Positions 1-64,000 of a stretch of DNA of 64,000 nucleotides are shown here, piece by piece. Within the stretch, counting starts at the first letter, position 1; each line of letters begins with the position of its first letter. Under the pieces are notes generated by a model, which was not told the DNA's origin, did not search any database, and saw nothing but the letters and a program-made list of their open reading frames with translations. The DNA is from Turicibacter sanguinis (GTDB lineage: Bacteria > Bacillota_I > Bacilli_A > MOL361 > Turicibacteraceae): assembly GCF_013046825.1 (NCBI RefSeq), contig NZ_CP053187.1:2762001-2826000 (forward strand), read 5' to 3'. The position numbers and the translations under genes were made by a program.

Positions 1-338
1 CGATTCACTTTTTTATTATTCGTTAATGCTTGCTCAATTGGAAGACCATGTGTATCCCATCCTGGAATATATGGTGCGTAATATCCATCCATATTTTTAA
101 AACGCACAACAAAATCTTTCAAAATTTTATTTAATGCGTGCCCCATATGAATATTTCCATTGGCATAAGGTGGTCCATCATGTAAAACGAAAGGTGTTTT
201 ATCTTGATTTTTTTCCAACACTTTCTCATATAATTTTTCATCATACCACGTCTGTTCAATTTGTGGTTCACGATTTGGAAGATTTCCACGCATTGGGAAA
301 TCTGTTTTAGGCATTAATAATGTCTCTTTTAATTCCAT
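1..338 (-). CDS. ileS: isoleucyl-tRNA synthetase, N-terminal fragment
   Basis: Charges tRNA-Ile with isoleucine in the cytoplasm. Only the first 112 codons lie in the window; the rest runs off the left edge. The class I signature appears as HMGH at residues 64-67, followed by ALNKILKDF, which matches bacterial IleRS. The ATG at 336-338 is preceded by AAAGGAG at a normal distance. A T-box leader lies directly upstream, and the gene follows the divIVA-like gene as ileS follows divIVA in B. subtilis. Identification is secure; the C-terminal part cannot be judged. Confidence 0.97.
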
Positions 339-382
339 GTCGACAACTCCTTTTTGATTTATCCATCAAATAGTTTAAGACA

Positions 383-625
383 ATAAAAAAAACTTTCCGT
401 CACATAAGGACGAAAAGTTCGTGGTACCACCTTAATTTACAACAAAAGGATTTCCTCTTATTGCCTCAAACTATTTATCGCATAGTATACGTCATGTTTT
501 AATTCACATGAAAGCTCCTGGCTGATTCTATTTCATCATTTTTATCGGCCTTTCACCAACACCGACTCGCTAAAAAAAAGAGGAAAAAATAGCATGGTCC
601 AATCATCGCTCATATTCACTATATT
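383..625 (-). promoter_or_regulatory. T-box riboswitch leader of ileS
   Basis: On the minus strand the leader contains the T-box motif AAGGTGGTACCACG (420-433), immediately followed by a terminator with stem AACTTTTCGTC/GACGGAAAGTT (391-419) and a U-run (383-390). Upstream are the GGTGAAAGGCCG segment of Stem I and a likely specifier ATC at 524-526, which would read tRNA-Ile. Uncharged tRNA-Ile is expected to stabilise the antiterminator and allow ileS transcription. The T-box and terminator are seen directly. The specifier assignment and the 5' limit near 625 are inferred. Confidence 0.93.
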
Positions 626-669
626 TGACTTAAATTTTAAAGAATTTAAGTTAAAAAATCAATACATTT

Positions 670-1086
670 TTAACATTTTCCCCAACAATTTTTAATATCT
701 TCAATTTTCGAGTTTAAAAAGTCGATTAACTCATTTTTAATTTGTAATTGTTGTCGTTCAAACAAGGCTGTTTCTTCTGTAATTTTTTCTACATCCTGGA
801 CAGCTTGATTAATAATTACTTGCGAAATTTTCTCAGTTTCTTGGATAATTTTCATCGCATCACGTTTAGCATGAGTTTTTAAAAGCTCGATTTGCGCAAG
901 CTCTGATTTCATTTGTTGTTCAGAACTTTCTTGCATCGCATGAATCTCTTTTTTCAACGACTTATTCTGCTTTTCTAAGGCTTCAATTTGCTCAATTAAT
1001 AAACAGAAAACACGATATAACTCCTCATCTGAAAATCGTCCCCACGATTTTTTCATTTGACTTTTCAACATTTCAGCTGGTGTCAT
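670..1086 (-). CDS. divergent DivIVA-like coiled-coil protein
   Basis: A 138-residue protein, almost all predicted coiled coil after residue 25, occupying the divIVA position between ylmH and ileS. The first 30 residues have the DivIVA layout: TPAEML, then a basic WGRFSDEELYRVF segment resembling the FxxGFRGYDxxEV region that binds curved membrane. The usual exposed Phe appears replaced by Trp15. A longer reading from 1119 is possible, but the ATG at 1084-1086 follows AGGGGG at a good distance, whereas the upstream Met overlaps ylmH. It ends in CWGKC, with two cysteines. It is shorter than B. subtilis DivIVA (164 aa). The role as a pole/septum scaffold is inferred from position and N-terminal pattern. 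Confidence 0.7.
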   Translation of the reverse strand: MTPAEMLKSQMKKSWGRFSDEELYRVFCLLIEQIEALEKQNKSLKKEIHAMQESSEQQMKSELAQIELLKTHAKRDAMKIIQETEKISQVIINQAVQDVEKITEETALFERQQLQIKNELIDFLNSKIEDIKNCWGKC

Positions 1087-1099
1087 TTTGTTCCCCCTA

Positions 1100-1867
1100 T
1101 CACACGGTTTTCCCGACAATAATTACAAATCGTTCACTTTTAGTTCGACTTTTTAAAACTTTTAATCTAAATCGTCCATGTCGTTTAATTGACAAGACAT
1201 CTCCAATTTGACAAATACGTGAGTGATTTTGTTCAATCACCCAATTAACTTGAACCCCGGCTTGCATGATATACTCATGGACTTGTGAACGCGAAACTTT
1301 CATTAAACTAGCCACAATGACATCTAAACGCATCGAACTAATAATGATTTCAAATTCATCTTCCTGATCGATTTTTTCAAACTGGGAAATTGAAGATTCT
1401 TTGATTAAAATTGAATGTTTTCCTACCTTATGAAAATGTTGGAGAAAAAATTCTGAAAATTCTTCACATATTGCTAAATAAATTCTTCCATTTGATAGGA
1501 CAACAATATCTCCAATCAATGAGCGATCAATATTTAAAGCAGTTAAAGAACCTAGAATTTGTGGATGTTTTAAGGTAACTAATTTTTGATTATACTCAAT
1601 TTCATAACCCTTCACATACTGACTGAGATTATTTAACTTTAAATAATCAGGATATAGGATTGCACGCTTTCGCTCAGCCTTTTGAAAGCCACCTTCAAAA
1701 CTGACTCGGACTTCACTGTTTTGGTTGACTAACATCTGAACAATTTCTTGTTCACGAAGGGTTAGAAATTTGGTTGTTTTTATTTTGTGACTATAGTAGA
1801 CTTGATTAACCCAATCCGATACCTTTAATACGAATTGATGCTCATGCTTATTAAAATGCTCTAACAT
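1100..1867 (-). CDS. ylmH: YlmH family S4-domain RNA-binding protein
   Basis: 255 residues. The C-terminal third (about residues 180-245) is an S4 RNA-binding domain, visible as RLDVIVASLMKVSRSQVHEYI followed by a GVQVNW strand. The N-terminal part matches YlmH of the sepF-ylmG-ylmH-divIVA operon. In B. subtilis YlmH is linked to ribosome rescue of peptidyl-tRNA and to the division operon. The ATG lies two bases after the ylmG stop with no clear Shine-Dalgarno, so translation is probably coupled to ylmG. Confidence 0.92.
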   Translation of the reverse strand: MLEHFNKHEHQFVLKVSDWVNQVYYSHKIKTTKFLTLREQEIVQMLVNQNSEVRVSFEGGFQKAERKRAILYPDYLKLNNLSQYVKGYEIEYNQKLVTLKHPQILGSLTALNIDRSLIGDIVVLSNGRIYLAICEEFSEFFLQHFHKVGKHSILIKESSISQFEKIDQEDEFEIIISSMRLDVIVASLMKVSRSQVHEYIMQAGVQVNWVIEQNHSRICQIGDVLSIKRHGRFRLKVLKSRTKSERFVIIVGKTV

Positions 1868-1869
1868 GG

Positions 1870-2121
1870 CTAAAACAGTCTAAATAATCCTTGCATGGCG
1901 ATATCTAAAACAATAAAGGCCACGATTGGAGAAAAATCAATCATTCCAATAGGTGGTATGATTTTTCTAAAAATAGATAAATATGGCTCAACAAAACTTG
2001 CTAAAACGCGTCCTAACTGCGTTTGGCGACTTTCTGGAACCCAACTCATAATAATATAAATTAGCATCATGGTCTCATAAAATCGCAAAACAAGACTTAA
2101 ATAATAGACGATGTTTCCCAT
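1870..2121 (-). CDS. ylmG: YlmG/YggT family membrane protein
   Basis: 83 residues with two hydrophobic segments (about 4-25 and 62-82) separated by a polar loop containing WVPESRQTQLGRVLASFVEPYLSIFR-type features and the PPIGMIDFSPIVAF motif typical of YGGT proteins. It probably acts at the membrane with the division proteins encoded beside it. A GAGGAG site precedes the ATG. It sits 6 nt after sepF and 2 nt before ylmH in one operon. Confidence 0.92.
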   Translation of the reverse strand: MGNIVYYLSLVLRFYETMMLIYIIMSWVPESRQTQLGRVLASFVEPYLSIFRKIIPPIGMIDFSPIVAFIVLDIAMQGLFRLF

Positions 2122-2127
2122 AATTTA

Positions 2128-2631
2128 TTACTCCTCAATATCTTGTTGTAGTTCTTGAACAGTGACTTGTCCTTCCGTTTCTACATTTCGAGGTGTACAT
2201 AAGAATAAGTTTGTTCCCACGCGTTTAATATCCCCATCAATGGCATAGATGGTTCCACTTAAGAAATCAACAACGCGTTTTGCTTGTGCTTTTTCTAATC
2301 GCTGTAAATTGATAAATACTGGATAATTATCTTTTAAGCAATCTGCAATATCTTGTGCATCAGAATATTCATTTGGTTCACGAATAATCACTTTATTTAA
2401 ATTGCTATCTAAATTTGCTTTATTTAACTCTTTATTCATTGTCATCACAGTACTTTTCCCTTTGTTATTTGAATGATTAGATTGGTTTGGAATAGCCGTT
2501 AATACTGGCTTTGCTGCAGGAATTGGTTTTAAAACTTCTGGCTCTTCAATTTCCTCTTCCTCTTCAAATTCCATTTCATATTCGTCTTCATCGATTCCAA
2601 TAATTGATTTGAACTTGTCTTTAAAACTCAT
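2128..2631 (-). CDS. sepF: cell division protein SepF
   Basis: 167 residues. The N-terminus (MSFKDKFKSI) is a short amphipathic membrane-anchor helix, followed by a very acidic stretch (about 16-32) and a Ser/Asn-rich linker. The C-terminal SepF fold (about 80-160) contains VIIREPNEYSDAQDIADCL and RVVDFLSGTIYAIDGDIKRV. SepF polymerises and tethers FtsZ to the membrane at the septum. AGGAGGAG precedes the start. The position between ylmE and ylmG is the conserved one. Confidence 0.96.
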   Translation of the reverse strand: MSFKDKFKSIIGIDEDEYEMEFEEEEEIEEPEVLKPIPAAKPVLTAIPNQSNHSNNKGKSTVMTMNKELNKANLDSNLNKVIIREPNEYSDAQDIADCLKDNYPVFINLQRLEKAQAKRVVDFLSGTIYAIDGDIKRVGTNLFLCTPRNVETEGQVTVQELQQDIEE

Positions 2632-2679
2632 ACTTCTACTCCTCCTAGAATCATTAATTTATAAAGGCTTCATCTCTTA

Positions 2680-3330
2680 CTAGTCTTGAAATAAAATTGA
2701 ACCTAGACGGACATAAGTCGCCCCTTCTTCTACCGCAATTAAATAATCATTACTCATCCCCATTGAAAGTTCTTGACACGATTTATAGTTTTTTTCTAAA
2801 TCAAGTTGTAATTGTTTTAATTCACTAAAGCATCTTCTGAGAGTCAGTTCATTCTCTGTATTTGGTGCCATTGTCATTAATCCAATAACCTCAATTTTAG
2901 AAAACGAATTTAATTGTTCTATAAATGTGACCACTTCATCTTTGGCTAACCCATGCTTAGTCTTTTCACCACTAATATTCACTTGAATTAAACACTTTAA
3001 TGGCTTATCGCGATACTTTTCAATCTCCTTTGCTAAAGAAAGACGATCAAGAGAATGTAAAACATCGATCTCATTAATGACTTCCTTTACTTTCCGTGAT
3101 TGAAGCGTTCCGATGAAATGCCATTCAATTGGCAAATGTAATTGCGCTTTTTTTTCAAGAAGGGCATCCACTCTATTTTCTCCCATGATAGTAATTCCGC
3201 AATCATAGAGCCTTTTCATCTGTTCAACATTTACATATTTTGTGGCAGCAACAATACGAACTTTTTCGCAATCGCGCTGACATGCCTGAATATCTTGTTG
3301 GACTTGTTCAACGTTTTTTTCAATATTCAT
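2680..3330 (-). CDS. ylmE: YggS/YlmE family PLP-binding protein
   Basis: 216 residues from the ATG at 3328-3330, which follows AGGTG at 6 nt; a GTG three codons upstream is less likely. A single-domain alanine-racemase-like barrel: VAATKYV holds the PLP lysine (K31), followed by GENRV, WHFIGTLQSRK, INISGE-like and GLMTMAP segments and the C-terminal RLGSILF. The family maintains pyridoxal-phosphate homeostasis. First gene of the sepF operon, as in B. subtilis. Confidence 0.95.
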   Translation of the reverse strand: MNIEKNVEQVQQDIQACQRDCEKVRIVAATKYVNVEQMKRLYDCGITIMGENRVDALLEKKAQLHLPIEWHFIGTLQSRKVKEVINEIDVLHSLDRLSLAKEIEKYRDKPLKCLIQVNISGEKTKHGLAKDEVVTFIEQLNSFSKIEVIGLMTMAPNTENELTLRRCFSELKQLQLDLEKNYKSCQELSMGMSNDYLIAVEEGATYVRLGSILFQD

Positions 3331-3374
3331 CTTATTCACCTGTCAACTTCCAATATTACTGCATGATATTATAA

Positions 3375-3383
3375 ATTATACCA
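3375..3383 (-). promoter_or_regulatory. extended -10 promoter for the ylmE-sepF operon
   Basis: On the minus strand TGGTATAAT, a TGn-extended -10 element with a perfect TATAAT hexamer, lies about 45 nt upstream of ylmE. No good -35 is visible, as is common for extended -10 promoters. Confidence 0.6.
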
Positions 3384-3431
3384 TAATTCATTATGAATGG
3401 AAATTTTTTTTAAAGAAGTCCTCTCCAATTC

Positions 3432-3698
3432 CTAGTATTGTGTCATGCTTTGAGTCACATTAACAATAATTACATCTTCCCCAATTTTTAAAATTTGATT
3501 CCAAGGAACAACCACTGCTTCATCATCCTTTGAAAAAAAACTCATAAATCGCATCGATGGTTGAACCGTAATCGCAATAATCTGTCCTGAATTTGTATCA
3601 ATTTTCAAACTAGATACAAATCCGATTCTCTCGCCCGTTACCACATTGATGACATCTTTCTCTTCTATATCGCTTAATGTCATGATACTATCTTTCAC
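3432..3698 (-). CDS. ylmC: YlmC/YmxH family PRC-barrel sporulation protein
   Basis: 88 residues from the GTG at 3696-3698, which follows AGGTGGG; an upstream ATG at 3725 would add nine residues but lacks a good ribosome site. PRC-barrel features are clear: a KDVINVVTGERIGFVSSL core, then GQIIAITVQPS, VVVPWNQILKIGEDVIIV. B. subtilis encodes YlmC at the same place after sigG, and the YlmC/YmxH family is linked to sporulation. The molecular role is unknown. Confidence 0.88.
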   Translation of the reverse strand: MKDSIMTLSDIEEKDVINVVTGERIGFVSSLKIDTNSGQIIAITVQPSMRFMSFFSKDDEAVVVPWNQILKIGEDVIIVNVTQSMTQY

Positions 3699-3765
3699 CT
3701 TGATCCCACCTTTTCTTTCTATCAATTCATATTATGAAGAAAGGAGACTAAATATGTGATCACCA

Positions 3766-3798
3766 TAAAAAAATAGATGGGGGACTCCCATCTATTTT
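3766..3798 (-). terminator. rho-independent terminator of sigG
   Basis: Stem AAATAGATGGG/CCCATCTATTT (3771-3781 with 3787-3797), 5-nt loop, followed on the minus strand by a run of T. It overlaps the sigG stop codon. Confidence 0.88.
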
Positions 3799-4576
3799 AA
3801 CTTTTCATCATTTCTTCCATGACTTGTAATGCATTTTTCTCTAATCTTGAAACTTGTGCTTGAGAAATACCAATCTCGGCAGCTATCTCCATTTGGGTTT
3901 TTCCCATAAAGTAACGGTCATGTATAATTCGTTTTTCACGTTTTCCAAGGCGTTTAAATCCTTCTTCCAACATTAATTTAACACTCCATTTATCGTCAGT
4001 AATACTATCATCCTTTATTTGATCTATTAAATGAATCGTATCGCCTCCATCATTATAGATTGGAGAAAAGATTGAAACGGGATCGGATATAGCCTCCACT
4101 GATAACACAACGTCAATAGGTTCGACTCCTATAGCTGCTGCTATTTCTTCGTTCGTTGGATCTCGTTGGAGTTCTATTGAAAGTTGATCCTTAACTTGTA
4201 ATACTTTATACGCCGTATCTCTTAAAGAGCGAGATACACGTAATGAATTATTATCGCGTAAATAACGTCTGATTTCACCGATAATCATAGGGACGGCATA
4301 CGTTGAAAACTTGACTTCATGTGATAAATCAAAGTGATCAATCGCCTTCATTAAACCTAGACATCCGACTTGAAATAAATCATCAAGATTTTCACCACGA
4401 TGATTAAATTTTTTAATAATACTTAACACCAGCCGCAAATTTCCTTTGATTAAACTTTCTCTGGCCTCTACATTTCCATTTTGAAAGCTTTTAAACAATT
4501 CGGTCATTTCCGCATTACTTAATACTTCTAACTTAGCTGTGTCAACTCCTACGATATCTACTTTATGTTTTGACAT
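3797..4576 (-). CDS. sigG: forespore sigma factor SigG
   Basis: 259 residues from the ATG at 4574-4576, preceded by AGGAGGGG; a Met seven codons upstream is unlikely. Sigma region 2 reads NLRLVLSIIKKFNHRGENLDDLFQ and KFSTYAVPMIIGEIRRYLRD; region 3 starts at SLRVSRSLRD; region 4 ends with the helix-turn-helix KTQMEIAAEIGISQAQVSRLEK. Length and the N-terminal KHKVDIVGVDT match SigG rather than SigF. It directs late forespore transcription. It lies 114 nt downstream of sigE, as in B. subtilis, where both read-through from spoIIG and a private promoter contribute. Confidence 0.96.
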   Translation of the reverse strand: MSKHKVDIVGVDTAKLEVLSNAEMTELFKSFQNGNVEARESLIKGNLRLVLSIIKKFNHRGENLDDLFQVGCLGLMKAIDHFDLSHEVKFSTYAVPMIIGEIRRYLRDNNSLRVSRSLRDTAYKVLQVKDQLSIELQRDPTNEEIAAAIGVEPIDVVLSVEAISDPVSIFSPIYNDGGDTIHLIDQIKDDSITDDKWSVKLMLEEGFKRLGKREKRIIHDRYFMGKTQMEIAAEIGISQAQVSRLEKNALQVMEEMMKS

Positions 4577-4690
4577 GATGGCCCCTCCTAGTTGCATTAC
4601 AATTACAGTTGTATCTACTGAAAAGTATGAGCAACATCAGACCAAATCATTCATAAATTAGCTAATTATTGTGTGTGTTTTTTCGACAAG

Positions 4691-5401
4691 TCACTTTGTT
4701 TTTAAAACTTCTTTTCTAATTTTATCAATTATCTTTTTCTCTAATCTTGAAATATAAGACTGTGAAATATCTAGCTTTTGTGCAACTTCTTTTTGTGTCA
4801 AAGGGTCTTCCCCACACAAACCAAAACGCATATACATAATTTCTCGTTCACGACGTTTTAAGCGATTAATAGCATCAAACACAAGCTGTCTTTCAACATC
4901 TTCTTCAATATCTTTATAAACCTCATTCTCCTCTGTCCCCAATATATCTGACAGCAGTAATTCATTTCCATCCCAATCCACATTGAGCGGTTCATCTAAC
5001 GATACTTCATTTCGAATTCGATTCGTTTTTCTAAGATGCATTAAAATCTCATTTTCTATACATCGTGAGGCATAAGTCGCTAGTTTAATATTTTTGTCCA
5101 TTTTAAACGTTTGAACCCCTTTTATTAGCCCTAACGTCCCAATACTAATTAAATCTTCAAGATTAACACCCGAACTTTCAAATTTCTTCGCAATATAGAC
5201 AACCAAACGCAAATTATGTTCGATGAGCGTCTGTCTAGCTCGTTCATCTCCACCTTGAAATCTTGTTAAGACATTAAATTCTTCGTCTTTTGATAATGGT
5301 TCAGGAAGTGTTTCATTTCCACGAATATAGTTGACATATTTATTTTTACGTTTAAACAACCTTTCAATAAGCGCTATGACCCAATTAATTAAATGATGCA
5401 T
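4691..5401 (-). CDS. sigE: mother-cell sigma factor precursor pro-SigE
   Basis: 236 residues from the ATG at 5399-5401, which follows AAGGGGGAAG. The first 27-29 residues form a hydrophobic/basic pro-sequence ending near YVNYIRG, which aligns with the YYIGG processing region of B. subtilis pro-SigE, followed by ETLPEPLSKDEE. Region 2 has NLRLVVYIAKKFESSGVNLEDLISIGTLG; region 4 has LTQKEVAQKLDISQSYISRLEKK. It controls early mother-cell genes after cleavage by SpoIIGA, encoded 32 nt upstream in the same operon. Confidence 0.96.
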   Translation of the reverse strand: MHHLINWVIALIERLFKRKNKYVNYIRGNETLPEPLSKDEEFNVLTRFQGGDERARQTLIEHNLRLVVYIAKKFESSGVNLEDLISIGTLGLIKGVQTFKMDKNIKLATYASRCIENEILMHLRKTNRIRNEVSLDEPLNVDWDGNELLLSDILGTEENEVYKDIEEDVERQLVFDAINRLKRREREIMYMRFGLCGEDPLTQKEVAQKLDISQSYISRLEKKIIDKIRKEVLKTK

Positions 5402-5433
5402 CTTACTTCCCCCTTTTTTAACTCCTAACAAAC

Positions 5434-6207
5434 TTATATATTTTGAACCATTTTAGGTTGTAATAAAAAATCGTAATCAATAAAAGTATTATCAATAACC
5501 CCAATTAACACATTATGAACCACTTGATTATCAATGAGTAATAACGTTGGCCGAAAAACTAATAATAATTGATCCTCTTCATTGATAACAGAATAATGTG
5601 TATACCAATAAGAAATATTCCGTTCATTTAAAAATTCAAGAATCGAATTTCCACTTAATTTTATTTTTGGCATTATCATAATTGCTTGCCGCGTTTTTTC
5701 ATCTAATAAATGATTTCCGGTATCTACAAATCCAGTCCCTTTAATCTCTTTTTCTCCACAAAATATTTTAACAGAATAAGTAAATTGTTGAATCGTTTGT
5801 TGTTCCCCTATCCACCTTACTTTGAGAATATAGCATATCGTAATAAAAACTGAAATGATAAAAAGTGAAATAATATATGGAATAATCGTCATTTCAAATT
5901 TAATAAAATGAGCAATCGAATAAATACTTCCACTTAAAATCATACTCAAACAATAAAAGTATAAAACTTTTGTACCATATTTCTTAACTGGCTGTTTTTT
6001 AAAGACGATCCAAATCATAACAAATGGAACCAAGCCAATCAAAAAGGTAATGTCTATTGTAAACAAGAAGGTGCTTAGTAGTAATCCAACACTCAATCCT
6101 ACTAATAGTCTCGAATATTGAAACTCTTCATCGGTAAGAATCGCAACGCCCGTTAAAATTAAATAATCATAAATTAAGTTTTGAATAATGAAAAGATCAA
6201 TATACAT
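5434..6207 (-). CDS. spoIIGA: pro-SigE processing aspartic protease SpoIIGA
   Basis: 257 residues from the ATG at 6205-6207, with GGAGGAG upstream. The N-terminal half has about five hydrophobic membrane segments (residues 1-150). The C-terminal half carries the aspartic protease motif FVDTGNHL and the conserved IMIMPK strand. The enzyme sits in the septal membrane and cleaves the SigE pro-sequence when signalled by SpoIIR from the forespore. It is followed by sigE in the standard spoIIG operon. An insertion sequence begins about 150 nt upstream, outside the apparent promoter. Confidence 0.95.
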   Translation of the reverse strand: MYIDLFIIQNLIYDYLILTGVAILTDEEFQYSRLLVGLSVGLLLSTFLFTIDITFLIGLVPFVMIWIVFKKQPVKKYGTKVLYFYCLSMILSGSIYSIAHFIKFEMTIIPYIISLFIISVFITICYILKVRWIGEQQTIQQFTYSVKIFCGEKEIKGTGFVDTGNHLLDEKTRQAIMIMPKIKLSGNSILEFLNERNISYWYTHYSVINEEDQLLLVFRPTLLLIDNQVVHNVLIGVIDNTFIDYDFLLQPKMVQNI

Positions 6208-6245
6208 AATTGCTCCTCCTTTCTCATACCATTTCCTATAACTAA

Positions 6246-6278
6246 ATTGTATCGGAAAAGAAGTGTAAAATCTGTCAG
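6246..6278 (-). promoter_or_regulatory. candidate spoIIG-type promoter with 21-bp spacer
   Basis: On the minus strand CTGACA (6273-6278) and TACAAT (6246-6251) are separated by 21 bp, placing +1 near 6239, 32 nt before spoIIGA. B. subtilis spoIIG has a similarly over-long SigA spacer that depends on Spo0A. No exact TGTCGAA Spo0A box is present here, so the Spo0A dependence is inference. Confidence 0.5.
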
Positions 6279-6355
6279 TTCTTTGATGCAATTTTTGAAA
6301 TATTGAATTTATTAGATTAATTTTTTGAACTTCTTTTAAAATATTTGTTAAATTT

Positions 6356-6385
6356 GGTTCTATAATATTTGGTGTTGCTGATTAA
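6356..6385 (+). repeat. left terminal inverted repeat of the ISL3 element
   Basis: 30 bp, with GGTTCT at the outer tip and GTGTTGCTGATTAA inside. It matches the reverse complement of 7812-7841 at 23 of 30 positions. The preceding TTT also matches outside the right end, so the exact tip is uncertain by about 3 bp. Confidence 0.88.
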
Positions 6386-6406
6386 GCAGCACTTTTTTCA
6401 TGGCAT

Positions 6407-6430
6407 CAAAAAAAGAGACATCAAGTCTCT
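6407..6430 (-). terminator. minus-strand hairpin terminator inside the IS leader
   Basis: On the minus strand AGAGAC-TTGAT-GTCTCT followed by seven T. It would stop transcription that enters the element from ftsZ and heads towards spoIIGA. Confidence 0.65.
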
Positions 6431-6487
6431 ATCCTGTTACAATGTTATCGGCTAAAACAATATTGAAAGGATAATTTTTGATGTCTC
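6415..6487 (+). promoter_or_regulatory. hairpin that can mask the transposase start codon
   Basis: GAGACATCAA at 6415-6424 is a perfect reverse complement of TTGATGTCTC at 6478-6487, which contains the transposase ATG (6481-6483). In RNA started outside the element the two could pair and hide the start. RNA started inside, downstream of 6424, would lack the 5' arm. The same 5' arm also forms the smaller hairpin at 6414-6430. Confidence 0.55.
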
Positions 6488-7767
6488 ACTCATATTCTAC
6501 TAGAAAATTTTTAAATATTAAAGATAAAAATATCATCTTTCCTGAAGATTATTTTGAAGAAGTTAAATTAAATGGGATCACTAGCTTTGTTTTTAAGGGA
6601 ATCTTATCTTACCAACCCACTCATTGTGAACACTGTGGAACTCTTTTTGATTCCAATTTTAAAAAGCATGGGTTTAAAACTTCTCGAATTATCATTCCAA
6701 AAGTATCACTCCATGATACCTATTTAGTTTTAAAGAAACAGCGTTATTATTGTGGGCATTGTCAATCCACCTTTACATTAAAAACATCTATTGTTGAAAA
6801 GAACTGTTATATTTCTTACAATACGAAACACGCGATTGCTTTAGAAGCTCAAAATAAAATTTCAGAGTGCGATATTGCCCGTCGCCATCAAGTTTCTCAT
6901 TCAACCGTTAATCGGATCATTCATAGCTTTTATGAATCTCAAACTTTGAACTTTAATGATCTACCTGAAAATCTTTGTTTTGATGAATTTAAATCGGTAA
7001 AATCGGCTGAGGGTCATATGTCTTTTATCTTTTGTGATGCAGATACCAAGCAGATTATTGATATCATTGAAGATCGACGCTTAACCTCTCTTCAGACTTA
7101 TTTCAAGCGATACACAAAAGAAGCTCGTGCGCGTGTGAAACATATTGTCACTGATATGTACGCCCCTTATATCAGTTTGATTAAGGAGCTTTTTCCTCAT
7201 GCCAAAATTGTCCTTGATAAGTTTCACCTCGTTCAACATATCTCCCGTGCACTCAATAAAACACGTATTCGATTAATGAAAAAATTCAAAAAACATGGTC
7301 GTAAATTCAAACGTTACTGGCGACTATTTTTAAAATCACATACCCTACTCGATACCACAACTTATCGATCTGTTTATTGTTTTAAGCAACCGATGCGTGA
7401 AATAGATATCTTAAACTTCCTTCTCGATTTATCACCTGAATTAAAAGCAACTTATGAGCTTTATCAAGATTTACTATTCGCCATTCAATCGAAAAATGTG
7501 AATCGATTTAATCACTTACTTGAAACAGAACATCCAATGATTTCACCCGAACTTCAAACATCTTTTCAAACCTTTAAAACCTATACTTCTTATATCTACA
7601 ATACTCTGACTACTCCCTATACTAATGGTCCTATTGAAGGAATCAATAATAAAATTAAAGTCATCAAACGTATCGCGTTTGGATATCGCAGCTGCTATCA
7701 TTTCAAATCAAGAATTCTTATGATTCAAAATCTAACTAAACCCAAAAGAAAAATCCTAGCAGCATAG
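6481..7767 (+). CDS. ISL3 family transposase
   Basis: 428 residues. An N-terminal zinc-binding region has CEHCG and CGHCQ pairs (about residues 40-100), then a helix-turn-helix around SECDIARRHQVSHSTVNRII. A DDE catalytic core follows: Asp in CFDEFKSVK, Asp in IVTDMYAPY, and Glu in NGPIEGINNKIK near the C-terminus. The reading frame is intact. The ATG at 6481 lies about 10 nt after GAAAGG; a TTG one codon upstream is unlikely. It cuts and pastes its element through the flanking inverted repeats. Confidence 0.95.
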   Translation: MSHSYSTRKFLNIKDKNIIFPEDYFEEVKLNGITSFVFKGILSYQPTHCEHCGTLFDSNFKKHGFKTSRIIIPKVSLHDTYLVLKKQRYYCGHCQSTFTLKTSIVEKNCYISYNTKHAIALEAQNKISECDIARRHQVSHSTVNRIIHSFYESQTLNFNDLPENLCFDEFKSVKSAEGHMSFIFCDADTKQIIDIIEDRRLTSLQTYFKRYTKEARARVKHIVTDMYAPYISLIKELFPHAKIVLDKFHLVQHISRALNKTRIRLMKKFKKHGRKFKRYWRLFLKSHTLLDTTTYRSVYCFKQPMREIDILNFLLDLSPELKATYELYQDLLFAIQSKNVNRFNHLLETEHPMISPELQTSFQTFKTYTSYIYNTLTTPYTNGPIEGINNKIKVIKRIAFGYRSCYHFKSRILMIQNLTKPKRKILAA

Positions 7768-7779
7768 CTACTAGGATTT
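7741..7779 (-). terminator. hairpin terminator at the 3' end of the IS transposase
   Basis: A 13-bp stem (7751-7779, including one G-T pair) with a 3-nt loop overlaps the transposase stop codon. On the minus strand it is followed by TTTTTCTTTT, so it can terminate antisense transcription coming from ftsZ. On the plus strand there is no U-run. Confidence 0.55.
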
Positions 7780-7811
7780 CAATTCGGTCGTTCATTGTAA
7801 TAGGTCACAAA

Positions 7812-7841
7812 TTAATCAGCAACACTATTTGACAAAGAACC
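7812..7841 (-). repeat. right terminal inverted repeat of the ISL3 element
   Basis: Reverse complement begins GGTTCTTTGTCAAATAGTG and ends TGCTGATTAA. It pairs with the left repeat at 6356-6385. Confidence 0.88.
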
Positions 7842-7866
7842 AAAAAAAGAGAGATTACTCTCTCTT
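7842..7866 (-). terminator. ftsZ terminator
   Basis: Minus-strand hairpin AGAGAG/CTCTCT followed by seven T. The T-run ends exactly at the insertion sequence boundary, and the stem overlaps the ftsZ stop codon. Confidence 0.8.
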
Positions 7867-9013
7867 ATTTATATCGATTCATTAACCAGTTTGGAATCAT
7901 CTCAACACTTTCTCCACCAAATGGTTGACGCTTAGCTGGTTGAGCTGGTTTTGATTGTTCGGCAGGTTGAACCTCTTGCTCTTCTGTTGAAGCTACTACT
8001 TTCTTGTTACGATTATCTCCAATCAACATTTCAACTGGTTTACCTGCTGCATTTGTTTCATCAAATCCAGTTGCAATAACTGTCACAATTAATTCATCTC
8101 CTAAATCTGGATTAATTGTCGCTCCATAGATAATATTGATTTCAGTCGTTGAAGCTTCACGAATCGTACGTAATGCTTCATCAACTTCGAATAATGCAAT
8201 ATCCATCCCACCAGAAATATTAATAATAGCATCAGTTGCTCCATCAATGTCATTTTCTAATAATGGACTAGCAATTGCCTTTTTCGCAGCTTCTGTTGCG
8301 CGATTTTCTCCTGTACCATAACCGATTCCCATAATGGCTGAACCTTTATTATGCATAACTGTTTTAACATCGGCAAAGTCTAAGTTAATTAAACCAGGCA
8401 CTGCAATAATTTCTGAAATCCCTTGAACACCTTGGCGTAAGATATTATCCGCTTCACGGAACGCTTCTAACATCGGCGTCGTACGATCAACGATTTGTAA
8501 TAATCGATCATTTGGAACTGAAATTAATGTATCCACATTAGCCTTTAACTCTGCAATCCCTCGTAATGCAAAATCAGTACGGCGTTTTCCTTCAAATGTA
8601 AATGGACGTGTAATAATCCCAACTGTTAATGCTCCACTCTCTTTTGCGGCTTTTGCAATAACTGGAGCAGCACCTGTTCCGGTTCCACCACCCATACCAC
8701 AAGTAATGAAGACCATGTCTGCACCTTTTACTAATTCCTTAATTTCGCTTAAGTTTTCCTCAGCGGCATGTTTACCAACCTCTGGATTTCCACCTGCACC
8801 TAATCCTCGAGTTAAATCACGACCAATTTGAAATTTACGATCAGCGATGGCAAGATTTAATGCTTGTGCATCAGTATTAACAACAACAAATTCAACACCT
8901 TGTACATCATTTTCAATCATACGGTTGACAGCATTACTTCCTCCGCCACCAACACCTACTACAATAATTCTAGGGGCATATGTAAACTCATTTCCAAATC
9001 CGAAACCTTCCAT
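7865..9013 (-). CDS. ftsZ: cell division GTPase FtsZ
   Basis: 382 residues. The tubulin-fold GTPase has GGGGSNAV near residue 22, the signature GGGTGTG at 108-114 and the T7 loop [11 protein letters not shown] short variable linker rich in Gln/Pro/Ala precedes the conserved C-terminal tail [12 protein letters not shown], which binds FtsA and SepF. It forms the Z-ring. GAGGAGG precedes the ATG. It is 29 nt after ftsA and ends the murG-murB-divIB-ftsA-ftsZ segment. Confidence 0.99.
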
Positions 9014-9042
9014 CCCTGAAACCTCCTCATAACTTTCTACTT

Positions 9043-10368
9043 CTATTCTGCTTTTTCGTCAAATATCATATCAAATAATCGGACTAATACACCACTATTT
9101 TCCAACTTATGATCCATATATGACTTATCTTGATTGTTTGTTTTAACTGAAACCTTTTTTTCTGTTTCCTGTCGTGATTCGTGCATAAGATTGATACCTC
9201 TCGCATCAGAGTAAGCATCAAAATTAATTATATTACTTTTTTGCGATGTCAACAACGCTATTTCATGATTAAATGTAGCCATTCCGACTAATTTTGCATA
9301 TTTAGCCTGTCTAACACCTAACATTGAAGGTCTAAAAATATGAATATCTTGTGCAAATACAAATTTCCCCAAAATATTCAACCCTTCAAGCTCAACTGCA
9401 CCACCTGTAAAGATATATTTAATATCTTCATGCTTGTAACCATTTTCGGTCAAATACTGTTTAACTAGCTTTAAAATATCTTCATATCGAGACGTCACAA
9501 CATCCGATAACATTTGTCTAGTGATGCAAATAAACTCCCCATTACCTTCAGCTGTGTAAATAATTTCTGGAATCATATCATCGTAATTAATACGAGCAAA
9601 ATTCACCTTTAATAACTCAGCTTCACTCTTTTCAATTTGAAATGCTTCACTAATCTCTTCTGTGACATGCTCTCCACCAATAGATAAAGAAACAGATGAT
9701 AAGACCTTACCACCTTGAGAAACAGTAATTGTTGTGGTTGATTTTCCAATATTTACGTGACATACCCCTTTATATAATTGTTCGGGCGTAGCAACATACA
9801 TCATTTCTGCTACACTCCCTAACACAATATCAGAAATTCTAAATCCAGCCAATTCAACGACATTAATTAAATTATAAACTAATGAAGATGAGGCAGTCAT
9901 TTTTTGAGCACTTAACGAAACTTGATTACCAATAATACCTAGTGGGTTTTGTATAGCATTTTTTTCATCCACAATAAATGAACGAGGAATAATGTTAACA
10001 ACTACTTGATCACGATATGTTGGTTGATTAATAACATTACGGAATAACTGCTTAACATTAGCGGGACTAATTGGTTTATTAGCCTCAACTGATAACGTAG
10101 TTGTTATATTTTCAATATTAACATCTACACTTGGTATCGCTAATAATACACTTTGAATTTCTTGATGAAGATCTTTTTCAACCTTCTCTTTTAAATTTTT
10201 AAGTATTTCAACGATTTGATTCACATTAATGACATTTCCATTTTCAATTCCTTCAGCTAGAATTTCTTGTTGCGATAGGACATAAAGACGTTCTTGTCTT
10301 ATATTACAGACTAAAATTCTAGCTTCCGAGGACCCTATTTCTAAGCAAGCATAAATATTATTTTTCAC
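9043..10368 (-). CDS. ftsA: cell division protein FtsA
   Basis: 441 residues from a GTG at 10366-10368, which follows GTGGAG at 9 nt and gives the family's short leader before the first actin-like strand ([14 protein letters not shown]). An ATG at 10389 would add seven residues but has no ribosome site. Actin/Hsp70-type ATPase motifs include [15 protein letters not shown] and [12 protein letters not shown]. It tethers FtsZ filaments to the membrane; the C-terminal amphipathic end reads [10 protein letters not shown]. About 180 nt separate it from divIB. Confidence 0.96.
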
Positions 10369-10545
10369 CTCAAACCACTCCACTAACATATGGTATTATT
10401 ACCACAATATCATATTTTATTTTACTATATTTTTCACCCAATGAAAAGACTATTTGACAAATATCCCCCTGATAATAATGGTTATCTATCTAGCGAAACT
10501 CTATTTAAATTAGACACTGGAAAAAACCTGCCAAATGAATTGTTT

Positions 10546-11358
10546 TTACGACATTTCTCCCTCATTTTTAGCATCAATCGACATCTTTTCATAAGGTTCA
10601 AAATGATCCCCAACATCTAAGTGATAAATGCCTTTTACTTCCCCATTCAGACTTTGGACTTTATCTGCCATCGTTTGATAGTATTTTAACTTGTTCACCA
10701 TGGTATAACTATTAACAATAATCGTATTCCCATCCATTAAAAATAATGAAAATCTATTATTATCTCCATATAAAGGGCTATAATGAATCTCTTTTATAAT
10801 ATTACGAAAAACAAGATCAACCTTCATCAACGATTTAACGAACAATTTTAACACAGATTGATTTTCTTCATAATCAGGTAATCCATAAATCATCAGCCCT
10901 TCACACTGCGCTTTGAGATTATACTGATTTTGAATCGTTTGACCATCACTTAAAACAAATTCAAATTGATTATTGATTTGCGCACATCCAACAATATCTT
11001 TTTCCGTTACATCAATCTTTAATCGATTCAATCCATCTCTCGTCACGTTAACTTCTTTAATCAATGGATGTGATTGAATCGTGTTTTGAATGTCTTTCAA
11101 ATCCAAACTCAAAAATAACTCATCATAATTTAACTGTGTCATTTCAAGTAACTCAGAACGCTTGACATAATTTAATCCGTTAAAATAAATAACCGATAAT
11201 CGACTAACTGGCGATGCAAAATAAAACATCCCTCCAATCACCATCATAATAAATAGACTAAAAAAGAAGCCTTTAATCTTCTTTTTTAGTCTTTTTTTCG
11301 GCTTATTCACCTTTTGATTTTTAATTCTTGAAAATTCAACAACCTTCCCTTTTTCCAT
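10546..11358 (-). CDS. divIB: cell division protein DivIB/FtsQ
   Basis: 270 residues. A basic cytoplasmic N-terminus is followed by one transmembrane segment (about residues 30-50), then a POTRA domain starting at SRLSVIYFNGLNYVKRSELL and a beta domain. It belongs to the divisome subcomplex with FtsL and DivIC that controls septal peptidoglycan synthesis. GGTGGAGAG precedes the ATG. It lies 8 nt downstream of murB. Confidence 0.93.
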   Translation of the reverse strand: MEKGKVVEFSRIKNQKVNKPKKRLKKKIKGFFFSLFIMMVIGGMFYFASPVSRLSVIYFNGLNYVKRSELLEMTQLNYDELFLSLDLKDIQNTIQSHPLIKEVNVTRDGLNRLKIDVTEKDIVGCAQINNQFEFVLSDGQTIQNQYNLKAQCEGLMIYGLPDYEENQSVLKLFVKSLMKVDLVFRNIIKEIHYSPLYGDNNRFSLFLMDGNTIIVNSYTMVNKLKYYQTMADKVQSLNGEVKGIYHLDVGDHFEPYEKMSIDAKNEGEMS

Positions 11359-11366
11359 CTCTCCAC

Positions 11367-12275
11367 CTACCAGTTAAACATCTCAACTTCTGGGTGCAAT
11401 TGTATACCATGCTTTTCAAATACGACTGCTTGAACATGTTGGATTAATTCATAAATATCTGTCGCAGTCGCCCCACCTACATTGACAATGAAATTACAAT
11501 GTTTCTGTGAAACTTCTGCTCCACCGATACGAACTCCTCGTAATCCTGACTTTTCAATTAACTGCCATGAATAATGAGGCAGTGGATTTCTAAAAGTACT
11601 TCCTGCCGATGGTAGGTTTGTTGGTTGTGATTCGATTCGTCTTACTTTTCTTGCCTTCATTAGTTCCATAATCTCTTCATATGAACCCTTCTCTAACTGT
11701 AAGACTGCTTCTACAACAATCCAATTTCTATGAGTCTGCAGAATAGATTGACGATATGAAAACCCCATTTCCTCAACCGTTAACCACTTTAATTCTCCCG
11801 CTTCATCTAAAATTAACGCTTTAACCAAAACATCTTGAATTTCACGATTATATGCACCTGCGTTCATATAAATCGCTCCACCGACTGACCCTGGTACCCC
11901 TGAGATAAACTCTAACCCTGCTAGTTCACATTTTGCTACTTTATTCGCTAATAAAATAGTCGAAACACCAGCGCCTACGGTCACTTGTGTTCCATCAATT
12001 TCAACATGATCTAATCCTTTATCACATTTAACAATAATTCCTTCAAATAAACGATCTGAAGGTAATAAATTAGACCCTCTTCCAATGACTTTAAAAGGTA
12101 ATTCATATTTGTTAATTAATTTCATCGTTTCAACCAATGATTGTTTAGAGTTTGGTATCACTAAGCAACGTGCAGGACCTCCTACACGAAAAGTCGTATG
12201 TTTTGACAATGGCTCATTTTCTAATAATAAACCAATATTCTTCCCTTTATACTCCTCTATAAAACTCTTAAACAT
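11367..12275 (-). CDS. murB: UDP-N-acetylenolpyruvoylglucosamine reductase MurB
   Basis: 302 residues, type II MurB. FAD-binding segments VIGRGSNLL and SGVPGSVGGAIYMNAGAYN are present, followed by the catalytic Ser region SAGSTFRNP and the C-terminal acid LHPEVEMF. It reduces enolpyruvyl-UDP-GlcNAc to UDP-MurNAc with NADPH. Positioned 9 nt after murG in the dcw cluster. Confidence 0.97.
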   Translation of the reverse strand: MFKSFIEEYKGKNIGLLLENEPLSKHTTFRVGGPARCLVIPNSKQSLVETMKLINKYELPFKVIGRGSNLLPSDRLFEGIIVKCDKGLDHVEIDGTQVTVGAGVSTILLANKVAKCELAGLEFISGVPGSVGGAIYMNAGAYNREIQDVLVKALILDEAGELKWLTVEEMGFSYRQSILQTHRNWIVVEAVLQLEKGSYEEIMELMKARKVRRIESQPTNLPSAGSTFRNPLPHYSWQLIEKSGLRGVRIGGAEVSQKHCNFIVNVGGATATDIYELIQHVQAVVFEKHGIQLHPEVEMFNW

Positions 12276-12284
12276 TTAAAACAC

Positions 12285-13379
12285 CTACTTTTTCTCAATA
12301 ATTTCGTTCATAACTGTAATCATACGTTGTGCTGCATCTGGAATACCTAGTTGTTTTGAGGTGTTTTGCATTTGATAACGAAGTTCACTATTTTGCATAA
12401 TGCGTTCAATTTCCTGATATAACTTTTCACCTGTCAAATCTTTTTCTAAAATTAAAACGCCCCCACCATGATCCGTTACACTTCTTGCATTATACTCTTG
12501 ATGGTTTGCTGTGACATATGGCGAAGGAATTAATATACTTGGTACGCCTAGTGCGGTGATTTCTGACAAGAAAGTTGCTCCTGATCTTCCCACAAATAAA
12601 TCAACACTCACTAAATATTGAGGCATATTATTAATAAATGGTAAAATGTGTACATTTTTTAAAGAATCAACGTTCTCAATTTGATTTTTAATACTGTCAT
12701 AATGTTTATTTCCTGTCACAAACACAACTTCATAATCAGCCTTTTCATATTTTTGAATCATTGATACAACAGCCTCATTAATAGGTTCAGCGCCACGACT
12801 TCCTCCACTAATCATAACAGTTTTCTTATGAGGATTTAACCCTAATGCACCTTTACCAATTTTCATTGTTTTCACGACTTCAGAGGCACGTGGATTTCCA
12901 GTTAAAACAACTTTTTCTGCTGGAAAATAAGGTCTCGCCTCCTCAAAACAAATACCTACTTTATTGACATACCGAGCTAAAAACTTATTCGTTACCCCTG
13001 GTAAACTATTTTGTTCATGTATAATCGTTGGAATTTTAAGTTTTGCAGCTCCATATACAACAGGTCCACAAACATATCCACCAGTTCCAATCACCACATC
13101 AGGATTGAATTCTTTAATATACTGTTTTGAGACCGATACTGATTTAAAAAATTTAAAGATTGTTTTAAGGTTATCCAAAGATAACGATCGTTTAAATCCA
13201 GATATTTCAATATGTTTAAATGGAATCCCTTCATGAGTTACAATCTCTTTTTCTAGTCCATTTTCAGTTCCAATATATAGTACTTCTACTTGATTATCTA
13301 ATTCTTGAAGTGCTCTAACCATTGCAAGTGCTGGGTAGATATGTCCACCAGTCCCACCACCAGTCACAAGGATGCGCAT
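12285..13379 (-). CDS. murG: MurG, lipid II-forming GlcNAc transferase
   Basis: 364 residues from the ATG at 13377-13379, preceded by AAGGAG; an upstream Met at 13436 is unlikely. The N-terminal GGGTGGHIYPALAM loop is diagnostic, with a second glycine-rich loop ISGGSRGAEPIN and the acceptor region GRSGATFLSEITALG. It transfers GlcNAc to lipid I on the cytoplasmic membrane face. Because ftsW is inverted upstream, murG must be started from a promoter in 13380-13630. One weak candidate is TTGTTT-N16-TAAAAT just inside that stretch. Confidence 0.97.
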   Translation of the reverse strand: MRILVTGGGTGGHIYPALAMVRALQELDNQVEVLYIGTENGLEKEIVTHEGIPFKHIEISGFKRSLSLDNLKTIFKFFKSVSVSKQYIKEFNPDVVIGTGGYVCGPVVYGAAKLKIPTIIHEQNSLPGVTNKFLARYVNKVGICFEEARPYFPAEKVVLTGNPRASEVVKTMKIGKGALGLNPHKKTVMISGGSRGAEPINEAVVSMIQKYEKADYEVVFVTGNKHYDSIKNQIENVDSLKNVHILPFINNMPQYLVSVDLFVGRSGATFLSEITALGVPSILIPSPYVTANHQEYNARSVTDHGGGVLILEKDLTGEKLYQEIERIMQNSELRYQMQNTSKQLGIPDAAQRMITVMNEIIEKK

Positions 13380-13395
13380 AATACCACTCCTTATT

Positions 13396-13418
13396 AGACT
13401 ATAATTAGTCTTTTTTTT
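13396..13418 (+). terminator. plus-strand hairpin with U-run in the murG leader
   Basis: AGACTA-TAAT-TAGTCT followed by eight T on the plus strand. It points away from murG, so it would stop antisense transcription reaching the ftsW/murG divergent region. In the murG leader itself it forms a small hairpin before the ribosome site. Confidence 0.5.
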
Positions 13419-13573
13419 CATTTTATATTTTAACATACTTTAAACAAATTCCGTTAGATTAAATTAAAATAAGTCTAAATATTATCTAAATTTGACTCAT
13501 CTCTCATTATTTCCAAAATATCTGCCTGTCATTTTAAATAAAAATTTAATTTTTTATTCTATCTAATGAAAGT

Positions 13574-13602
13574 TTATCAACTCACCTCATATATTTTATT
13601 AT
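13574..13602 (+). promoter_or_regulatory. SigA-type promoter of ftsW
   Basis: TTATCA (13574-13579), 17-bp spacer, TATTAT (13597-13602), about 30 nt before the ftsW ATG. Confidence 0.6.
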
Positions 13603-13631
13603 AGATTTTAAATAAAAAAAGGGGAGTTCTA

Positions 13632-14732
13632 ATGAAAAATAAACAGTCTTCAATTGATTTGCTAACACTCCTATTAGCACTCAGTATTACAACTATTGGA
13701 TTAATCTTTGTCCTATCTTCCTCTTATATCTGGGCTGAATATAAATTTGATGACGCCTTTTATTTCTTTAAACGTCAATTCCTATTTGCTTCAATCGGGG
13801 TCATTGGGATGATTGCTGTTTCAAGAATTGATTATCAAATTTATAAAAAGTATGCCACCCCTTTCTTTCTAGTGAGTTTGGTCTTACTTATTCTAGTATT
13901 AGTTCCAGGTATTGGTTTAGTTCGTGGGGGAGCAAGAAGTTGGATTGGAATTGGAGCTTTTTCACTTCAACCTTCTGAATTCATGAAGCTAGGATTAATC
14001 GTCTTTTTAGCACGTTATATGAGCAACTATGTCGAAGATGCTAAAACATTTAAAAAAGGCGTTATTCCACTCTTATTTTTAATTCTTTTAGTCTTTGGAG
14101 TCATCATGTTACAACCAGACTTCGGAAGTGGGATGGTTATTGTTGCCACAGGTTTTGTCATGCTATTTATCTGTGGGGTTCCCATTCGATACTTTGTCTA
14201 CTTCATCTTAACAGGTATTGCTGGGATTGTCGTTTTAATTATCTCTGCACCTTATCGTCTTCAACGTATTACCGCCTACCTTGATCCATGGAGCGACCCT
14301 ATTGGATCTGGATTCCAAATTATCCAATCACTTTATGCCATTGCACCAGGTGGATTATTCGGAACGGGTCTTGGAAATAGTGTTCAGAAGTATTTCTACC
14401 TACCCGAGCCACAAACTGATTTTATTTTCGCTATTGTTTCAGAAGAATTAGGATTTATTGGTTCTGTTGGAACTCTTATACTATTTATATTATTTTTTGC
14501 AAGATGCTCCTACATTATCCTTAAAACGGATGATCTTTTTGGGAAATATATCGTTGTTGGAATTATGTCCATGCTGATTATCCAAGTCATGATTAATATC
14601 GGAGTTGTCATTGGGTTAATTCCAGTTACCGGAATCACTTTACCCTTTATGAGTTATGGAGGTTCTTCTTTAACGATTACACTTCTTTCAATTGGTATTG
14701 TCTTAAATATCAGCCGTCATATGAAACCTTAA
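13632..14732 (+). CDS. ftsW: FtsW/RodA/SpoVE family peptidoglycan polymerase
   Basis: 366 residues with about ten membrane segments. SEDS features include GARSWIGIGAFSLQPSEFMKL, the periplasmic LQRITAYLDPWSDP and the C-terminal GLIPVTGITLPFMSYGGSS. It polymerises glycan strands from lipid II together with a class B PBP. In B. subtilis spoVE lies between murD and murG; here the gene has the same place but the opposite strand. Whether it serves vegetative division (FtsW) or the spore cortex (SpoVE) cannot be told from sequence alone. AAAGGGGAG precedes the ATG. Confidence 0.93.
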   Translation: MKNKQSSIDLLTLLLALSITTIGLIFVLSSSYIWAEYKFDDAFYFFKRQFLFASIGVIGMIAVSRIDYQIYKKYATPFFLVSLVLLILVLVPGIGLVRGGARSWIGIGAFSLQPSEFMKLGLIVFLARYMSNYVEDAKTFKKGVIPLLFLILLVFGVIMLQPDFGSGMVIVATGFVMLFICGVPIRYFVYFILTGIAGIVVLIISAPYRLQRITAYLDPWSDPIGSGFQIIQSLYAIAPGGLFGTGLGNSVQKYFYLPEPQTDFIFAIVSEELGFIGSVGTLILFILFFARCSYIILKTDDLFGKYIVVGIMSMLIIQVMINIGVVIGLIPVTGITLPFMSYGGSSLTITLLSIGIVLNISRHMKP

Positions 14733-14839
14733 AGCCAATCCATGGATAGGCATTTGAGATAAAATGTTATAAAAATGTTGGCTTATCCCCTATTAATGTA
14801 TTCAATCACTCTTGAAATGTCCTATCTAGTTAAACACAG

Positions 14840-14864
14840 ACTCACCAAATGGGTGAGTTTTTTT
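14840..14864 (+). terminator. ftsW terminator
   Basis: ACTCACC/GGTGAGT stem followed by seven T on the plus strand, about 110 nt downstream of ftsW. Confidence 0.85.
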
Positions 14865-14899
14865 CTTAAACACCTTCAGATTGATGAGTTCTGATTCAT

Positions 14900-14931
14900 A
14901 AAAAAAATTAGGCATCGCCTAATTTTTTTTA
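14900..14931 (-). terminator. murD terminator (bidirectional)
   Basis: AAATTAGGC-ATC-GCCTAATTT with long A and T runs on both sides. It overlaps the murD stop codon. Confidence 0.85.
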
Positions 14932-16278
14932 TTTAAGTCCTTCTACCAACCCTATAAAATGATCGCCTCTTTGTTCAAAGTTTTGATATTGATCCCAACT
15001 TGCACAAGCTGGAGCGAATAAAACAATATCACCTGCTATAGCCTGCTCATAGGCATCTTCAACTGCTTGATCTAAATGATCATAGACAGTACATGGCATT
15101 AAATGCTCATCTGCTAATGCTTTAAATCGATGCTTTGTCTCTCCATAGGTCACAATAGATTTGATTTTATTGAAATATGGGACTAATCCACTTAAATCAT
15201 GACCTCGATCTAACCCACCAGCAATTAAAATAATAGGGCCATCAAAGGCTTTTAATGCCGTTTGCGTTGCAATAATATTAGTTGCTTTAGAATTATTATA
15301 ATACTTAACTCCCTTAATCTCACCAACAAATTGAAGACGATGTTTAACGCCAGCAAATCGTTTTAAAACCGTTCGAATAGCTTCTAAATCACATCCATAT
15401 AAGAGACTAACTGCAACTGCACCTAAAACATCTTGAAGATTATGATCTCCTTTTAATAAAATATCTTTAACATCTATAATCCATTCTTCTTTAAAATAAA
15501 CTGCTCCCTCTAAAATATAAGCACCCTCTACTTTCTCTGATAAAGAAAACGGAATACAAGTGGCCTTTGTTTGTTTAATCCCTTCCACAATCACATCATC
15601 TTCACTATTATAAACACAATAATCATCACTTGTTTGATTTTTAATTAAATTTAATTTGGCTTGTCGATACTCATCAAGATTCAAATGATAATCTAAATGT
15701 GCTTCTGTGATATTTAACAACAATGAAATACGTGGTCTAAATAAAGGCATTCCCATTAATTGAAAAGACGAAAGTTCCGTCACTAAAACTTGATTTGCCT
15801 GAGCAACTTTAGCAACCTCTGTTGCGACTTCTCCAATATTTCCAGCAATTAATGGATTTAACGTACTTTCTTTTAACATTTCATAGATAAGGGTTGTCGT
15901 CGTCGTTTTACCGTTTGTTCCCGTAATACCGATAAACGGTGCTTCACAAATTTCAAAAGCTAACTCAACTTCCGTGATAATCGGAATCTTTAATTCTTGA
16001 GCACGTTTTAGAAGGGGCACTTTTAGGTAAGGGATTCCCGGATTCTTAACAATTAAATCAAAATCTCGATCTAACAATTCTAATGGATGACCACCTGTTA
16101 TCACTTCGAATCCTTCTGCTACCATTTCTTTTGCATCTTCATTTTCACTAAGTGGCGTTCGATCATTAATCACAACCTCAGCGTTTAACTCTTTAAGCAT
16201 TCGAGCCGCTGCTTTCCCACTTTTTGCTAACCCCATCACAAGAACTCGTTTATTTACATAGCTATTTATTTTATTCAT
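14929..16278 (-). CDS. murD: UDP-MurNAc-L-alanine:D-glutamate ligase MurD
   Basis: 449 residues from the ATG at 16276-16278, after AAAGGAAG; an earlier Met at 16311 would nearly abut the mraY stop and lacks support. The N-terminal Rossmann start is RVLVMGLAKSGKAAA, the ATP loop GITGTNGKTTTT lies near residue 115, and YYNNSKATN and IAGGLDRG complete the Mur ligase signature. It adds D-Glu to UDP-MurNAc-Ala. Length matches B. subtilis MurD (451). Confidence 0.97.
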   Translation of the reverse strand: MNKINSYVNKRVLVMGLAKSGKAAARMLKELNAEVVINDRTPLSENEDAKEMVAEGFEVITGGHPLELLDRDFDLIVKNPGIPYLKVPLLKRAQELKIPIITEVELAFEICEAPFIGITGTNGKTTTTTLIYEMLKESTLNPLIAGNIGEVATEVAKVAQANQVLVTELSSFQLMGMPLFRPRISLLLNITEAHLDYHLNLDEYRQAKLNLIKNQTSDDYCVYNSEDDVIVEGIKQTKATCIPFSLSEKVEGAYILEGAVYFKEEWIIDVKDILLKGDHNLQDVLGAVAVSLLYGCDLEAIRTVLKRFAGVKHRLQFVGEIKGVKYYNNSKATNIIATQTALKAFDGPIILIAGGLDRGHDLSGLVPYFNKIKSIVTYGETKHRFKALADEHLMPCTVYDHLDQAVEDAYEQAIAGDIVLFAPACASWDQYQNFEQRGDHFIGLVEGLK

Positions 16279-16316
16279 ATCAAATCTTCCTTTTATTAAA
16301 AGATAAGCCATCTATA

Positions 16317-17285
16317 TTAGATGGCAATGATTAATCCTAAAATCGCACAGATGAAACCAACAGCCCAGAGGAAAGTCACAACTTTCCACTCTCCCCATCC
16401 GCATAATTCAAAATGGTGATGAATTGGAGCCATTTTAAATAATCTTTTCTTTGTGCGTTTGAAATAGGCAACTTGAAGAATAACTGATAAAGTTTCCATA
16501 ACATAAACTAAACCAATAATAACAAGAATTAATTCTTGCTTTAATAAAATCGAAACAGCTGCAATAGCTGCCCCTAGTGCTAATGAACCAGTATCACCCA
16601 TAAACACTTTAGCAGGATTTAAGTTAAACACTAAAAACCCAAGTAAGGCTCCTACCACTGTAAAACAGAATAATGCAATATCCGTTTGTTGTTGAGCTAA
16701 CGCAATCATTCCAAAAGCTCCGAATGAAATAACACTAACTCCACCACATAATCCATCTAATCCATCTGTCAGATTGACGGCATTTGAAAAACCAACCATC
16801 CAGAATAAAATAAATAATCCATAAATCCAGTATAAATTTAAGTCAAATAAATTAAAGAACGAAATTGTTGTTGGATAGCCATTTCTTAAGTATAAATAGA
16901 AAAATACTGCTGCTAGAACAAGCTGTGCAAATAATTTTTGCTTTGGTTTCAACCCTTCGTTATTTTTACGAACGACAATAATAAAATCATCAACAAAACC
17001 AATAGCTCCAAATCCTACTAATGTTAAGAGTAGCATGATTAATTGATGACTCATTGTGGCATAGCCCGTAACAAATACCGTTACTAATACCGTCACAACA
17101 ATTGAAGTCATAAAAATAATTCCACCCATCGTTGGCGTTCCCGATTTTTTACGATGAGACTTTGGACCTTCTTCACGAATGGCCTGTCCAAATTTTAAAC
17201 GTCGTAAAAAAGGAATAAAAAATGGACCTATAATCGTCGCGATGAAAAACGAAACGATTAATACAAATAAAATTGATTTTAACAT
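16317..17285 (-). CDS. mraY: MraY, phospho-MurNAc-pentapeptide translocase
   Basis: 322 residues with about ten membrane segments. Diagnostic loops are [39 protein letters not shown] and the C-terminal [10 protein letters not shown]. It forms lipid I on undecaprenyl phosphate. One base separates its start from the murE stop, so the two are tightly coupled. AAAAGGGG precedes the ATG. Confidence 0.98.
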
Positions 17286-17286
17286 G

Positions 17287-18744
17287 TTAAATACCCCTTT
17301 TTCTAATCACTTCTTCAACGACTATTTTATCATTAAATGGAACAATTTTACCATTAATATTTTGCGTTTTTTCATGTCCCTTTCCTAAAATAACAACAAA
17401 GTCATTTGGTTTTGCTTTTTTTAAGGCTGCCTCAATTGCTTTTTCACGATCGACAATGACGGTATAATTAACACTACTCGTTCCTGATAACAAATCATAA
17501 ATAATACTTAATGGATCTTCATTACGTGGATTATCACTAGTAAAGAAGACATGATCCGATAAATAAGTGGCGTGACGGCCCATAATTTTTCGTTTAGCTT
17601 TATCGCGATTTCCACCTGCCCCTAGCACCGTAATAATATTTCCTGTCGAAATAACATTTAAGCAAGATAACACTTGAAAAATAGCATCCGGATTATGGGC
17701 ATAATCAATCACAACAGTGACCCCAGAAGGTGCCTGAATATACTCAAATCTTCCTTCAATGACTGAAACATTCTCAATAAATGGGACAATTTGTTCCGGG
17801 GCGTAACCTAATGAATAAAAATAAGCTAAGACAGATAACACATTATATACATTATACTTTCCAAATAAAGGGATTGTCATTTGACAGATAAACTGACCTT
17901 TTACATACAATGAAAAATTTGTTCTTTCTAAACTATACTCAATGTCTTTTGCAAAAATATCTGCTTTTGCTTGACATCCATAAGTTAATATCTTGCTATT
18001 TGTTACACTAATAAAGGATGAGGCATGCTCATCATCACAATTTATAATTGCCATTTTTTTATCATCATAATCACTAAATTGAATAAACGGTCGCATCTTT
18101 GTAAATAAATAATCTTCAAACGTTTTATGATAATCTAAATGTTCTTCTGTAATATTCGTAAAAATTAAGCGATCGAAGTCCAACTGATCCACTCTATTTT
18201 CTTTTATCCCATGAGAAGAAACCTCCATCACAACATATGGGAGGTTATGCCGAACCCCTTCTTGAAGCAACTCATTCAAATCTGGACTTAAAGGCGTGGT
18301 ACGAGACGCTTTTTTCTTTTGTCCCACCCACGAACCATTCGTTCCGATTAAGCCACTATCAATGCCTAAACATTCAAAAACATGTTGAATTAAATACGTA
18401 ATGGTTGTTTTTCCATTGGTTCCTATTACCCCTACTAAATTCATATTTTTAGATGGCTCACCATAAAACTTAGACGAAATAATAGCCAACGCTTTTTTTG
18501 TATTAAACACCTCAAAATATAAACACGCTGGATTTAAAGACTCTTCTCCAACAACTGCAATAGCACCATTACGAACTGCATCTTCAATATATTGATGCCC
18601 ATCACTATCTTGCCCTTTGATAGCGAAAAACACACTTCCTTTCGTTACCTGCCGTGAATCATACACTAAATTTTTAATTTCCTGATTCTCATGTTCTAAC
18701 GTATATCCTAACAGTTCACTCATCTGTTTTAAATCCATCCTCAT
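17287..18744 (-). CDS. murE: MurE, UDP-MurNAc-tripeptide synthetase (meso-DAP type)
   Basis: 485 residues. ATP loop GTNGKTT at 108-114; the substrate-specificity motif DNPR at 404-407 indicates addition of meso-diaminopimelate rather than lysine. The C-terminal [11 protein letters not shown] is also typical. The true start could be this ATG or the ATG two codons later; both share GAGGAAAGG. It lies 18 nt after spoVD. Confidence 0.96.
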
Positions 18745-18762
18745 TCATCCTTTCCTCAATTA

Positions 18763-20670
18763 TTATTCACCTAAATATAATCGAATAGTTCCGCCCTCTA
18801 TCGTTCTAGTGTATGCTTCGGGTTGCTGTGAAATGACTTTTGTTCCTTCTCCATAATATTCAATATTATATAAATATGATGTTTCGATATTTTTCTTTTC
18901 TTGTCCTACAAAATCTGGAATTGTTACATACTGAGTATCCAGCCAGTTATATTTCTTTTCAATCTGTTCTTCTCTTGGTTCTACCCCAATATAGGGTAGT
19001 GCTTCAGCTAAAATAGAACGTGCAATTGGAGCAGCCACAACCCCTCCATATTGAATCGTATTTTTAGGATTATCAATCGCCACATAAACAACTAACTGAG
19101 GATCATCCATTGGAGCAATTCCAACAAATGACAAAATATATTCCCCGCTAACGTAGGCCCCATTTCGAGCTTTTTGAGCCGTTCCGGTTTTTCCACCTAC
19201 ACGATAACCATCAATATAAGCTCCTTTACCACTACCTTGCGCGCCAACCATTTCAAGTGCATATCTCATTGTATCTGATGTTTCCTGTGAAATAACTTGT
19301 CTTTTAATCGTTGGCTGACGCTCATATAAAATTTCATTTGTATAAGGGTGAATCATACGTTTCACGATATAAGGTTGCATCAAATTCCCACCATTAACTG
19401 CTGCACTGACCGCTGTTACTAACTGAATTGGCGTGACAGAGTTCCCTTGTCCAAATGAAGAAGTTGCTAACTCAACATTTCCAATATTATCAGGATTAAA
19501 AATAATCCCTTGTGATTCTCCAAGCATATCAACCCCCGTTTTTTCATTGAATCCATATGCTTTTATATATTCAAATAATTTCTCTTTACCAAGTCTCATT
19601 CCGAGTTCAATGAATCCCGGGTTACAAGAATTCATAATGACTTCAAGCATCGATTGATCGCCATGACCCCCTGCTTTCCAGTCACGTATTCTGACACCAT
19701 CAACCATTGCATATCCGGGATCAAAGAATCGATCTTCAAGAGTCATCACCCCTTCTTCTAGGGCTGCTGAGAACGTTACAATTTTAAATGTTGAACCTGG
19801 TTCATACGTTGACCAAATCGGTAAGTTACGATTAAAAATCTCTTGATCATAGTCCTGATAATTTTCTGGTTCATATGTTGGACGTGACGATAAAGCCAAA
19901 ATCTCTCCTGTTTTCGGATCCATAATAATCCCAATCATTTGATCTGGATCATATTTTGCCACAGCATTATCAAATTCTCGATCAAGAATTTGTTGTAAAT
20001 GCAAATCAATCGTCAATTCAATATCTAATCCACGAGATGCAGGGGAATAAGAATCTGAAAACTGTGGAAGTGGATTCCCTTTTGCATCTGAAAAGTATTG
20101 CCAGACCCCATTAGCTCCCATTAAATAATCATTATAAACATACTCAAGTCCTGTAATTCCTTGATTATCAATTCCTGTAAATCCAATGGTTTGAGCGAGC
20201 AAACTTCCATATGGATAACTACGTTTGACATCATTAACTAAGTAAACCCCATCTAAATTCGCTTCCTGAATCGCAACCACTTGCTCGTTTGATAACTTTC
20301 TTCCTTCTGGTTGAATTCTTTCGACTGAAACTCGGTGCGTGACATGTCGATTAGCCTCTTCAACCGACACACCTAATATTTCAGCTAATACCTCAGAAGT
20401 ATGCTCAACATCTGTTACCTGCCTTGGAATAACAATCACAGATGGCGCTACTTCATTACCAACAATCACTTCGTGATTACGATCATAAATAATTCCTCTT
20501 TGTCCCTCTATCGGTAAATTCCGTGACCAAAGTTCTTCTGCTTTTTGTACCAATTCATTTGAGTCAAAAATTTGCAAGTAACCAAGTCGAATAAATAATG
20601 CTATAAAATAAATTAGTACAATTGATAAAAAGATAAGTAATCGTCGTTGTATGACTCCTGCTTGTTTCAT
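18763..20670 (-). CDS. spoVD: SpoVD-type class B penicillin-binding protein
   Basis: 635 residues from the ATG at 20668-20670, following GGGGGAG. One N-terminal membrane anchor, a dimerisation domain with GQRGIIYDR, and a transpeptidase domain with STFK (293-296), SCN (348-350) and KTGT (494-497). A single C-terminal PASTA domain starts near VTIPDFVGQEKK. The single PASTA and the position after pbpB match B. subtilis SpoVD, which makes spore cortex peptidoglycan with SpoVE. A 14-bp-stem terminator separates it from pbpB, so it needs its own promoter in 20671-20836; no convincing one was found by eye. Confidence 0.92.
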   Translation of the reverse strand: MKQAGVIQRRLLIFLSIVLIYFIALFIRLGYLQIFDSNELVQKAEELWSRNLPIEGQRGIIYDRNHEVIVGNEVAPSVIVIPRQVTDVEHTSEVLAEILGVSVEEANRHVTHRVSVERIQPEGRKLSNEQVVAIQEANLDGVYLVNDVKRSYPYGSLLAQTIGFTGIDNQGITGLEYVYNDYLMGANGVWQYFSDAKGNPLPQFSDSYSPASRGLDIELTIDLHLQQILDREFDNAVAKYDPDQMIGIIMDPKTGEILALSSRPTYEPENYQDYDQEIFNRNLPIWSTYEPGSTFKIVTFSAALEEGVMTLEDRFFDPGYAMVDGVRIRDWKAGGHGDQSMLEVIMNSCNPGFIELGMRLGKEKLFEYIKAYGFNEKTGVDMLGESQGIIFNPDNIGNVELATSSFGQGNSVTPIQLVTAVSAAVNGGNLMQPYIVKRMIHPYTNEILYERQPTIKRQVISQETSDTMRYALEMVGAQGSGKGAYIDGYRVGGKTGTAQKARNGAYVSGEYILSFVGIAPMDDPQLVVYVAIDNPKNTIQYGGVVAAPIARSILAEALPYIGVEPREEQIEKKYNWLDTQYVTIPDFVGQEKKNIETSYLYNIEYYGEGTKVISQQPEAYTRTIEGGTIRLYLGE

Positions 20671-20836
20671 CCATTGCTCCCCCTTCATGTAAAATTTAAT
20701 ATGACAATTATGATCACTTTGAACCTACATAATAACTATATGAGTCTTTTTCTTAGTAAATACGTAATCGTCTCTACACATTACTTTTTTATTCAACTTT
20801 ATTACAATTCTATTTAATTTATGCAGAATTTAAATA

Positions 20837-20876
20837 AAAAAAAGCCTAATAACGCTATTCAAAGCGTTATTAGGCT
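20837..20876 (-). terminator. strong terminator between pbpB and spoVD
   Basis: Perfect 14-bp stem AGCCTAATAACGCT/AGCGTTATTAGGCT (20843-20856 with 20863-20876), 6-nt loop and a run of T on the minus strand. It should cut the mraZ-pbpB transcript from spoVD and the mur genes. Confidence 0.92.
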
Positions 20877-20881
20877 AAAAT

Positions 20882-23095
20882 TTAGTCATTTACTGGTTCA
20901 TTTTCTTGAGATATTTCTATCTCGGCAGAAGAATCTTCAGATTCGTTTTCTTCATGCGCCTCTTCTGTCACATTTTGAGATGGGGTTTTCGTCAACTCAA
21001 TCACAATCTCAGTAGTAGACTGAATCTTTTGTTCAGGAGCTAATGATTGCGATGTCACAAATCCTTCTCCATTAAAGGTAACCTTTAATGAAGCTAATTC
21101 AGCAAAACGAACGACTTCATCTTTCGTCCAACCTTCAAAATTAGGTAATTCATATGTTTTACCTGTTTGTAAAAAGACTTTACTCCCACTCACCACTATA
21201 TTTCCTGCTGAAGGAGATTGTGCAAAAACTTGATTTCCTGATCCAATCACAATCGGTTGCAAACCAGCCTCAATCAAACGTTGACTGGCCACTTCAACAT
21301 TTTGATTAATGTATTGATTCACTTCAACATTTTGATAGACATCTTCAATGTTTGAAATAGGTGTTTTTTCTGCTCCTAAATACGTTAATCCTGTTTGCAT
21401 GACGTAACGGTAAATTTGTCCAAGTTGGTCGTGTCCACCTGTTTCAGGTCTTGACATGGCCACATACATCACAAGCTCTGGATCATCTGCGGGTGCAAAT
21501 CCGATATAACTATACAAATATTCATTAGCAAGATATCCATTAGCACCATCCGCAATCTGAGCCGTTCCGGTTTTCCCACCACTTGTAAAACCATCTAAAC
21601 TATAAGCAAGACGTCCTGAACCATCTTCCTCGGCTACAACACCAACCATCAAATCTTTTACTTGTTTTGCCGTTTGTGCCGTAATAGGATTATCTAGCTT
21701 AATCGGCTCAAATTGATAAACATCTTTTTCCTGATTAGGATCATAAACACGTTCAATCAGTTGAGGTTGAATTAACTGTCCTTCATTTAAAATAGCTGTA
21801 ATGGCCTGAATATGTTGAATCGGAGTCGTTAAAATCCCTTGACCAAATCCAGCTGTTATTTTTTGTGTCACATCCCAATCAGTCGGTAATGTTCCTGCTG
21901 ATTCACTTGGTAAGGGTAATCCTACTTGACTTCCAAAACCGAATTTTTCAAGATATTCAATATTCGTCTCAGGCGTAATTCCATTCGTTAAAAGATCGAT
22001 AATTGCCGTATTTGACGAACGATAGAACCCCTGATCGTAGGTAATCGTCCCCCAAGTCTGGGTCCAATCTCGTATAGTAGAACCATTCACTAAGCGTGAT
22101 CCCGATTGAAAGTACTGACTTCCATTATATTTTCCTTCATTAATAGCAGCAGCATAGGTATAAATCTTCATCGTCGATCCCGGTTCAAATGAATCAGAGA
22201 TCACTGGATTATTATAATTTTCAATATCTCTTATATTAGGATCAAAACTTGAACGGCTTCCCATTGCCAAAATCTCTCCTGTTTTAGGATTAGCGACAAC
22301 GGCAACTAAACTCTGTGGATTCGCACTTTCCCAAACATTATCCATGGCTTCTTCTAATAAGGTTTGAATCGTCGAATCAAGTGTTAAATAGATATCTAAG
22401 CCATCACTTGCCTCTTCTAATACAAATTCTTCTTTATTTGGTTGAACATATCCCTTTTTATCTCTTAAATATTGAATACGTCCATTTTTTCCTTGCAAAT
22501 ACTCATCAAAGTACGATTCAATTCCCATCTCGCCTTCAAGGACACGATTGACTTCATCCCACTTCGTATATCCAAGCGTATGAGAGGCAAACATCCCATT
22601 AGGATAAAACCGTTTGATGTTTTCCGTAAACTTAATCCCTTTTAAATTCATCTGTTCTATTTTTTCTTTTTCTAAATAGGTTAATTGACGACCGGCATTT
22701 CCAAATTCAACCTGTTTTCGATCTTTAGATAAAATTTCTTTTATTTCAACTGCTGATAAATCGATGACCGTACTTAACTTATTAGCCGTATCATCAATAT
22801 CTTCTACCACATCTCCATAACCTTCATATAGGTTAGCATATAAGGTATATGACGTTAACTGTTCTGCTAAAGCAACACCACTACGATCATAAATGGTTCC
22901 ACGTTTACCCTGCACTTGTTCTTCAACTAAATAGACATTAAGCGCATACTGATATAAATCATGACCTTTTTTCTCACCCGTGAGTGCCATCTCGATAAAA
23001 TGATAGGCAATGGATAAAAAAAAGACCAAGAAGAAAGCTGTTATAATGACTAGCATCTTTCTTCCTGTGTGATTGAGTCGTCTTTCTTTTTTCAT
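20882..23095 (-). CDS. pbpB: division transpeptidase PbpB (PBP2B/FtsI type)
   Basis: 737 residues from the ATG at 23093-23095, after GGTGAGG. A basic N-terminus and one membrane helix are followed by GKRGTIYDR, then the transpeptidase motifs STMK (307-310), SSN (360-362) and KTGT (508-511). Two C-terminal PASTA repeats follow and an acidic Glu/Ser-rich tail. It cross-links septal peptidoglycan with FtsW. The acidic tail after the second PASTA (about 35 residues) is longer than I expect for the family. Confidence 0.95.
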   Translation of the reverse strand: MKKERRLNHTGRKMLVIITAFFLVFFLSIAYHFIEMALTGEKKGHDLYQYALNVYLVEEQVQGKRGTIYDRSGVALAEQLTSYTLYANLYEGYGDVVEDIDDTANKLSTVIDLSAVEIKEILSKDRKQVEFGNAGRQLTYLEKEKIEQMNLKGIKFTENIKRFYPNGMFASHTLGYTKWDEVNRVLEGEMGIESYFDEYLQGKNGRIQYLRDKKGYVQPNKEEFVLEEASDGLDIYLTLDSTIQTLLEEAMDNVWESANPQSLVAVVANPKTGEILAMGSRSSFDPNIRDIENYNNPVISDSFEPGSTMKIYTYAAAINEGKYNGSQYFQSGSRLVNGSTIRDWTQTWGTITYDQGFYRSSNTAIIDLLTNGITPETNIEYLEKFGFGSQVGLPLPSESAGTLPTDWDVTQKITAGFGQGILTTPIQHIQAITAILNEGQLIQPQLIERVYDPNQEKDVYQFEPIKLDNPITAQTAKQVKDLMVGVVAEEDGSGRLAYSLDGFTSGGKTGTAQIADGANGYLANEYLYSYIGFAPADDPELVMYVAMSRPETGGHDQLGQIYRYVMQTGLTYLGAEKTPISNIEDVYQNVEVNQYINQNVEVASQRLIEAGLQPIVIGSGNQVFAQSPSAGNIVVSGSKVFLQTGKTYELPNFEGWTKDEVVRFAELASLKVTFNGEGFVTSQSLAPEQKIQSTTEIVIELTKTPSQNVTEEAHEENESEDSSAEIEISQENEPVND

Positions 23096-23146
23096 ACTAA
23101 TCATCCTCACCATACATTTGCTTCTTGATTTATTTCTATGAGGATT

Positions 23147-23500
23147 TTACTCTCCAATGTTTACAATGTTATTATAAGTCGAAAGTCCATTTTGTTTGGC
23201 AATTTCCATAGCACGTGAATAAGTTGAAAGTTCCGCAATTTTTGAATACAATTCTTCATTCACAACAATCTGGTTCGAAATTTTTAATTTTAACGCCTCT
23301 GTTTCATAATGAATTTGAGTCATTTGAGCGTCTAAATAGAGTCTCCCAGCAATCAAACAAAAAGCTCCAACTCCTGTTAAAATTGCTAAATTAGTAAAAT
23401 TGTATAAACTTTTTTTCTTACGTTTAACGACTGTTCTTTTGACGTGTTGCGATGAATGCGAAACCTCAATTTGTTCTAATTGCTTAACCGCAGTATTCAT
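23147..23500 (-). CDS. ftsL: cell division protein FtsL
   Basis: 117 residues: a basic cytoplasmic N-terminus with a VKRTVVKRKKK cluster, one membrane segment (about 37-57) and an extracellular coiled coil with heptad pattern (60-100). It works with DivIB and DivIC. Sequence identity in FtsL is low, so the call rests on topology and the invariant position between rsmH and pbpB. Confidence 0.9.
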   Translation of the reverse strand: MNTAVKQLEQIEVSHSSQHVKRTVVKRKKKSLYNFTNLAILTGVGAFCLIAGRLYLDAQMTQIHYETEALKLKISNQIVVNEELYSKIAELSTYSRAMEIAKQNGLSTYNNIVNIGE

Positions 23501-23520
23501 GATTTCTCTTCCCCCTTATT

Positions 23521-24453
23521 CTACTTCATTTTCATAGCTACCCTTAATTTTGCTGAATGAGAACGATTATTTTCCGTTAACTCTGTTTCATCTGCCACAA
23601 TTGGTTTGCGAGTAATTAATTTAAATTCTGGCTGGAATTCTTGTGGAATAACTGGCAATCCTCTTGGAAGATCTTTTGCTTCACTTCGTTCTTTAAACAT
23701 ATGTTTACAAATACGATCTTCTAAAGAATGGAAGGTAATAACAGCCACTCGCCCTTCAACATTTAACATATCCATGGCATCTTTTAATGCCTTTTCAAAT
23801 ACTTTCAATTCATCATTTACCGCAATACGTAATGCTTGGAAGGTACGTTTAGCAGGATGACCACCTTTTCGTCTTGCCGGCGCTGGAATCGCAGATTTGA
23901 TAATTTCTACTAACTCAAAAGTCGTTTCAATCGGTTGTTTTTCGCGATAACGTTCAATGGCACGTGCAATTTGTTTTGAAAATTTTTCATCGCTATAAAC
24001 ACGGAAAATATATTCTAAATTTTTATATTCCCACTCATTGACAATCTCATATGCTGATAATTCAGCCTCTTGATCCATACGCATATCTAACTTCGCATCA
24101 TGATTATAACTAAATCCACGTTCAGGTGTATCAAACTGTGGCGATGATACGCCTAAATCAAAAATAATACCATCTATTTTCATTACCCCACGTGCATTTA
24201 ATTCTTCTTTCAAATGAACAAAATTACTTTTAATAATTGTAAAATTGTCTCCAATTTCTTTTAAACGTTTCGTTGCATTCTCAATTGCAAATGAATCTTG
24301 ATCAAATGAATACAGATGTCCTGTAGTTAATCTTTTTAAGATTTCACTACTATGTCCGCCACCACCTAAGGTGCAATCAACATAAATACCATCTTCTTTT
24401 ATCTCTAAATTCTCAATTGATTCACGAAGTAAAACTGAGTAGTGATTAAACAT
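23521..24453 (-). CDS. rsmH: 16S rRNA m4C1402 methyltransferase RsmH (MraW)
   Basis: 310 residues. SAM-binding motif [12 protein letters not shown] near residue 24, [11 protein letters not shown], and the RsmH signatures [19 protein letters not shown] and ITFHSLEDR. It methylates N4 of C1402 in 16S rRNA. It lies 12 nt after mraZ with AGGAGG upstream. Confidence 0.98.
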
Positions 24454-24465
24454 GGTTGTAACCTC

Positions 24466-24894
24466 CTATAAATCAAATCCTATATTTTCGGCAATATCTA
24501 AAATAGAATCTACAGAGAAATCAAAATATTGCGTCCATTTTTCTTTCTCCCAAATTTCAATTCGATTTGAGACACCAATGATAACACAATCTTTACTAAG
24601 CCCTGCATAATTCATTAAGGGTGTTGATAGATTAATTCTTCCCTGTTTATCAAATTCACATTCACACGCACCAGAAAGAAAAAAGCGTGAAAATTGGCGG
24701 GCATCTTTACGATTAACAGGTAACCCATTCACTTTTTCAAGCAATATCTTCCATTCCTCTATCGGATAAATAAATAGACATTGGTCAATCCCTCTAGTAA
24801 TAACACAACATTCGTTTAACTGCTCTCTAAACTTAGCAGGCATAATCAAACGACCCTTAGCATCTATACTATGATGAAACTCACCAATAAACAT
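24466..24894 (-). CDS. mraZ: transcriptional regulator MraZ
   Basis: 142 residues with two AbrB-like SpoVT repeats: the first around [21 protein letters not shown], the second around [18 protein letters not shown]. MraZ forms ring oligomers that bind GTGG direct repeats and usually represses its own dcw operon. Such repeats lie directly upstream here. First gene of the cluster. Confidence 0.97.
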
Positions 24895-24901
24895 TTATAT
24901 T

Positions 24902-24948
24902 CACCACTTATCTCCACAATCTCTATCTAACTATCCACATTTCACCAT
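24902..24948 (-). promoter_or_regulatory. MraZ-box direct repeats upstream of mraZ
   Basis: On the minus strand, reading towards mraZ: ATGGTG (24943-24948), GTGGAT (24933-24938), GTGGAG (24912-24917) and GTGGTG (24902-24907). Members of each pair start exactly 10 bp apart. They match the GTGG[A/T]G repeats known for MraZ and lie between the -10 and the start codon. Confidence 0.8.
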
Positions 24949-24950
24949 TA

Positions 24951-24956
24951 ATTATA
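24951..24956 (-). promoter_or_regulatory. -10 element of the dcw promoter
   Basis: Perfect TATAAT on the minus strand just upstream of the MraZ boxes. The -35 is poor (TTTTAA at 17 bp), which fits a promoter under strong control. The rest of 24957-25117 is AT-rich without other clear signals. Confidence 0.55.
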
Positions 24957-25117
24957 CATTATCTAAGGTTGATTTAAAACAAAATTAAAAATTTTTTAAG
25001 GAAAAAGTTCTATAATATTTCCTTTTTTCATATAATAAAGTTTTTCTTTTGATATTTCCAAAAAATAACGCTACTTTATCGTTTAATCTGTCATTTTTTG
25101 TTTTATTTTCTCACATT

Positions 25118-25147
25118 AAAAAGCTATCTCTTGTTTCGAGATAGCTT
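25118..25147 (-). terminator. engB terminator
   Basis: AAGCTATCTC/GAGATAGCTT stem with 7-nt loop and T-run on the minus strand, directly after engB. Confidence 0.85.
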
Positions 25148-25154
25148 CTTTATT

Positions 25155-25781
25155 TTATTCTTCCTCATGTTCGATTTCTTGAATAATATCATTGTATTGT
25201 TGGATTAAGTCTAAGAAAATTTCCCAAACCTCATCACGACCTTCATGAGTTTCTGAAGAGTAAGCCACAAAAACATCATCTTGATCAAATCCAAGCGTCT
25301 CCTTAATGAGTTTTTCTTGTTTTTTATACTGACTACGGTTCACTTTATCCTTTTTCGTTCCAATCACAACACTTGGGATTTCATAGTATTTGTATAACTG
25401 ATACATTGCAATATCTTCCGCTGTTGGTTTATGACGATAATCCACCAATAAAACACCTAAGATTAATTCATCACGTTCAACTAAATATTCTTCAATCATA
25501 CGTCCAAATGACTCTTTTAACGAGCGATTCACTTTGGCGTAACCGTATCCCGGAACATCAACTAAATACATCATATCATTAATGTTATAGAAATTTAATG
25601 TTTGAGTTTTCCCTGGACGGCTTGAAACACGTGCTAAGTGTTTACGATTTGTCAGTGAATTGATAAATGAGGATTTTCCAACATTCGAACGTCCTGCAAA
25701 AATCATTTCTGGTAATCCATCTGTTGGATAATGTTCCGCTTTGACACAACTTTTTATATATTCTGCTTTTGTTATATGCAT
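25155..25781 (-). CDS. engB: ribosome biogenesis GTPase EngB (YsxC/YihA)
   Basis: 208 residues. G1 GRSNVGKSS near residue 30, a threonine G2 region (RPGKTQTLNFY), G3 DVPGYG, G4 TKKDK and G5 YSSETHEG. It assists 50S subunit assembly. It follows lon with a 12-nt gap, as ysxC follows lonA in B. subtilis. An acidic C-terminal tail (IEHEEE) is unremarkable. Confidence 0.96.
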   Translation of the reverse strand: MHITKAEYIKSCVKAEHYPTDGLPEMIFAGRSNVGKSSFINSLTNRKHLARVSSRPGKTQTLNFYNINDMMYLVDVPGYGYAKVNRSLKESFGRMIEEYLVERDELILGVLLVDYRHKPTAEDIAMYQLYKYYEIPSVVIGTKKDKVNRSQYKKQEKLIKETLGFDQDDVFVAYSSETHEGRDEVWEIFLDLIQQYNDIIQEIEHEEE

Positions 25782-25793
25782 ATTCTCAACACC

Positions 25794-28118
25794 TTATCGT
25801 AACGCATGCTGTAAAACTTCATCTATCGTTGAAACAGGAATAAACGTCATTTGACTTTTTACGCTTTGCGGTATTTCATCTAAATCTTTTTCATTATCTT
25901 TTGGCATAATGATAGTTGTTAATCCTGCTCGATGAGCTGAAATTGATTTTTCTTTTAATCCACCTATTGGTAAAACACGACCTCTGAGTGTCACTTCTCC
26001 TGTCATTCCCACTTCGCGTTTTACAAATTTTTGACTTAAAGCAGAGACTAACGCTGTAACCATGGTCACCCCTGCAGATGGGCCATCTTTCGGAGTTGCT
26101 CCTTCTGGCACATGAATATGAATGTCATGATCTTTAAATAAATCTGGGTCAATGCCATACTTTTTAGCATTTGCACGAACAAAACTAATCGCAGCCTGCC
26201 CTGATTCTTTCATAACATCACCTAGTTTACCTGTTAAAACCATTTTGCCCGTCCCTTTATAATATGTGACTTCAACAGGTAAAATATCTCCTCCAAATTG
26301 AGTATACGCAAGTCCTGTCACGACACCAATTTGATCTTCTGTTTCAATCAATCCATGTGTATATTTATGTTTTCCTAATAACTCAACAAGCATAGAAGAA
26401 TCCACATGTAATGATTCTACTTTTTCGGCTAATAATTTTCTAGCAACTTTTCGACAAATAGAGCCAATTTGGCGTTCTAACTGACGCACACCAGCTTCTC
26501 GAGTATAATATTGAATTAACTCTAAAATCACCGCTTCATCAATCGAAAGCTGTTCCTTCGTTAAGCCATGAGCCTCTAACTGTCTCTGTAGCAAATAACG
26601 TTTCGCAATTTCCGTTTTTTCCTGTTCTGTATAACTATCTACATGAATCATATCCATACGGTCACGAAGTGGTGCCGGAATATTTTCTAAATAGTTAGCT
26701 GTTGCAATAAACAAGACATTTGATAAATCATATTCTTCTTCTAAGTAATGATCACTAAAATGACTGTTTTGTTCAGGATCTAAAACCTCAAGCATCGCAG
26801 AAGCCGGATCTCCTTTATAATCACTCGCCATCTTATCAATTTCATCTAACAAGAAGACTGGATTTGTCGTTCCCGCTTTCTTCATCGCTTGAATCATTCG
26901 CCCTGGTAATGCTCCTAAATAAGTACGGCGATGTCCTCTAATTTCAGATTCATCCTTAACACCACCAAGTGATATCTTGACAAATTTTCGTCCTAAAGCA
27001 TCTGCAATCGATTTTGCAAGTGATGTTTTCCCAACCCCAGGAGGTCCAACTAAACATAAAATAGTCGAAGGATTTTTACCTGTCATCGTTTTAACCGCTA
27101 AATATTCTAAAATGCGATCTTTAACTTTTTCTAATCCAAAATGTTGATTATTTAAAGTTTCTTCTGCAAATAAAATATCTGTATTATCGGTTGTTTGAAT
27201 CGACCATGGTAGAGCTAGAATCCACTCAATATACGTTCTAACCACACCTGATTCACTTGAATTAGAGGGTAACATTTCAAAGCGTCGAATCTCCTCTAAA
27301 GCCTTAGCTTTAACTGCTTCAGGAACTCCTAATGCTTCTAACTTTTCTCTGAATTCTTGACTGACCGCCTCTTTTGAGTAATCATCACCTAATTCTTTTT
27401 GGATTGCTTTTGCTTTTTCTCGTAAATAAAATTCTTTTTGATGAGCATCTACCGAACGTTTAACTTCTTGATTAATTTTCATTTCAAGATCAGCGATGTA
27501 TTTTTCTTTCTCGATATCTTTTAATAATAAGGTTAAACGCTCCTCAACATTTGTTTCTTGAAGATATTTTACCTTTTCTTCTTCTGATATACGTAAATAG
27601 AAGGCAACAATATCCGTTGCTTGATCTGCATTCGTTGCACTCTCAACCAATTCTTTTACATCATTTGGATGAACAAATAAAGAACTTCCATGTTCAACAA
27701 CCGCTTCTTTTAATAGACGCATAATCGCGATTTCTTGTTCTTCTTGTAAAGGAGTTGATGGCATCGTCTGAACTGTCGCCATGAAATAAGGCTCTAACTG
27801 AGTATATTCTTGTATTTCAACTCGTGTTAAAGTATTAAACTTTACTTTATAATGTCCATTTGGTAACTTAATTTTCATCGTTACCTTGGCAATTGTTCCG
27901 TATTGGAGTAAATCTTCACTTTGCGGAACTTCCACATTTGGATCAACTTGTGAAACTAAAATAACATAGTTTGAGTATTCTTCACAAACCTCTAACGCTT
28001 CGATTGATTGTGGACGTCCAATTTCTAAACGAATTTCTGTATTAGGTAAAGAAATCACACCTCTCACAGGTAACACTGGAAGTGTATGTGTCTCCACACT
28101 GTTTACATCTATTCTCAT
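25794..28118 (-). CDS. lon: ATP-dependent protease Lon
   Basis: 774 residues from the ATG at 28116-28118, which follows GAGGTGAG; a GTG two codons upstream is less likely. The N-terminal substrate domain begins LPVLPVRGVISLPN; the AAA+ domain has Walker A GPPGVGKTS near 354 and Walker B FLLDEIDKM; the protease domain carries the catalytic serine in DGPSAGVTMV near 675 with its lysine in GGLKEKS. It degrades misfolded and regulatory proteins. No lonB-like gene is found between clpX and lon, unlike B. subtilis. Confidence 0.98.
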   Translation of the reverse strand: MRIDVNSVETHTLPVLPVRGVISLPNTEIRLEIGRPQSIEALEVCEEYSNYVILVSQVDPNVEVPQSEDLLQYGTIAKVTMKIKLPNGHYKVKFNTLTRVEIQEYTQLEPYFMATVQTMPSTPLQEEQEIAIMRLLKEAVVEHGSSLFVHPNDVKELVESATNADQATDIVAFYLRISEEEKVKYLQETNVEERLTLLLKDIEKEKYIADLEMKINQEVKRSVDAHQKEFYLREKAKAIQKELGDDYSKEAVSQEFREKLEALGVPEAVKAKALEEIRRFEMLPSNSSESGVVRTYIEWILALPWSIQTTDNTDILFAEETLNNQHFGLEKVKDRILEYLAVKTMTGKNPSTILCLVGPPGVGKTSLAKSIADALGRKFVKISLGGVKDESEIRGHRRTYLGALPGRMIQAMKKAGTTNPVFLLDEIDKMASDYKGDPASAMLEVLDPEQNSHFSDHYLEEEYDLSNVLFIATANYLENIPAPLRDRMDMIHVDSYTEQEKTEIAKRYLLQRQLEAHGLTKEQLSIDEAVILELIQYYTREAGVRQLERQIGSICRKVARKLLAEKVESLHVDSSMLVELLGKHKYTHGLIETEDQIGVVTGLAYTQFGGDILPVEVTYYKGTGKMVLTGKLGDVMKESGQAAISFVRANAKKYGIDPDLFKDHDIHIHVPEGATPKDGPSAGVTMVTALVSALSQKFVKREVGMTGEVTLRGRVLPIGGLKEKSISAHRAGLTTIIMPKDNEKDLDEIPQSVKSQMTFIPVSTIDEVLQHALR

Positions 28119-28239
28119 TTCCACTCACCTCACTAGTACTTTGCATACGACGTATCATGCTACATATCACAATATCGGATTGTGTCTGTCTTTGTTTGCT
28201 TTTCATGTTTATCATGGACGGACAGTTTCATTGATATAG

Positions 28240-28262
28240 AAAAGGAAGCGATTCGCTTCCCA
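28240..28262 (-). terminator. clpX terminator
   Basis: GGAAGCG/CGCTTCC stem with a 3-nt loop, followed by TTTTC on the minus strand. Between clpX and lon; the surrounding 28125-28334 holds no convincing gene. Confidence 0.7.
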
Positions 28263-28334
28263 TTCTCTACTACTATTATAACATAAAAAACTTTTGATAT
28301 TTTATACGAAATAAAATAATTACTTCTTCCTTCA

Positions 28335-29561
28335 TTAAGCAACGCCATCTTTAAAGATAAGTGTTGGTTTTGTATTATCAACAATAACATCACGTGTGAT
28401 GATACATTTTTCAATATTCTCAGTTGAAGGAATCTCAAACATTACATCTGTCATGATAGATTCGATTATAGAACGAAGTCCACGTGCACCTGTTTTACGT
28501 TCAACGGCTTTTTCAGCAATGGCTGTAATAGCTCCTTCGTCAAACACCAGTTCCACATTATCCATTTTAAAGATTTTTTCATATTGCTTCGTTAATGCAT
28601 TTTTAGGTTCTGTTAAAATACGAATTAAATCCTCTACTTCTAACGGATTTAAGGCACCAATAATTGGGAAACGACCGATAAATTCTGGAATCAAACCAAA
28701 TTTCAATAGGTCATCTGGCTGAATATGAGCATAAATTTCTTTTTTAGTTAAATTATTAGCTTTAGAATCAGCACCAAATCCAATAACTTTTTTACCAATA
28801 CGACGTTTAACCACTTCTTCAATACCAGCGAAAGCCCCACCTGCCATGAATAAAATGTTCGTTGTATCAATTTGAATAAATTCTTGATTTGGATGTTTAC
28901 GCCCACCTTGTGGCGGTACATTAGCAACAGATCCTTCTAAAATTTTTAATAAAGCTTGCTGTACGCCTTCTCCAGATACATCACGTGTAATGGATGGATT
29001 ATCTGAACGACGTGCAATTTTATCAATCTCATCAATGTAGATAATCCCTCTTTGGGCCTTTTCAACATTGAAATCAGCTGCTTGTAACAGTCGAAGTAAG
29101 ATATTTTCAACATCTTCTCCTACGTATCCTGCCTCAGTTAATGAGGTTGCATCTGCAATAGCAAATGGAACATCTAATACCTTAGCTAACGTTTGAGCTA
29201 ATAATGTCTTTCCACTTCCAGTTGATCCAAGTAATAAAATATTACTTTTTGAAATTTCAACACCATCACTATCATCTTGATTAGATGTTAAACGCTTATA
29301 ATGATTGTAAACTGCAACCGCAAGAACTTTCTTAACATCTTCTTGACCAATCACATACTCGTTTAATAAATCAAAAATTTCTTTTGGTTTCGGTAATGTT
29401 TTAAACTCTTCACATAATTCATCTGACTGCTCATTTTCAATAATCTCTGAACACATCTGGATACATTCATCACAGATATACACACCAGGCCCCGCAATAA
29501 TTTTGTTTACTTCGTCATGGCTTTTACCACAGAACGAACACGTAATATCGATGTTATTCAT
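28335..29561 (-). CDS. clpX: ClpX, ATPase subunit of ClpXP
   Basis: 408 residues. N-terminal zinc-binding domain with Cys 8, 11, 30 and 33; Walker [15 protein letters not shown] near residue 112; Walker [11 protein letters not shown]; sensor/GYVGED pore loop and the IGF loop (KKVIGFGAD) that docks on ClpP. It unfolds tagged substrates. It lies between tig and lon in the conserved order. Confidence 0.98.
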
Positions 29562-29652
29562 TCTTTACACCTCCATATACAGATAACTGATATCATCCAT
29601 GTATTAGTATATATATTCAGTAGCATTGCATTTTATTAACGTCGTTTTTAGA

Positions 29653-29685
29653 CATTTTTTGCAAATGCTTAAATTGCAAAAAATG
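29653..29685. repeat. 12-bp perfect inverted repeat between tig and clpX
   Basis: CATTTTTTGCAA, 9-bp spacer, TTGCAAAAAATG. One arm supplies the U-run of the tig terminator. It lies about 14 bp upstream of a weak clpX -35 candidate (TTAATA, 29634-29639). It could be a regulator site or a second hairpin. Confidence 0.6.
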
Positions 29686-29709
29686 AGGCACGAAGGATAC
29701 GCGCCTCAT
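29678..29709 (-). terminator. tig terminator
   Basis: ATGAGGC/GCCTCAT stem with a 13-nt loop and a run of six T on the minus strand, just after tig. Confidence 0.75.
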
Positions 29710-29738
29710 TAAGTACTATCTATTACTATAGACTGTTA

Positions 29739-31022
29739 TTATTTGCAAATTGCTTTTTCAACGATGAAATCAACAGCTTTTTGTACTTTTAAATCTTCTT
29801 TTAACATGGCTAAGCTTGGTAACGCAGCTTTTAACTCTTGAACGTCACGTCCATAAGCTCCTGCAATTTCAACTAATTTAGCATCTACTTCTTCTTCTGT
29901 TACATCGATGTTTTCAGCTTTAACGATTGCTTCTAATGTTAAGTTATAGCTTAAACGTTTTTCAGCTTCTGGACGTAATTGTGCTTTGAATCCTTCTAAA
30001 TCAGTTCCAGTGAATTGGAAGTATAAATCTAAGTTGAATCCTTGCATTTGGAAACGTTGTTCTGCTTCTTTAACCATTTGCGCCACTTCAGCATCGATCA
30101 TTTCAACTGGAATGTCAAATTTAGCATTTTCAGTTGCTTTTTCTACAACTGTATCAATCACGTGATTACGTGCTGCTGTTTCTTTACGTTCTTTGATTAC
30201 TTTTTCTAAATCAGCTTTTAACTCTTCAACTGTTTCGATTCCGTCACGATCTAAATCTTTAACGAATTCATCATCTAATTGTGGTAATTCACGAGTTTTC
30301 ACTTCATGAACTTTTACTTTAAATGTTGCTTCAGCTCCAGCTAAATCTGCTGAATGATAAGCTTCAGGGAATGTAACGTTGATTTCTTTTTCTTCACCAG
30401 CAGTCATTCCGATTAATTGTTCTTCAAATCCTGGGATGAAAGAGTTAGATCCGATAACTAATGGATGGTTTTCCCCTTTTCCACCTTCGAATGCTACACC
30501 ATCTTTAAATCCTTCATAATCGATAACAGCTGTATCTCCATTTTCTACTGCTCCATCTTTTACAACGATTTCAGCTTGACGTTCTAATAACCCGTTTAAT
30601 TCTGATTGAACATCTTCTTCAGTTACGTCAGTTGATAATTTTTCAACTTCGATTCCTGCATATTGTCCTAATTCAACTTCTGGTTTAACTACAACAGTTG
30701 CTGATGCAATTAACTCTTGCCCTTTACCGATTTGTTCGATATCCCAAGATGGCGCAGCAACAGGTGCAATATTTGTTTCTTGAATTGCTTGCATATATGC
30801 TCCTGGTAATACAACCTCTAATGCATCTTCATATAATGCTTCTACACCAAATTTTTGTTCGAACATTTGACGTGGCATTTTCCCTTTACGGAATCCTGGT
30901 ACTGCTAAATTTTTAGATACTTTTTTGAATGCTGTATCTAATGCTTTATCAAATGATTCTGCAGAAATAGTCATCGTTAATTTTACTTTATTTGTTTCTA
31001 CTGTTTCAACTTTAACTGCCAT
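29739..31022 (-). CDS. tig: trigger factor chaperone
   Basis: 427 residues from the ATG at 31020-31022, following GGAGG; an upstream Met five codons earlier is less likely. The N-terminal ribosome-binding domain contains VPGFRKGKMPRQMF (the GFRKGK ribosome loop). The central FKBP-type prolyl isomerase domain shows GDTAVIDYEGF and FPEAYHSADLAG. The C-terminal arm domain is helical. It binds nascent chains at the ribosome exit. Confidence 0.97.
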   Translation of the reverse strand: MAVKVETVETNKVKLTMTISAESFDKALDTAFKKVSKNLAVPGFRKGKMPRQMFEQKFGVEALYEDALEVVLPGAYMQAIQETNIAPVAAPSWDIEQIGKGQELIASATVVVKPEVELGQYAGIEVEKLSTDVTEEDVQSELNGLLERQAEIVVKDGAVENGDTAVIDYEGFKDGVAFEGGKGENHPLVIGSNSFIPGFEEQLIGMTAGEEKEINVTFPEAYHSADLAGAEATFKVKVHEVKTRELPQLDDEFVKDLDRDGIETVEELKADLEKVIKERKETAARNHVIDTVVEKATENAKFDIPVEMIDAEVAQMVKEAEQRFQMQGFNLDLYFQFTGTDLEGFKAQLRPEAEKRLSYNLTLEAIVKAENIDVTEEEVDAKLVEIAGAYGRDVQELKAALPSLAMLKEDLKVQKAVDFIVEKAICK

Positions 31023-31076
31023 AATGTATACCTCCATCTATTAACCTTGCGTTTACATCTTTGTAACAACTTTTAA

Positions 31077-31085
31077 ATTATAACA
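31077..31085 (-). promoter_or_regulatory. extended -10 promoter of tig
   Basis: TGTTATAAT on the minus strand (TGn plus perfect TATAAT), about 55 nt upstream of tig, with no good -35. Confidence 0.55.
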
Positions 31086-31102
31086 TAGGCTTTTCCTAAT
31101 TT

Positions 31103-32071
31103 CTACATTAATGATGATAAACTTAGTATATACTGACTCAATTTACAAGTTGTGTAATTTATTATAGAGCTATTCGTCGAACTTAAATCATCTCTTGCTA
31201 AAAAATCGTCATTTTCTCCCATAATTAACGCTAATAACCGCTCGATGACAAGCGATAAATCTAGGGTTTCATAGTTAGGAAAACAAAACTGATAAAAGAG
31301 ATTCACTTGTAAAGACAAAAGAACCTTAACCTCATCAAATAAGTCCATTTGTTCGATTATTTCATTCACTTGCTCTAATTTTTTATTAAATGGCATTAAC
31401 GTCTGTAAATTAGTCAAAATCATTCCTTCAGATTCTCCTGAATCATTAGCCCGTGGCAAACTCCAATTCAATTCTTTTTTGGCTAACAACTCAAACAGAA
31501 TCGTTTTCAAAATAGGAGAGGGTGCTTGTTCATAAAATGTGATTAAGGGTTGTTTAAAATAGCCTAATTCCTCATTTGAATATTGGGACAAATCCGAAAG
31601 AATTAACAAAGACTGTTCAAATGAACACCCTTCATTTAAGCGAACAACTTGTTTTTCAATGGATTGAACCCAATATTCTTCGTAAAATGTTTTAAGCTGA
31701 GCGATTAACTCCTGCAAATTTTTATAGGCAAAAACTGATAAGTTTTTTTTACAGTCCGCTTCTAGCTCAGTTAATAAAACATCATTCTGATCAAAATGAT
31801 AAAGTAAAAAACGATGAGCAAGTATCGATAAGTCTCCTAAACCAACAGGCATTTGACTCAAAACGTCCTCAACACTATCAAACTCTTTTTTTATAAAATA
31901 ACAGGTTAATAACTTTTTTTGAAGCAATTCCTTCCCTTGACTTGGATTCGATTGTTCAATAAAATCCTCAATCAGACAAATCGCTTGATCAATATATCCT
32001 TTATCAATCAATTCATCCGCCTTGTTTATTTTTTGTTCATAGTTTGTAGGAAAATCAATAACTCGAGACAT
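31103..32071 (-). CDS. YsoA-like TPR protein
   Basis: 322 residues, no signal peptide or membrane segment. The N-terminal part (about 14-75) has the helix pairs of tetratricopeptide repeats: KADELIDKGYIDQAICLIEDF and LLTCYFIKKEFDSVEDVL. B. subtilis has a TPR protein, YsoA, at this position before tig. The middle and C-terminal parts are not recognised. Function unknown; perhaps a chaperone-linked scaffold, by context only. Confidence 0.65.
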   Translation of the reverse strand: MSRVIDFPTNYEQKINKADELIDKGYIDQAICLIEDFIEQSNPSQGKELLQKKLLTCYFIKKEFDSVEDVLSQMPVGLGDLSILAHRFLLYHFDQNDVLLTELEADCKKNLSVFAYKNLQELIAQLKTFYEEYWVQSIEKQVVRLNEGCSFEQSLLILSDLSQYSNEELGYFKQPLITFYEQAPSPILKTILFELLAKKELNWSLPRANDSGESEGMILTNLQTLMPFNKKLEQVNEIIEQMDLFDEVKVLLSLQVNLFYQFCFPNYETLDLSLVIERLLALIMGENDDFLARDDLSSTNSSIINYTTCKLSQYILSLSSLM

Positions 32072-32109
32072 GTTTCACCTCTGGATCTAGCATTTTTATT
32101 AATTATAAT

Positions 32110-32136
32110 AAAAAAAAGAACTACTAATGCAGTTCT
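32110..32136 (-). terminator. tRNA-Arg terminator
   Basis: AGAACT/AGTTCT stem followed by eight T on the minus strand, about 18 nt after the tRNA 3' end. Confidence 0.8.
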
Positions 32137-32153
32137 CAAAATTTACTTTTTAA

Positions 32154-32230
<77 letters not shown>

Positions 32231-32668
32231 ATGTTGTTGTTTTCCACATTGACTATATTAAACCATTTCAACACTTTTGTAAATAACTTTTTGAATATTT
32301 TTATTAAGAAATTTTTTCCATTTAATCGCAACGACTCAAAAGATAATAAGGAATACTAAAGTTAGAGTATGATCTTCCTACTGATACGGATTCTTTATTC
32401 CTCAACATAGAGTTTAGCTTTCAATCTATGAATGAGTATCTTAATTTTTTCCTAACTAACGTCTAAGGTCTAGTTTATCTTCCTCTTTATAAACAATTAC
32501 GATTGTTAGATCATCTACAGACTCTCATCGAGATTTTAAACCTTATTGAAGGTTAACAAACACTTCATTTCCTCTTATCTCATTTCAAGGTTAAGAAAGA
32601 GGCTTAAAGATAAAAAGATTTATCATTTTTAAATCAGAGCCTTTTCCTACTTAATCAAGCGACTCGCT
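32231..32668. other. gene-free stretch with a possible decayed reading frame
   Basis: About 440 bp between tRNA-Arg and a terminator. Part is the tRNA-Arg promoter region on the minus strand (TTTACA-N17-TAATAT is the best weak match). On the plus strand 32400-32560 gives two protein-like blocks in different frames, SFQSMNEYLNFFLTNV and then YKQLRLLDHLQTLIEI, each ended by a stop. This may be the remnant of a lost gene or transposase; no family is recognised. Confidence 0.35.
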
Positions 32669-32703
32669 AAAAAGGATTGCGCTATGAATCGCAATCCTTT
32701 TAC
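32669..32703 (-). terminator. terminator of the hypothetical gene at 32720
   Basis: AAAGGATTGCG/CGCAATCCTTT stem (32671-32681 with 32690-32700), 8-nt loop, A and T runs on both sides. Confidence 0.8.
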
Positions 32704-32719
32704 TCTTGAATGAATTAAA

Positions 32720-33109
32720 TTAGACTAAAGGTAATTCTTTATGATCAAGTAATTTACTTTCGACTCTGACACTTTGAATGTCGTATTCACCATAATGAAT
32801 ATTTTCAAGTTTTTGAACCCAAGCCCATCGATCATAAGGGAATAAGGAAATAATTTCCGAATGTTCTTCATAAAACTTTTCAAGGTACTCTCGACAAAAC
32901 GCTTCCGATTCAAATGGTAAACTTACTTTAAGGTAGGAGCGTGTGTATTCTTCTACTTTATCAGTAACAAAATCTTCGAGTAACTGATTTTGTAAATGCA
33001 ACTCATTTTCAGCCCAATCTGAAATTTTTTGTTTAACCCCAGCTTGTGACGCTAAAAATTCTTCTTCACTTACTATTTTATTTGATGCTGACTGCCAGTA
33101 CATAATCAT
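32720..33109 (-). CDS. hypothetical protein
   Basis: 129 residues from the ATG at 33107-33109, after GGAGGG; a Met five codons upstream is less likely. Soluble, acidic and mostly helical (YLEKFYEEHSEII, LLEDFVTDKVEEYTRSYL), with Trp-rich DRWAWVQKL. No signal peptide, membrane segment or known motif is recognised. It stands alone between two tRNA genes and has its own terminator. The good ribosome site and terminator support a real gene. Confidence 0.65.
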   Translation of the reverse strand: MIMYWQSASNKIVSEEEFLASQAGVKQKISDWAENELHLQNQLLEDFVTDKVEEYTRSYLKVSLPFESEAFCREYLEKFYEEHSEIISLFPYDRWAWVQKLENIHYGEYDIQSVRVESKLLDHKELPLV

Positions 33110-33402
33110 ATAAAATCCCTCCAAATTATTTTTTGTGCTTTTTTCTTATGACACTCTACATCCCAACACACCGTCGTCCGACAAAATTCAGCTTTATTTT
33201 ATTTTCGAATGTTTCAAGTGCTCTAAGAAAACGCTTTATATTCATAATATACGTTTAAAAAATTAAAAAATTCATCATTTTATCTTTTTTCTTGTACAAA
33301 TTTCAAATAAAAATAATCATTGCTACGATTTTTCAATTTCCTTCTCCTTTAAACTTTGTAAATCAAAAAATCTTATTTTTAAAAATATATTTAGGAAAAA
33401 TA
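33110..33402. other. AT-rich intergenic stretch
   Basis: Very AT-rich region between the hypothetical gene and the tRNA-Leu promoter. No reading frame, repeat or strong hairpin was seen. It must hold the promoter of the leftward gene, but no clear -35/-10 pair was found. Confidence 0.4.
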
Positions 33403-33430
33403 TTGAAATTTATAAAATTCATGCTATAAT
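33403..33430 (+). promoter_or_regulatory. tRNA-Leu promoter
   Basis: TTGAAA (33403-33408), 16-bp spacer, TATAAT (33425-33430); the tRNA starts 13 nt downstream. Confidence 0.8.
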
Positions 33431-33442
33431 TAATTTTGTAAA

Positions 33443-33529
33443 GCCAGTGTGGCGAAATTGGTAGACGCAGTGGACTCAAAATCCACCGGAGTTTACTCCT
33501 TGCCGGTTCGAATCCGGCCACTGGTACCA
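33443..33529 (+). tRNA. tRNA-Leu(CAA)
   Basis: 87 nt with encoded CCA. Acceptor GCCAGTG with CACTGGT, long variable arm (CGGAGTTTACTCCTTG), anticodon stem GTGGA/TCCAC around loop CTCAAAA giving CAA, T-arm GCCGGTTCGAATCCGGC. The long variable arm and anticodon identify Leu. Confidence 0.97.
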
Positions 33530-33558
33530 ACAAGCCATTCATTCATTTAAATAGATTA

Positions 33559-33590
33559 GACAACCTACTACATGTAGGTTGTCTTTTTTT
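33559..33590 (+). terminator. tRNA-Leu terminator
   Basis: GACAACCTAC-TACAT-GTAGGTTGTC followed by eight T on the plus strand. Confidence 0.92.
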
Positions 33591-33669
33591 TGTTTCACTT
33601 TAAATGATTGAATTTTATTCCAAAAAGTGGTAAAATTATCAATCATGTTTTATATTCGTGGGGGGAAAT

Positions 33670-34302
33670 ATGAACTACTTGAAAAACTATTCTTTATTAG
33701 CAAGTTTAATCGTCTTAATTTATTTTTTTTACACCTCATTAATCTATCAAAACCAGCCCGAAACCCTTTCAGCGCCTAATCTTCCTTTATTCAGCAATCA
33801 TGAAGTTAAAAAATCTACAATTATTATTGAAAGCTTTGGAAGAACAGGATGTCCTTATTGTACGATTTTAAAAGAAAATCTATATCGGGAACTGTTTCAT
33901 CCTAATTCTGACCTCTTAGGCATTTCAGCAAGATACTATAATATAAAAAATAAAAAAATTAAAAGTTATTTTAATGAGTGGCTAGAAAAATTCAATCTTC
34001 CTGAAAATCTAAAAGGGGCCGTTCCCGCTACCATCGTTAATGGAACTTACTTACTTCTTGGTTATAACGAAGAATCTACCTCTTTTTACCTGAATATTTT
34101 AGATCAAATCTCAAACGGTGAAACAATTGAGGAAAATCCGGATCAATATTTGTTTTTAATCAAAGATGAATATCGTCATTCATTAACGACTCCAACTTAT
34201 TATTTACACTCATCCTTTCTTCCATTAAATCTATCGCTTCTAACTTATTCAGTCTTACTTACTATTTATTCCTGTCGAAAACCCAAGTCGTTAATAAACT
34301 AA
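33670..34302 (+). CDS. membrane-anchored thioredoxin-like protein
   Basis: 210 residues from the ATG at 33670, after GGGGGG. An N-terminal membrane segment (about 8-26) precedes a thioredoxin-like domain with the active site GCPYC in the context SFGRTGCPYCTILKENLY. A cis-proline region AVPATIVNG sits about 75 residues later. A second hydrophobic segment near the C-terminus (about 178-198) would place the redox domain outside the cell between two anchors. It probably handles extracytoplasmic thiols or disulfides; the substrate is unknown. It is monocistronic. The CPYC motif resembles glutaredoxins more than DsbA (CPHC). Confidence 0.75.
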   Translation: MNYLKNYSLLASLIVLIYFFYTSLIYQNQPETLSAPNLPLFSNHEVKKSTIIIESFGRTGCPYCTILKENLYRELFHPNSDLLGISARYYNIKNKKIKSYFNEWLEKFNLPENLKGAVPATIVNGTYLLLGYNEESTSFYLNILDQISNGETIEENPDQYLFLIKDEYRHSLTTPTYYLHSSFLPLNLSLLTYSVLLTIYSCRKPKSLIN

Positions 34303-34311
34303 ATCTATCTT

Positions 34312-34347
34312 AAAAAGGTGAAGTCTAGCTATAGACTTCACCTTTTT
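34312..34347. terminator. bidirectional terminator
   Basis: AAAAAGGTGAAGTCTA-GCTA-TAGACTTCACCTTTTT, a 16-bp stem. It serves the thioredoxin-like gene on the plus strand and the tiny gene at 34346-34426 on the minus strand. Confidence 0.9.
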
Positions 34348-34426
34348 AAAAGAATAGTTCACATAAAAGTAGATACGTAATACACATTTCAAAAATAGCA
34401 CCAAAAATAAAAGCTTCAATTGTCAT
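34346..34426 (-). CDS. 26-residue hydrophobic peptide
   Basis: ATG at 34424-34426, preceded by GGAG at 8 nt and ending at the base of a strong terminator. The product begins MTIEAFIFGAIFE and continues MCITYLLLCELFF: one likely membrane helix with two cysteines. Its size and MTI-type hydrophobic start recall small type I toxin/holin-like peptides of Gram-positive bacteria, but no antisense RNA was identified. Too short for standard gene calling; the ribosome site plus terminator are the evidence. Confidence 0.5.
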   Translation of the reverse strand: MTIEAFIFGAIFEMCITYLLLCELFF

Positions 34427-34519
34427 ATTATTCACTCCAAGATTTCCTTTGCAATTTTACTTTTATTATTTGTCTTTTTTTTCTCTTTACTCTATAAATT
34501 GTTAGAATCTCTATTTTTT

Positions 34520-35254
34520 TTACTGAGAAACTAAAATCTTGTAAACATGATATTTTTCATTATCAAAAACTAGATAAGCTGAAACATATCCTAGCGTGTC
34601 ATTGTGAGAACGCCCTAATATACGGTGAGTTAAAATCAAATCGCTACCTTGATCAAACATTTTACTCTCAATTGAATCCGCATCGCTAACATGTGCTACG
34701 ATGCCCTGAATCGGTTCTTTTAACATTCCCTGTTCATCATAAATCACCTTTAAATATTCAGGTGATTTATCTTTTAAATTAATTAACCTTGTTTGTTCTG
34801 AATTTAAATTTTTGACCTCAACTTGGTATCGATCTAAATATTGAACTTGATACTTCATTTTTTCCTCATACATGTCACTACTAAAAGCTAAACAAAATTC
34901 ATGATTATGATTGAGTAACAAGTAATACTTCAATTCATTTCCGGTTCCACCACTTAAAATATACACACCAATATCTAATTGTCCATCATGATTGAAATCT
35001 TCCACATGTATCCCGCCACCCATTCCACTTGAAGTTGGAATGGCGTAATAACGACGTTCTTTATCCTTTCCATTTTCAATCACTAACGTTATTTCATTAA
35101 TAATTAAGTCATCATTATTTTTAATTCCCAATAAATAAATCGTTTCAGCAACTCCATCTCCGGATAAATCACTTTGATGTTTATCTAACTGGACAACAGT
35201 TTTGGTTCGATAATGATTCTGGCTAGAGCGGTAACCGCTAATTCCATATTCCAT
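34520..35254 (-). CDS. FG-GAP/VCBS-like repeat protein
   Basis: 244 residues, no signal peptide. Two repeat cores are visible: DLSGDGVAETIYLLG near residue 29 and VEDFNHDGQLDIGVYILSGGTGNELKYYLL near 85, the DxNxDGxxD loop being typical of calcium-binding FG-GAP/VCBS beta-propeller blades. A diverged paralogue with the same layout lies at 60673-61422. Similar proteins occur in many spore-formers without a known role. GAGGGG precedes the ATG. Monocistronic. Confidence 0.65.
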   Translation of the reverse strand: MEYGISGYRSSQNHYRTKTVVQLDKHQSDLSGDGVAETIYLLGIKNNDDLIINEITLVIENGKDKERRYYAIPTSSGMGGGIHVEDFNHDGQLDIGVYILSGGTGNELKYYLLLNHNHEFCLAFSSDMYEEKMKYQVQYLDRYQVEVKNLNSEQTRLINLKDKSPEYLKVIYDEQGMLKEPIQGIVAHVSDADSIESKMFDQGSDLILTHRILGRSHNDTLGYVSAYLVFDNEKYHVYKILVSQ

Positions 35255-35339
35255 ACTATCCCCTCACTTTGCCTGCTTACCTTTTTAGTATATGCCAATC
35301 CATTAGGAGTGAGACAGGTAACAGTTCAAAAATTTCAAA

Positions 35340-35843
35340 CTAAACCCCAACCTTTAAACTTCTTCTTTCCATAAACAAAACATCTCTAAAGACGCCTTCT
35401 CTTGTTTTCCCCATCTTTTCGCGATATCCCACATATCTAAATCCACATTTTTGATGTAACCTAAGACTTGCTACATTTTCTGGAAATATACCTGAAATCA
35501 AACTCCAAATCCCATTTTGTTCAGATTCTGTAATTAAATAATTTAATAATTGCTCTCCAATCCCTTGTCCGATTACGTGTTGATCCAAATAAATACTGAC
35601 TTCAGCGACGCCTTCAAAACAAGATCGCGAACTCGTTTGACTCAAGGCAGTCCATCCTATGACCTCTTCTCTTTCATTTAAGACCACAAACCGACAAAAG
35701 GGAAGATGGTTCGCGTCAAACCCTTCCCAAGTTGGGACATCCGATTCAAACGTACAATGATGAGAATCAATCCCCTGCTTATAAATAGTTCCTACTCTTT
35801 CATAGTGCTTTGGTTGCATGTTATGAATAGTAATTTGCATCAT
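35340..35843 (-). CDS. GNAT N-acetyltransferase, phosphinothricin/methionine sulfoximine type
   Basis: 167 residues. GNAT fold with acetyl-CoA loop QHVIGQGIGEQLLNYLI (V/I-x-G-x-G-I/L-G pattern), the conserved IFPENVASLRLHQKCGFRYVG, and a C-terminal GVFRDVLFMER. This layout matches the PAT/YncA subfamily that acetylates methionine sulfoximine-like or similar amines. Substrate is not provable from sequence. GGGGGAAG precedes the start; two adjacent ATGs are possible. Confidence 0.85.
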   Translation of the reverse strand: MMQITIHNMQPKHYERVGTIYKQGIDSHHCTFESDVPTWEGFDANHLPFCRFVVLNEREEVIGWTALSQTSSRSCFEGVAEVSIYLDQHVIGQGIGEQLLNYLITESEQNGIWSLISGIFPENVASLRLHQKCGFRYVGYREKMGKTREGVFRDVLFMERRSLKVGV

Positions 35844-35871
35844 GAACTTCCCCCTTCTAGATCTTTAAATG

Positions 35872-36927
35872 TTAATTAAATAAATCATGATTAGCTTGAA
35901 TAAAAAAACCTTCACTCATCATTAACCCCATTAAATTAAAAGGAGTAAATGAATCGTTATTATTTTTTTCAAAGAATTGATTTAATTCTAGAAACAACTG
36001 CTCTTGCCAAGTTTTCATTCCGACCTTTAGTTGTTTTTTATTTTTATTGATGAATCGCTCTAATTTTTCGAGTGTAAAAGCATCTTTTAAGATGACGAAT
36101 TCAAACAAAATAATGGAACTCGGACTTAACTCCTTTTTTAATCTGATTTTTTGAAGTGGCATTAATGAATGATAAAATTGTCTCAAATAACCAAAATAAC
36201 GAATTGACATTAAAGCATAAATAACATCCTCTGACGATGTCAGAGGATACTGATTTTTAATGATGACTTTCAAGGTAGACCTTTCAAAGTTTTTAATAAA
36301 TTTCTTTAATGACTTGCCTCCCTCAATCAAAAAATCCGTTGATGAGTCTTTACGACCTTCGACCCAATTCGCATGTGGTAAGTATAATCCTGAATAGATT
36401 TCAGAATTTAAATCATACAACTCTATGATTAACTTTAAACACTCTCTTTTATAAAGCAACGTTCTAAATGGATTTTTTACTTTTCGACAACATTGTTGTT
36501 CTTTTGATGATTGAATCTCCAGTAAGTACTGCATTCTTTCACCATGTAATACCCCAATGGATTGAAGTGAATCAACCAAACAAATTCCAGCATCATTAAA
36601 TAAAACATTTTCAATTTTAAAACAACCAAAATCTAATTGAGTCACATTATATAAAAAATTAGGTATCACCAAATCAAATAAATACTTAGGACTGGTGTAC
36701 CTCAAGGATCTCATTTTTCTTTCAGCACCGTTTAAAAATCTTGGATACATACAGATTAAAACAATTAAACTAATCGACAATCCAAAAATAAAACAATAAC
36801 TTAGAGCCGTTTTTATTTCAAACAGTAAGATTATTAAACTAATAAAAAAAATAAAACACAAGATTTGAATTTCCATCTTCCTTTTGTTTTTTAAATAGGT
36901 CAAACATGGATGACTATCTACCACCAT
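35872..36927 (-). CDS. membrane protein with a possible degenerate NERD-like domain
   Basis: 351 residues. Two N-terminal membrane segments (about 20-62), then a cytoplasmic part. Residues 95-175 follow the order of a NERD domain: NVTQLDFGCFKIENVLFNDAGICLVDS where NERD has TQIDHVVVsxxGIFVIExK, then KNPFRTLLYKRECLKLII where NERD has NPxxQNxxHxxxL. The usual Asp and ExK catalytic residues are not clearly kept, so a nuclease role is doubtful. The remainder is charged and helical and not recognised. AGGAGG precedes the ATG. Confidence 0.5.
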   Translation of the reverse strand: MVVDSHPCLTYLKNKRKMEIQILCFIFFISLIILLFEIKTALSYCFIFGLSISLIVLICMYPRFLNGAERKMRSLRYTSPKYLFDLVIPNFLYNVTQLDFGCFKIENVLFNDAGICLVDSLQSIGVLHGERMQYLLEIQSSKEQQCCRKVKNPFRTLLYKRECLKLIIELYDLNSEIYSGLYLPHANWVEGRKDSSTDFLIEGGKSLKKFIKNFERSTLKVIIKNQYPLTSSEDVIYALMSIRYFGYLRQFYHSLMPLQKIRLKKELSPSSIILFEFVILKDAFTLEKLERFINKNKKQLKVGMKTWQEQLFLELNQFFEKNNNDSFTPFNLMGLMMSEGFFIQANHDLFN

Positions 36928-37033
36928 GAGGATTCCTCCTAATAATAATTATTTCTATTATAGCTTATTTCCAAAAAATAATTCCTATTTTTCTAAAATT
37001 TTACATGCTGTTTGATTCTTTTTTATGAACCAT

Positions 37034-37060
37034 AAAAAAAAAGACATTAACATGTCTTTT
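37034..37060 (-). terminator. terminator of the membrane protein gene at 37060
   Basis: AAGACAT/ATGTCTT stem followed on the minus strand by about nine T. Confidence 0.8.
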
Positions 37061-37626
37061 TAAATAAGGCCTTTAACCATCTGGTCAAATGTTTCTTTAT
37101 CGCTATATTCGATTTGATCGACTTCCCAGTGATATAAAAACGCAATAAGCGGACTTTCTGTTTGTTTAATCAAATTGAATCGAATATATTGTTCATCAAC
37201 CGTTTTAATAATAATTGAAATTTGATTAAATGTCTGTTGGCCTAAAGCTAATTTAATTTTCATCTGTCGATACTGATCGGTTTTTGCACAACAATTACCA
37301 TAATAAAAAAATTGGTAATTAGCACTTTGAATAAAACGATTGGATAAATAAGTTTTATTTTTTTCATTATAATCTTCATCATTATTTTCATCAACTCGAT
37401 GTCTCATAATGAGATTGACATGATAGGCAACAATTTCAAGTGGAGTTGGATGACAAAACGTCAAATAACTTAACCCAATCAAAACAACGGTTACCACCAC
37501 TAAAGTTAGCCAAAAACACCAAGTTGAATTAAATAAAACAGGTCCTATTAAGATATATCGTAACATAAATGCAAAGGCTATTAAACTATCATAAACTAAT
37601 AAAAATGTTCGATTGATTCTAAGCAT
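37060..37626 (-). CDS. hypothetical two-helix membrane protein
   Basis: 188 residues from the ATG at 37624-37626, preceded by GAGGAGGG; an upstream Met (37662) is unlikely. Two membrane helices (about 10-30 and 35-57) are followed by a soluble part of 130 residues with a beta-rich end: QISIIIKTVDEQYIRFNLIKQ. The layout recalls small PH-like or YcxB-like membrane proteins, but no family is certain. It follows the dcuC-like gene on the same strand, 92 nt away. Confidence 0.55.
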   Translation of the reverse strand: MLRINRTFLLVYDSLIAFAFMLRYILIGPVLFNSTWCFWLTLVVVTVVLIGLSYLTFCHPTPLEIVAYHVNLIMRHRVDENNDEDYNEKNKTYLSNRFIQSANYQFFYYGNCCAKTDQYRQMKIKLALGQQTFNQISIIIKTVDEQYIRFNLIKQTESPLIAFLYHWEVDQIEYSDKETFDQMVKGLI

Positions 37627-37718
37627 CTCTTTCCCTCCTCTAGCATTTAGCTTCTTACTCACCCTTTACTTCATTATATGAAAAGAGGCTTGATATGCTA
37701 CTAAGGAGAAAGAGAATC

Positions 37719-39068
37719 CTAAAGAATCACATACGTTAAAACAATCGATAACACCATTCCAACAAGGACTGGAACGATGGTTCTCTTAATGAGTCGCACG
37801 GGAGAAACATTCATCATCGACGAGATAATAATAACCGTTGGGGAAACTGGAGAAATACTTTTGACTAAATGAGAAACAAATTGCATTGGAATTGCTAAAC
37901 TTATGGCTGAAATTCCCACAGACTCGGCAAAGGATGGCATTAGCTCAACAAATGCGTAAAAGATTGCTAATCCACTTCCACTTAATAACCCAACAAATAA
38001 AGCCAGTAAACAAAAAGCGAGAGTCAACATTAGACCAGCTGCATTTAAATGATTTATAACCTCCCCCATTAAATCGATCACGCCTAAAATCTTTAATCCC
38101 TCTACAAAGGTTAAAGCCGCTACAACCTGAGCCACAACAGTCGTTAGTCCAACGCCCATCCCATTAAAGAAGGCTTGAATCTCAGCGGTTCCCTTTTGAA
38201 ATGAACGCATTCGAATCACTTCACACAATATACTCACCATCAATGAGAAAAAGATGACTTCAGAAATACCTAAATTCACATCCGATACAAAATAAAAAAT
38301 CAGCATTAAGAGTAACGGTAACATAGGAAGGATTGCATAAAACATCGGTAGCTGATCCGTTACTTCCTTAAGTTTTGGCAATGTTGAAGTGATTTCACTT
38401 CTTTCTAAATGATCTTGACGTTTTTGCCAAATAAAATGAACGATTGCCATCATTAAGATAATAGGAATGGAAATTTTAGCATGATAATTAAACACATAGT
38501 CTGTAACAGGAAGACCAAGTGCTTCAGATGCTAGTAAATTATCAGCACCTAATGGTGTTGGGGCAATCGTTGCTGATGTAGCAATCACAGCTCCCACAGC
38601 TAAAGGGGAAACACCTGCACTCGTTAAGATAGGGAAGGCTGTTGCCATCAACATCACTGACAAACTCGAAGAACTTGGAATAATGATACACAAAAAATTT
38701 CCAATCAAATAAAATATAGGAATTAATAACGCTTTGATTTTAATGTGCTTTAAGGGGGCTGATAACACGCTAACAGTTTTTTCATCTGCCCTAATGGCCT
38801 TCATATACGCCGTATAACCAAATAATAATAACAGTGTAAAGCTAGCGCCACTTAATTGTTTGGTAAAGAGATTCCCCATCACCTTGAAAATATCAAAAAA
38901 AGGAACTCCACTACTACTTTCACTCGGTAGAATAACTTTATTCATCAATAAAGCACTCAACATCAACAGGATTCCACTACCGAACATGACTAATTTAATG
39001 TCATACTTTTTCTTAATTAAATAAGCTGCCAATATAATCACAATCAATGCAATGATTAACTCACTCAT
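37719..39068 (-). CDS. DcuC family C4-dicarboxylate transporter
   Basis: 449 residues from the ATG at 39066-39068, after AAAGGGTGAG. About 12 membrane segments. Matches the DcuC pattern: an N-terminal YDIKLVMFGSGILLMLSA, FGYTAYMKAI, SSSSLSVMLMATAFPIL and SATIAPTPLGADNLLASEALG. E. coli DcuC exports succinate and exchanges dicarboxylates in anaerobic growth. Here the substrate may be a dicarboxylate or another organic anion. It is alone in its unit. Confidence 0.82.
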   Translation of the reverse strand: MSELIIALIVIILAAYLIKKKYDIKLVMFGSGILLMLSALLMNKVILPSESSSGVPFFDIFKVMGNLFTKQLSGASFTLLLLFGYTAYMKAIRADEKTVSVLSAPLKHIKIKALLIPIFYLIGNFLCIIIPSSSSLSVMLMATAFPILTSAGVSPLAVGAVIATSATIAPTPLGADNLLASEALGLPVTDYVFNYHAKISIPIILMMAIVHFIWQKRQDHLERSEITSTLPKLKEVTDQLPMFYAILPMLPLLLMLIFYFVSDVNLGISEVIFFSLMVSILCEVIRMRSFQKGTAEIQAFFNGMGVGLTTVVAQVVAALTFVEGLKILGVIDLMGEVINHLNAAGLMLTLAFCLLALFVGLLSGSGLAIFYAFVELMPSFAESVGISAISLAIPMQFVSHLVKSISPVSPTVIIISSMMNVSPVRLIKRTIVPVLVGMVLSIVLTYVIL

Positions 39069-39176
39069 TTTCTCACCCTTTCCTTTACATGTTGTTAACA
39101 TTTTGCTTCACGTGATAAAATCCTGTGTCATTATACTTTATTTTTAATTTTTTCGCCACCATTCGACAGCATTTAC

Positions 39177-39217
39177 AAAAAAAAGTTCTTATGAAGTCAA
39201 TTTCTTCATAAGAACTT
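39177..39217 (-). terminator. terminator of the zinc-ribbon gene
   Basis: Perfect 13-bp stem AGTTCTTATGAAG/CTTCATAAGAACT with 7-nt loop and a run of T on the minus strand. Confidence 0.9.
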
Positions 39218-39221
39218 TCTC

Positions 39222-39602
39222 TTAAATTCTCCAATCAATTTGATTGGATTGAGGAGCTGAACAATATGGACAATATTTCGTGTTAGCATCAATCTCAGCC
39301 CCACATTGCTCACAATGATACTTGCTCCTCATTTGATTAAGTTGTGCTTGAATTTCTCTTATCTTCATTTTTTGTTGAGACACTTCATGAAATAATTCTT
39401 GTAATTCATCACTTTGCTTCACATCAACTATTTTATTTTGGTAAACATATTCACCGATTCGCTCATAAAGATCATTCAAATCTAGTTTAGCCGCATTCAA
39501 CGCCACATTTAATTTTCCAATTTCAATCCATTTACTCGTCGTTTTAATCGAAGCATTGGCTGTTTTATTCATATTTTTTTGAAAGTCATCCCAAAATGCC
39601 AT
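39222..39602 (-). CDS. zinc-ribbon coiled-coil protein
   Basis: 126 residues from the ATG at 39600-39602, after GGAAGGTGAG. The first 95 residues are helical with coiled-coil pattern. The C-terminus has a zinc ribbon CEQCGAEIDANTKYCPYC with four cysteines. Small zinc-ribbon proteins of this shape are frequent in Bacillota with unknown roles. It is divergent from the helicase gene and monocistronic. Confidence 0.7.
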   Translation of the reverse strand: MAFWDDFQKNMNKTANASIKTTSKWIEIGKLNVALNAAKLDLNDLYERIGEYVYQNKIVDVKQSDELQELFHEVSQQKMKIREIQAQLNQMRSKYHCEQCGAEIDANTKYCPYCSAPQSNQIDWRI

Positions 39603-39716
39603 CGCGCTCACCTTCCTTTCTACTGTATCATATTAAGAAGACGAGTGAATGGTCCTCATTCTCTAAATGAAACCAAACAAGCAATGAAATTTTTAGTCAA
39701 ATTGGGACTCATCTTG

Positions 39717-39722
39717 TATAAT
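39717..39722 (+). promoter_or_regulatory. -10 element for the helicase gene
   Basis: Perfect TATAAT with a weak -35 (TAGTCA) 17 bp upstream, 40 nt before the ATG at 39762. Confidence 0.5.
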
Positions 39723-39761
39723 AAAGATAAACAAAATGTGTCATTAGGAGGAATTTTCATC

Positions 39762-41942
39762 ATGGACTTATATACCTACCTCAATCAATATCATCAAATT
39801 GTATTAACTGATGATCAATTAGCAGCGACTCAAGCCCTTGATGGTCCCATTTGTGTGATTAGCTGTCCAGGAAGCGGGAAAACGACAGTAACCGTAATTC
39901 GGTTAGCTAATTTGATTTTAAGTGGAAAGGTTCATCCTCAACAAATTCTAGCCTTAACCTTCTCAAAAGCATCGGCACGTGATCTGAATGAGCGATTCCA
40001 AGCATTATTCCCCAAACTCTCAAAACAAGTTCAATTTTCAACGATTCATAGTTTCGCTTTTCAACTGATTAAACACTACCAACAACTGAGTGGGGTAATG
40101 TATCAATTTATTGAAGGAAATCAGACGACTCTTCATAAAAAGCAACTCTTAACACAATTTTACATCGAAACAACTGAACGTTATCCAAGCGACGATGATT
40201 TAGAAACGCTCACTGGCCAAATCAGTTTACTTAAAAACTTGATGATAGAACCGCATCATACGAAAGAAATCAAACAATACGTCGAAACAGAAGTTGAGGA
40301 ATTCATTCAACTTTATAAAAAATATGAAGCCTTCAAAGAATCGAGATATTTACTCGACTACGATGATCTACTCACTACAGCCTTCTCTATCCTTAAACAT
40401 CACGATTACCTTTTAAATTTTTATCAAACCCGTTATACCCACATTCAAATCGATGAGGCGCAAGATACCTCAAAAATCCAATACGAACTCATCAAACTCA
40501 TTGCCAGTCGCCATCATAACATTTTTTTAGTAGGAGATGATGATCAAAGTATCTATGCATTTCGAGGAGCTTATCCAAAACAGCTATTAACTTTTAAAGA
40601 AACCTTTAAAGAAGCTCGCATCCTCTATATGAATCAAAATTTCCGTTCAACAGCCTCTATTGTATCAACGAGCTCTCAATTCATCCAACATAATAAAAGT
40701 AGATATAAAAAAACGATTCAAACTCAAAATGAAACCGGAATGTCCCCCACTCTTCATCATTTTCAAACCGAACAAGAACAATTATCTTTTTTAATCACCA
40801 CGCTAAAACAAGCAGAAGATTTAAACGATGTGGCGATTTTGTATCGTCAAAATGTTTCTGCTCTTCCCCTGATTGAACAATTCGAACGTCACCAAATCCC
40901 TTTCAAACTCCAAGAAGGAAAACTTTCATTTTTCTACCATCCCATTGTCAGAGATATCAAGGCCATAATCACCTTATCAAGATCACCTAACCACTTAGAA
41001 TCCTTTCAACGCGTGGCGAAAATTCTCTATCTCTCAGCCACAACTCAACATCAAGTGACCTCTCAAACAGAAAGTGGCTATCTCGATTATTTAACACGAC
41101 TGGTTACTTTTAATTCCACTTATCAACGTGAAAAAGTCCGTCTCTTTAAACAAAACCTCATGAAACTTCCAAGTCTACCTTGCAATCGGATGATGGCTTT
41201 TATTTTAAATACTTTAGATTATGAAAGTTATCTAATCAAAAAAGGATTCTTAAAAGATGAAAAAGGGGAACGCCTTTATACCCAAGGGATGGCAGTTTTA
41301 GAAACCTTAAAAATGATTGCCAAAGACGTAGATTCTCACGAAGCCTTTCTTGAGCGCCTTGAACACCTCAGGCTAATTAGTGAACAAAGCACCACACAAG
41401 CAAAAGGAGTTAACCTTTTAACTTTTCATGCCTCAAAAGGCTTAGAATTTAAAACCGTCTTTTTAATTGATTGTATGAATGGCATCACGCCACCCCAAAC
41501 AGCAATCATCGAAGCCAAAAGTCAAATTTTTGACCATTATGAAGAAGAGCGTCGTCTTTTTTATGTCGCCATGACACGGGCAAAAGAGCAATTGACGCTA
41601 CTAAGTGTTGCTAAAAAACATAATCTATTATTTAGTCGCTCAAACTTTTATAAAGAAGTTTCCAAGATTCTTAATCCAATTGACGAAGAACCCAAACCCG
41701 TCTCAAGTCGCCTCAGTCATGGAAAAAAAATTGAAGAGTTAAAAAGAGGCCTAATAACCTCAGAATCCGCTGACTTAACGCCTTTTAAAGAAGGTTCCGT
41801 GATTAATCATAAACGATTTGGAACAGGAACCATTATTGAAAAAGAAGGAGAAATTGCGACGATTCAATTCGAAAATGAAACCAAACGAATCAGTCTCAGA
41901 ATAACTGTTTTAAATGGAAATGTCGAATTGGTTTCAAGTTAA
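39762..41942 (+). CDS. UvrD/PcrA family 3'-5' DNA helicase
   Basis: 726 residues from the ATG at 39762, which has AGGAGG upstream; a longer frame reaching back to 39579 overlaps the divergent gene and is not translated. Superfamily 1A motifs: Q-motif region TDDQLAATQ, Walker A CPGSGKTT (35-42), QIDEAQDTS, GDDDQSIYAFRGA, NFRST, TFHASKGLEFKTVFL and VAMTRAKEQL. The C-terminal 55 residues form a Tudor-like domain (VINHKRFGTGTIIEKEG), as in PcrA. It is shorter than PcrA (739) and may be a second UvrD-type repair helicase; pcrA proper normally sits with ligA, not here. Confidence 0.9.
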   Translation: MDLYTYLNQYHQIVLTDDQLAATQALDGPICVISCPGSGKTTVTVIRLANLILSGKVHPQQILALTFSKASARDLNERFQALFPKLSKQVQFSTIHSFAFQLIKHYQQLSGVMYQFIEGNQTTLHKKQLLTQFYIETTERYPSDDDLETLTGQISLLKNLMIEPHHTKEIKQYVETEVEEFIQLYKKYEAFKESRYLLDYDDLLTTAFSILKHHDYLLNFYQTRYTHIQIDEAQDTSKIQYELIKLIASRHHNIFLVGDDDQSIYAFRGAYPKQLLTFKETFKEARILYMNQNFRSTASIVSTSSQFIQHNKSRYKKTIQTQNETGMSPTLHHFQTEQEQLSFLITTLKQAEDLNDVAILYRQNVSALPLIEQFERHQIPFKLQEGKLSFFYHPIVRDIKAIITLSRSPNHLESFQRVAKILYLSATTQHQVTSQTESGYLDYLTRLVTFNSTYQREKVRLFKQNLMKLPSLPCNRMMAFILNTLDYESYLIKKGFLKDEKGERLYTQGMAVLETLKMIAKDVDSHEAFLERLEHLRLISEQSTTQAKGVNLLTFHASKGLEFKTVFLIDCMNGITPPQTAIIEAKSQIFDHYEEERRLFYVAMTRAKEQLTLLSVAKKHNLLFSRSNFYKEVSKILNPIDEEPKPVSSRLSHGKKIEELKRGLITSESADLTPFKEGSVINHKRFGTGTIIEKEGEIATIQFENETKRISLRITVLNGNVELVSS

Positions 41943-41987
41943 TCAAAAAAACGTTAACTCTAGTCTAGAGTTAACGTTTTTTTGATT
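41941..41987. terminator. perfectly symmetric bidirectional terminator
   Basis: A 23-bp perfect stem with a single-base centre: AATCAAAAAAACGTTAAC at one end mirrored at the other. Each end contains part of the stop codon of a convergent gene (helicase on plus, small protein on minus). Confidence 0.93.
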
Positions 41988-42141
41988 AATGAATAGGCCC
42001 TGCTTTTTTATTCCCATGTTTTGCTTTTCCTTGGATTTCCGGTACAGGTGGCATATCATTTTTAGGATGTTTTTGTTTTTTGTTACTTTCAGTTCCATGT
42101 GGTTCACTTGGATCTGGACGTTTCATACCTGCTTTTGCCAT
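41986..42141 (-). CDS. small basic Pro-rich protein
   Basis: 51 residues from the ATG at 42139-42141, after AAAGGTG. Very rich in Lys, Pro, His and Asn, with GMKRPDPSEPHGTESNKK, a MPPVPEIQGKAKHGNKK segment, and no hydrophobic core. It looks intrinsically disordered, like minor small acid-soluble spore proteins, but I cannot place it in a named SASP family. It has its own ribosome site and shares the terminator at 41941-41987. Confidence 0.6.
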   Translation of the reverse strand: MAKAGMKRPDPSEPHGTESNKKQKHPKNDMPPVPEIQGKAKHGNKKAGPIH

Positions 42142-42301
42142 ATTTATCACCTTTCTTTCATTCTTATTATGAACTGATTTTCGGCGCATATGCTCGCTTC
42201 AAATTAAAATTTTTTTGAAAATTTTGCTACCCTCTTACACCCTTTCCATCTCTTCAATCTTGTCGAATTTTAACTTTTTAAAACTCTTTTTATCACGCAA
42301 C

Positions 42302-42330
42302 TTGTCCCTTTATTTCGTTAGCGTTATGAT
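42302..42330 (+). promoter_or_regulatory. gldA promoter
   Basis: TTGTCC (42302-42307), 17-bp spacer, TATGAT (42325-42330). Confidence 0.65.
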
Positions 42331-42337
42331 AAATTTG

Positions 42338-42351
42338 AGAGATTAATCTCT
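42338..42351 (+). promoter_or_regulatory. 14-bp palindrome at the gldA transcription start
   Basis: AGAGATTAATCTCT, a perfect palindrome beginning at the predicted +1 (about 42337). A repressor operator is likely by position. Confidence 0.5.
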
Positions 42352-42391
42352 GCTAATCTACGATGATTTTTAAGAAGAGGGGAATTGTGTG

Positions 42392-43486
42392 ATGAAAAAA
42401 GTGATTTATTCACCAACTAAATACATTCAAGGGCCAAATGAGTTAGCACATATATGTGATTATGCAATGGATTTAGGCATTTCTGGCGCGTATGCCATTG
42501 TTGACCCATTTATTTTATCTCATTATGAAGAGACGATTCAAACCAGTTTCAAACGACAACAAATAGCTATTCACCTAGATGCTTTTAATGGGGAATGTAG
42601 TAAAACAGAAATTAATCGAATCATTGAAAATGTCAAAAAAGGAAACCTAAATGTGATCATCGGAATTGGAGGGGGAAAAACACTCGATACGGCAAAAGCC
42701 GTTGCTTATTTCTCAAATTTACCTGTTATAATTGTTCCAACCATTGCTTCTACTGATGCACCTTGTAGTGCCCTATCTGTTCTTTATACAGATGCAGGTC
42801 AATTTGACCGCTATTTATTCTTAAAAACAAATCCGAATGTTGTGATTGTTGACTCACTTGTTATTGCACAGGCTCCATCTCGTTTACTAGTTTCAGGTAT
42901 GGGAGATGCCTTGGCCACTTATTTTGAAGCTCGTGCTTGTCATCGTTCCAATGCCTTAACGATTGCAGGTGGCACTTGTTCACTTGCAGCCTTAACGTTA
43001 GCAAAACTTTGTTATGAAACGTTATTAGTTGATGGTTATCAAGCAAAGTTATCTGCAGATCATCATGTTAATTCTAAAGCACTCGAAAATATCATTGAAG
43101 CAAACACTTATTTAAGCGGTGTTGGTTTTGAAAGTGGAGGACTCGCCGGTGCTCACGCGATCCATAATGGTTTAACAGTCTTAAAAGAAAGTCATCACAT
43201 GTATCATGGTGAAAAAGTAGCCTTTGGGACACTCGTTCAACTCGTGCTAGAAAATGCGCCAAAAGAAGAAATCGATGAAGTGTTAACTTTCTGTCGTCAA
43301 CTAGGCCTCCCAACCTGCTTAAAAGACCTTGGAATTACAAATCCAACAGAAGATCAACTGATGGCAGTTGCAACAGCAAGCTGTGACCCACAAGATACGA
43401 TTCATCATATGCCATTTGAAGTCACTCCAATCGATGTCTATAGTGCTATTTTAATTGCAGATCGTCTAGGTGCTCAGTTTGCCTAA
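42392..43486 (+). CDS. gldA: glycerol dehydrogenase
   Basis: 364 residues from the ATG at 42392, after AGAGGGG; a GTG one codon upstream is unlikely. Iron-type alcohol dehydrogenase fold: GIGGGKTLDTAKAVA (NAD loop), PTIASTDAPCSALSVLYT, GMGDALATYFEA (metal Asp), GLAGAHAIHNGL and HGEKVAFG (metal histidines). It oxidises glycerol to dihydroxyacetone with NAD, or the reverse in fermentation. Monocistronic. Confidence 0.95.
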   Translation: MKKVIYSPTKYIQGPNELAHICDYAMDLGISGAYAIVDPFILSHYEETIQTSFKRQQIAIHLDAFNGECSKTEINRIIENVKKGNLNVIIGIGGGKTLDTAKAVAYFSNLPVIIVPTIASTDAPCSALSVLYTDAGQFDRYLFLKTNPNVVIVDSLVIAQAPSRLLVSGMGDALATYFEARACHRSNALTIAGGTCSLAALTLAKLCYETLLVDGYQAKLSADHHVNSKALENIIEANTYLSGVGFESGGLAGAHAIHNGLTVLKESHHMYHGEKVAFGTLVQLVLENAPKEEIDEVLTFCRQLGLPTCLKDLGITNPTEDQLMAVATASCDPQDTIHHMPFEVTPIDVYSAILIADRLGAQFA

Positions 43487-43494
43487 CAATCATA

Positions 43495-43532
43495 AAAGGA
43501 ACTCAGATTTTAACTTGAGTTCCTTTATTTTT
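43495..43532. terminator. terminator between gldA and hcp
   Basis: AAAGGAACTCA/TGAGTTCCTTT stem followed by ATTTTTTA on the plus strand, with AAAA on the other side. It serves convergent gldA and hcp. Confidence 0.85.
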
Positions 43533-45166
43533 TATTCAAAAAATTTAACTAAGTCTTCCTCAACAGATGAAATACCACCAATTTCAAACGTTTGAACTAA
43601 AAAGTCCACAATATTGGGTGATAAGAAAGCAGGTAACGTAGGACCTAAATGAATCTTTTTCACACCTAATGATAAAAGAGCTAATAAGACAATGACGGCT
43701 TTTTGTTCATACCATGCAATATTATAAACAATCGGTAAGTCATTAATATCTTCAAGTCCAAATGCTTCTTTTAATTTTAGGGCAATGACGGCTAATGAAT
43801 AAGAATCATTACATTGGCCTGCGTCAAGCACACGAGGAATTCCATTGATTGTTCCAAGATTTAGCTTATTATAGCGATATTTCGCACATCCCGCTGTTAA
43901 AATAACAGAATCGTCTGGAAGGGCGCTAGCAAAATCTGTATAATACTGACGCTCTTTATGACGTCCATCACACCCAGCCATGACAACGAAATGCTTAATC
44001 TCTCCTTTTTCAACCGCTGAAATAATCTCAGATGCTAACGTCATCACTTGATGATGAGCAAATCCTCCTACAATTTCTCCTTGTTCAATCGCTTTAGGTG
44101 CTTCACATGTTTTAGCCAGTTCAATGACTTCACTAAAATCTTTGCGACCATCCACTAAAACCGGAATCACTTTAAATCCAGGATATCCCGTATTTCCCGT
44201 TGTAAACACACGATCTTGATAAGTGGCACTTTGACGAGGTGGGACTAAACAGTTCGTTGTAAAAATAATCGGTCCATTAAACGTTTCAAACTCTTTCGTT
44301 TGTAAATGCCATGCATTTCCATAATTTGCTTTTAAATGATCATATTTTTTTAATTCAGGATAATAGTGTGCAGGCAACATTTCACTGTGCGTATAAATAT
44401 CAATTCCTTGATCTTTAGTTTGCTCAAGTAATTGAACTAAATCGTGTAAATCATGTCCGGTGATTAAAATTCCTGGACGTTCTCCAACTCCAATATTAAC
44501 TTTTGAGATTTCTGGATGGCCAAATGTTGTGGTATTAGCCGTATCAAGTAAAGCCATTCCCTCTACCCCAATACTTCCAAGTTCAAGTGTTAGCGAAACA
44601 TAATCTTCTAGTGTTAGTGATTCATTAATTAAGGCGGCCATCATTTTGTGCATTCCCATGTATAGTGATGGTTGAACATAGCCTAATTTTTGCGCATGTG
44701 ATAAATAAGCTGCTAACCCTTTAACTCCAAATAACATCAATTCACGAATTGAACGAATATCTTCATTTTCTGTTTGATGAATGGCCACTTTTAAAGCTTT
44801 TTTAATCATCTCTTCTTTAGTTTTAGCAATGAAGTTCATGATATCATGCTTAAGGATGGGTAACTCACGACCAACTAATTGTTCTTTTAATTCCTCACGG
44901 TAGGTTAAGCTTTGCAGCGTGCGTGTTACAAATTCTTCTTCCTCAAAATTAGCATTCGTAATCGTTGCAAATAATCCTTCCATGACAAACTCATGAATCT
45001 CATCAGATACAGTTTCAACTTCTAAAGCAAGCGTCGATACACCAATTAATGAATAGATAAACGTATCCATTAAAGCTGTTAATTCAGGGGATTTTCCACA
45101 TACACCAAAGACAGTGCAGCCTATCCCTTTCGAAGCTTCTTGACATTGATTACAAAACATTTCCAT
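43532..45166 (-). CDS. hcp: hybrid-cluster protein Hcp (hydroxylamine/NO reductase)
   Basis: 544 residues from the ATG at 45164-45166, after AGGAGTG. N-terminal Fe-S cysteines C5, C8, C17 and C23 (FCNQCQE...GC...VC) are followed by hybrid-cluster ligands in GHDLHDL, TNCLVPP, GCDG and [10 protein letters not shown], and a C-terminal ligand region. The family reduces hydroxylamine in vitro and NO in vivo, and protects anaerobes from nitrosative stress. A CRP/FNR-type site precedes the promoter and a Crp/Fnr regulator gene lies upstream. Confidence 0.97.
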
Positions 45167-45195
45167 CTCTATCACTCCTTCTTCTCAACAAAGCT

Positions 45196-45201
45196 ATTAT
45201 A
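45196..45201 (-). promoter_or_regulatory. -10 element of hcp
   Basis: Perfect TATAAT on the minus strand, 30 nt upstream of hcp. The -35 region is poor (CATCTT), as expected for an activator-dependent promoter. Confidence 0.65.
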
Positions 45202-45221
45202 TAAACCTCTTCAAGAACAAG

Positions 45222-45239
45222 ATGTGAGGTAGGTCACAT
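45222..45239 (-). promoter_or_regulatory. CRP/FNR-type operator of hcp
   Basis: ATGTGACCTACCTCACAT on the minus strand: perfect 6-bp arms forming TGTGA-N6-TCACA. The centre lies about 41.5 bp upstream of the predicted +1 (about 45189), the class II activator position. Confidence 0.82.
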
Positions 45240-45250
45240 TTTTAAAGATT

Positions 45251-45283
45251 TTTTTAAAAAAAAGATGACCAAAGGTCATCTTT
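45251..45283 (-). terminator. terminator of the Crp/Fnr regulator gene
   Basis: AAAGATGACC-AAA-GGTCATCTTT followed by eight T on the minus strand. It overlaps the regulator's stop codon and separates it from hcp. Confidence 0.9.
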
Positions 45284-45935
45284 AGCTTTCAAGCCACTCT
45301 CGATTAACACGCATTTGTTTTTTGGAATACTCACATAATCCTTCTTCTTTTAAAGAGGACAATAATCGACTAAACGTTTCACGACGAATACTTAATAACT
45401 CTGCCATTTCCTGCTTTGTTAACGGCATCTCAAATACAATCATCCCGTCTTTTTGAAAAGATTTATGTTTCATAAATAATTGAATCACTTTTTTAAAGCG
45501 ATCTCTTGCATCAATAAAAACTTGATCAGTCAGTAATTGTTGGACACCTTCTAATCGGCGATTCAAATGACAAAACCATGCACGTGTTGCCTGATGATTC
45601 GATAAGATAGCTTTTTCTAGTTCAGGAATCGGAATAGCGACCACCACCGTTTCCTCTAGTGCAACACCAGAAGCAGGATATTGGTGAGGGTCATTAAATA
45701 AAACACTTAAAGCCACTAGATTTCCTCTTGAATAAATTGAAAAAATCTTTTCCTGACCTTGAATAGATGTTTTTAGAATTTTTAAAATTCCTGATTTAAT
45801 ATAATAAACAACCGTTGCCGCATCTCCTTGAAAAAATAAGGGTTGTCCTTTCTCTAGTTGAATTTCATAACTTTGTTGTTTTAGCCTTTCAATTGACTCT
45901 TGATTAAAAGAGATCAATAACGGATGTTGATACAT
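45282..45935 (-). CDS. Crp/Fnr family transcriptional regulator
   Basis: 217 residues. N-terminal cyclic-nucleotide-binding-like barrel (about 20-110: EKGQPLFFQGDAATVVYYIKSG), dimerisation helix, and a C-terminal winged helix (about 165-215) with LTKQEMAELLSIRRETFSRLLSSL. The recognition helix has R-E-T-x-x-R, the residues by which E. coli CRP reads GTGA. No FNR-type N-terminal cysteine cluster is present; only one cysteine lies mid-protein. It is probably the activator of hcp next to it. It follows an oxidoreductase gene by 11 nt, likely in one operon. Confidence 0.9.
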   Translation of the reverse strand: MYQHPLLISFNQESIERLKQQSYEIQLEKGQPLFFQGDAATVVYYIKSGILKILKTSIQGQEKIFSIYSRGNLVALSVLFNDPHQYPASGVALEETVVVAIPIPELEKAILSNHQATRAWFCHLNRRLEGVQQLLTDQVFIDARDRFKKVIQLFMKHKSFQKDGMIVFEMPLTKQEMAELLSIRRETFSRLLSSLKEEGLCEYSKKQMRVNREWLES

Positions 45936-45946
45936 AGAATCACTTC

Positions 45947-46942
45947 CTATTTTAAATCTGCAGGATATTGAAGTCCGATTTGACGACGAACCTCATCTAA
46001 AACACTCATCACCTGCTTTGAGCGTTCCAATGTATTGACATTGGATTCTTTCTTTTGCTTTAAAATCGTTTGAATAAATTCTTCAAGCTCATACTTCATA
46101 TCTGCTTCATCATGAGGAATCGCTAACTCCTCAATCTCACCATTTCGATATTTAATTTGAACTTGATGGAATCGATTAATTCGATCAATCATAACCGTTC
46201 CATCTTCTCCTTGAATCTCCGACGGTAAATAAGAGTTAGAGATTTTAGAATACATGACACAAGCCTCCATTGTAGGATATTTAAAGATGATACTCCCTTC
46301 TCCATCTACACCTGATTCAAGCATATAGGCACTTGCCTTTATCTCACCTGGAAGTCCAAATAAATGAATCATCGGAGCAATCGTATAGACTCCAATATCA
46401 AGTAAAGCACCATTTGATAACTCATTTTTAAACGCATTTAAGATTGTCCCGCTTCGATAGGCATCATATCTTGAAGAATATTGACAGAAGCTTGCACTGT
46501 ATCGACGAATGGTCCCAATTTTATGAAGATGGTCTTTAAGCAGTTGAAAAGTTGGTAACACAGTGGTCTTCATTGCTTCCATTAAAACAACTCCATTTTT
46601 AAACGCTGCTTCGCACATGGCTTCAACTTCTTTTAAGTTAGAAGCCAAGGGTTTTTCACATAACACATGTTTTTGATGATTTAAACATAAGATAGCTTGC
46701 TTAGCATGATAGGCATTCGGTGAGGCAATATACATCGCATCGACGACATCATCTTTTAAAAGCTGTTCAAGGTTAGTATAAATATGCTCGACACCATACT
46801 TCGATGCAAATTCAAGACCTCGCTCTTCTGTTCTAGAATAAATGGCATTCAACTTAAAAGATTCAAGGCTCATCGCTGCTTTTAAGAATTGTTCTGTAAT
46901 CGTATTCGTTCCAATAATACCAAATCGTATCTGTTGAGTCAT
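45947..46942 (-). CDS. Gfo/Idh/MocA family oxidoreductase
   Basis: 331 residues. Rossmann start RFGIIGTNTITEQF, the EKP motif in HVLCEKPLASN, and the C-terminal substrate domain with GALLDIGVYTIAPMIHLFG. The family oxidises or reduces sugars, inositols or related compounds with NAD(P). Substrate unknown. GGAGG-type ribosome site before the ATG. Co-directional with the Crp/Fnr gene, but a functional link is only positional. Confidence 0.9.
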   Translation of the reverse strand: MTQQIRFGIIGTNTITEQFLKAAMSLESFKLNAIYSRTEERGLEFASKYGVEHIYTNLEQLLKDDVVDAMYIASPNAYHAKQAILCLNHQKHVLCEKPLASNLKEVEAMCEAAFKNGVVLMEAMKTTVLPTFQLLKDHLHKIGTIRRYSASFCQYSSRYDAYRSGTILNAFKNELSNGALLDIGVYTIAPMIHLFGLPGEIKASAYMLESGVDGEGSIIFKYPTMEACVMYSKISNSYLPSEIQGEDGTVMIDRINRFHQVQIKYRNGEIEELAIPHDEADMKYELEEFIQTILKQKKESNVNTLERSKQVMSVLDEVRRQIGLQYPADLK

Positions 46943-46984
46943 TCCATTTCCTCCACCTCTTTAAACTACTATTAGCATACGCAG

Positions 46985-47019
46985 AAAAAAAACCTCTGTC
47001 AAGTTAGAGACAGAGGGTT
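46985..47019 (-). terminator. brnQ terminator
   Basis: CCTCTGTC/GACAGAGG stem with 8-nt loop followed by eight T on the minus strand. Confidence 0.9.
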
Positions 47020-47024
47020 TAATT

Positions 47025-48305
47025 TTAAGCTTTATGTTTCACAAAATAGTTGACGATAATAAATGTTATAACGGCTGGTAGCAACCATCCAAATCCTGAA
47101 GATTGAAGGGGTAAATAATTCAACGCAGACGTTACGGCTGTTAAATTCATGAAAGAACCAATCGTTGTTAATAAACTAATTGCTAACGTCACATAAACCG
47201 TCATGGCTACAGCAAAGTCATGTTTAACCATTTTTCCTAGTAACGTTAAAATAATTAAAACAATGACAATCGGATAAATAATATCTAAAGCTGGCCCTGC
47301 TAAAGCTACAATTTGATCAACATCATTGGTTGCCATAAAAAGACTAATCACAGTTAAAATAATGGCATTCACTGCGTATGGAATTTTTCCCTTAAATAAT
47401 TTGGTGAAAAACTCTGCACTTGCCGTTAGTAAGGCAATCGCCGTTGTTAAACAAGCGACTGTTGTACAAATACTTAAAAAAATCGTCCCAAGCGAACCAA
47501 AGACCGCTTTGGCAATATACATAACAAGTTGTGTACGAGTAAAACTTACATCAACAAGCGAAGAAGTTTGGGCTCCTAACATCATTAACCCACCATAAAT
47601 AATCGCCAATCCACCAATTGCAATTAAACCTGACATTAAAATAATTTTAGAAACACTCTTATGGTCTTTATAGCCTTTATCATGGACAGATGAAATAATA
47701 ATCGTTGCAAAAATAACAGCCGCAATAGCATCCATCGTTTGATAACCTTCTTTAAAAGACGTTGTGAAAACTTGTGAAACATCCAGTGTTGCTACTTCAC
47801 CAATTGGAAATAACATCCCCTTTGTAATGATCGCAATTAAGACAAATAATAGAATAGGAGTTAAGACTTTCCCAATCGCATCTACAATTCGTGTGGGTTT
47901 TAAGACAAAGAATAACGCAATAGCAAAATAAATAATCGTTGTTAACCACTGTGTTGCATTAGGTAATAACGTCACAATCCCTAATTCAAACGTCGTTGAG
48001 GCAGTACGAGGAATTGCAATAATCGGTCCAATCGCTAAAATTAAAATAATCGTCGCAACGGTAGCGAACGGTTTAGAAACGCGAGAAGCCATCACTTCAA
48101 ATGATCCTCCTGCGCGTGAACACGCTAAAATTCCAAGTAAAGGTAACCCAATTCCGGTAATTAAAAACCCTAGTAAAGCTGGAATCACTTGATCTCCAAC
48201 TGTGTTTCCTAAAAAGGGTGGGAATATTAAATTCCCTGCGCCAAAGAACATGGCAAACAAGGCAAACCCAATCACTAATGCATCTTTAAATTGTTTACTC
48301 TTCAT
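47025..48305 (-). CDS. brnQ: branched-chain amino acid:cation symporter BrnQ
   Basis: 426 residues, about 12 membrane segments. LIVCS-family start: FALFAMFFGAGNLIFPPFLG, then GIGLPLLGILACSRAGG and AIGPIIAIPRTASTTFELG. It imports leucine, isoleucine and valine with Na+ or H+. AAGGAGG precedes the ATG. It lies 42 nt after the methyltransferase gene on the same strand and may be cotranscribed. Confidence 0.95.
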   Translation of the reverse strand: MKSKQFKDALVIGFALFAMFFGAGNLIFPPFLGNTVGDQVIPALLGFLITGIGLPLLGILACSRAGGSFEVMASRVSKPFATVATIILILAIGPIIAIPRTASTTFELGIVTLLPNATQWLTTIIYFAIALFFVLKPTRIVDAIGKVLTPILLFVLIAIITKGMLFPIGEVATLDVSQVFTTSFKEGYQTMDAIAAVIFATIIISSVHDKGYKDHKSVSKIILMSGLIAIGGLAIIYGGLMMLGAQTSSLVDVSFTRTQLVMYIAKAVFGSLGTIFLSICTTVACLTTAIALLTASAEFFTKLFKGKIPYAVNAIILTVISLFMATNDVDQIVALAGPALDIIYPIVIVLIILTLLGKMVKHDFAVAMTVYVTLAISLLTTIGSFMNLTAVTSALNYLPLQSSGFGWLLPAVITFIIVNYFVKHKA

Positions 48306-48347
48306 TAATATCCTCCTTGATGTCTATAATTCTAGCTGTTTTCTCCA

Positions 48348-49289
48348 TTAACGACACATGGTAATATACCGAACAAACTTCCCTTTAACCGCTTCACATT
48401 GTTCAATGACTTCAAACCCAGCAGCTTTTAATTGCTCATCCATTTTAACTTGTGTCACAATAATAAGTTCATCAGCAATACGACGTGCATTCTCAATAAT
48501 CATTTGCTGAATCTCTGGCGAAATCGGATTAAAATGTCCATATGGAAGGTCAATAATCGCCGTATCATAATGAGTTTTTATCTCTTGAATATCTCCAATT
48601 TGAATCACATTCTCATATCCGTAGTGTTTTAAATTTTCTTCTGCTTTCCAAGCTACTTTAGGATTTAACTCATTTCCAATGATATTTCCTCCTACTGTGA
48701 GTACCTCAAGGACAACAGTTCCGGCACCACAACATGGATCAATTATTTTTTTATCAAATTGATGACCCACCGCTAAGTTAGCAACAGAGCGTGAAACACG
48801 AACACTTAATGAAAAGGAGTAAGAATGAGGCTTATTCTCATGCTTCACCCACTCATTACAATTGGGTTCAAGTGTGCCAAAATACCATTTGCCATTTAAC
48901 TCCGTCAATCCTAGCAATTGTTTCGGTTCATACATATCAGCTTCGCCACCAATTAATGAACCAATCGCATAAAGACGTTTTAATCGCTCTTTATATTCAA
49001 GTGATTGATCTTTAAATCGCATAAATAATAATTTAAATGTTTCAAAACTCATCGGTTGCTTTAAAACCATTTCATGTAATGATTCAAAGGAATCAGCTTG
49101 GTAATAAATCGTCAGTCGTTCCTTAATAAAAACACTACGTGATGGATCAATCTCAATATCAGATAAAATCCATTTGTCTTCAAACGATTGATTTAATAAA
49201 ATCTTCATTTCAAGTCGACAAAGGCTTTCTTCACCTTCAGCGTAATTAATGACATATAAATAACCTTTAATCGGTAACTGTTCGATCAT
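48348..49289 (-). CDS. Trm11/RlmKL-like RNA guanine-N2 methyltransferase family protein
   Basis: 313 residues from the ATG at 49287-49289, after AGAGGACG; a 29-residue longer frame lacks support. The C-terminal half is a Rossmann methyltransferase: IIDPCCGAGTVVLEVL (SAM loop), GNELNPKVAWKAEENLKHYG, and catalytic AIIDLPYGHF, a DLPYG form of the (N/D)PPY motif used by N2-methylguanosine enzymes. The N-terminal half has no clear THUMP domain. The RNA target is unknown. Confidence 0.8.
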   Translation of the reverse strand: MIEQLPIKGYLYVINYAEGEESLCRLEMKILLNQSFEDKWILSDIEIDPSRSVFIKERLTIYYQADSFESLHEMVLKQPMSFETFKLLFMRFKDQSLEYKERLKRLYAIGSLIGGEADMYEPKQLLGLTELNGKWYFGTLEPNCNEWVKHENKPHSYSFSLSVRVSRSVANLAVGHQFDKKIIDPCCGAGTVVLEVLTVGGNIIGNELNPKVAWKAEENLKHYGYENVIQIGDIQEIKTHYDTAIIDLPYGHFNPISPEIQQMIIENARRIADELIIVTQVKMDEQLKAAGFEVIEQCEAVKGKFVRYITMCR

Positions 49290-49386
49290 GATTTCGTCGT
49301 CCTCTTCTATTTTAGTTTCATTACAAAAAACACTAGTCTTCATTATAATTGAAAAAATGACATTTTTCAACATCATCTATCTCAAG

Positions 49387-49415
49387 TTCACAATGTATAG
49401 TAAAATAAATATTAG
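49387..49415 (+). promoter_or_regulatory. candidate promoter of the sulfotransferase gene
   Basis: TTCACA (49387-49392), 17-bp spacer, TATTAG (49410-49415). ATGTAT and ATACAT (49393 and 49417) flank it as a small inverted repeat. Confidence 0.5.
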
Positions 49416-49442
49416 AATACATCAAGGAGGCACACTTTTTAA

Positions 49443-51440
49443 ATGATTAGATTATTATTACTTGCACTATTATGGCTCACTGGATGCCAAGCTAAACAAA
49501 CACTTACTATTGATTCAACTCTATCCATTTTCAAAACGCAAGCCAATTTAGAAGAAACAATGAAACAAGAATTTAACGAAACTACCTATTCAATTGATTC
49601 TCCCTATCTCGTCCATGACCCCTACCAAAATTCTCCCCTTTCTTATCTCGTCATGTTTGAAACAGAAGAACCCTCAATGATTAAATATCAAGTCCTTGGA
49701 CATACCGAACAAGCAACCTTAAGTTATGAAACCAACAGTTATGAAACGACACACCAGTTAACGTTAATCGGATTATATCCAAATGAATCAAACACCATTT
49801 TATTGAGTGCGACCAATGAAGCGGGACAAACGATTTCACATGAGATGCAAATTCAAACTCCGCCACTTCCAAGTGATAGCCTACAGGTGACACTTAATCA
49901 GTCAACTCCCTTGACGCATACAACTCGATTATTTTTAGCAACCGATGATACATATAAATATCTCATCGACGAGTATGGAGATATCCGTTTCATTCAAAAT
50001 TCTACATCGGGTTCTATTACTTCGCTCCCAAATGGAAATTTATTAACTTATCACGGGCCTTATTATTTTTACTATCAACAACAACTAGAAGAAATTTCTT
50101 ATTTAGGACAAGTTCAAAAACAACTATATATTCCCGGTTCTGGACATCATTCTCTAACCTTGACCCCAGATGGCAATTACATTATTAACTCAAGCGATAA
50201 AACAGATGAACGATATACAGAAGACCATCTTTATATCCTCGATGCTCAAACTGGAATTCCCCTTCAAACCATCAATTTAAGAGACTATCTTGATATTAAT
50301 CGCTTTAAAGACACACTACCTGAATCCGTTAAAGGTGACTTAGATGACTGGTTTCATTTAAATTATGCGATGATAGATGAGAGTGACGAAACAGTCATCG
50401 CTTCTGGACGTTCTCAAAGTATGGTTGTAAAACTTGATCCAACCACTAAACAACTAAAATGGATATTAGGTGCACCTGATGAGGTTAATGAACAACTTAA
50501 ACCGTATTTATTAACCCCAATTGGTGAAAACTTCACCTGGTTTTTCGCCCAACATTCTTCAAAAGTTCTAGAAGATCTTGATCAAAATCCAGATACAGTA
50601 GATTTAATTTTGTTTGATAATCATGTCGATATTGGCGTATTTCCAAGGGAATCTTACCCAGATTTGAATCAATACAGTCGAGCAGTTCACTATCGAATTA
50701 ATGAACGCGAGATGACTGTCGAACAAATTTGGTCGTTTGGAGAAAATTTATCTCCAGCCCTAACCTCAACCATCATTAGTGAAGTCGATTACTTGCCAAA
50801 GACGAAGTCGATGCTTGTGTTATATGGCTTCATTCAACTTAATCAATCAATGGGTGGAAAGTTATTTGAAGTCAGTGCCACGGATTCGAATGATATTCTC
50901 ATGGAGATGACCTTCAACAAAGAAGGTATCAATCACATTTACGCCATTGACACCTTAACCTTTGATGAATTAAATTTAAATTATTCTTTCACGAATTCTA
51001 ATGCAACGTCACTTGCTAAAGAAAATTTAATGTCCTTTAAAGAACCTCTTAATCTAGATAATCCCACTCAAACAAAATCTTATGATTCTTCATTTTTATC
51101 GACGATTGAGTTAGTCGATGATGTTTTATATTTAGATGGCTACATCGAAAAAGCTCAAATCACCGATTCATTTGCGCTCGTCTTAACTAATGAATCTCAT
51201 GAATCTTTTACCTATTCAATTCACAGTGCGGATTGCTATGCTGTCAAAACTATTGACGAACTTCCAACCGGTCTTCAAAATCGTCTTAAAAAAGCTGTAA
51301 AGAAGCAGACACTAGTTCAGTTTATTGATCGTACGGATCTTTCTAATCTTGAAAAAGGAACTTATCGTTTGTCATTCTATTTAAAATCAAATGACGCTTT
51401 AGTGTTGTATGAAACAGACTATAGCCTTAAATTACATTAA
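49443..51440 (+). CDS. arylsulfate sulfotransferase-like lipoprotein
   Basis: 665 residues. A short signal peptide ends in lipobox LTGC (Cys15), so the mature protein is membrane-anchored outside the cell. An N-terminal beta domain (to about 150) is followed by an arylsulfotransferase beta-propeller: IDEYGDIRFI, GHHSLTLTPDGNYII, LDDWFHLNYAMIDESD, SGRSQSMVVKLDPTTKQLKWILG, WFFAQHSS and LILFDNH. One of the conserved histidines (QHS or DNH region) should carry the sulfate intermediate. It would move sulfate between phenolic compounds, which suits a gut habitat. No linked sulfate or thiol-oxidase genes. Confidence 0.82.
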   Translation: MIRLLLLALLWLTGCQAKQTLTIDSTLSIFKTQANLEETMKQEFNETTYSIDSPYLVHDPYQNSPLSYLVMFETEEPSMIKYQVLGHTEQATLSYETNSYETTHQLTLIGLYPNESNTILLSATNEAGQTISHEMQIQTPPLPSDSLQVTLNQSTPLTHTTRLFLATDDTYKYLIDEYGDIRFIQNSTSGSITSLPNGNLLTYHGPYYFYYQQQLEEISYLGQVQKQLYIPGSGHHSLTLTPDGNYIINSSDKTDERYTEDHLYILDAQTGIPLQTINLRDYLDINRFKDTLPESVKGDLDDWFHLNYAMIDESDETVIASGRSQSMVVKLDPTTKQLKWILGAPDEVNEQLKPYLLTPIGENFTWFFAQHSSKVLEDLDQNPDTVDLILFDNHVDIGVFPRESYPDLNQYSRAVHYRINEREMTVEQIWSFGENLSPALTSTIISEVDYLPKTKSMLVLYGFIQLNQSMGGKLFEVSATDSNDILMEMTFNKEGINHIYAIDTLTFDELNLNYSFTNSNATSLAKENLMSFKEPLNLDNPTQTKSYDSSFLSTIELVDDVLYLDGYIEKAQITDSFALVLTNESHESFTYSIHSADCYAVKTIDELPTGLQNRLKKAVKKQTLVQFIDRTDLSNLEKGTYRLSFYLKSNDALVLYETDYSLKLH

Positions 51441-51472
51441 AAAGGATGCCTCGTTATTGAGGCATCCTTTTG
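51438..51472. terminator. bidirectional terminator
   Basis: AAAGGATGCCTC-GTTATT-GAGGCATCCTTT, 12-bp stem between the convergent sulfotransferase and antiporter genes. Confidence 0.9.
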
Positions 51473-51473
51473 A

Positions 51474-52694
51474 CTATGATTTGATTAATTTAGAATTGGT
51501 TTTGGTTAAATTCCTTGAATCTTTTTTAGAACTAAAGACTATTTTTAACAAAATCGGTGTCACAATCGTTGTGATAACCACTACCACGACAATCGGTCCA
51601 AAATTCACGGCACTCATTAATCCAAGTGCTGCCCCCTTACTAGCCACAATTAAAGCAACCTCTCCACGGGAAACCATTCCAACGCCAACTTGAAGAGATT
51701 CTTTCGTTGAATAATGACACAGTTTAGCTCCAAGCCCACAGCCAATTATTTTTGAAATAATCGCAATCACCACCAAAACAACGGTAAATAAAAGCAAAGT
51801 CTGGTTCATCCCACTCAAATCTACTTGGATTCCGATACTTGCAAAGAAGATGGGTGAAAGCAACATATAAGAAATTGTTTCAAATCTTGACGTAATATAA
51901 TGAACACATGACGTATTTGATAAAATTAAGCCTGCAATAAAGGCTCCCGTAATATCAGCGACCCCAAACCACTCTTCCGCTAAAAAGGCAAGAATTAAAC
52001 AAAAAACAAATGAAATGACGACAAATCGTCTCATATCTCGGTTGTATCGTTGAACCCAATAAATGAAAAATTTATAGAAAAGCATTCCAGCTAAAATGGC
52101 AAATACAAAAAATAAGATGACTTTTCCAAGAACTAACACAATATTAACAGAAGAATCTGCGCAACTTGTAATAAGGGTTAGTGCTACAATTCCTAAAATA
52201 TCATCGATGATTGCGGCTCCTAGTATCGCATTCCCAGCTCGTGTATTTAACTTTCCTAACTCCTTCAACGTTTCAACTGTAATACTCACGGATGTAGCCG
52301 TTAAAATAATACCGATAAAAATATTTTGTAAAGTATGACTAACACCCTCTGCTGTTGATGTCTGATTGAAAAATGAAGCGGTGATAAATCCAAATAACAA
52401 TGGAACTAACACCCCAAAAACTGCAATCACAAATGAAGCTTTCCCTGTTTTTTTCAATTCTTGTAAATCAGTCTCAAGGCCTGCCGTAAACATTAAGACA
52501 ATCACGCCAAGTTCAGCAATTTGTTTAATAAAGTCTGTCTCATGCAATACATTTAACATGGCTGGTCCAAGAACCAATCCCGCTAACAAGGCTCCTACAA
52601 CCTGAGGCATGGAAAACTTCTTCGTCACTAATCCTAATCCTTTCGTACTTAATAGAATTAACGCAATATCAAACAAATAATTATAAGACAACAT
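51474..52694 (-). CDS. CPA2-type cation/proton antiporter
   Basis: 406 residues, about 12-13 membrane segments, ending soon after the last one, so no TrkA-N or TrkA-C domain is attached. Kef/NapA-type features: MPQVVGALLAGLVLGPAML, GVIVLMFTAGLETDLQEL, and the AAIIDDILGIVAL segment holding the paired Asp residues that bind the cation. GVGMVSRGEVALIVASKG is also typical. It exchanges Na+ or K+ for protons. Its promoter overlaps an inverted repeat. Confidence 0.92.
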   Translation of the reverse strand: MLSYNYLFDIALILLSTKGLGLVTKKFSMPQVVGALLAGLVLGPAMLNVLHETDFIKQIAELGVIVLMFTAGLETDLQELKKTGKASFVIAVFGVLVPLLFGFITASFFNQTSTAEGVSHTLQNIFIGIILTATSVSITVETLKELGKLNTRAGNAILGAAIIDDILGIVALTLITSCADSSVNIVLVLGKVILFFVFAILAGMLFYKFFIYWVQRYNRDMRRFVVISFVFCLILAFLAEEWFGVADITGAFIAGLILSNTSCVHYITSRFETISYMLLSPIFFASIGIQVDLSGMNQTLLLFTVVLVVIAIISKIIGCGLGAKLCHYSTKESLQVGVGMVSRGEVALIVASKGAALGLMSAVNFGPIVVVVVITTIVTPILLKIVFSSKKDSRNLTKTNSKLIKS

Positions 52695-52739
52695 AACCTC
52701 ATCTCCATTTTTAATATTCCCCTAATTTAGTGATTAACC

Positions 52740-52773
52740 AAGGTAATATAGCACGTTACCTTCGCACAGTCAC
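52740..52773 (-). promoter_or_regulatory. antiporter promoter with overlapping inverted repeat
   Basis: On the minus strand GTGACT (52768-52773), 17-bp spacer, TATATT (52745-52750). AAGGTAA-N9-TTACCTT (52740-52762) is centred on the -10, so a bound protein would block RNA polymerase. Confidence 0.6.
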
Positions 52774-52833
52774 ACACCTTTTGTCGAAAAAAATACACTC
52801 ATTAAAATGTTTACGTTTTATTTTTGAAGAATC

Positions 52834-52860
52834 AAAAAACACTCCGCTTTGGAGTGTTTT
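52834..52860 (-). terminator. terminator of the repeat-protein gene
   Basis: AAAACACTCC-GCTTT-GGAGTGTTTT, 10-bp stem with U-run on the minus strand. Confidence 0.88.
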
Positions 52861-52864
52861 CTCA

Positions 52865-53905
52865 TTATAACTTATGAATTTGTTTATAAGTCTCTAAAAT
52901 ATATGAATCCAATTCCTTTAAGACAGCTAAACTCTTAAAGGTCACACGGCTTGTATAAGACTCACTTTTTGATGGTGCTTCAAAATCAAGTCCGAGTCCT
53001 TCTACCTCTTCTTGTGATAAGTGAGTTAAAATATACTGCTTACGCCCCGTTAATTTGCATCGAAGCAACACCTTTTTATTCGTATAAATTGTAAAATAAT
53101 TTCCCACCATTTTAACTGTTAACTCGTCCATTAAATCATACTCCGTTTTAATCATCTGAGTGACAGTCAATAAAATTTCATCTTCAATAGAAATCGGCTC
53201 TACAGAACCCGACACAACCTCATTTTCGTGTTCAAGCGGTGACCCTTCTTCGCTTACCTCAACTTCTGTTAAGTCAGTGATTTCTTCGCTTACCTCAACT
53301 TCTGTTAAGTCAGTGATTTCTTCTGTTACCTCAACTTCTGTTAAGTCAGTGATTTCTTCTGTTACCTCAACTTCTGTTAAGTCAGTGATTTCCTCTGTTG
53401 CCTCAACTTCTGTTAAGTCAGTGATTTCCTCTGTTGCCTCAACTTCTGTTAAGTCAGTGATTTCCTCTGTTGCCTCAACTTCATCTTTTGCTAACTCTGA
53501 GAAATCTTCAGGAGCTATTGCTTCAATCGATTCTTCATCTGAAACGAAACTATCCATTACCTCTTCAACTGAAGAGACACTCTCTTGAATACTGTCATCT
53601 AGATCATGAAAACCTTTTTCTTCTGAGAAATCTCTTTCAGGATCTATCATGGGAACCGTATTAACATATAGAGATTTAAATTCATCCATTTTAGCTAGAC
53701 ACCAACGAATTCCAATCACAGCAATAAAACAGAAAACTAAACATGTGGTACTTATTTTAACCGATGGTAAATTAAAAAAGAAAATAACAACACTAAGAAC
53801 TAATAAGCCAATAAATAATGCAGCTCCTTTTCGATATAGCATATATTTTTGACTCCATTTATCTACTTCGCTTAACAACTTTAACACCTCAAACTTTCGG
53901 GCCAT
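52865..53905 (-). CDS. membrane protein with acidic 12-residue tandem repeats
   Basis: 346 residues. Two membrane helices (about 24-46 and 50-70) precede an acidic cytoplasmic region. Residues 142-220 are repeats of EVExxEEITDLT, six full copies and a partial one. The C-terminal 105 residues form a folded, basic domain (ILLTVTQMIKTEYDLMDELTVKMVGNY...), not recognised. ATG at 53903-53905 has only a close TAAGGA; a downstream TTG after GAGGTG is an alternative start. Possibly a surface or scaffold protein; function unknown. Confidence 0.65.
   Translation of the reverse strand: MARKFEVLKLLSEVDKWSQKYMLYRKGAALFIGLLVLSVVIFFFNLPSVKISTTCLVFCFIAVIGIRWCLAKMDEFKSLYVNTVPMIDPERDFSEEKGFHDLDDSIQESVSSVEEVMDSFVSDEESIEAIAPEDFSELAKDEVEATEEITDLTEVEATEEITDLTEVEATEEITDLTEVEVTEEITDLTEVEVTEEITDLTEVEVSEEITDLTEVEVSEEGSPLEHENEVVSGSVEPISIEDEILLTVTQMIKTEYDLMDELTVKMVGNYFTIYTNKKVLLRCKLTGRKQYILTHLSQEEVEGLGLDFEAPSKSESYTSRVTFKSLAVLKELDSYILETYKQIHKL
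53246..53482 (-). repeat. 36-bp tandem repeats
   Basis: Six full 36-bp units (53246-53461) and a 21-bp partial unit. Variants are ordered: two SEE units, two VTEE units, then three ATEE units, showing stepwise local duplication. In-frame throughout. Confidence 0.95.
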
Positions 53906-53959
53906 TCCTTACAACTATACCTTATTTTATCAAATTTTCCTATATGATGTTATATAAAA

Positions 53960-53966
53960 TTCGACA
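53960..53966 (-). promoter_or_regulatory. possible Spo0A box
   Basis: Exact TGTCGAA on the minus strand, about 55 nt upstream of the repeat-protein gene. A 7-mer of this kind is expected several times by chance in 64 kb. Confidence 0.2.
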
Positions 53967-54029
53967 TTTTTGCACATTTTTTTGCATCAAATCTCAAAAA
54001 ATTTATGAGTTTAAAATGAATTATTAAAT

Positions 54030-54057
54030 AAAAGAGCTAACTTTTAAATGTTAGCTC
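54030..54057 (-). terminator. terminator of the chromate transporter pair
   Basis: GAGCTAAC/GTTAGCTC stem followed by TTTTATT on the minus strand. Confidence 0.8.
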
Positions 54058-54063
54058 CTCTTG

Positions 54064-54627
54064 TTATAATCCAATTAAAATTCCGACTAAAGCTCCCGCT
54101 ACAATAAAAATAATTGGATGTTTATTGATTTTATTCGTCACAACATATAAGACTATAAATAAAATAAGTGCCTTTAGATTAAACAAATTAAAAATAGATT
54201 TAGTCTGATTAAAGGTATCAAGTGATAAAACTGAAATTTTAAAAACAGCAAATCCAGCAACCGCAATTAAACCTGTAACAGCCGGTCTTAAGGCATAAAA
54301 GACAGCCTGAACAGCCTGACTCTCTTTAAATTTATTTAAAACATGTGCCACAATGATAATAATAATAACCGATGGTGTAACCAACCCTACTGTTGCAAGG
54401 ATACCACCTAATATTCCAGCGGCATTAAACCCTGCATAAGTTGCCATATTAATTCCAATAGGTCCAGGTGTTGATTGAGAGACCGCAATCATATTTCCAA
54501 GCATTGCTTCATCAAACCATGTGTATTTTCCCGCTAATTCATATAAAAAGGGTAAAGTGGCTAACCCTCCACCAACAGCAAATAACCCAATCTTAAAAAA
54601 TTCAAAAAATAAAATAACATATGTCAT
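54064..54627 (-). CDS. chromate transporter half-protein, second subunit
   Basis: 187 residues, about five membrane segments. CHR-domain signature: FFKIGLFAVGGGLATLPFLYEL and SQSTPGPIGINMATYAGF. It starts on the A of the preceding TAA stop (TAATG), so it is translationally coupled to the first half. Short paired CHR proteins act together as a heterodimer in B. subtilis (YwrA/YwrB) and export chromate; the native substrate may differ. Confidence 0.9.
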   Translation of the reverse strand: MTYVILFFEFFKIGLFAVGGGLATLPFLYELAGKYTWFDEAMLGNMIAVSQSTPGPIGINMATYAGFNAAGILGGILATVGLVTPSVIIIIIVAHVLNKFKESQAVQAVFYALRPAVTGLIAVAGFAVFKISVLSLDTFNQTKSIFNLFNLKALILFIVLYVVTNKINKHPIIFIVAGALVGILIGL

Positions 54628-55187
54628 TATGCTTTTTCACCTCTTCCACCTTTAACAACTAATCCTACAATAGCAGCTAAAATCACAATAAATACCGGAG
54701 AAATGTTGATGATAAGACCTAAAGAACCTAAAACTCCGATTAAAATCGTGATTATCACAATACTTAAACAAACTTTATCAATCACAGAACCTTTCCATAA
54801 CTTGATTACAGCATTTAATACCAGAACGCAAACCGTTACACGTATTCCATTAAATGCATGCTGTACGATTTCAAACTCAGCGAAAGACTGTAAAAACGCG
54901 GCCAAAATCATAATAATCACTAATGATGGAAAAACAACGCCTGCTGTCGCAACAATTGCACCTAAAACTCCATGATGTTTATAACCGATAAAAGTGGCTG
55001 TATTAACCGCAATAACGCCTGGAGTACATTGCCCTACTGCATAGTAATCCATGACTTCCTCTTCGGTTGCCCATTTTTTTGTTTCGACAACCTCTTTTTG
55101 TAACATGGGTAACATCGCGTACCCACCACCAAAGGTTAATCCTCCAATTCGACAAAAAGTCCAAAACAAATCTAAATAATCGTGCAT
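54627..55187 (-). CDS. chromate transporter half-protein, first subunit
   Basis: 186 residues, about five membrane segments. CHR signature FCRIGGLTFGGGYAMLPMLQKEV and GQCTPGVIAVNTATFIGYK. It pairs with the gene that overlaps its stop. Divergent repeat with its partner: FGGGYAMLP versus VGGGLATLP. GGAGG precedes the start. Confidence 0.9.
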   Translation of the reverse strand: MHDYLDLFWTFCRIGGLTFGGGYAMLPMLQKEVVETKKWATEEEVMDYYAVGQCTPGVIAVNTATFIGYKHHGVLGAIVATAGVVFPSLVIIMILAAFLQSFAEFEIVQHAFNGIRVTVCVLVLNAVIKLWKGSVIDKVCLSIVIITILIGVLGSLGLIINISPVFIVILAAIVGLVVKGGRGEKA

Positions 55188-55258
55188 GTCTTAACCTCCA
55201 AAATCTTGTCATTCTTAACTATTATATCTCAAAATTTCCATATTAAAAGAAAATACTG

Positions 55259-55311
55259 TTTTCAAATAAAAAAATCTCTATTCTTTGAATAGAGATTTTT
55301 TTATTTGAAAA
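55259..55311 (-). terminator. ppaC terminator
   Basis: A 23-bp near-perfect stem: TTCAAATAAAAAAATCTC arm mirrored around a TTT loop, with T-runs in both directions. It lies directly after ppaC. Confidence 0.9.
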
Positions 55312-56229
55312 TTAAGCATTACGATCCATGAAAGGAACAATTTGTTTTTTACGTGAAACAACACCTGCTAATAAAGCTGTGTTATCGACTAATTCAACAT
55401 TAAATGCTTTTTCAACGATATCTGTACGATCTCCTAATGTGATAACTTGTGAGTTACTATTTAAGATATCCGTGATAACTGCCACAAATAGATTTAATCC
55501 TTTTTGTGCAATAATTGCTTTCATTTGTTCTTCTAACTCTGCTTTACGAGTCATCATATCCTCGATACTAACTGTGTTAATTTGAGCAATCTCAACAGTA
55601 GATGTTCCCATTGGGAAGACTTTTGAGTCGATTCCTAATAATTGTTCAGCAGAGTAATCAGATAAATCTGTTCCAGCTTTTAACATTTCAAGTCCATAAA
55701 CTTCAACATCAAGTCCTGCAATTTCTGCTAACTCACGGCATGCTTTTTCATCTTCTGGAGTACATGTTGGTGATTTGAATAATAATGAATCTGAGATAAT
55801 CGCACTTGCCATTAATCCAGCCATTGTTGGTTCAATTTCAATTCCATTTTCTTTATACATTTTATAAAGAATTGTTCCCGTACATCCAACAGGTTCCGCA
55901 CGATAGAATAAAGGTTCAGATGTTTGGAAGTTTGCTAAACGGTGATGATCCACTACCATTTTAATGCGAGCTTTTTCGATTCCATCTGCACTTTGATTAA
56001 ATTCATTATGGTCCACTAAAATGACTTCGTCATTTTCAGTTACAGCATCAATTAATTTTGGTGCTTCAATTTGGAAGTGATTTAAAATATATTGAGTTTC
56101 CTTGTTCACGTCACCTAAACGACAAGCCATTACGTCATGTCCTAATTTTGTTTGTAAGTCTGTCATGACTAAAGTAGATGTAATTGAATCTGTATCTGGG
56201 TTTTTATGTCCGAATACTAATGTAGCCAT
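55312..56229 (-). CDS. ppaC: manganese-dependent inorganic pyrophosphatase
   Basis: 305 residues, family II. DHH-family metal motifs FGHKNPDTDS (residues 6-15), VDHNEFNQ and VDHHRLAN, then the C-terminal DHHA2 substrate domain ending SRKKQIVPF. It hydrolyses PPi to drive biosynthesis. GGAGGAATG-type ribosome site. Monocistronic. Confidence 0.97.
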   Translation of the reverse strand: MATLVFGHKNPDTDSITSTLVMTDLQTKLGHDVMACRLGDVNKETQYILNHFQIEAPKLIDAVTENDEVILVDHNEFNQSADGIEKARIKMVVDHHRLANFQTSEPLFYRAEPVGCTGTILYKMYKENGIEIEPTMAGLMASAIISDSLLFKSPTCTPEDEKACRELAEIAGLDVEVYGLEMLKAGTDLSDYSAEQLLGIDSKVFPMGTSTVEIAQINTVSIEDMMTRKAELEEQMKAIIAQKGLNLFVAVITDILNSNSQVITLGDRTDIVEKAFNVELVDNTALLAGVVSRKKQIVPFMDRNA

Positions 56230-56396
56230 TGATTCATTCCTCCTTCTGCATTTTCACTTCTCTTATTTTACACTAAAACCGTCAAAAACTCATCGCCTTT
56301 TACACTAAATTCGTAACTTTTCAATTATATTTTATCAAATTCAGACTAGACTAAAAGTATTGAGGATTCATCTTCATCAAAAAAGGAGGACTAGTT

Positions 56397-58190
56397 TTGA
56401 AAACAACATGGGATTTAACCGCACTATACGAGTCATTTGAAAGTGAGAATTTTTTAAATGACCTCAAAAAAGTTGATGAATTAACCCAATCCTATAATCA
56501 TTTTGCCAATCAAATTTCAAATTCAACACAAGAGACTAAAACGTTACTACTTCAATATTTAAATTTTCAACAGGAGCTTAACGACTTATTTGGCCGTCTT
56601 TTTTCTTATTGCTCGCTCACTTTAAGTACTGATACAACGAATAAATCAGCTTTAAAATATTCTGATGTGCTCAATGAAAAATCAAGCTCCCTTGCGAAAA
56701 GTGATACGGTTCTTAATCATTGGATTGGCAATTTAAAAGATCTTGATACTTTACTTAAAACCGATGCTAATCTTGAAGCCCACACCTTTTTCTTTAAAGA
56801 ATTACAACGCTTCAGTCACTATTTATTAAGTGATAACGAAGAATCTATTATTGCGAAAATGCAAAATACAGGATCAATTGCGTGGGCTAAGCTAAAAGAT
56901 ACCATTACCTCGCAGCTCATAGTTGAGGTTGAATTAAATGGCGAAGTCAAATCAATGCCATTAGCCATGGCAAGAAATCTGGCTCATGACCCTAGTGCCG
57001 AAGTCCGAAAAAGTGCTTATGAATGCGAGTTAAAAGCCTATGAAAAAGTAGAAGATTCATTAGCGGCTTGTCTGAGTAACATTAAAGGAGAAGTCATTAC
57101 AACTGCTACCTTACGAGGATATGAATCCCCTCTTGATGAGACGTTAATAAAATCAAGAATGACTCGCCAAACACTAGATGCCATGCTTGAAGCCATCGAG
57201 GAAAGTTTACCTAAATTCCGAGAATTTCTTCGCCTCAAGGCCTCTTTACTTGGACATAAAGGTGGATTACCTTTTTACGATTTATTCGCTCCCGTTTGTG
57301 ACCAACCTCAAACCTTTGACTACGAAAGAGGAACTGAATTTGTATTAAAACAATTTAGCACGTTCTCTGATACATTAGCCAATTATGCCAAAAAAGCGAT
57401 TGATGAAGCCTGGATTGATGTTTATCCAAAACAAGGAAAAGTTGGCGGTGCTTTTTGTTCAAATCTTCATTGGATTAAGCAAAGTCGTTTCTTATTAAAT
57501 TATGGAGATCAATTTAGTGACGTTGTGACGCTTGCTCACGAACTTGGACATGGATTTCACGGCGAATGCTTAACAAAAGAAAGTAGCTTAAATTCAAGTT
57601 ACCCTATGCCTGTGGCTGAAACAGCTTCAACGTTCTGTGAAACCATTATCAAAAAAGCTGCGATTAAAAATGGAACAGATGATGAAATTTTTAGAATTTT
57701 AGAAACTGAATTAACGGACTCAACTCAAATTATTGTCGATATCTATAGTCGATATTTATTTGAAACTGAATTATTTAAAGAACGAGCACAAGGTTCTATT
57801 AGTTCAAAAGAATTACAAGACATGATGATTAAAGCACAAAAAGAAGCCTATGGAAATGGCCTCGATTTTGAATCTCTTCATCCTTATATGTGGGCATGCA
57901 AACCTCATTATTATGATGCTTCAGCGAATTTCTATAATTTCCCTTATGCGTTTGGTTTACTATTTGCTAAAGGTTTATACGCTAAATATCAAGAAGTTGG
58001 AAGTGAGTTTGTAAAATCTTATGAACAGCTTTTATCTATTACTGGTAAAAATTCAGCCGAAGAGATTGCCAGAACCGTAGACATCGATTTAACGAAAAAA
58101 GAATTTTGGCAAACCTCTTTAAAACTTATTACAGATGACATTCAAACATTTAAAGAGCTTGCCAAAAAGAAATATCCCACTCTATTATAA
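56397..58190 (+). CDS. pepF: oligoendopeptidase F, M3 family
   Basis: 597 residues from a TTG at 56397, with AGGAGG 7 nt upstream; no better start is near. Zinc protease motif HELGH at 381-385 (TLAHELGHGFHGECL) with the downstream glutamate in MPVAETASTFCE, and the C-terminal YDASANFYNFPYAFG typical of PepF. It cleaves short peptides in the cytoplasm. Length is normal for the family. Confidence 0.95.
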   Translation: MKTTWDLTALYESFESENFLNDLKKVDELTQSYNHFANQISNSTQETKTLLLQYLNFQQELNDLFGRLFSYCSLTLSTDTTNKSALKYSDVLNEKSSSLAKSDTVLNHWIGNLKDLDTLLKTDANLEAHTFFFKELQRFSHYLLSDNEESIIAKMQNTGSIAWAKLKDTITSQLIVEVELNGEVKSMPLAMARNLAHDPSAEVRKSAYECELKAYEKVEDSLAACLSNIKGEVITTATLRGYESPLDETLIKSRMTRQTLDAMLEAIEESLPKFREFLRLKASLLGHKGGLPFYDLFAPVCDQPQTFDYERGTEFVLKQFSTFSDTLANYAKKAIDEAWIDVYPKQGKVGGAFCSNLHWIKQSRFLLNYGDQFSDVVTLAHELGHGFHGECLTKESSLNSSYPMPVAETASTFCETIIKKAAIKNGTDDEIFRILETELTDSTQIIVDIYSRYLFETELFKERAQGSISSKELQDMMIKAQKEAYGNGLDFESLHPYMWACKPHYYDASANFYNFPYAFGLLFAKGLYAKYQEVGSEFVKSYEQLLSITGKNSAEEIARTVDIDLTKKEFWQTSLKLITDDIQTFKELAKKKYPTLL

Positions 58191-58199
58191 TTAAGCCGA

Positions 58200-58224
58200 A
58201 GCCCTATTTTTTATAGGGCCTTTT
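58200..58224 (+). terminator. pepF terminator
   Basis: GCCCTAT-TTTTT-ATAGGGC followed by CTTTT on the plus strand. Confidence 0.75.
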
Positions 58225-58251
58225 AATTTGTTAATTTTTGGAATAGACTAC

Positions 58252-58280
58252 TTGATTTTTAAACCTCAATGACTGATAAT
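58252..58280 (+). promoter_or_regulatory. MFS gene promoter
   Basis: TTGATT (58252-58257), 17-bp spacer, GATAAT (58275-58280), 40 nt before the start. Confidence 0.55.
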
Positions 58281-58319
58281 GAATGGGTTATTTGATTTAG
58301 TTTTAAAAGGAGAATTCTA

Positions 58320-59624
58320 ATGAGAAGTTATGAGTTTTACAAGTGGAGAATTTGGATTATTTTAGCCTTTTCTTTTGTTCTATCTCTGTTTCATCGAGGT
58401 GCAATGGGGGTTATCTCACCTTATTTAAGCTATGATCTAAATGCAACCGCATCGGAAATTAGCCAAATCGCATCGGTTACGTTCTACACTTATGCCCTCA
58501 TGCAAATTCCTGCTGGCCTGTTACTGGATTACTACGGTTATCGTAAAGTAAGCGGCATCGGAATCTTCATAACAGGAATAGGATCCATCTTATTAGGATT
58601 GACGCCTTATTTATCCTTAGCCTTTTTAGGTCGCCTACTAATCGGACTTGGAACCTCTGTTATTTTTATCTCTGTTTTAAAAGCACAATCCATTTGGTTT
58701 TCAAAAAACGACTTTGTCAAAGTATCAGGATTCCTTTCTTTCATTGGCAATGCTGGTGGATTATCCGCTACCTTTCCGCTTTCGATATTAATTGGTTTGA
58801 TAGGATGGCGATTTTCTATGATTGGGACAGGAATTTTATGCCTCATGATTTCCATTCTAATCTACTTCTTTGTTTCTAATTCCCCAACCAATTACGGATA
58901 TGCACCACTAGTTTCACAGCCAGGACAAACCAAACTGGAACTTAAGGAGGCGATTTTATCAACTTTTAAAAATAAAGCGATTTGGCGTAACTTTTTCTCA
59001 TTATTTACACTGGTTGGATGTACCACTGCTTTAAGTGGTGTTTGGGGAATTAATTATTTAACAACCGTCTATCACATTAATTCAACTCACGCTTCCTTTT
59101 ATATTTCCTTTATTTTACTAGGTCTGATCATAGGCTCTCTTTTTATTTCTAAATTGTTAATATTATTTAAAGGAAATATCCCAGTTTGTCAACGTTTCTG
59201 TTGTCTGGGAATCTCGCTCATTTGGTTTTATTTTTTATTTTGGGTAAATGGTAACCCGCCTCTTTGGATTCTTCCTTTTTTATTTTTTTCAATGGGATTT
59301 TTGGCGACCTCTCACATCTTATCCTTTACCGATATTACCTCTTATTGCGATTCAAAACATAGTGGTTTAGCCAGTAGCGTCATCAATGCTGGTGAATTTA
59401 TTGCTAGTTCCCTTGTGACACAATTTATTGGGTTCACACTAGACTTTAACTTTAATGGAAGTATCGTTAATAATATTCGTCATTATAGCGCTGAACAATT
59501 TAAATTAAGTTTTAATATCTTTTTTATTATTTCCTTAATGGGGATCTTAACGAGTTTTATCGGTTATAAAAAAGGGGGAAAACTAAGTCTCTTCTTAAAA
59601 TTCAAACATAAAAAAGTCGTCTAG
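58320..59624 (+). CDS. MFS transporter
   Basis: 434 residues with about 12 membrane segments. MFS motif A appears as GLLLDYYGYRKVSGIG between helices 2 and 3; N-terminal FHRGAMGVISPYLSYDL and LGRLLIGLGTS resemble organic-anion or sugar-acid MFS carriers. The substrate is unknown. AAAGGAG precedes the ATG. Monocistronic. Confidence 0.88.
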   Translation: MRSYEFYKWRIWIILAFSFVLSLFHRGAMGVISPYLSYDLNATASEISQIASVTFYTYALMQIPAGLLLDYYGYRKVSGIGIFITGIGSILLGLTPYLSLAFLGRLLIGLGTSVIFISVLKAQSIWFSKNDFVKVSGFLSFIGNAGGLSATFPLSILIGLIGWRFSMIGTGILCLMISILIYFFVSNSPTNYGYAPLVSQPGQTKLELKEAILSTFKNKAIWRNFFSLFTLVGCTTALSGVWGINYLTTVYHINSTHASFYISFILLGLIIGSLFISKLLILFKGNIPVCQRFCCLGISLIWFYFLFWVNGNPPLWILPFLFFSMGFLATSHILSFTDITSYCDSKHSGLASSVINAGEFIASSLVTQFIGFTLDFNFNGSIVNNIRHYSAEQFKLSFNIFFIISLMGILTSFIGYKKGGKLSLFLKFKHKKVV

Positions 59625-59640
59625 AATTAGACGACTTTTT
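59611..59640. terminator. bidirectional terminator
   Basis: AAAAAGTCGTCTA-GAAT-TAGACGACTTTTT between the convergent MFS and hydrolase genes; it contains the MFS stop. Confidence 0.9.
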
Positions 59641-60555
59641 TTATATATTTGTTTCTAACCAGTTATAGATATCTTCATAAACTTCTAACTTATTTTTTTC
59701 ATTTAAGATTTCATGAAGCATCTGTGGATATAATTTTATCTGAACATTGATTAGCTGTGCTTTTTGCATTGCATGAAATGCTTTTTTTACCATTTTACCT
59801 TCTTCACCTACAGGATCATCCTCACCCGAGATAAATAAAACAGGTAAATCATGTGGCATTTTTTCAATGTTTTTATCATCTGTTATATACAATAATCCCG
59901 TAAATAAATCATAAAATCCGGCATTGGTAAAAATAAATCCGCAACTCGAATCGGCGACGAATTCACGTACGACTTCTTCATCATAACAAATCCAGTCACT
60001 AGCCGTTTTAGCATTGGGAAGATTACGATTAAATGTTCCATAAGATAACTGATTAATTAATTTATTTCGATGTTTAGATCCTTGGTATCGTTTTGCTAGG
60101 CGTGATACAAATTGGCCTATCTTAAGCAAAAATTTCGGATTATGTGCCGTCCCAGATAAAATCAATCCATTAATCGTTTCACCATAATCAATCGCATAAT
60201 GTCTTGCGAGAAAAGATCCCATACTATGTCCAAGCATGACAATTGGCAATTCTGGATTGTGAGCATGAATTAAATCGTTAATACTCTTTAAGTCATCCAC
60301 CATCATCTGCCATCCATCTTCCTCTCCAAAGTAACCATAGTCCTCTGGTGATGAAACAGATTTACCATGACCTCGATGATCATTCGCATAAACGATGTAT
60401 CCTTTATCTGTTAAATAATTAATAAATGCTTCATAACGACCGGCGTGTTCGCATGAGCCATGTACGAGTTGAATCACTCCACGTGTTCGAATATCTGCAT
60501 GTGGTTCATAAATATAGAGTTCTATATCCTGACCATCTACCATTTGAACTTTCAA
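59641..60555 (-). CDS. alpha/beta hydrolase, monoacylglycerol lipase-like
   Basis: 304 residues from a TTG at 60553-60555 (AAGGGG 9 nt upstream); an ATG three codons later is an alternative. Nucleophile elbow GHSMGS, oxyanion region VIQLVHGSCEHAGRYE, ANDHRGHGKS, the acid in ISGEDDPVGE and the catalytic His in PQMLHEILNE. This is the serine aminopeptidase S33/monoglyceride lipase layout. It probably hydrolyses acylglycerols or lysophospholipids. Confidence 0.88.
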   Translation of the reverse strand: MKVQMVDGQDIELYIYEPHADIRTRGVIQLVHGSCEHAGRYEAFINYLTDKGYIVYANDHRGHGKSVSSPEDYGYFGEEDGWQMMVDDLKSINDLIHAHNPELPIVMLGHSMGSFLARHYAIDYGETINGLILSGTAHNPKFLLKIGQFVSRLAKRYQGSKHRNKLINQLSYGTFNRNLPNAKTASDWICYDEEVVREFVADSSCGFIFTNAGFYDLFTGLLYITDDKNIEKMPHDLPVLFISGEDDPVGEEGKMVKKAFHAMQKAQLINVQIKLYPQMLHEILNEKNKLEVYEDIYNWLETNI

Positions 60556-60587
60556 GAAATGTGGCCCCTTTCATCTTTCATATCTAT

Positions 60588-60616
60588 ACTGTACCATATT
60601 TCTTGACGTATTCCAA
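60588..60616 (-). promoter_or_regulatory. hydrolase gene promoter
   Basis: On the minus strand TTGGAA (60611-60616), 17-bp spacer, TACAGT (60588-60593), with TGG just before the -10. Confidence 0.6.
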
Positions 60617-60672
60617 CTACTTAAGACGTTCATAATAGATGAATCAATTGTTTTATACCCTTTTCATACACT

Positions 60673-61422
60673 TTATTTAAAAAATTGATGATCTCCCACC
60701 ACAATTTCATATGGATTAAAACGTTGTCCTTTAAACGTTAAATAGGTTTCAATCACACCAAAATCATCAACTGTTGCAATTCCAATTATGCGTTGCGAAG
60801 CCACTAAATCGTAAGTTCCATTCCCTAGTGGAGTAATGATCGGTGCCAATCCCCCGAGCGGTAATACCTCGCCTTTAATCGTTCCCTTAACGCTTCCATC
60901 CGGATTGTAGTACTTAGATAATAATTGTAAATCTTTTTTAGATACATCCAATCTAAACGTTTGATTAAACCCATTGGTTAATTCGATTTTAAATCCGTCT
61001 TGGAACGTCACTTGCCATTGAGTTTCTTCATTAAATTTTTCATAATCAAACAATTGAATAGGCGTTTTTTCTCTAAAACTATATAAATAATAATAGTTAA
61101 TATTGCCACTTCCACCAGAACTAACCGATACATAGACATCCTCAATAAAATCTTGATTAAAATCCCCGACAAAAAGCATTCCCCCATATCCTCCTTTTAA
61201 TGGTAAAACTTGTGTGATTGTTTCATTCGTAATCCCATCTACAATAAAAAGTGTCAAATCCTCTTGATAAATCGCATCTGGACTTGATTTACTTCCTGCT
61301 AAATAAATAAAATCATCAACTTGATCACCTGTTACATCTCCAAGCTTCATATCGAAGATATAGGGGGTCTGTACTTCTATATACGCCTCAATAGCTGGAG
61401 GAGTCATCGTATCCATAAACAT
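60673..61422 (-). CDS. FG-GAP/VCBS-like repeat protein, paralogue
   Basis: 249 residues, no signal peptide. LGDVTGDQVDDFIYLAG near residue 27 and VGDFNQDFIEDVYVSVSSGGSGNINYYYLYSF near 85 correspond block by block to the protein at 34520-35254. Calcium-loop acidic residues are partly kept. The C-terminal ASQRIIGIATVDDFGVIETYLTF also matches LTHRILGRSHNDTLGYVSAYLVF of the paralogue. Function unknown; relatives are common in spore-formers. Confidence 0.65.
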   Translation of the reverse strand: MFMDTMTPPAIEAYIEVQTPYIFDMKLGDVTGDQVDDFIYLAGSKSSPDAIYQEDLTLFIVDGITNETITQVLPLKGGYGGMLFVGDFNQDFIEDVYVSVSSGGSGNINYYYLYSFREKTPIQLFDYEKFNEETQWQVTFQDGFKIELTNGFNQTFRLDVSKKDLQLLSKYYNPDGSVKGTIKGEVLPLGGLAPIITPLGNGTYDLVASQRIIGIATVDDFGVIETYLTFKGQRFNPYEIVVGDHQFFK

Positions 61423-61517
61423 CCAAATCTTCTCCTTTCATCATTTATACGGTTAGTATGAGTTAGAATCGGGAATTTATGAGCAAGGATGAATATATTT
61501 ACAATATATTTTTCTTT

Positions 61518-61553
61518 AAAAAAGAGACTAGATTTAATATCTAGTCTCTTTTG
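61518..61553 (-). terminator. polC terminator
   Basis: AAAAGAGACTAGAT/ATCTAGTCTCTTTT stem just after the polC stop, with a run of T on the minus strand. Confidence 0.9.
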
Positions 61554-61556
61554 CAT

Positions 61557-64000
61557 TTAAAATAAAGTTAATTGATTGCTTGGCGGTTGCGTTGCTGCTT
61601 TAGCTGGTTTATCATTTCCAAGCTCCATATCTCCAAAAACATTCATTAATTGTAATTTTTCAATTAAGGCTTTAGAAACTTTTCCACGTTGTTGGACTTC
61701 TTTTATGGTTACAAACGGCGCTTCTTCCCTTGCAGCCACAATTTGTCTTGCCACGTTTTCTCCTAAACCATCTAATGCCGTAAATGGCGGAATGAGTGAT
61801 TTTCCATCCTCAGAAATTTTAAAATCTACGGCATTTGATTCTTCGATATTGAAGTTTTGGAAGTAGAAACCACGCTCTGTCATCTCCAATGCAATCTCTA
61901 AAATGGTCACTAAGTTTTTCTCTTTTGGTGTTGCGTCAAACCCTTTTTCTTCAATTTCATCTAAACGTTTACGAATGGCATCAGGTCCTTTAATCATGGT
62001 TTCCATTTCAAAAACATCTGCACGTTTTGAGAAATAAGCACAGTAATAATAAATAGGATGATGAACTTTAAACCACGCGATACGAATGGCCATTAAAACG
62101 TAAGCTGTCGCGTGGGCTTTTGGGAACATGTACTTAATTTGACCACATGACCAAATATACCATTCTGGAATCTTATGCTTACGCATCTCTTCTTCAAATT
62201 CTTTCCATCCATCTGGATTTTTACTCGCTAATCCTTTACGAACAAACTCCATGATTTTAAACGCTAAGGCAGGTTCAAGTCCACCATACATTAAGTAAAC
62301 CATGATATCATCACGACATCCGATAACATTTTTGAATTCAACTTTTCCAAACTTATCATATTTTCCGGAAACTAAATCTGCCGCATTATTTAACCAAACG
62401 TCAGTTCCATGTGATAGCCCTGAAATTTTAACTAATTCGGCAAATGTCTTCGGTTTGGTATCTTCTAACATATTACGAACAAACGGTGTCCCAAATTCAG
62501 GAACCCCATAAGAACCCGTTGTCGAACGAATTTGTTCTGGCGTTACCCCTAATGATTCTGTTGAATAGAATAATTTATAAACTTCAGGATCATCCGTTGG
62601 AATATCTTTTGGATCAATACCTGAGATATCTTGTAAATAACGAATAACCGTCGGATCATCGTGCCCTAGAATATCGAGTTTTAATAAATTATCATGAATT
62701 GAGTGGAAGTCGAAATGTGTGGTTCTCCATTCTGCTGTTGGATCATCAGCTGGATATTGAATCGGTGTCACATCATAGATATCCATATAGTTAGGAACAA
62801 CAATAATCCCACCCGGATGCTGTCCTGATGTACGACGAACCCCTTCACATCCTTTAGCCATTCGTTCAATTTCAGCCGTTCGCATTTCACGATTGGTATC
62901 TTCAAGGAACCCTTTAACATAACCAAAGGCTGTTTTTTCAGCAACGGTACCAATCGTTCCAGCACGGAACGCAAAGTCATCACCAAACACTTCACGACAA
63001 TATAAATGGGCAACTGGCTGATATTCACCAGAGAAATTTAAATCGATATCAGGTACTTTATCTCCTTTAAATCCAAGGAAGGTTTCAAACGGGATATCAT
63101 GTCCATCTTTTCGCATCTTAGTGCCACAATGTGGACAAGTTGCATCTGGTAAATCAAAACCAGATTCAGCATTTGCTAAAATGTCTTGGAATGCTTCTTC
63201 CTCTGGTCGGATTCCATAGCGTTGTTTCTCCTCTTCGTTCATTTTAAAAGCCGCAAATAAACAGTTTGGACAACGGTAATGCGGTGATAGCGGATTAACC
63301 TCTGTGATATCTGTCAAAGTTGCAACAAAAGACGATCCAACCGAACCACGTGATCCTACTAGATAACCATCATCCAATGATTTTTTTACAAGCATGTGCG
63401 AGATATAATAAATAACGGCAAATCCATTTCCGATAATACTATTTAACTCTTTAATTAAACGATCAAGCACATATTGAGGTAATTCTTCCCCATACCACTC
63501 ATGTGCTCTTTCATAACACATTTCAGTTAAACGGTCCTTGATACTTGGAATCCCTTTATCTTTTAAGAAATCATCAGCAGGCGTGAACAATTCATCTTTA
63601 ATCGCTTTTATCATTTCACAAGAATCAGCAATTGCATTTGGATTAGTGACAATGATTTCTTTTTGTTTCGCCTCATCTAAAAAACTAAAATCATGGTACA
63701 TTTCATCTGTTGTTCTAAAATGCATACTTGGAATTTCTTTAATATCTGGATGATTTAGAGGATGGCGTCCTCCTCCAATCATTGGTGTGCGCGTATAAAT
63801 TTGACGATAAAGTTTATCTTCACGATTTAAATGGTGAACATCTCCGGTTGCGCACACTGGAATATTTAACTCTTCACCCACTTTTATAATCGTTTTAATC
63901 GTCTCGATAATGGACTGAGCCATCTCTTTTGAGTTTTGATCAATGAGATGTGAATAAACTTCGGGTGGCTGTACTTCTAAATAATCATAAAATTTCGCCT
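61557..64000 (-). CDS. polC: DNA polymerase III PolC, C-terminal part
   Basis: The last 814 codons of the Gram-positive replicative polymerase; the reading frame stays open to the right edge, so the true start is outside the window. Visible parts: the end of the PHP domain ([13 protein letters not shown]), the zinc-binding CPNC...CPHCGTKM, the catalytic [13 protein letters not shown], and the helix-hairpin-helix region near the end. The extreme C-terminus NQLTLF is a sliding-clamp-binding motif. It copies the chromosome. Confidence 0.98.

Follow-up and report, generated by a model that had tools for sequence, protein, structure and literature searches.

What switches on hcp, the gene of the hybrid cluster protein (hydroxylamine reductase), in Turicibacter sanguinis? 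In the 64-kb stretch of DNA analyzed here (the window), hcp follows a gene of the Crp/Fnr family. A first-pass annotation had pointed out a CRP-type box centered 41.5 bp before the predicted hcp start, next to a regulator that carries a CRP-like recognition helix and lacks an FNR-type cysteine cluster. This observation is confirmed. The product of the neighboring regulator gene (Table 1) is probably an HcpR-like activator that acts locally and in class II fashion on nitrosative-stress genes, binding the box and turning on hcp. No reports on hcp or HcpR in Turicibacter were found in the literature searched. This common gut genus gains a concrete candidate for a nitrosative-stress switch with a predicted transcription start, a second target gene, and residues that can be tested.

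The hcp locus and its promoter

The genes and signals on the minus strand are ordered as Gfo/Idh/MocA oxidoreductase, Crp/Fnr regulator, terminator, box, -10 element, ribosome binding site, and hcp (Table 1). The terminator lies between the regulator gene and hcp, which thus has a promoter of its own; the start codon of hcp is likely the ATG that follows the AGGAG motif. The oxidoreductase and the regulator probably form one operon. The oxidoreductase is not a clear part of the hcp circuit, since it is missing beside the regulator in two congeners. Elsewhere in the window, the protein encoded on the minus strand at 52865-53905 has a hydrophobic segment at its N-terminus and acidic repeats in tandem (EVEATEEITDLT).

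Table 1. Features of the hcp locus, in positions of the window
Feature	Position	Strand	Basis
hcp, hybrid cluster protein/hydroxylamine reductase	43532..45166	-	NF003658 (791 bits), TIGR01703 (701 bits), PF03063
Ribosome binding site AGGAG, 8 nt before ATG at 45166	45175..45179	-	
Predicted hcp transcription start, 7 nt past the -10 element	45189	-	inferred from -10 position
Perfect -10 element TATAAT, beginning 21 nt past the box	45196..45201	-	offset kept in 12 hcp promoters
CRP/HcpR-type box ATGTGA-N6-TCACAT	45222..45239	-	pattern scan, kept in relatives
Intrinsic terminator between regulator and hcp	45261..45283	-	terminator scan
Crp/Fnr-family regulator, HcpR-like, 217 aa	45282..45935	-	PF00027, PF13545, CRP fold, orthologues
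Recognition-helix residues R184-R-E-T-F-S-R190	45366..45386	-	R185, E186, R190 the same in all 7 orthologues
Gfo/Idh/MocA oxidoreductase, 11 bp upstream of the regulator	45947..46942	-	domain match

The core of the box, TGTGAGGTAGGTCACA at 45223-45238, is flanked by an outer A and T and is the sole CRP-type match without mismatch in the window; looser matches with up to two mismatches are as frequent as chance predicts (35 observed versus 36). Read on the minus strand toward hcp, the promoter takes the form TGTGACCTACCTCACA-N21-TATAAT. The composite of box, spacer, and -10 element (43 bases) has one exact match in the window, which lies before hcp, and the next one, the only other match when up to three mismatches are allowed, has three. 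The first-pass annotation had described the box as a full palindrome, which holds for the perfect half-sites but not for the central six bases. The claimed placement is borne out, as the box center at 45230.5 precedes the predicted start by 41.5 bp, the distance known for class II activation by CRP and FNR. The claim of a poor -35 element also stands: a consensus scan of this strand at the hcp promoter found no sigma-70 promoter, and the -35 of hcp is thus poor or not usable.

Across the whole genome (2,999,687 bp, single contig), a search for TGTGA-N6-TCACA, the check proposed along with the box, returns five perfect sites and no global excess, with 87 sites at up to one mismatch versus 79 in the reversed control. 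A global CRP regulon is rejected on this basis. Taken by itself, the box is not rare; its significance comes from its position, its distance to the -10 element, and its conservation.

Conservation and geometry of hcp promoters

Orthologues of the regulator, defined as matches above 180 bits, occur in 7 of 100 sampled relatives, of which five are Turicibacter genomes and two belong to family f8. Six of these seven genomes contain hcp, and the seventh is an incomplete MAG (85% complete). The regulator gene, the box, and hcp lie side by side in five genomes that span two families (G000, G001, G004, G064, and G072). In G003, hcp has been relocated away from the regulator and still carries TTTGATTTCAATCACA at the same distance from its -10 element. 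The relocated gene is followed by a convergent gene (L055 741-1445) for an FNR-like protein that has a stretch rich in cysteines (CTCGVGQSC) at its N-terminus. A search of plasmids for relatives of the regulator yielded distant Crp proteins only.

The survey was extended to the same class, in which 26 hcp loci were found. Twelve of these harbor a box (9 or 10 of 10 positions) 67-94 bp before the hcp start codon: all ten loci of families f1, f8, and f12, and one locus each from f9 and f17. No comparable box lies upstream of the other 14 loci, which all fall outside f1, f8, and f12 and serve as negative controls. The first-pass annotation had made its reading depend on conservation of the palindrome before hcp orthologues, and the palindrome is kept in 10/10 loci of the three families. 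Two functional marks of an HcpR are found here: the Crp/Fnr gene lies beside hcp or occurs in the same genomes, and a palindrome is conserved upstream of hcp.

When the 12 box-bearing promoters are anchored on the box, the -10 element averages 5.17 of 6 matches to TATAAT at offset 29 from the box center, and the second-best offset reaches 3.08. Shuffling the downstream segments (5000 sets) gives a best value of 3.67 at any offset, with none of the 5000 sets near 5.17; when each genus contributes a single promoter, the average is 5.0 versus a best shuffle of 4.11. The distance from box to -10 element is identical in all 12 promoters, and no -35 element is seen at nearby offsets. The 21-nt spacers of Turicibacter share merely 4-14 of their 21 bases, so that their length is kept and their sequence is not. 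The class II geometry proposed in the first-pass annotation is thereby supported by comparative data. That the palindrome is a chance occurrence without function has next to no probability: perfect half-sites taken alone do occur in the genome about as often as expected, but chance does not account for a fixed -10 distance and conservation in 12 hcp promoters.

The same promoters bear on the redox repressor Rex, whose operator (TTGTGAA-N4-TTCACAA) has the same half-site spacing as the hcp box. A Rex gene is present in the genome and Rex has been reported in the literature to bind HcpR1-like sites in Desulfovibrio, yet four positions of the hcp box, outer and inner, deviate from the Rex consensus TTGTGAAW4TTCACAA, and a Rex-pattern search at up to two mismatches does not recover the box. 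The base after TGTGA in the 12 hcp boxes is C or T and never A, and a constant position at -41.5 is what an activator site would have. The reading as a Rex operator is therefore rejected on the bases of the box and is very improbable overall.

At the f9 and f17 loci, the regulator beside the hcp box carries a DRSxL[ST]R helix and the half-sites are GTGATAA-like; these boxes may be read differently. A specificity variant of this kind is seen in L088 and L090, where the regulators next to hcp carry a VDRSxL[ST]R helix and the boxes are GTGATAA...TATCAC with the same -10 distance.

The regulator, its signal, and its competitors

The regulator combines a cNMP_binding domain (PF00027, 67.8 bits) with an HTH_Crp_2 domain (PF13545, 45.8 bits), and its structure model takes on the CRP fold (pLDDT 80.9), which together place it in the Crp/Fnr superfamily. 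The model was built as a monomer on four sequences. It is therefore uninformative on heme, and the fold search, in which cAMP-binding CRPs rank first, confirms the CRP fold only. The R-E-T-x-x-R helix that had been noted is present, and R185-E186-T-x-x-R190 is kept in the alignment of 7/7 orthologues. Rodionov et al. tied the corresponding residues to the G and A of TGTGA.

The absence of an FNR-type cysteine cluster is borne out as well, as the protein has only two scattered cysteines (122 and 201), neither of which is conserved among the orthologues. FNR-type Fe-S sensing by the regulator is rejected accordingly. A cyclic nucleotide had been suggested as one possible effector, yet the cAMP phosphate-binding cassette is absent: aligned to Mycobacterium tuberculosis CRP, FGE is replaced by VAL and RTSSA by QYPAS. 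DNR, an NO sensor, resembles the regulator across this region. A cNMP effector is thus disfavored. It is accordingly hard to credit that the protein is a CRP-type activator, responsive to cAMP or another cyclic nucleotide, that happens to control hcp. Such an activator would share its site and helix with CRP and fit the top ranks of the fold search, but the missing cassette, the lack of a global excess of CRP sites in the genome, and the regulator profile, which scores DNR (109 bits) above every CRP, all speak against it. The overall reading of the first-pass annotation, a local rather than global class II circuit with a role in nitrosative stress, is upheld by the comparative data, and its cNMP option is not.

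The other effector that had been suggested, heme-NO, is plausible by analogy. In HcpR of Porphyromonas gingivalis, the heme ligand is Met68. The corresponding column, located through a mutagenic primer given in PMC12750200 and the 9day alignment, holds Lys or Arg in 7/7 orthologues, the window regulator among them, and Arg in DNR, so the ligand is not conserved. The alignment of the seven orthologues contains no invariant His, Met, or Cys, and heme binding is thus unsupported by sequence. NO sensing is inferred from the target genes and not from the sensor domain. The most likely trigger would be NO or a related reactive nitrogen species, perhaps acting via heme. The regulator dimer would then bind ATGTGA-N6-TCACAT through R185, E186, and R190 and contact RNA polymerase at a class II promoter with a good -10 and no -35 element, which would turn on hcp.

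Which protein binds the box is a separate matter, and binding by another Crp-family protein was the second condition under which the first-pass annotation would have given up its reading. The genome encodes two other Crp-family members with an R-E-x-x-S-R helix, one beside YeeE-type sulfur transporters and one beside asrABC, and the hcp box may be a working class II site for one of these; this is unlikely, though by far the most credible of the competing accounts. Their helices (RETVSR and REVVSR) are suited to it, and the asr-linked protein owns class II boxes of its own (TGTGATTTTTATCAC[AG]). The hcp box also persists in relatives that have no orthologue of the window regulator: it is kept in G047 (f8) and the f12 relatives, from which the orthologue is absent, and in G047, G029, and G018 no close orthologue lies beside it. 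The box therefore does not require the window regulator and is not proof of it, and in these relatives the box appears to be read by members of other Crp-family lineages. Against the asr-linked protein, a frame change breaks its gene in two in this genome, and its boxes have an A/T-only core unlike that of the boxes before hcp and the small-protein gene described below. The main argument for the window regulator as the binder is its adjacency to hcp and the box, which is kept across two families.

The asrABC-adjacent gene (L018 1040-1740, G000:C1:2246535-2247235) has its frame change in an A-run and is intact in G001 (L061 709-1437). Its promoter carries the boxes TGTGATAAAAATCACC and TGTGATTTTTATCACG, the latter with a class II -10 element. 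Phase variation, recent inactivation, and sequencing error are possible explanations of the split.

The sensor types that may read the hcp box differ, being cysteine-free in Turicibacter, CxxC...CxxC in f12, and FNR-like in G047. A tentative extension of the activator reading is that the hcp promoter is conserved and its regulator exchangeable, with at least three Crp/Fnr lineages reading one box through different sensors. The signal would then differ between lineages, possibly with a heme-free NO sensor in Turicibacter. The hcp promoter retains its fixed class II geometry from family to family even as regulator lineages change, and this opens to direct test which signal is detected by HcpR-like sensors that lack a known heme ligand.

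Further targets and relation to known systems

Two of the five perfect sites in the genome are intragenic (L001 and L003). The three intergenic ones lie before hcp, a gene for a small cysteine-rich protein, and mobB/moeA-like genes, and all three are followed by TAnnnT at N21. The small protein (83 aa, no Pfam match) is preceded by a perfect TGTGACCTATATCACA-N21-TATAAT (L002 1501-1827, G000:C1:794906-795232). A class II box with N21 spacing precedes its gene in 4/4 Turicibacter genomes that contain it (G000, G001, G002, and G004) and is absent before the f8 homologues. In Turicibacter, the window regulator would probably also switch on this gene, a candidate target by position and conservation. 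The f8 genomes have one-mismatch class II boxes before a DUF2249 gene, a DUF438-hemerythrin gene, and a NifU-like gene that lies upstream of one with a DUF1858 domain. In NO-response regulons, DUF2249, DUF438, and hemerythrin are recurring domains. Composite sites exceed expectation only slightly in G000 (12 versus 8), which indicates a small regulon whose other targets rest on position.

Before the mobB-/moeA-like molybdenum-cofactor genes, the perfect site reads TGTGATAAAAATCACA-N21-TAGAAT (L004 1501-1516, G000:C1:2289104-2289119). Its core is the same as that of the asr boxes, which suggests a single asr/Mo-cofactor regulon.

In the regulator tree, the Turicibacter and f8 proteins form a clade of their own (100/99). 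Its sister is the CxxC...CxxC type found beside DUF438 or hcp in f12, with support (86/84) below the usual threshold, and both lie on the DNR/HcpR side of the tree. A clade of RRETLSR-type regulators (L029, L030, L031, L032, and L034) has one CxxC at the N-terminus and another near residue 115. Their genes adjoin DUF438-hemerythrin or hcp genes, and the proteins are possible metal-cluster sensors.

Compared to the known systems, CRP of Escherichia coli has the same consensus site, base-reading residues, and class II placement, with the difference being that it possesses the cAMP-binding cassette that the window regulator lacks and that the latter has a local regulon. DNR of Pseudomonas aeruginosa (PDB 3dkw) is the best-scoring solved relative by sequence and has similar sensor-pocket residues. 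It is nevertheless distant, carries the helix Q-P-E-T-F-S-R, recognizes an FNR-type site, and controls denitrification genes. In Thermoanaerobacter tengcongensis, hcp likewise lies behind a Crp-family gene (crp2, described as the orthologue of Bacillus subtilis fnr) and a CRP-like site (PMC1274295).

The HcpR concept and motif are already published (PMC1274295, PMC5701242). HcpR was predicted in 2005 and has been studied in Desulfovibrio, Porphyromonas, and Clostridioides, and control of hcp by HcpR, or its nitrosative-stress role, is experimentally supported in Clostridioides difficile and P. gingivalis. The HcpR2 proteins (P. gingivalis HcpR, Thermotoga maritima TM1171, and C. difficile HcpR) are likewise hcp-adjacent Crp/Fnr proteins with a local regulon and without FNR cysteines. 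They differ in the helix, which is R-P, R-Q, or R-S instead of R-E-T, and in the box, which is GTAAC-N4-GTTAC instead of TGTGA-N6-TCACA. TM1171 and P. gingivalis HcpR group in a clade (97/90) that does not include the window regulator; the reference rows are long and partial. The entry 1o5l is taken here to be TM1171.

The same motif and helix are seen in HcpR/HcpR1 of Desulfovibrio, which likewise pairs a wTGTGAnnnnnnTCACAw site with R/E/R at helix positions 1, 2, and 6, has hcp as its predicted target, and lacks FNR cysteines (PMC1274295, PMC5701242). The window regulator has both the R180/E181/R185-type helix and the wTGTGAnnnnnnTCACAw site; this likeness is one of motif and helix. Desulfovibrio HcpR1 is said to cluster with DNR. 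HcpR1 of Desulfovibrio desulfuricans binds heme and is not located beside hcp, whereas the window regulator adjoins it. Judged by these comparisons, the regulator would work like HcpR, as part of a stress switch that is real but of an already known kind.
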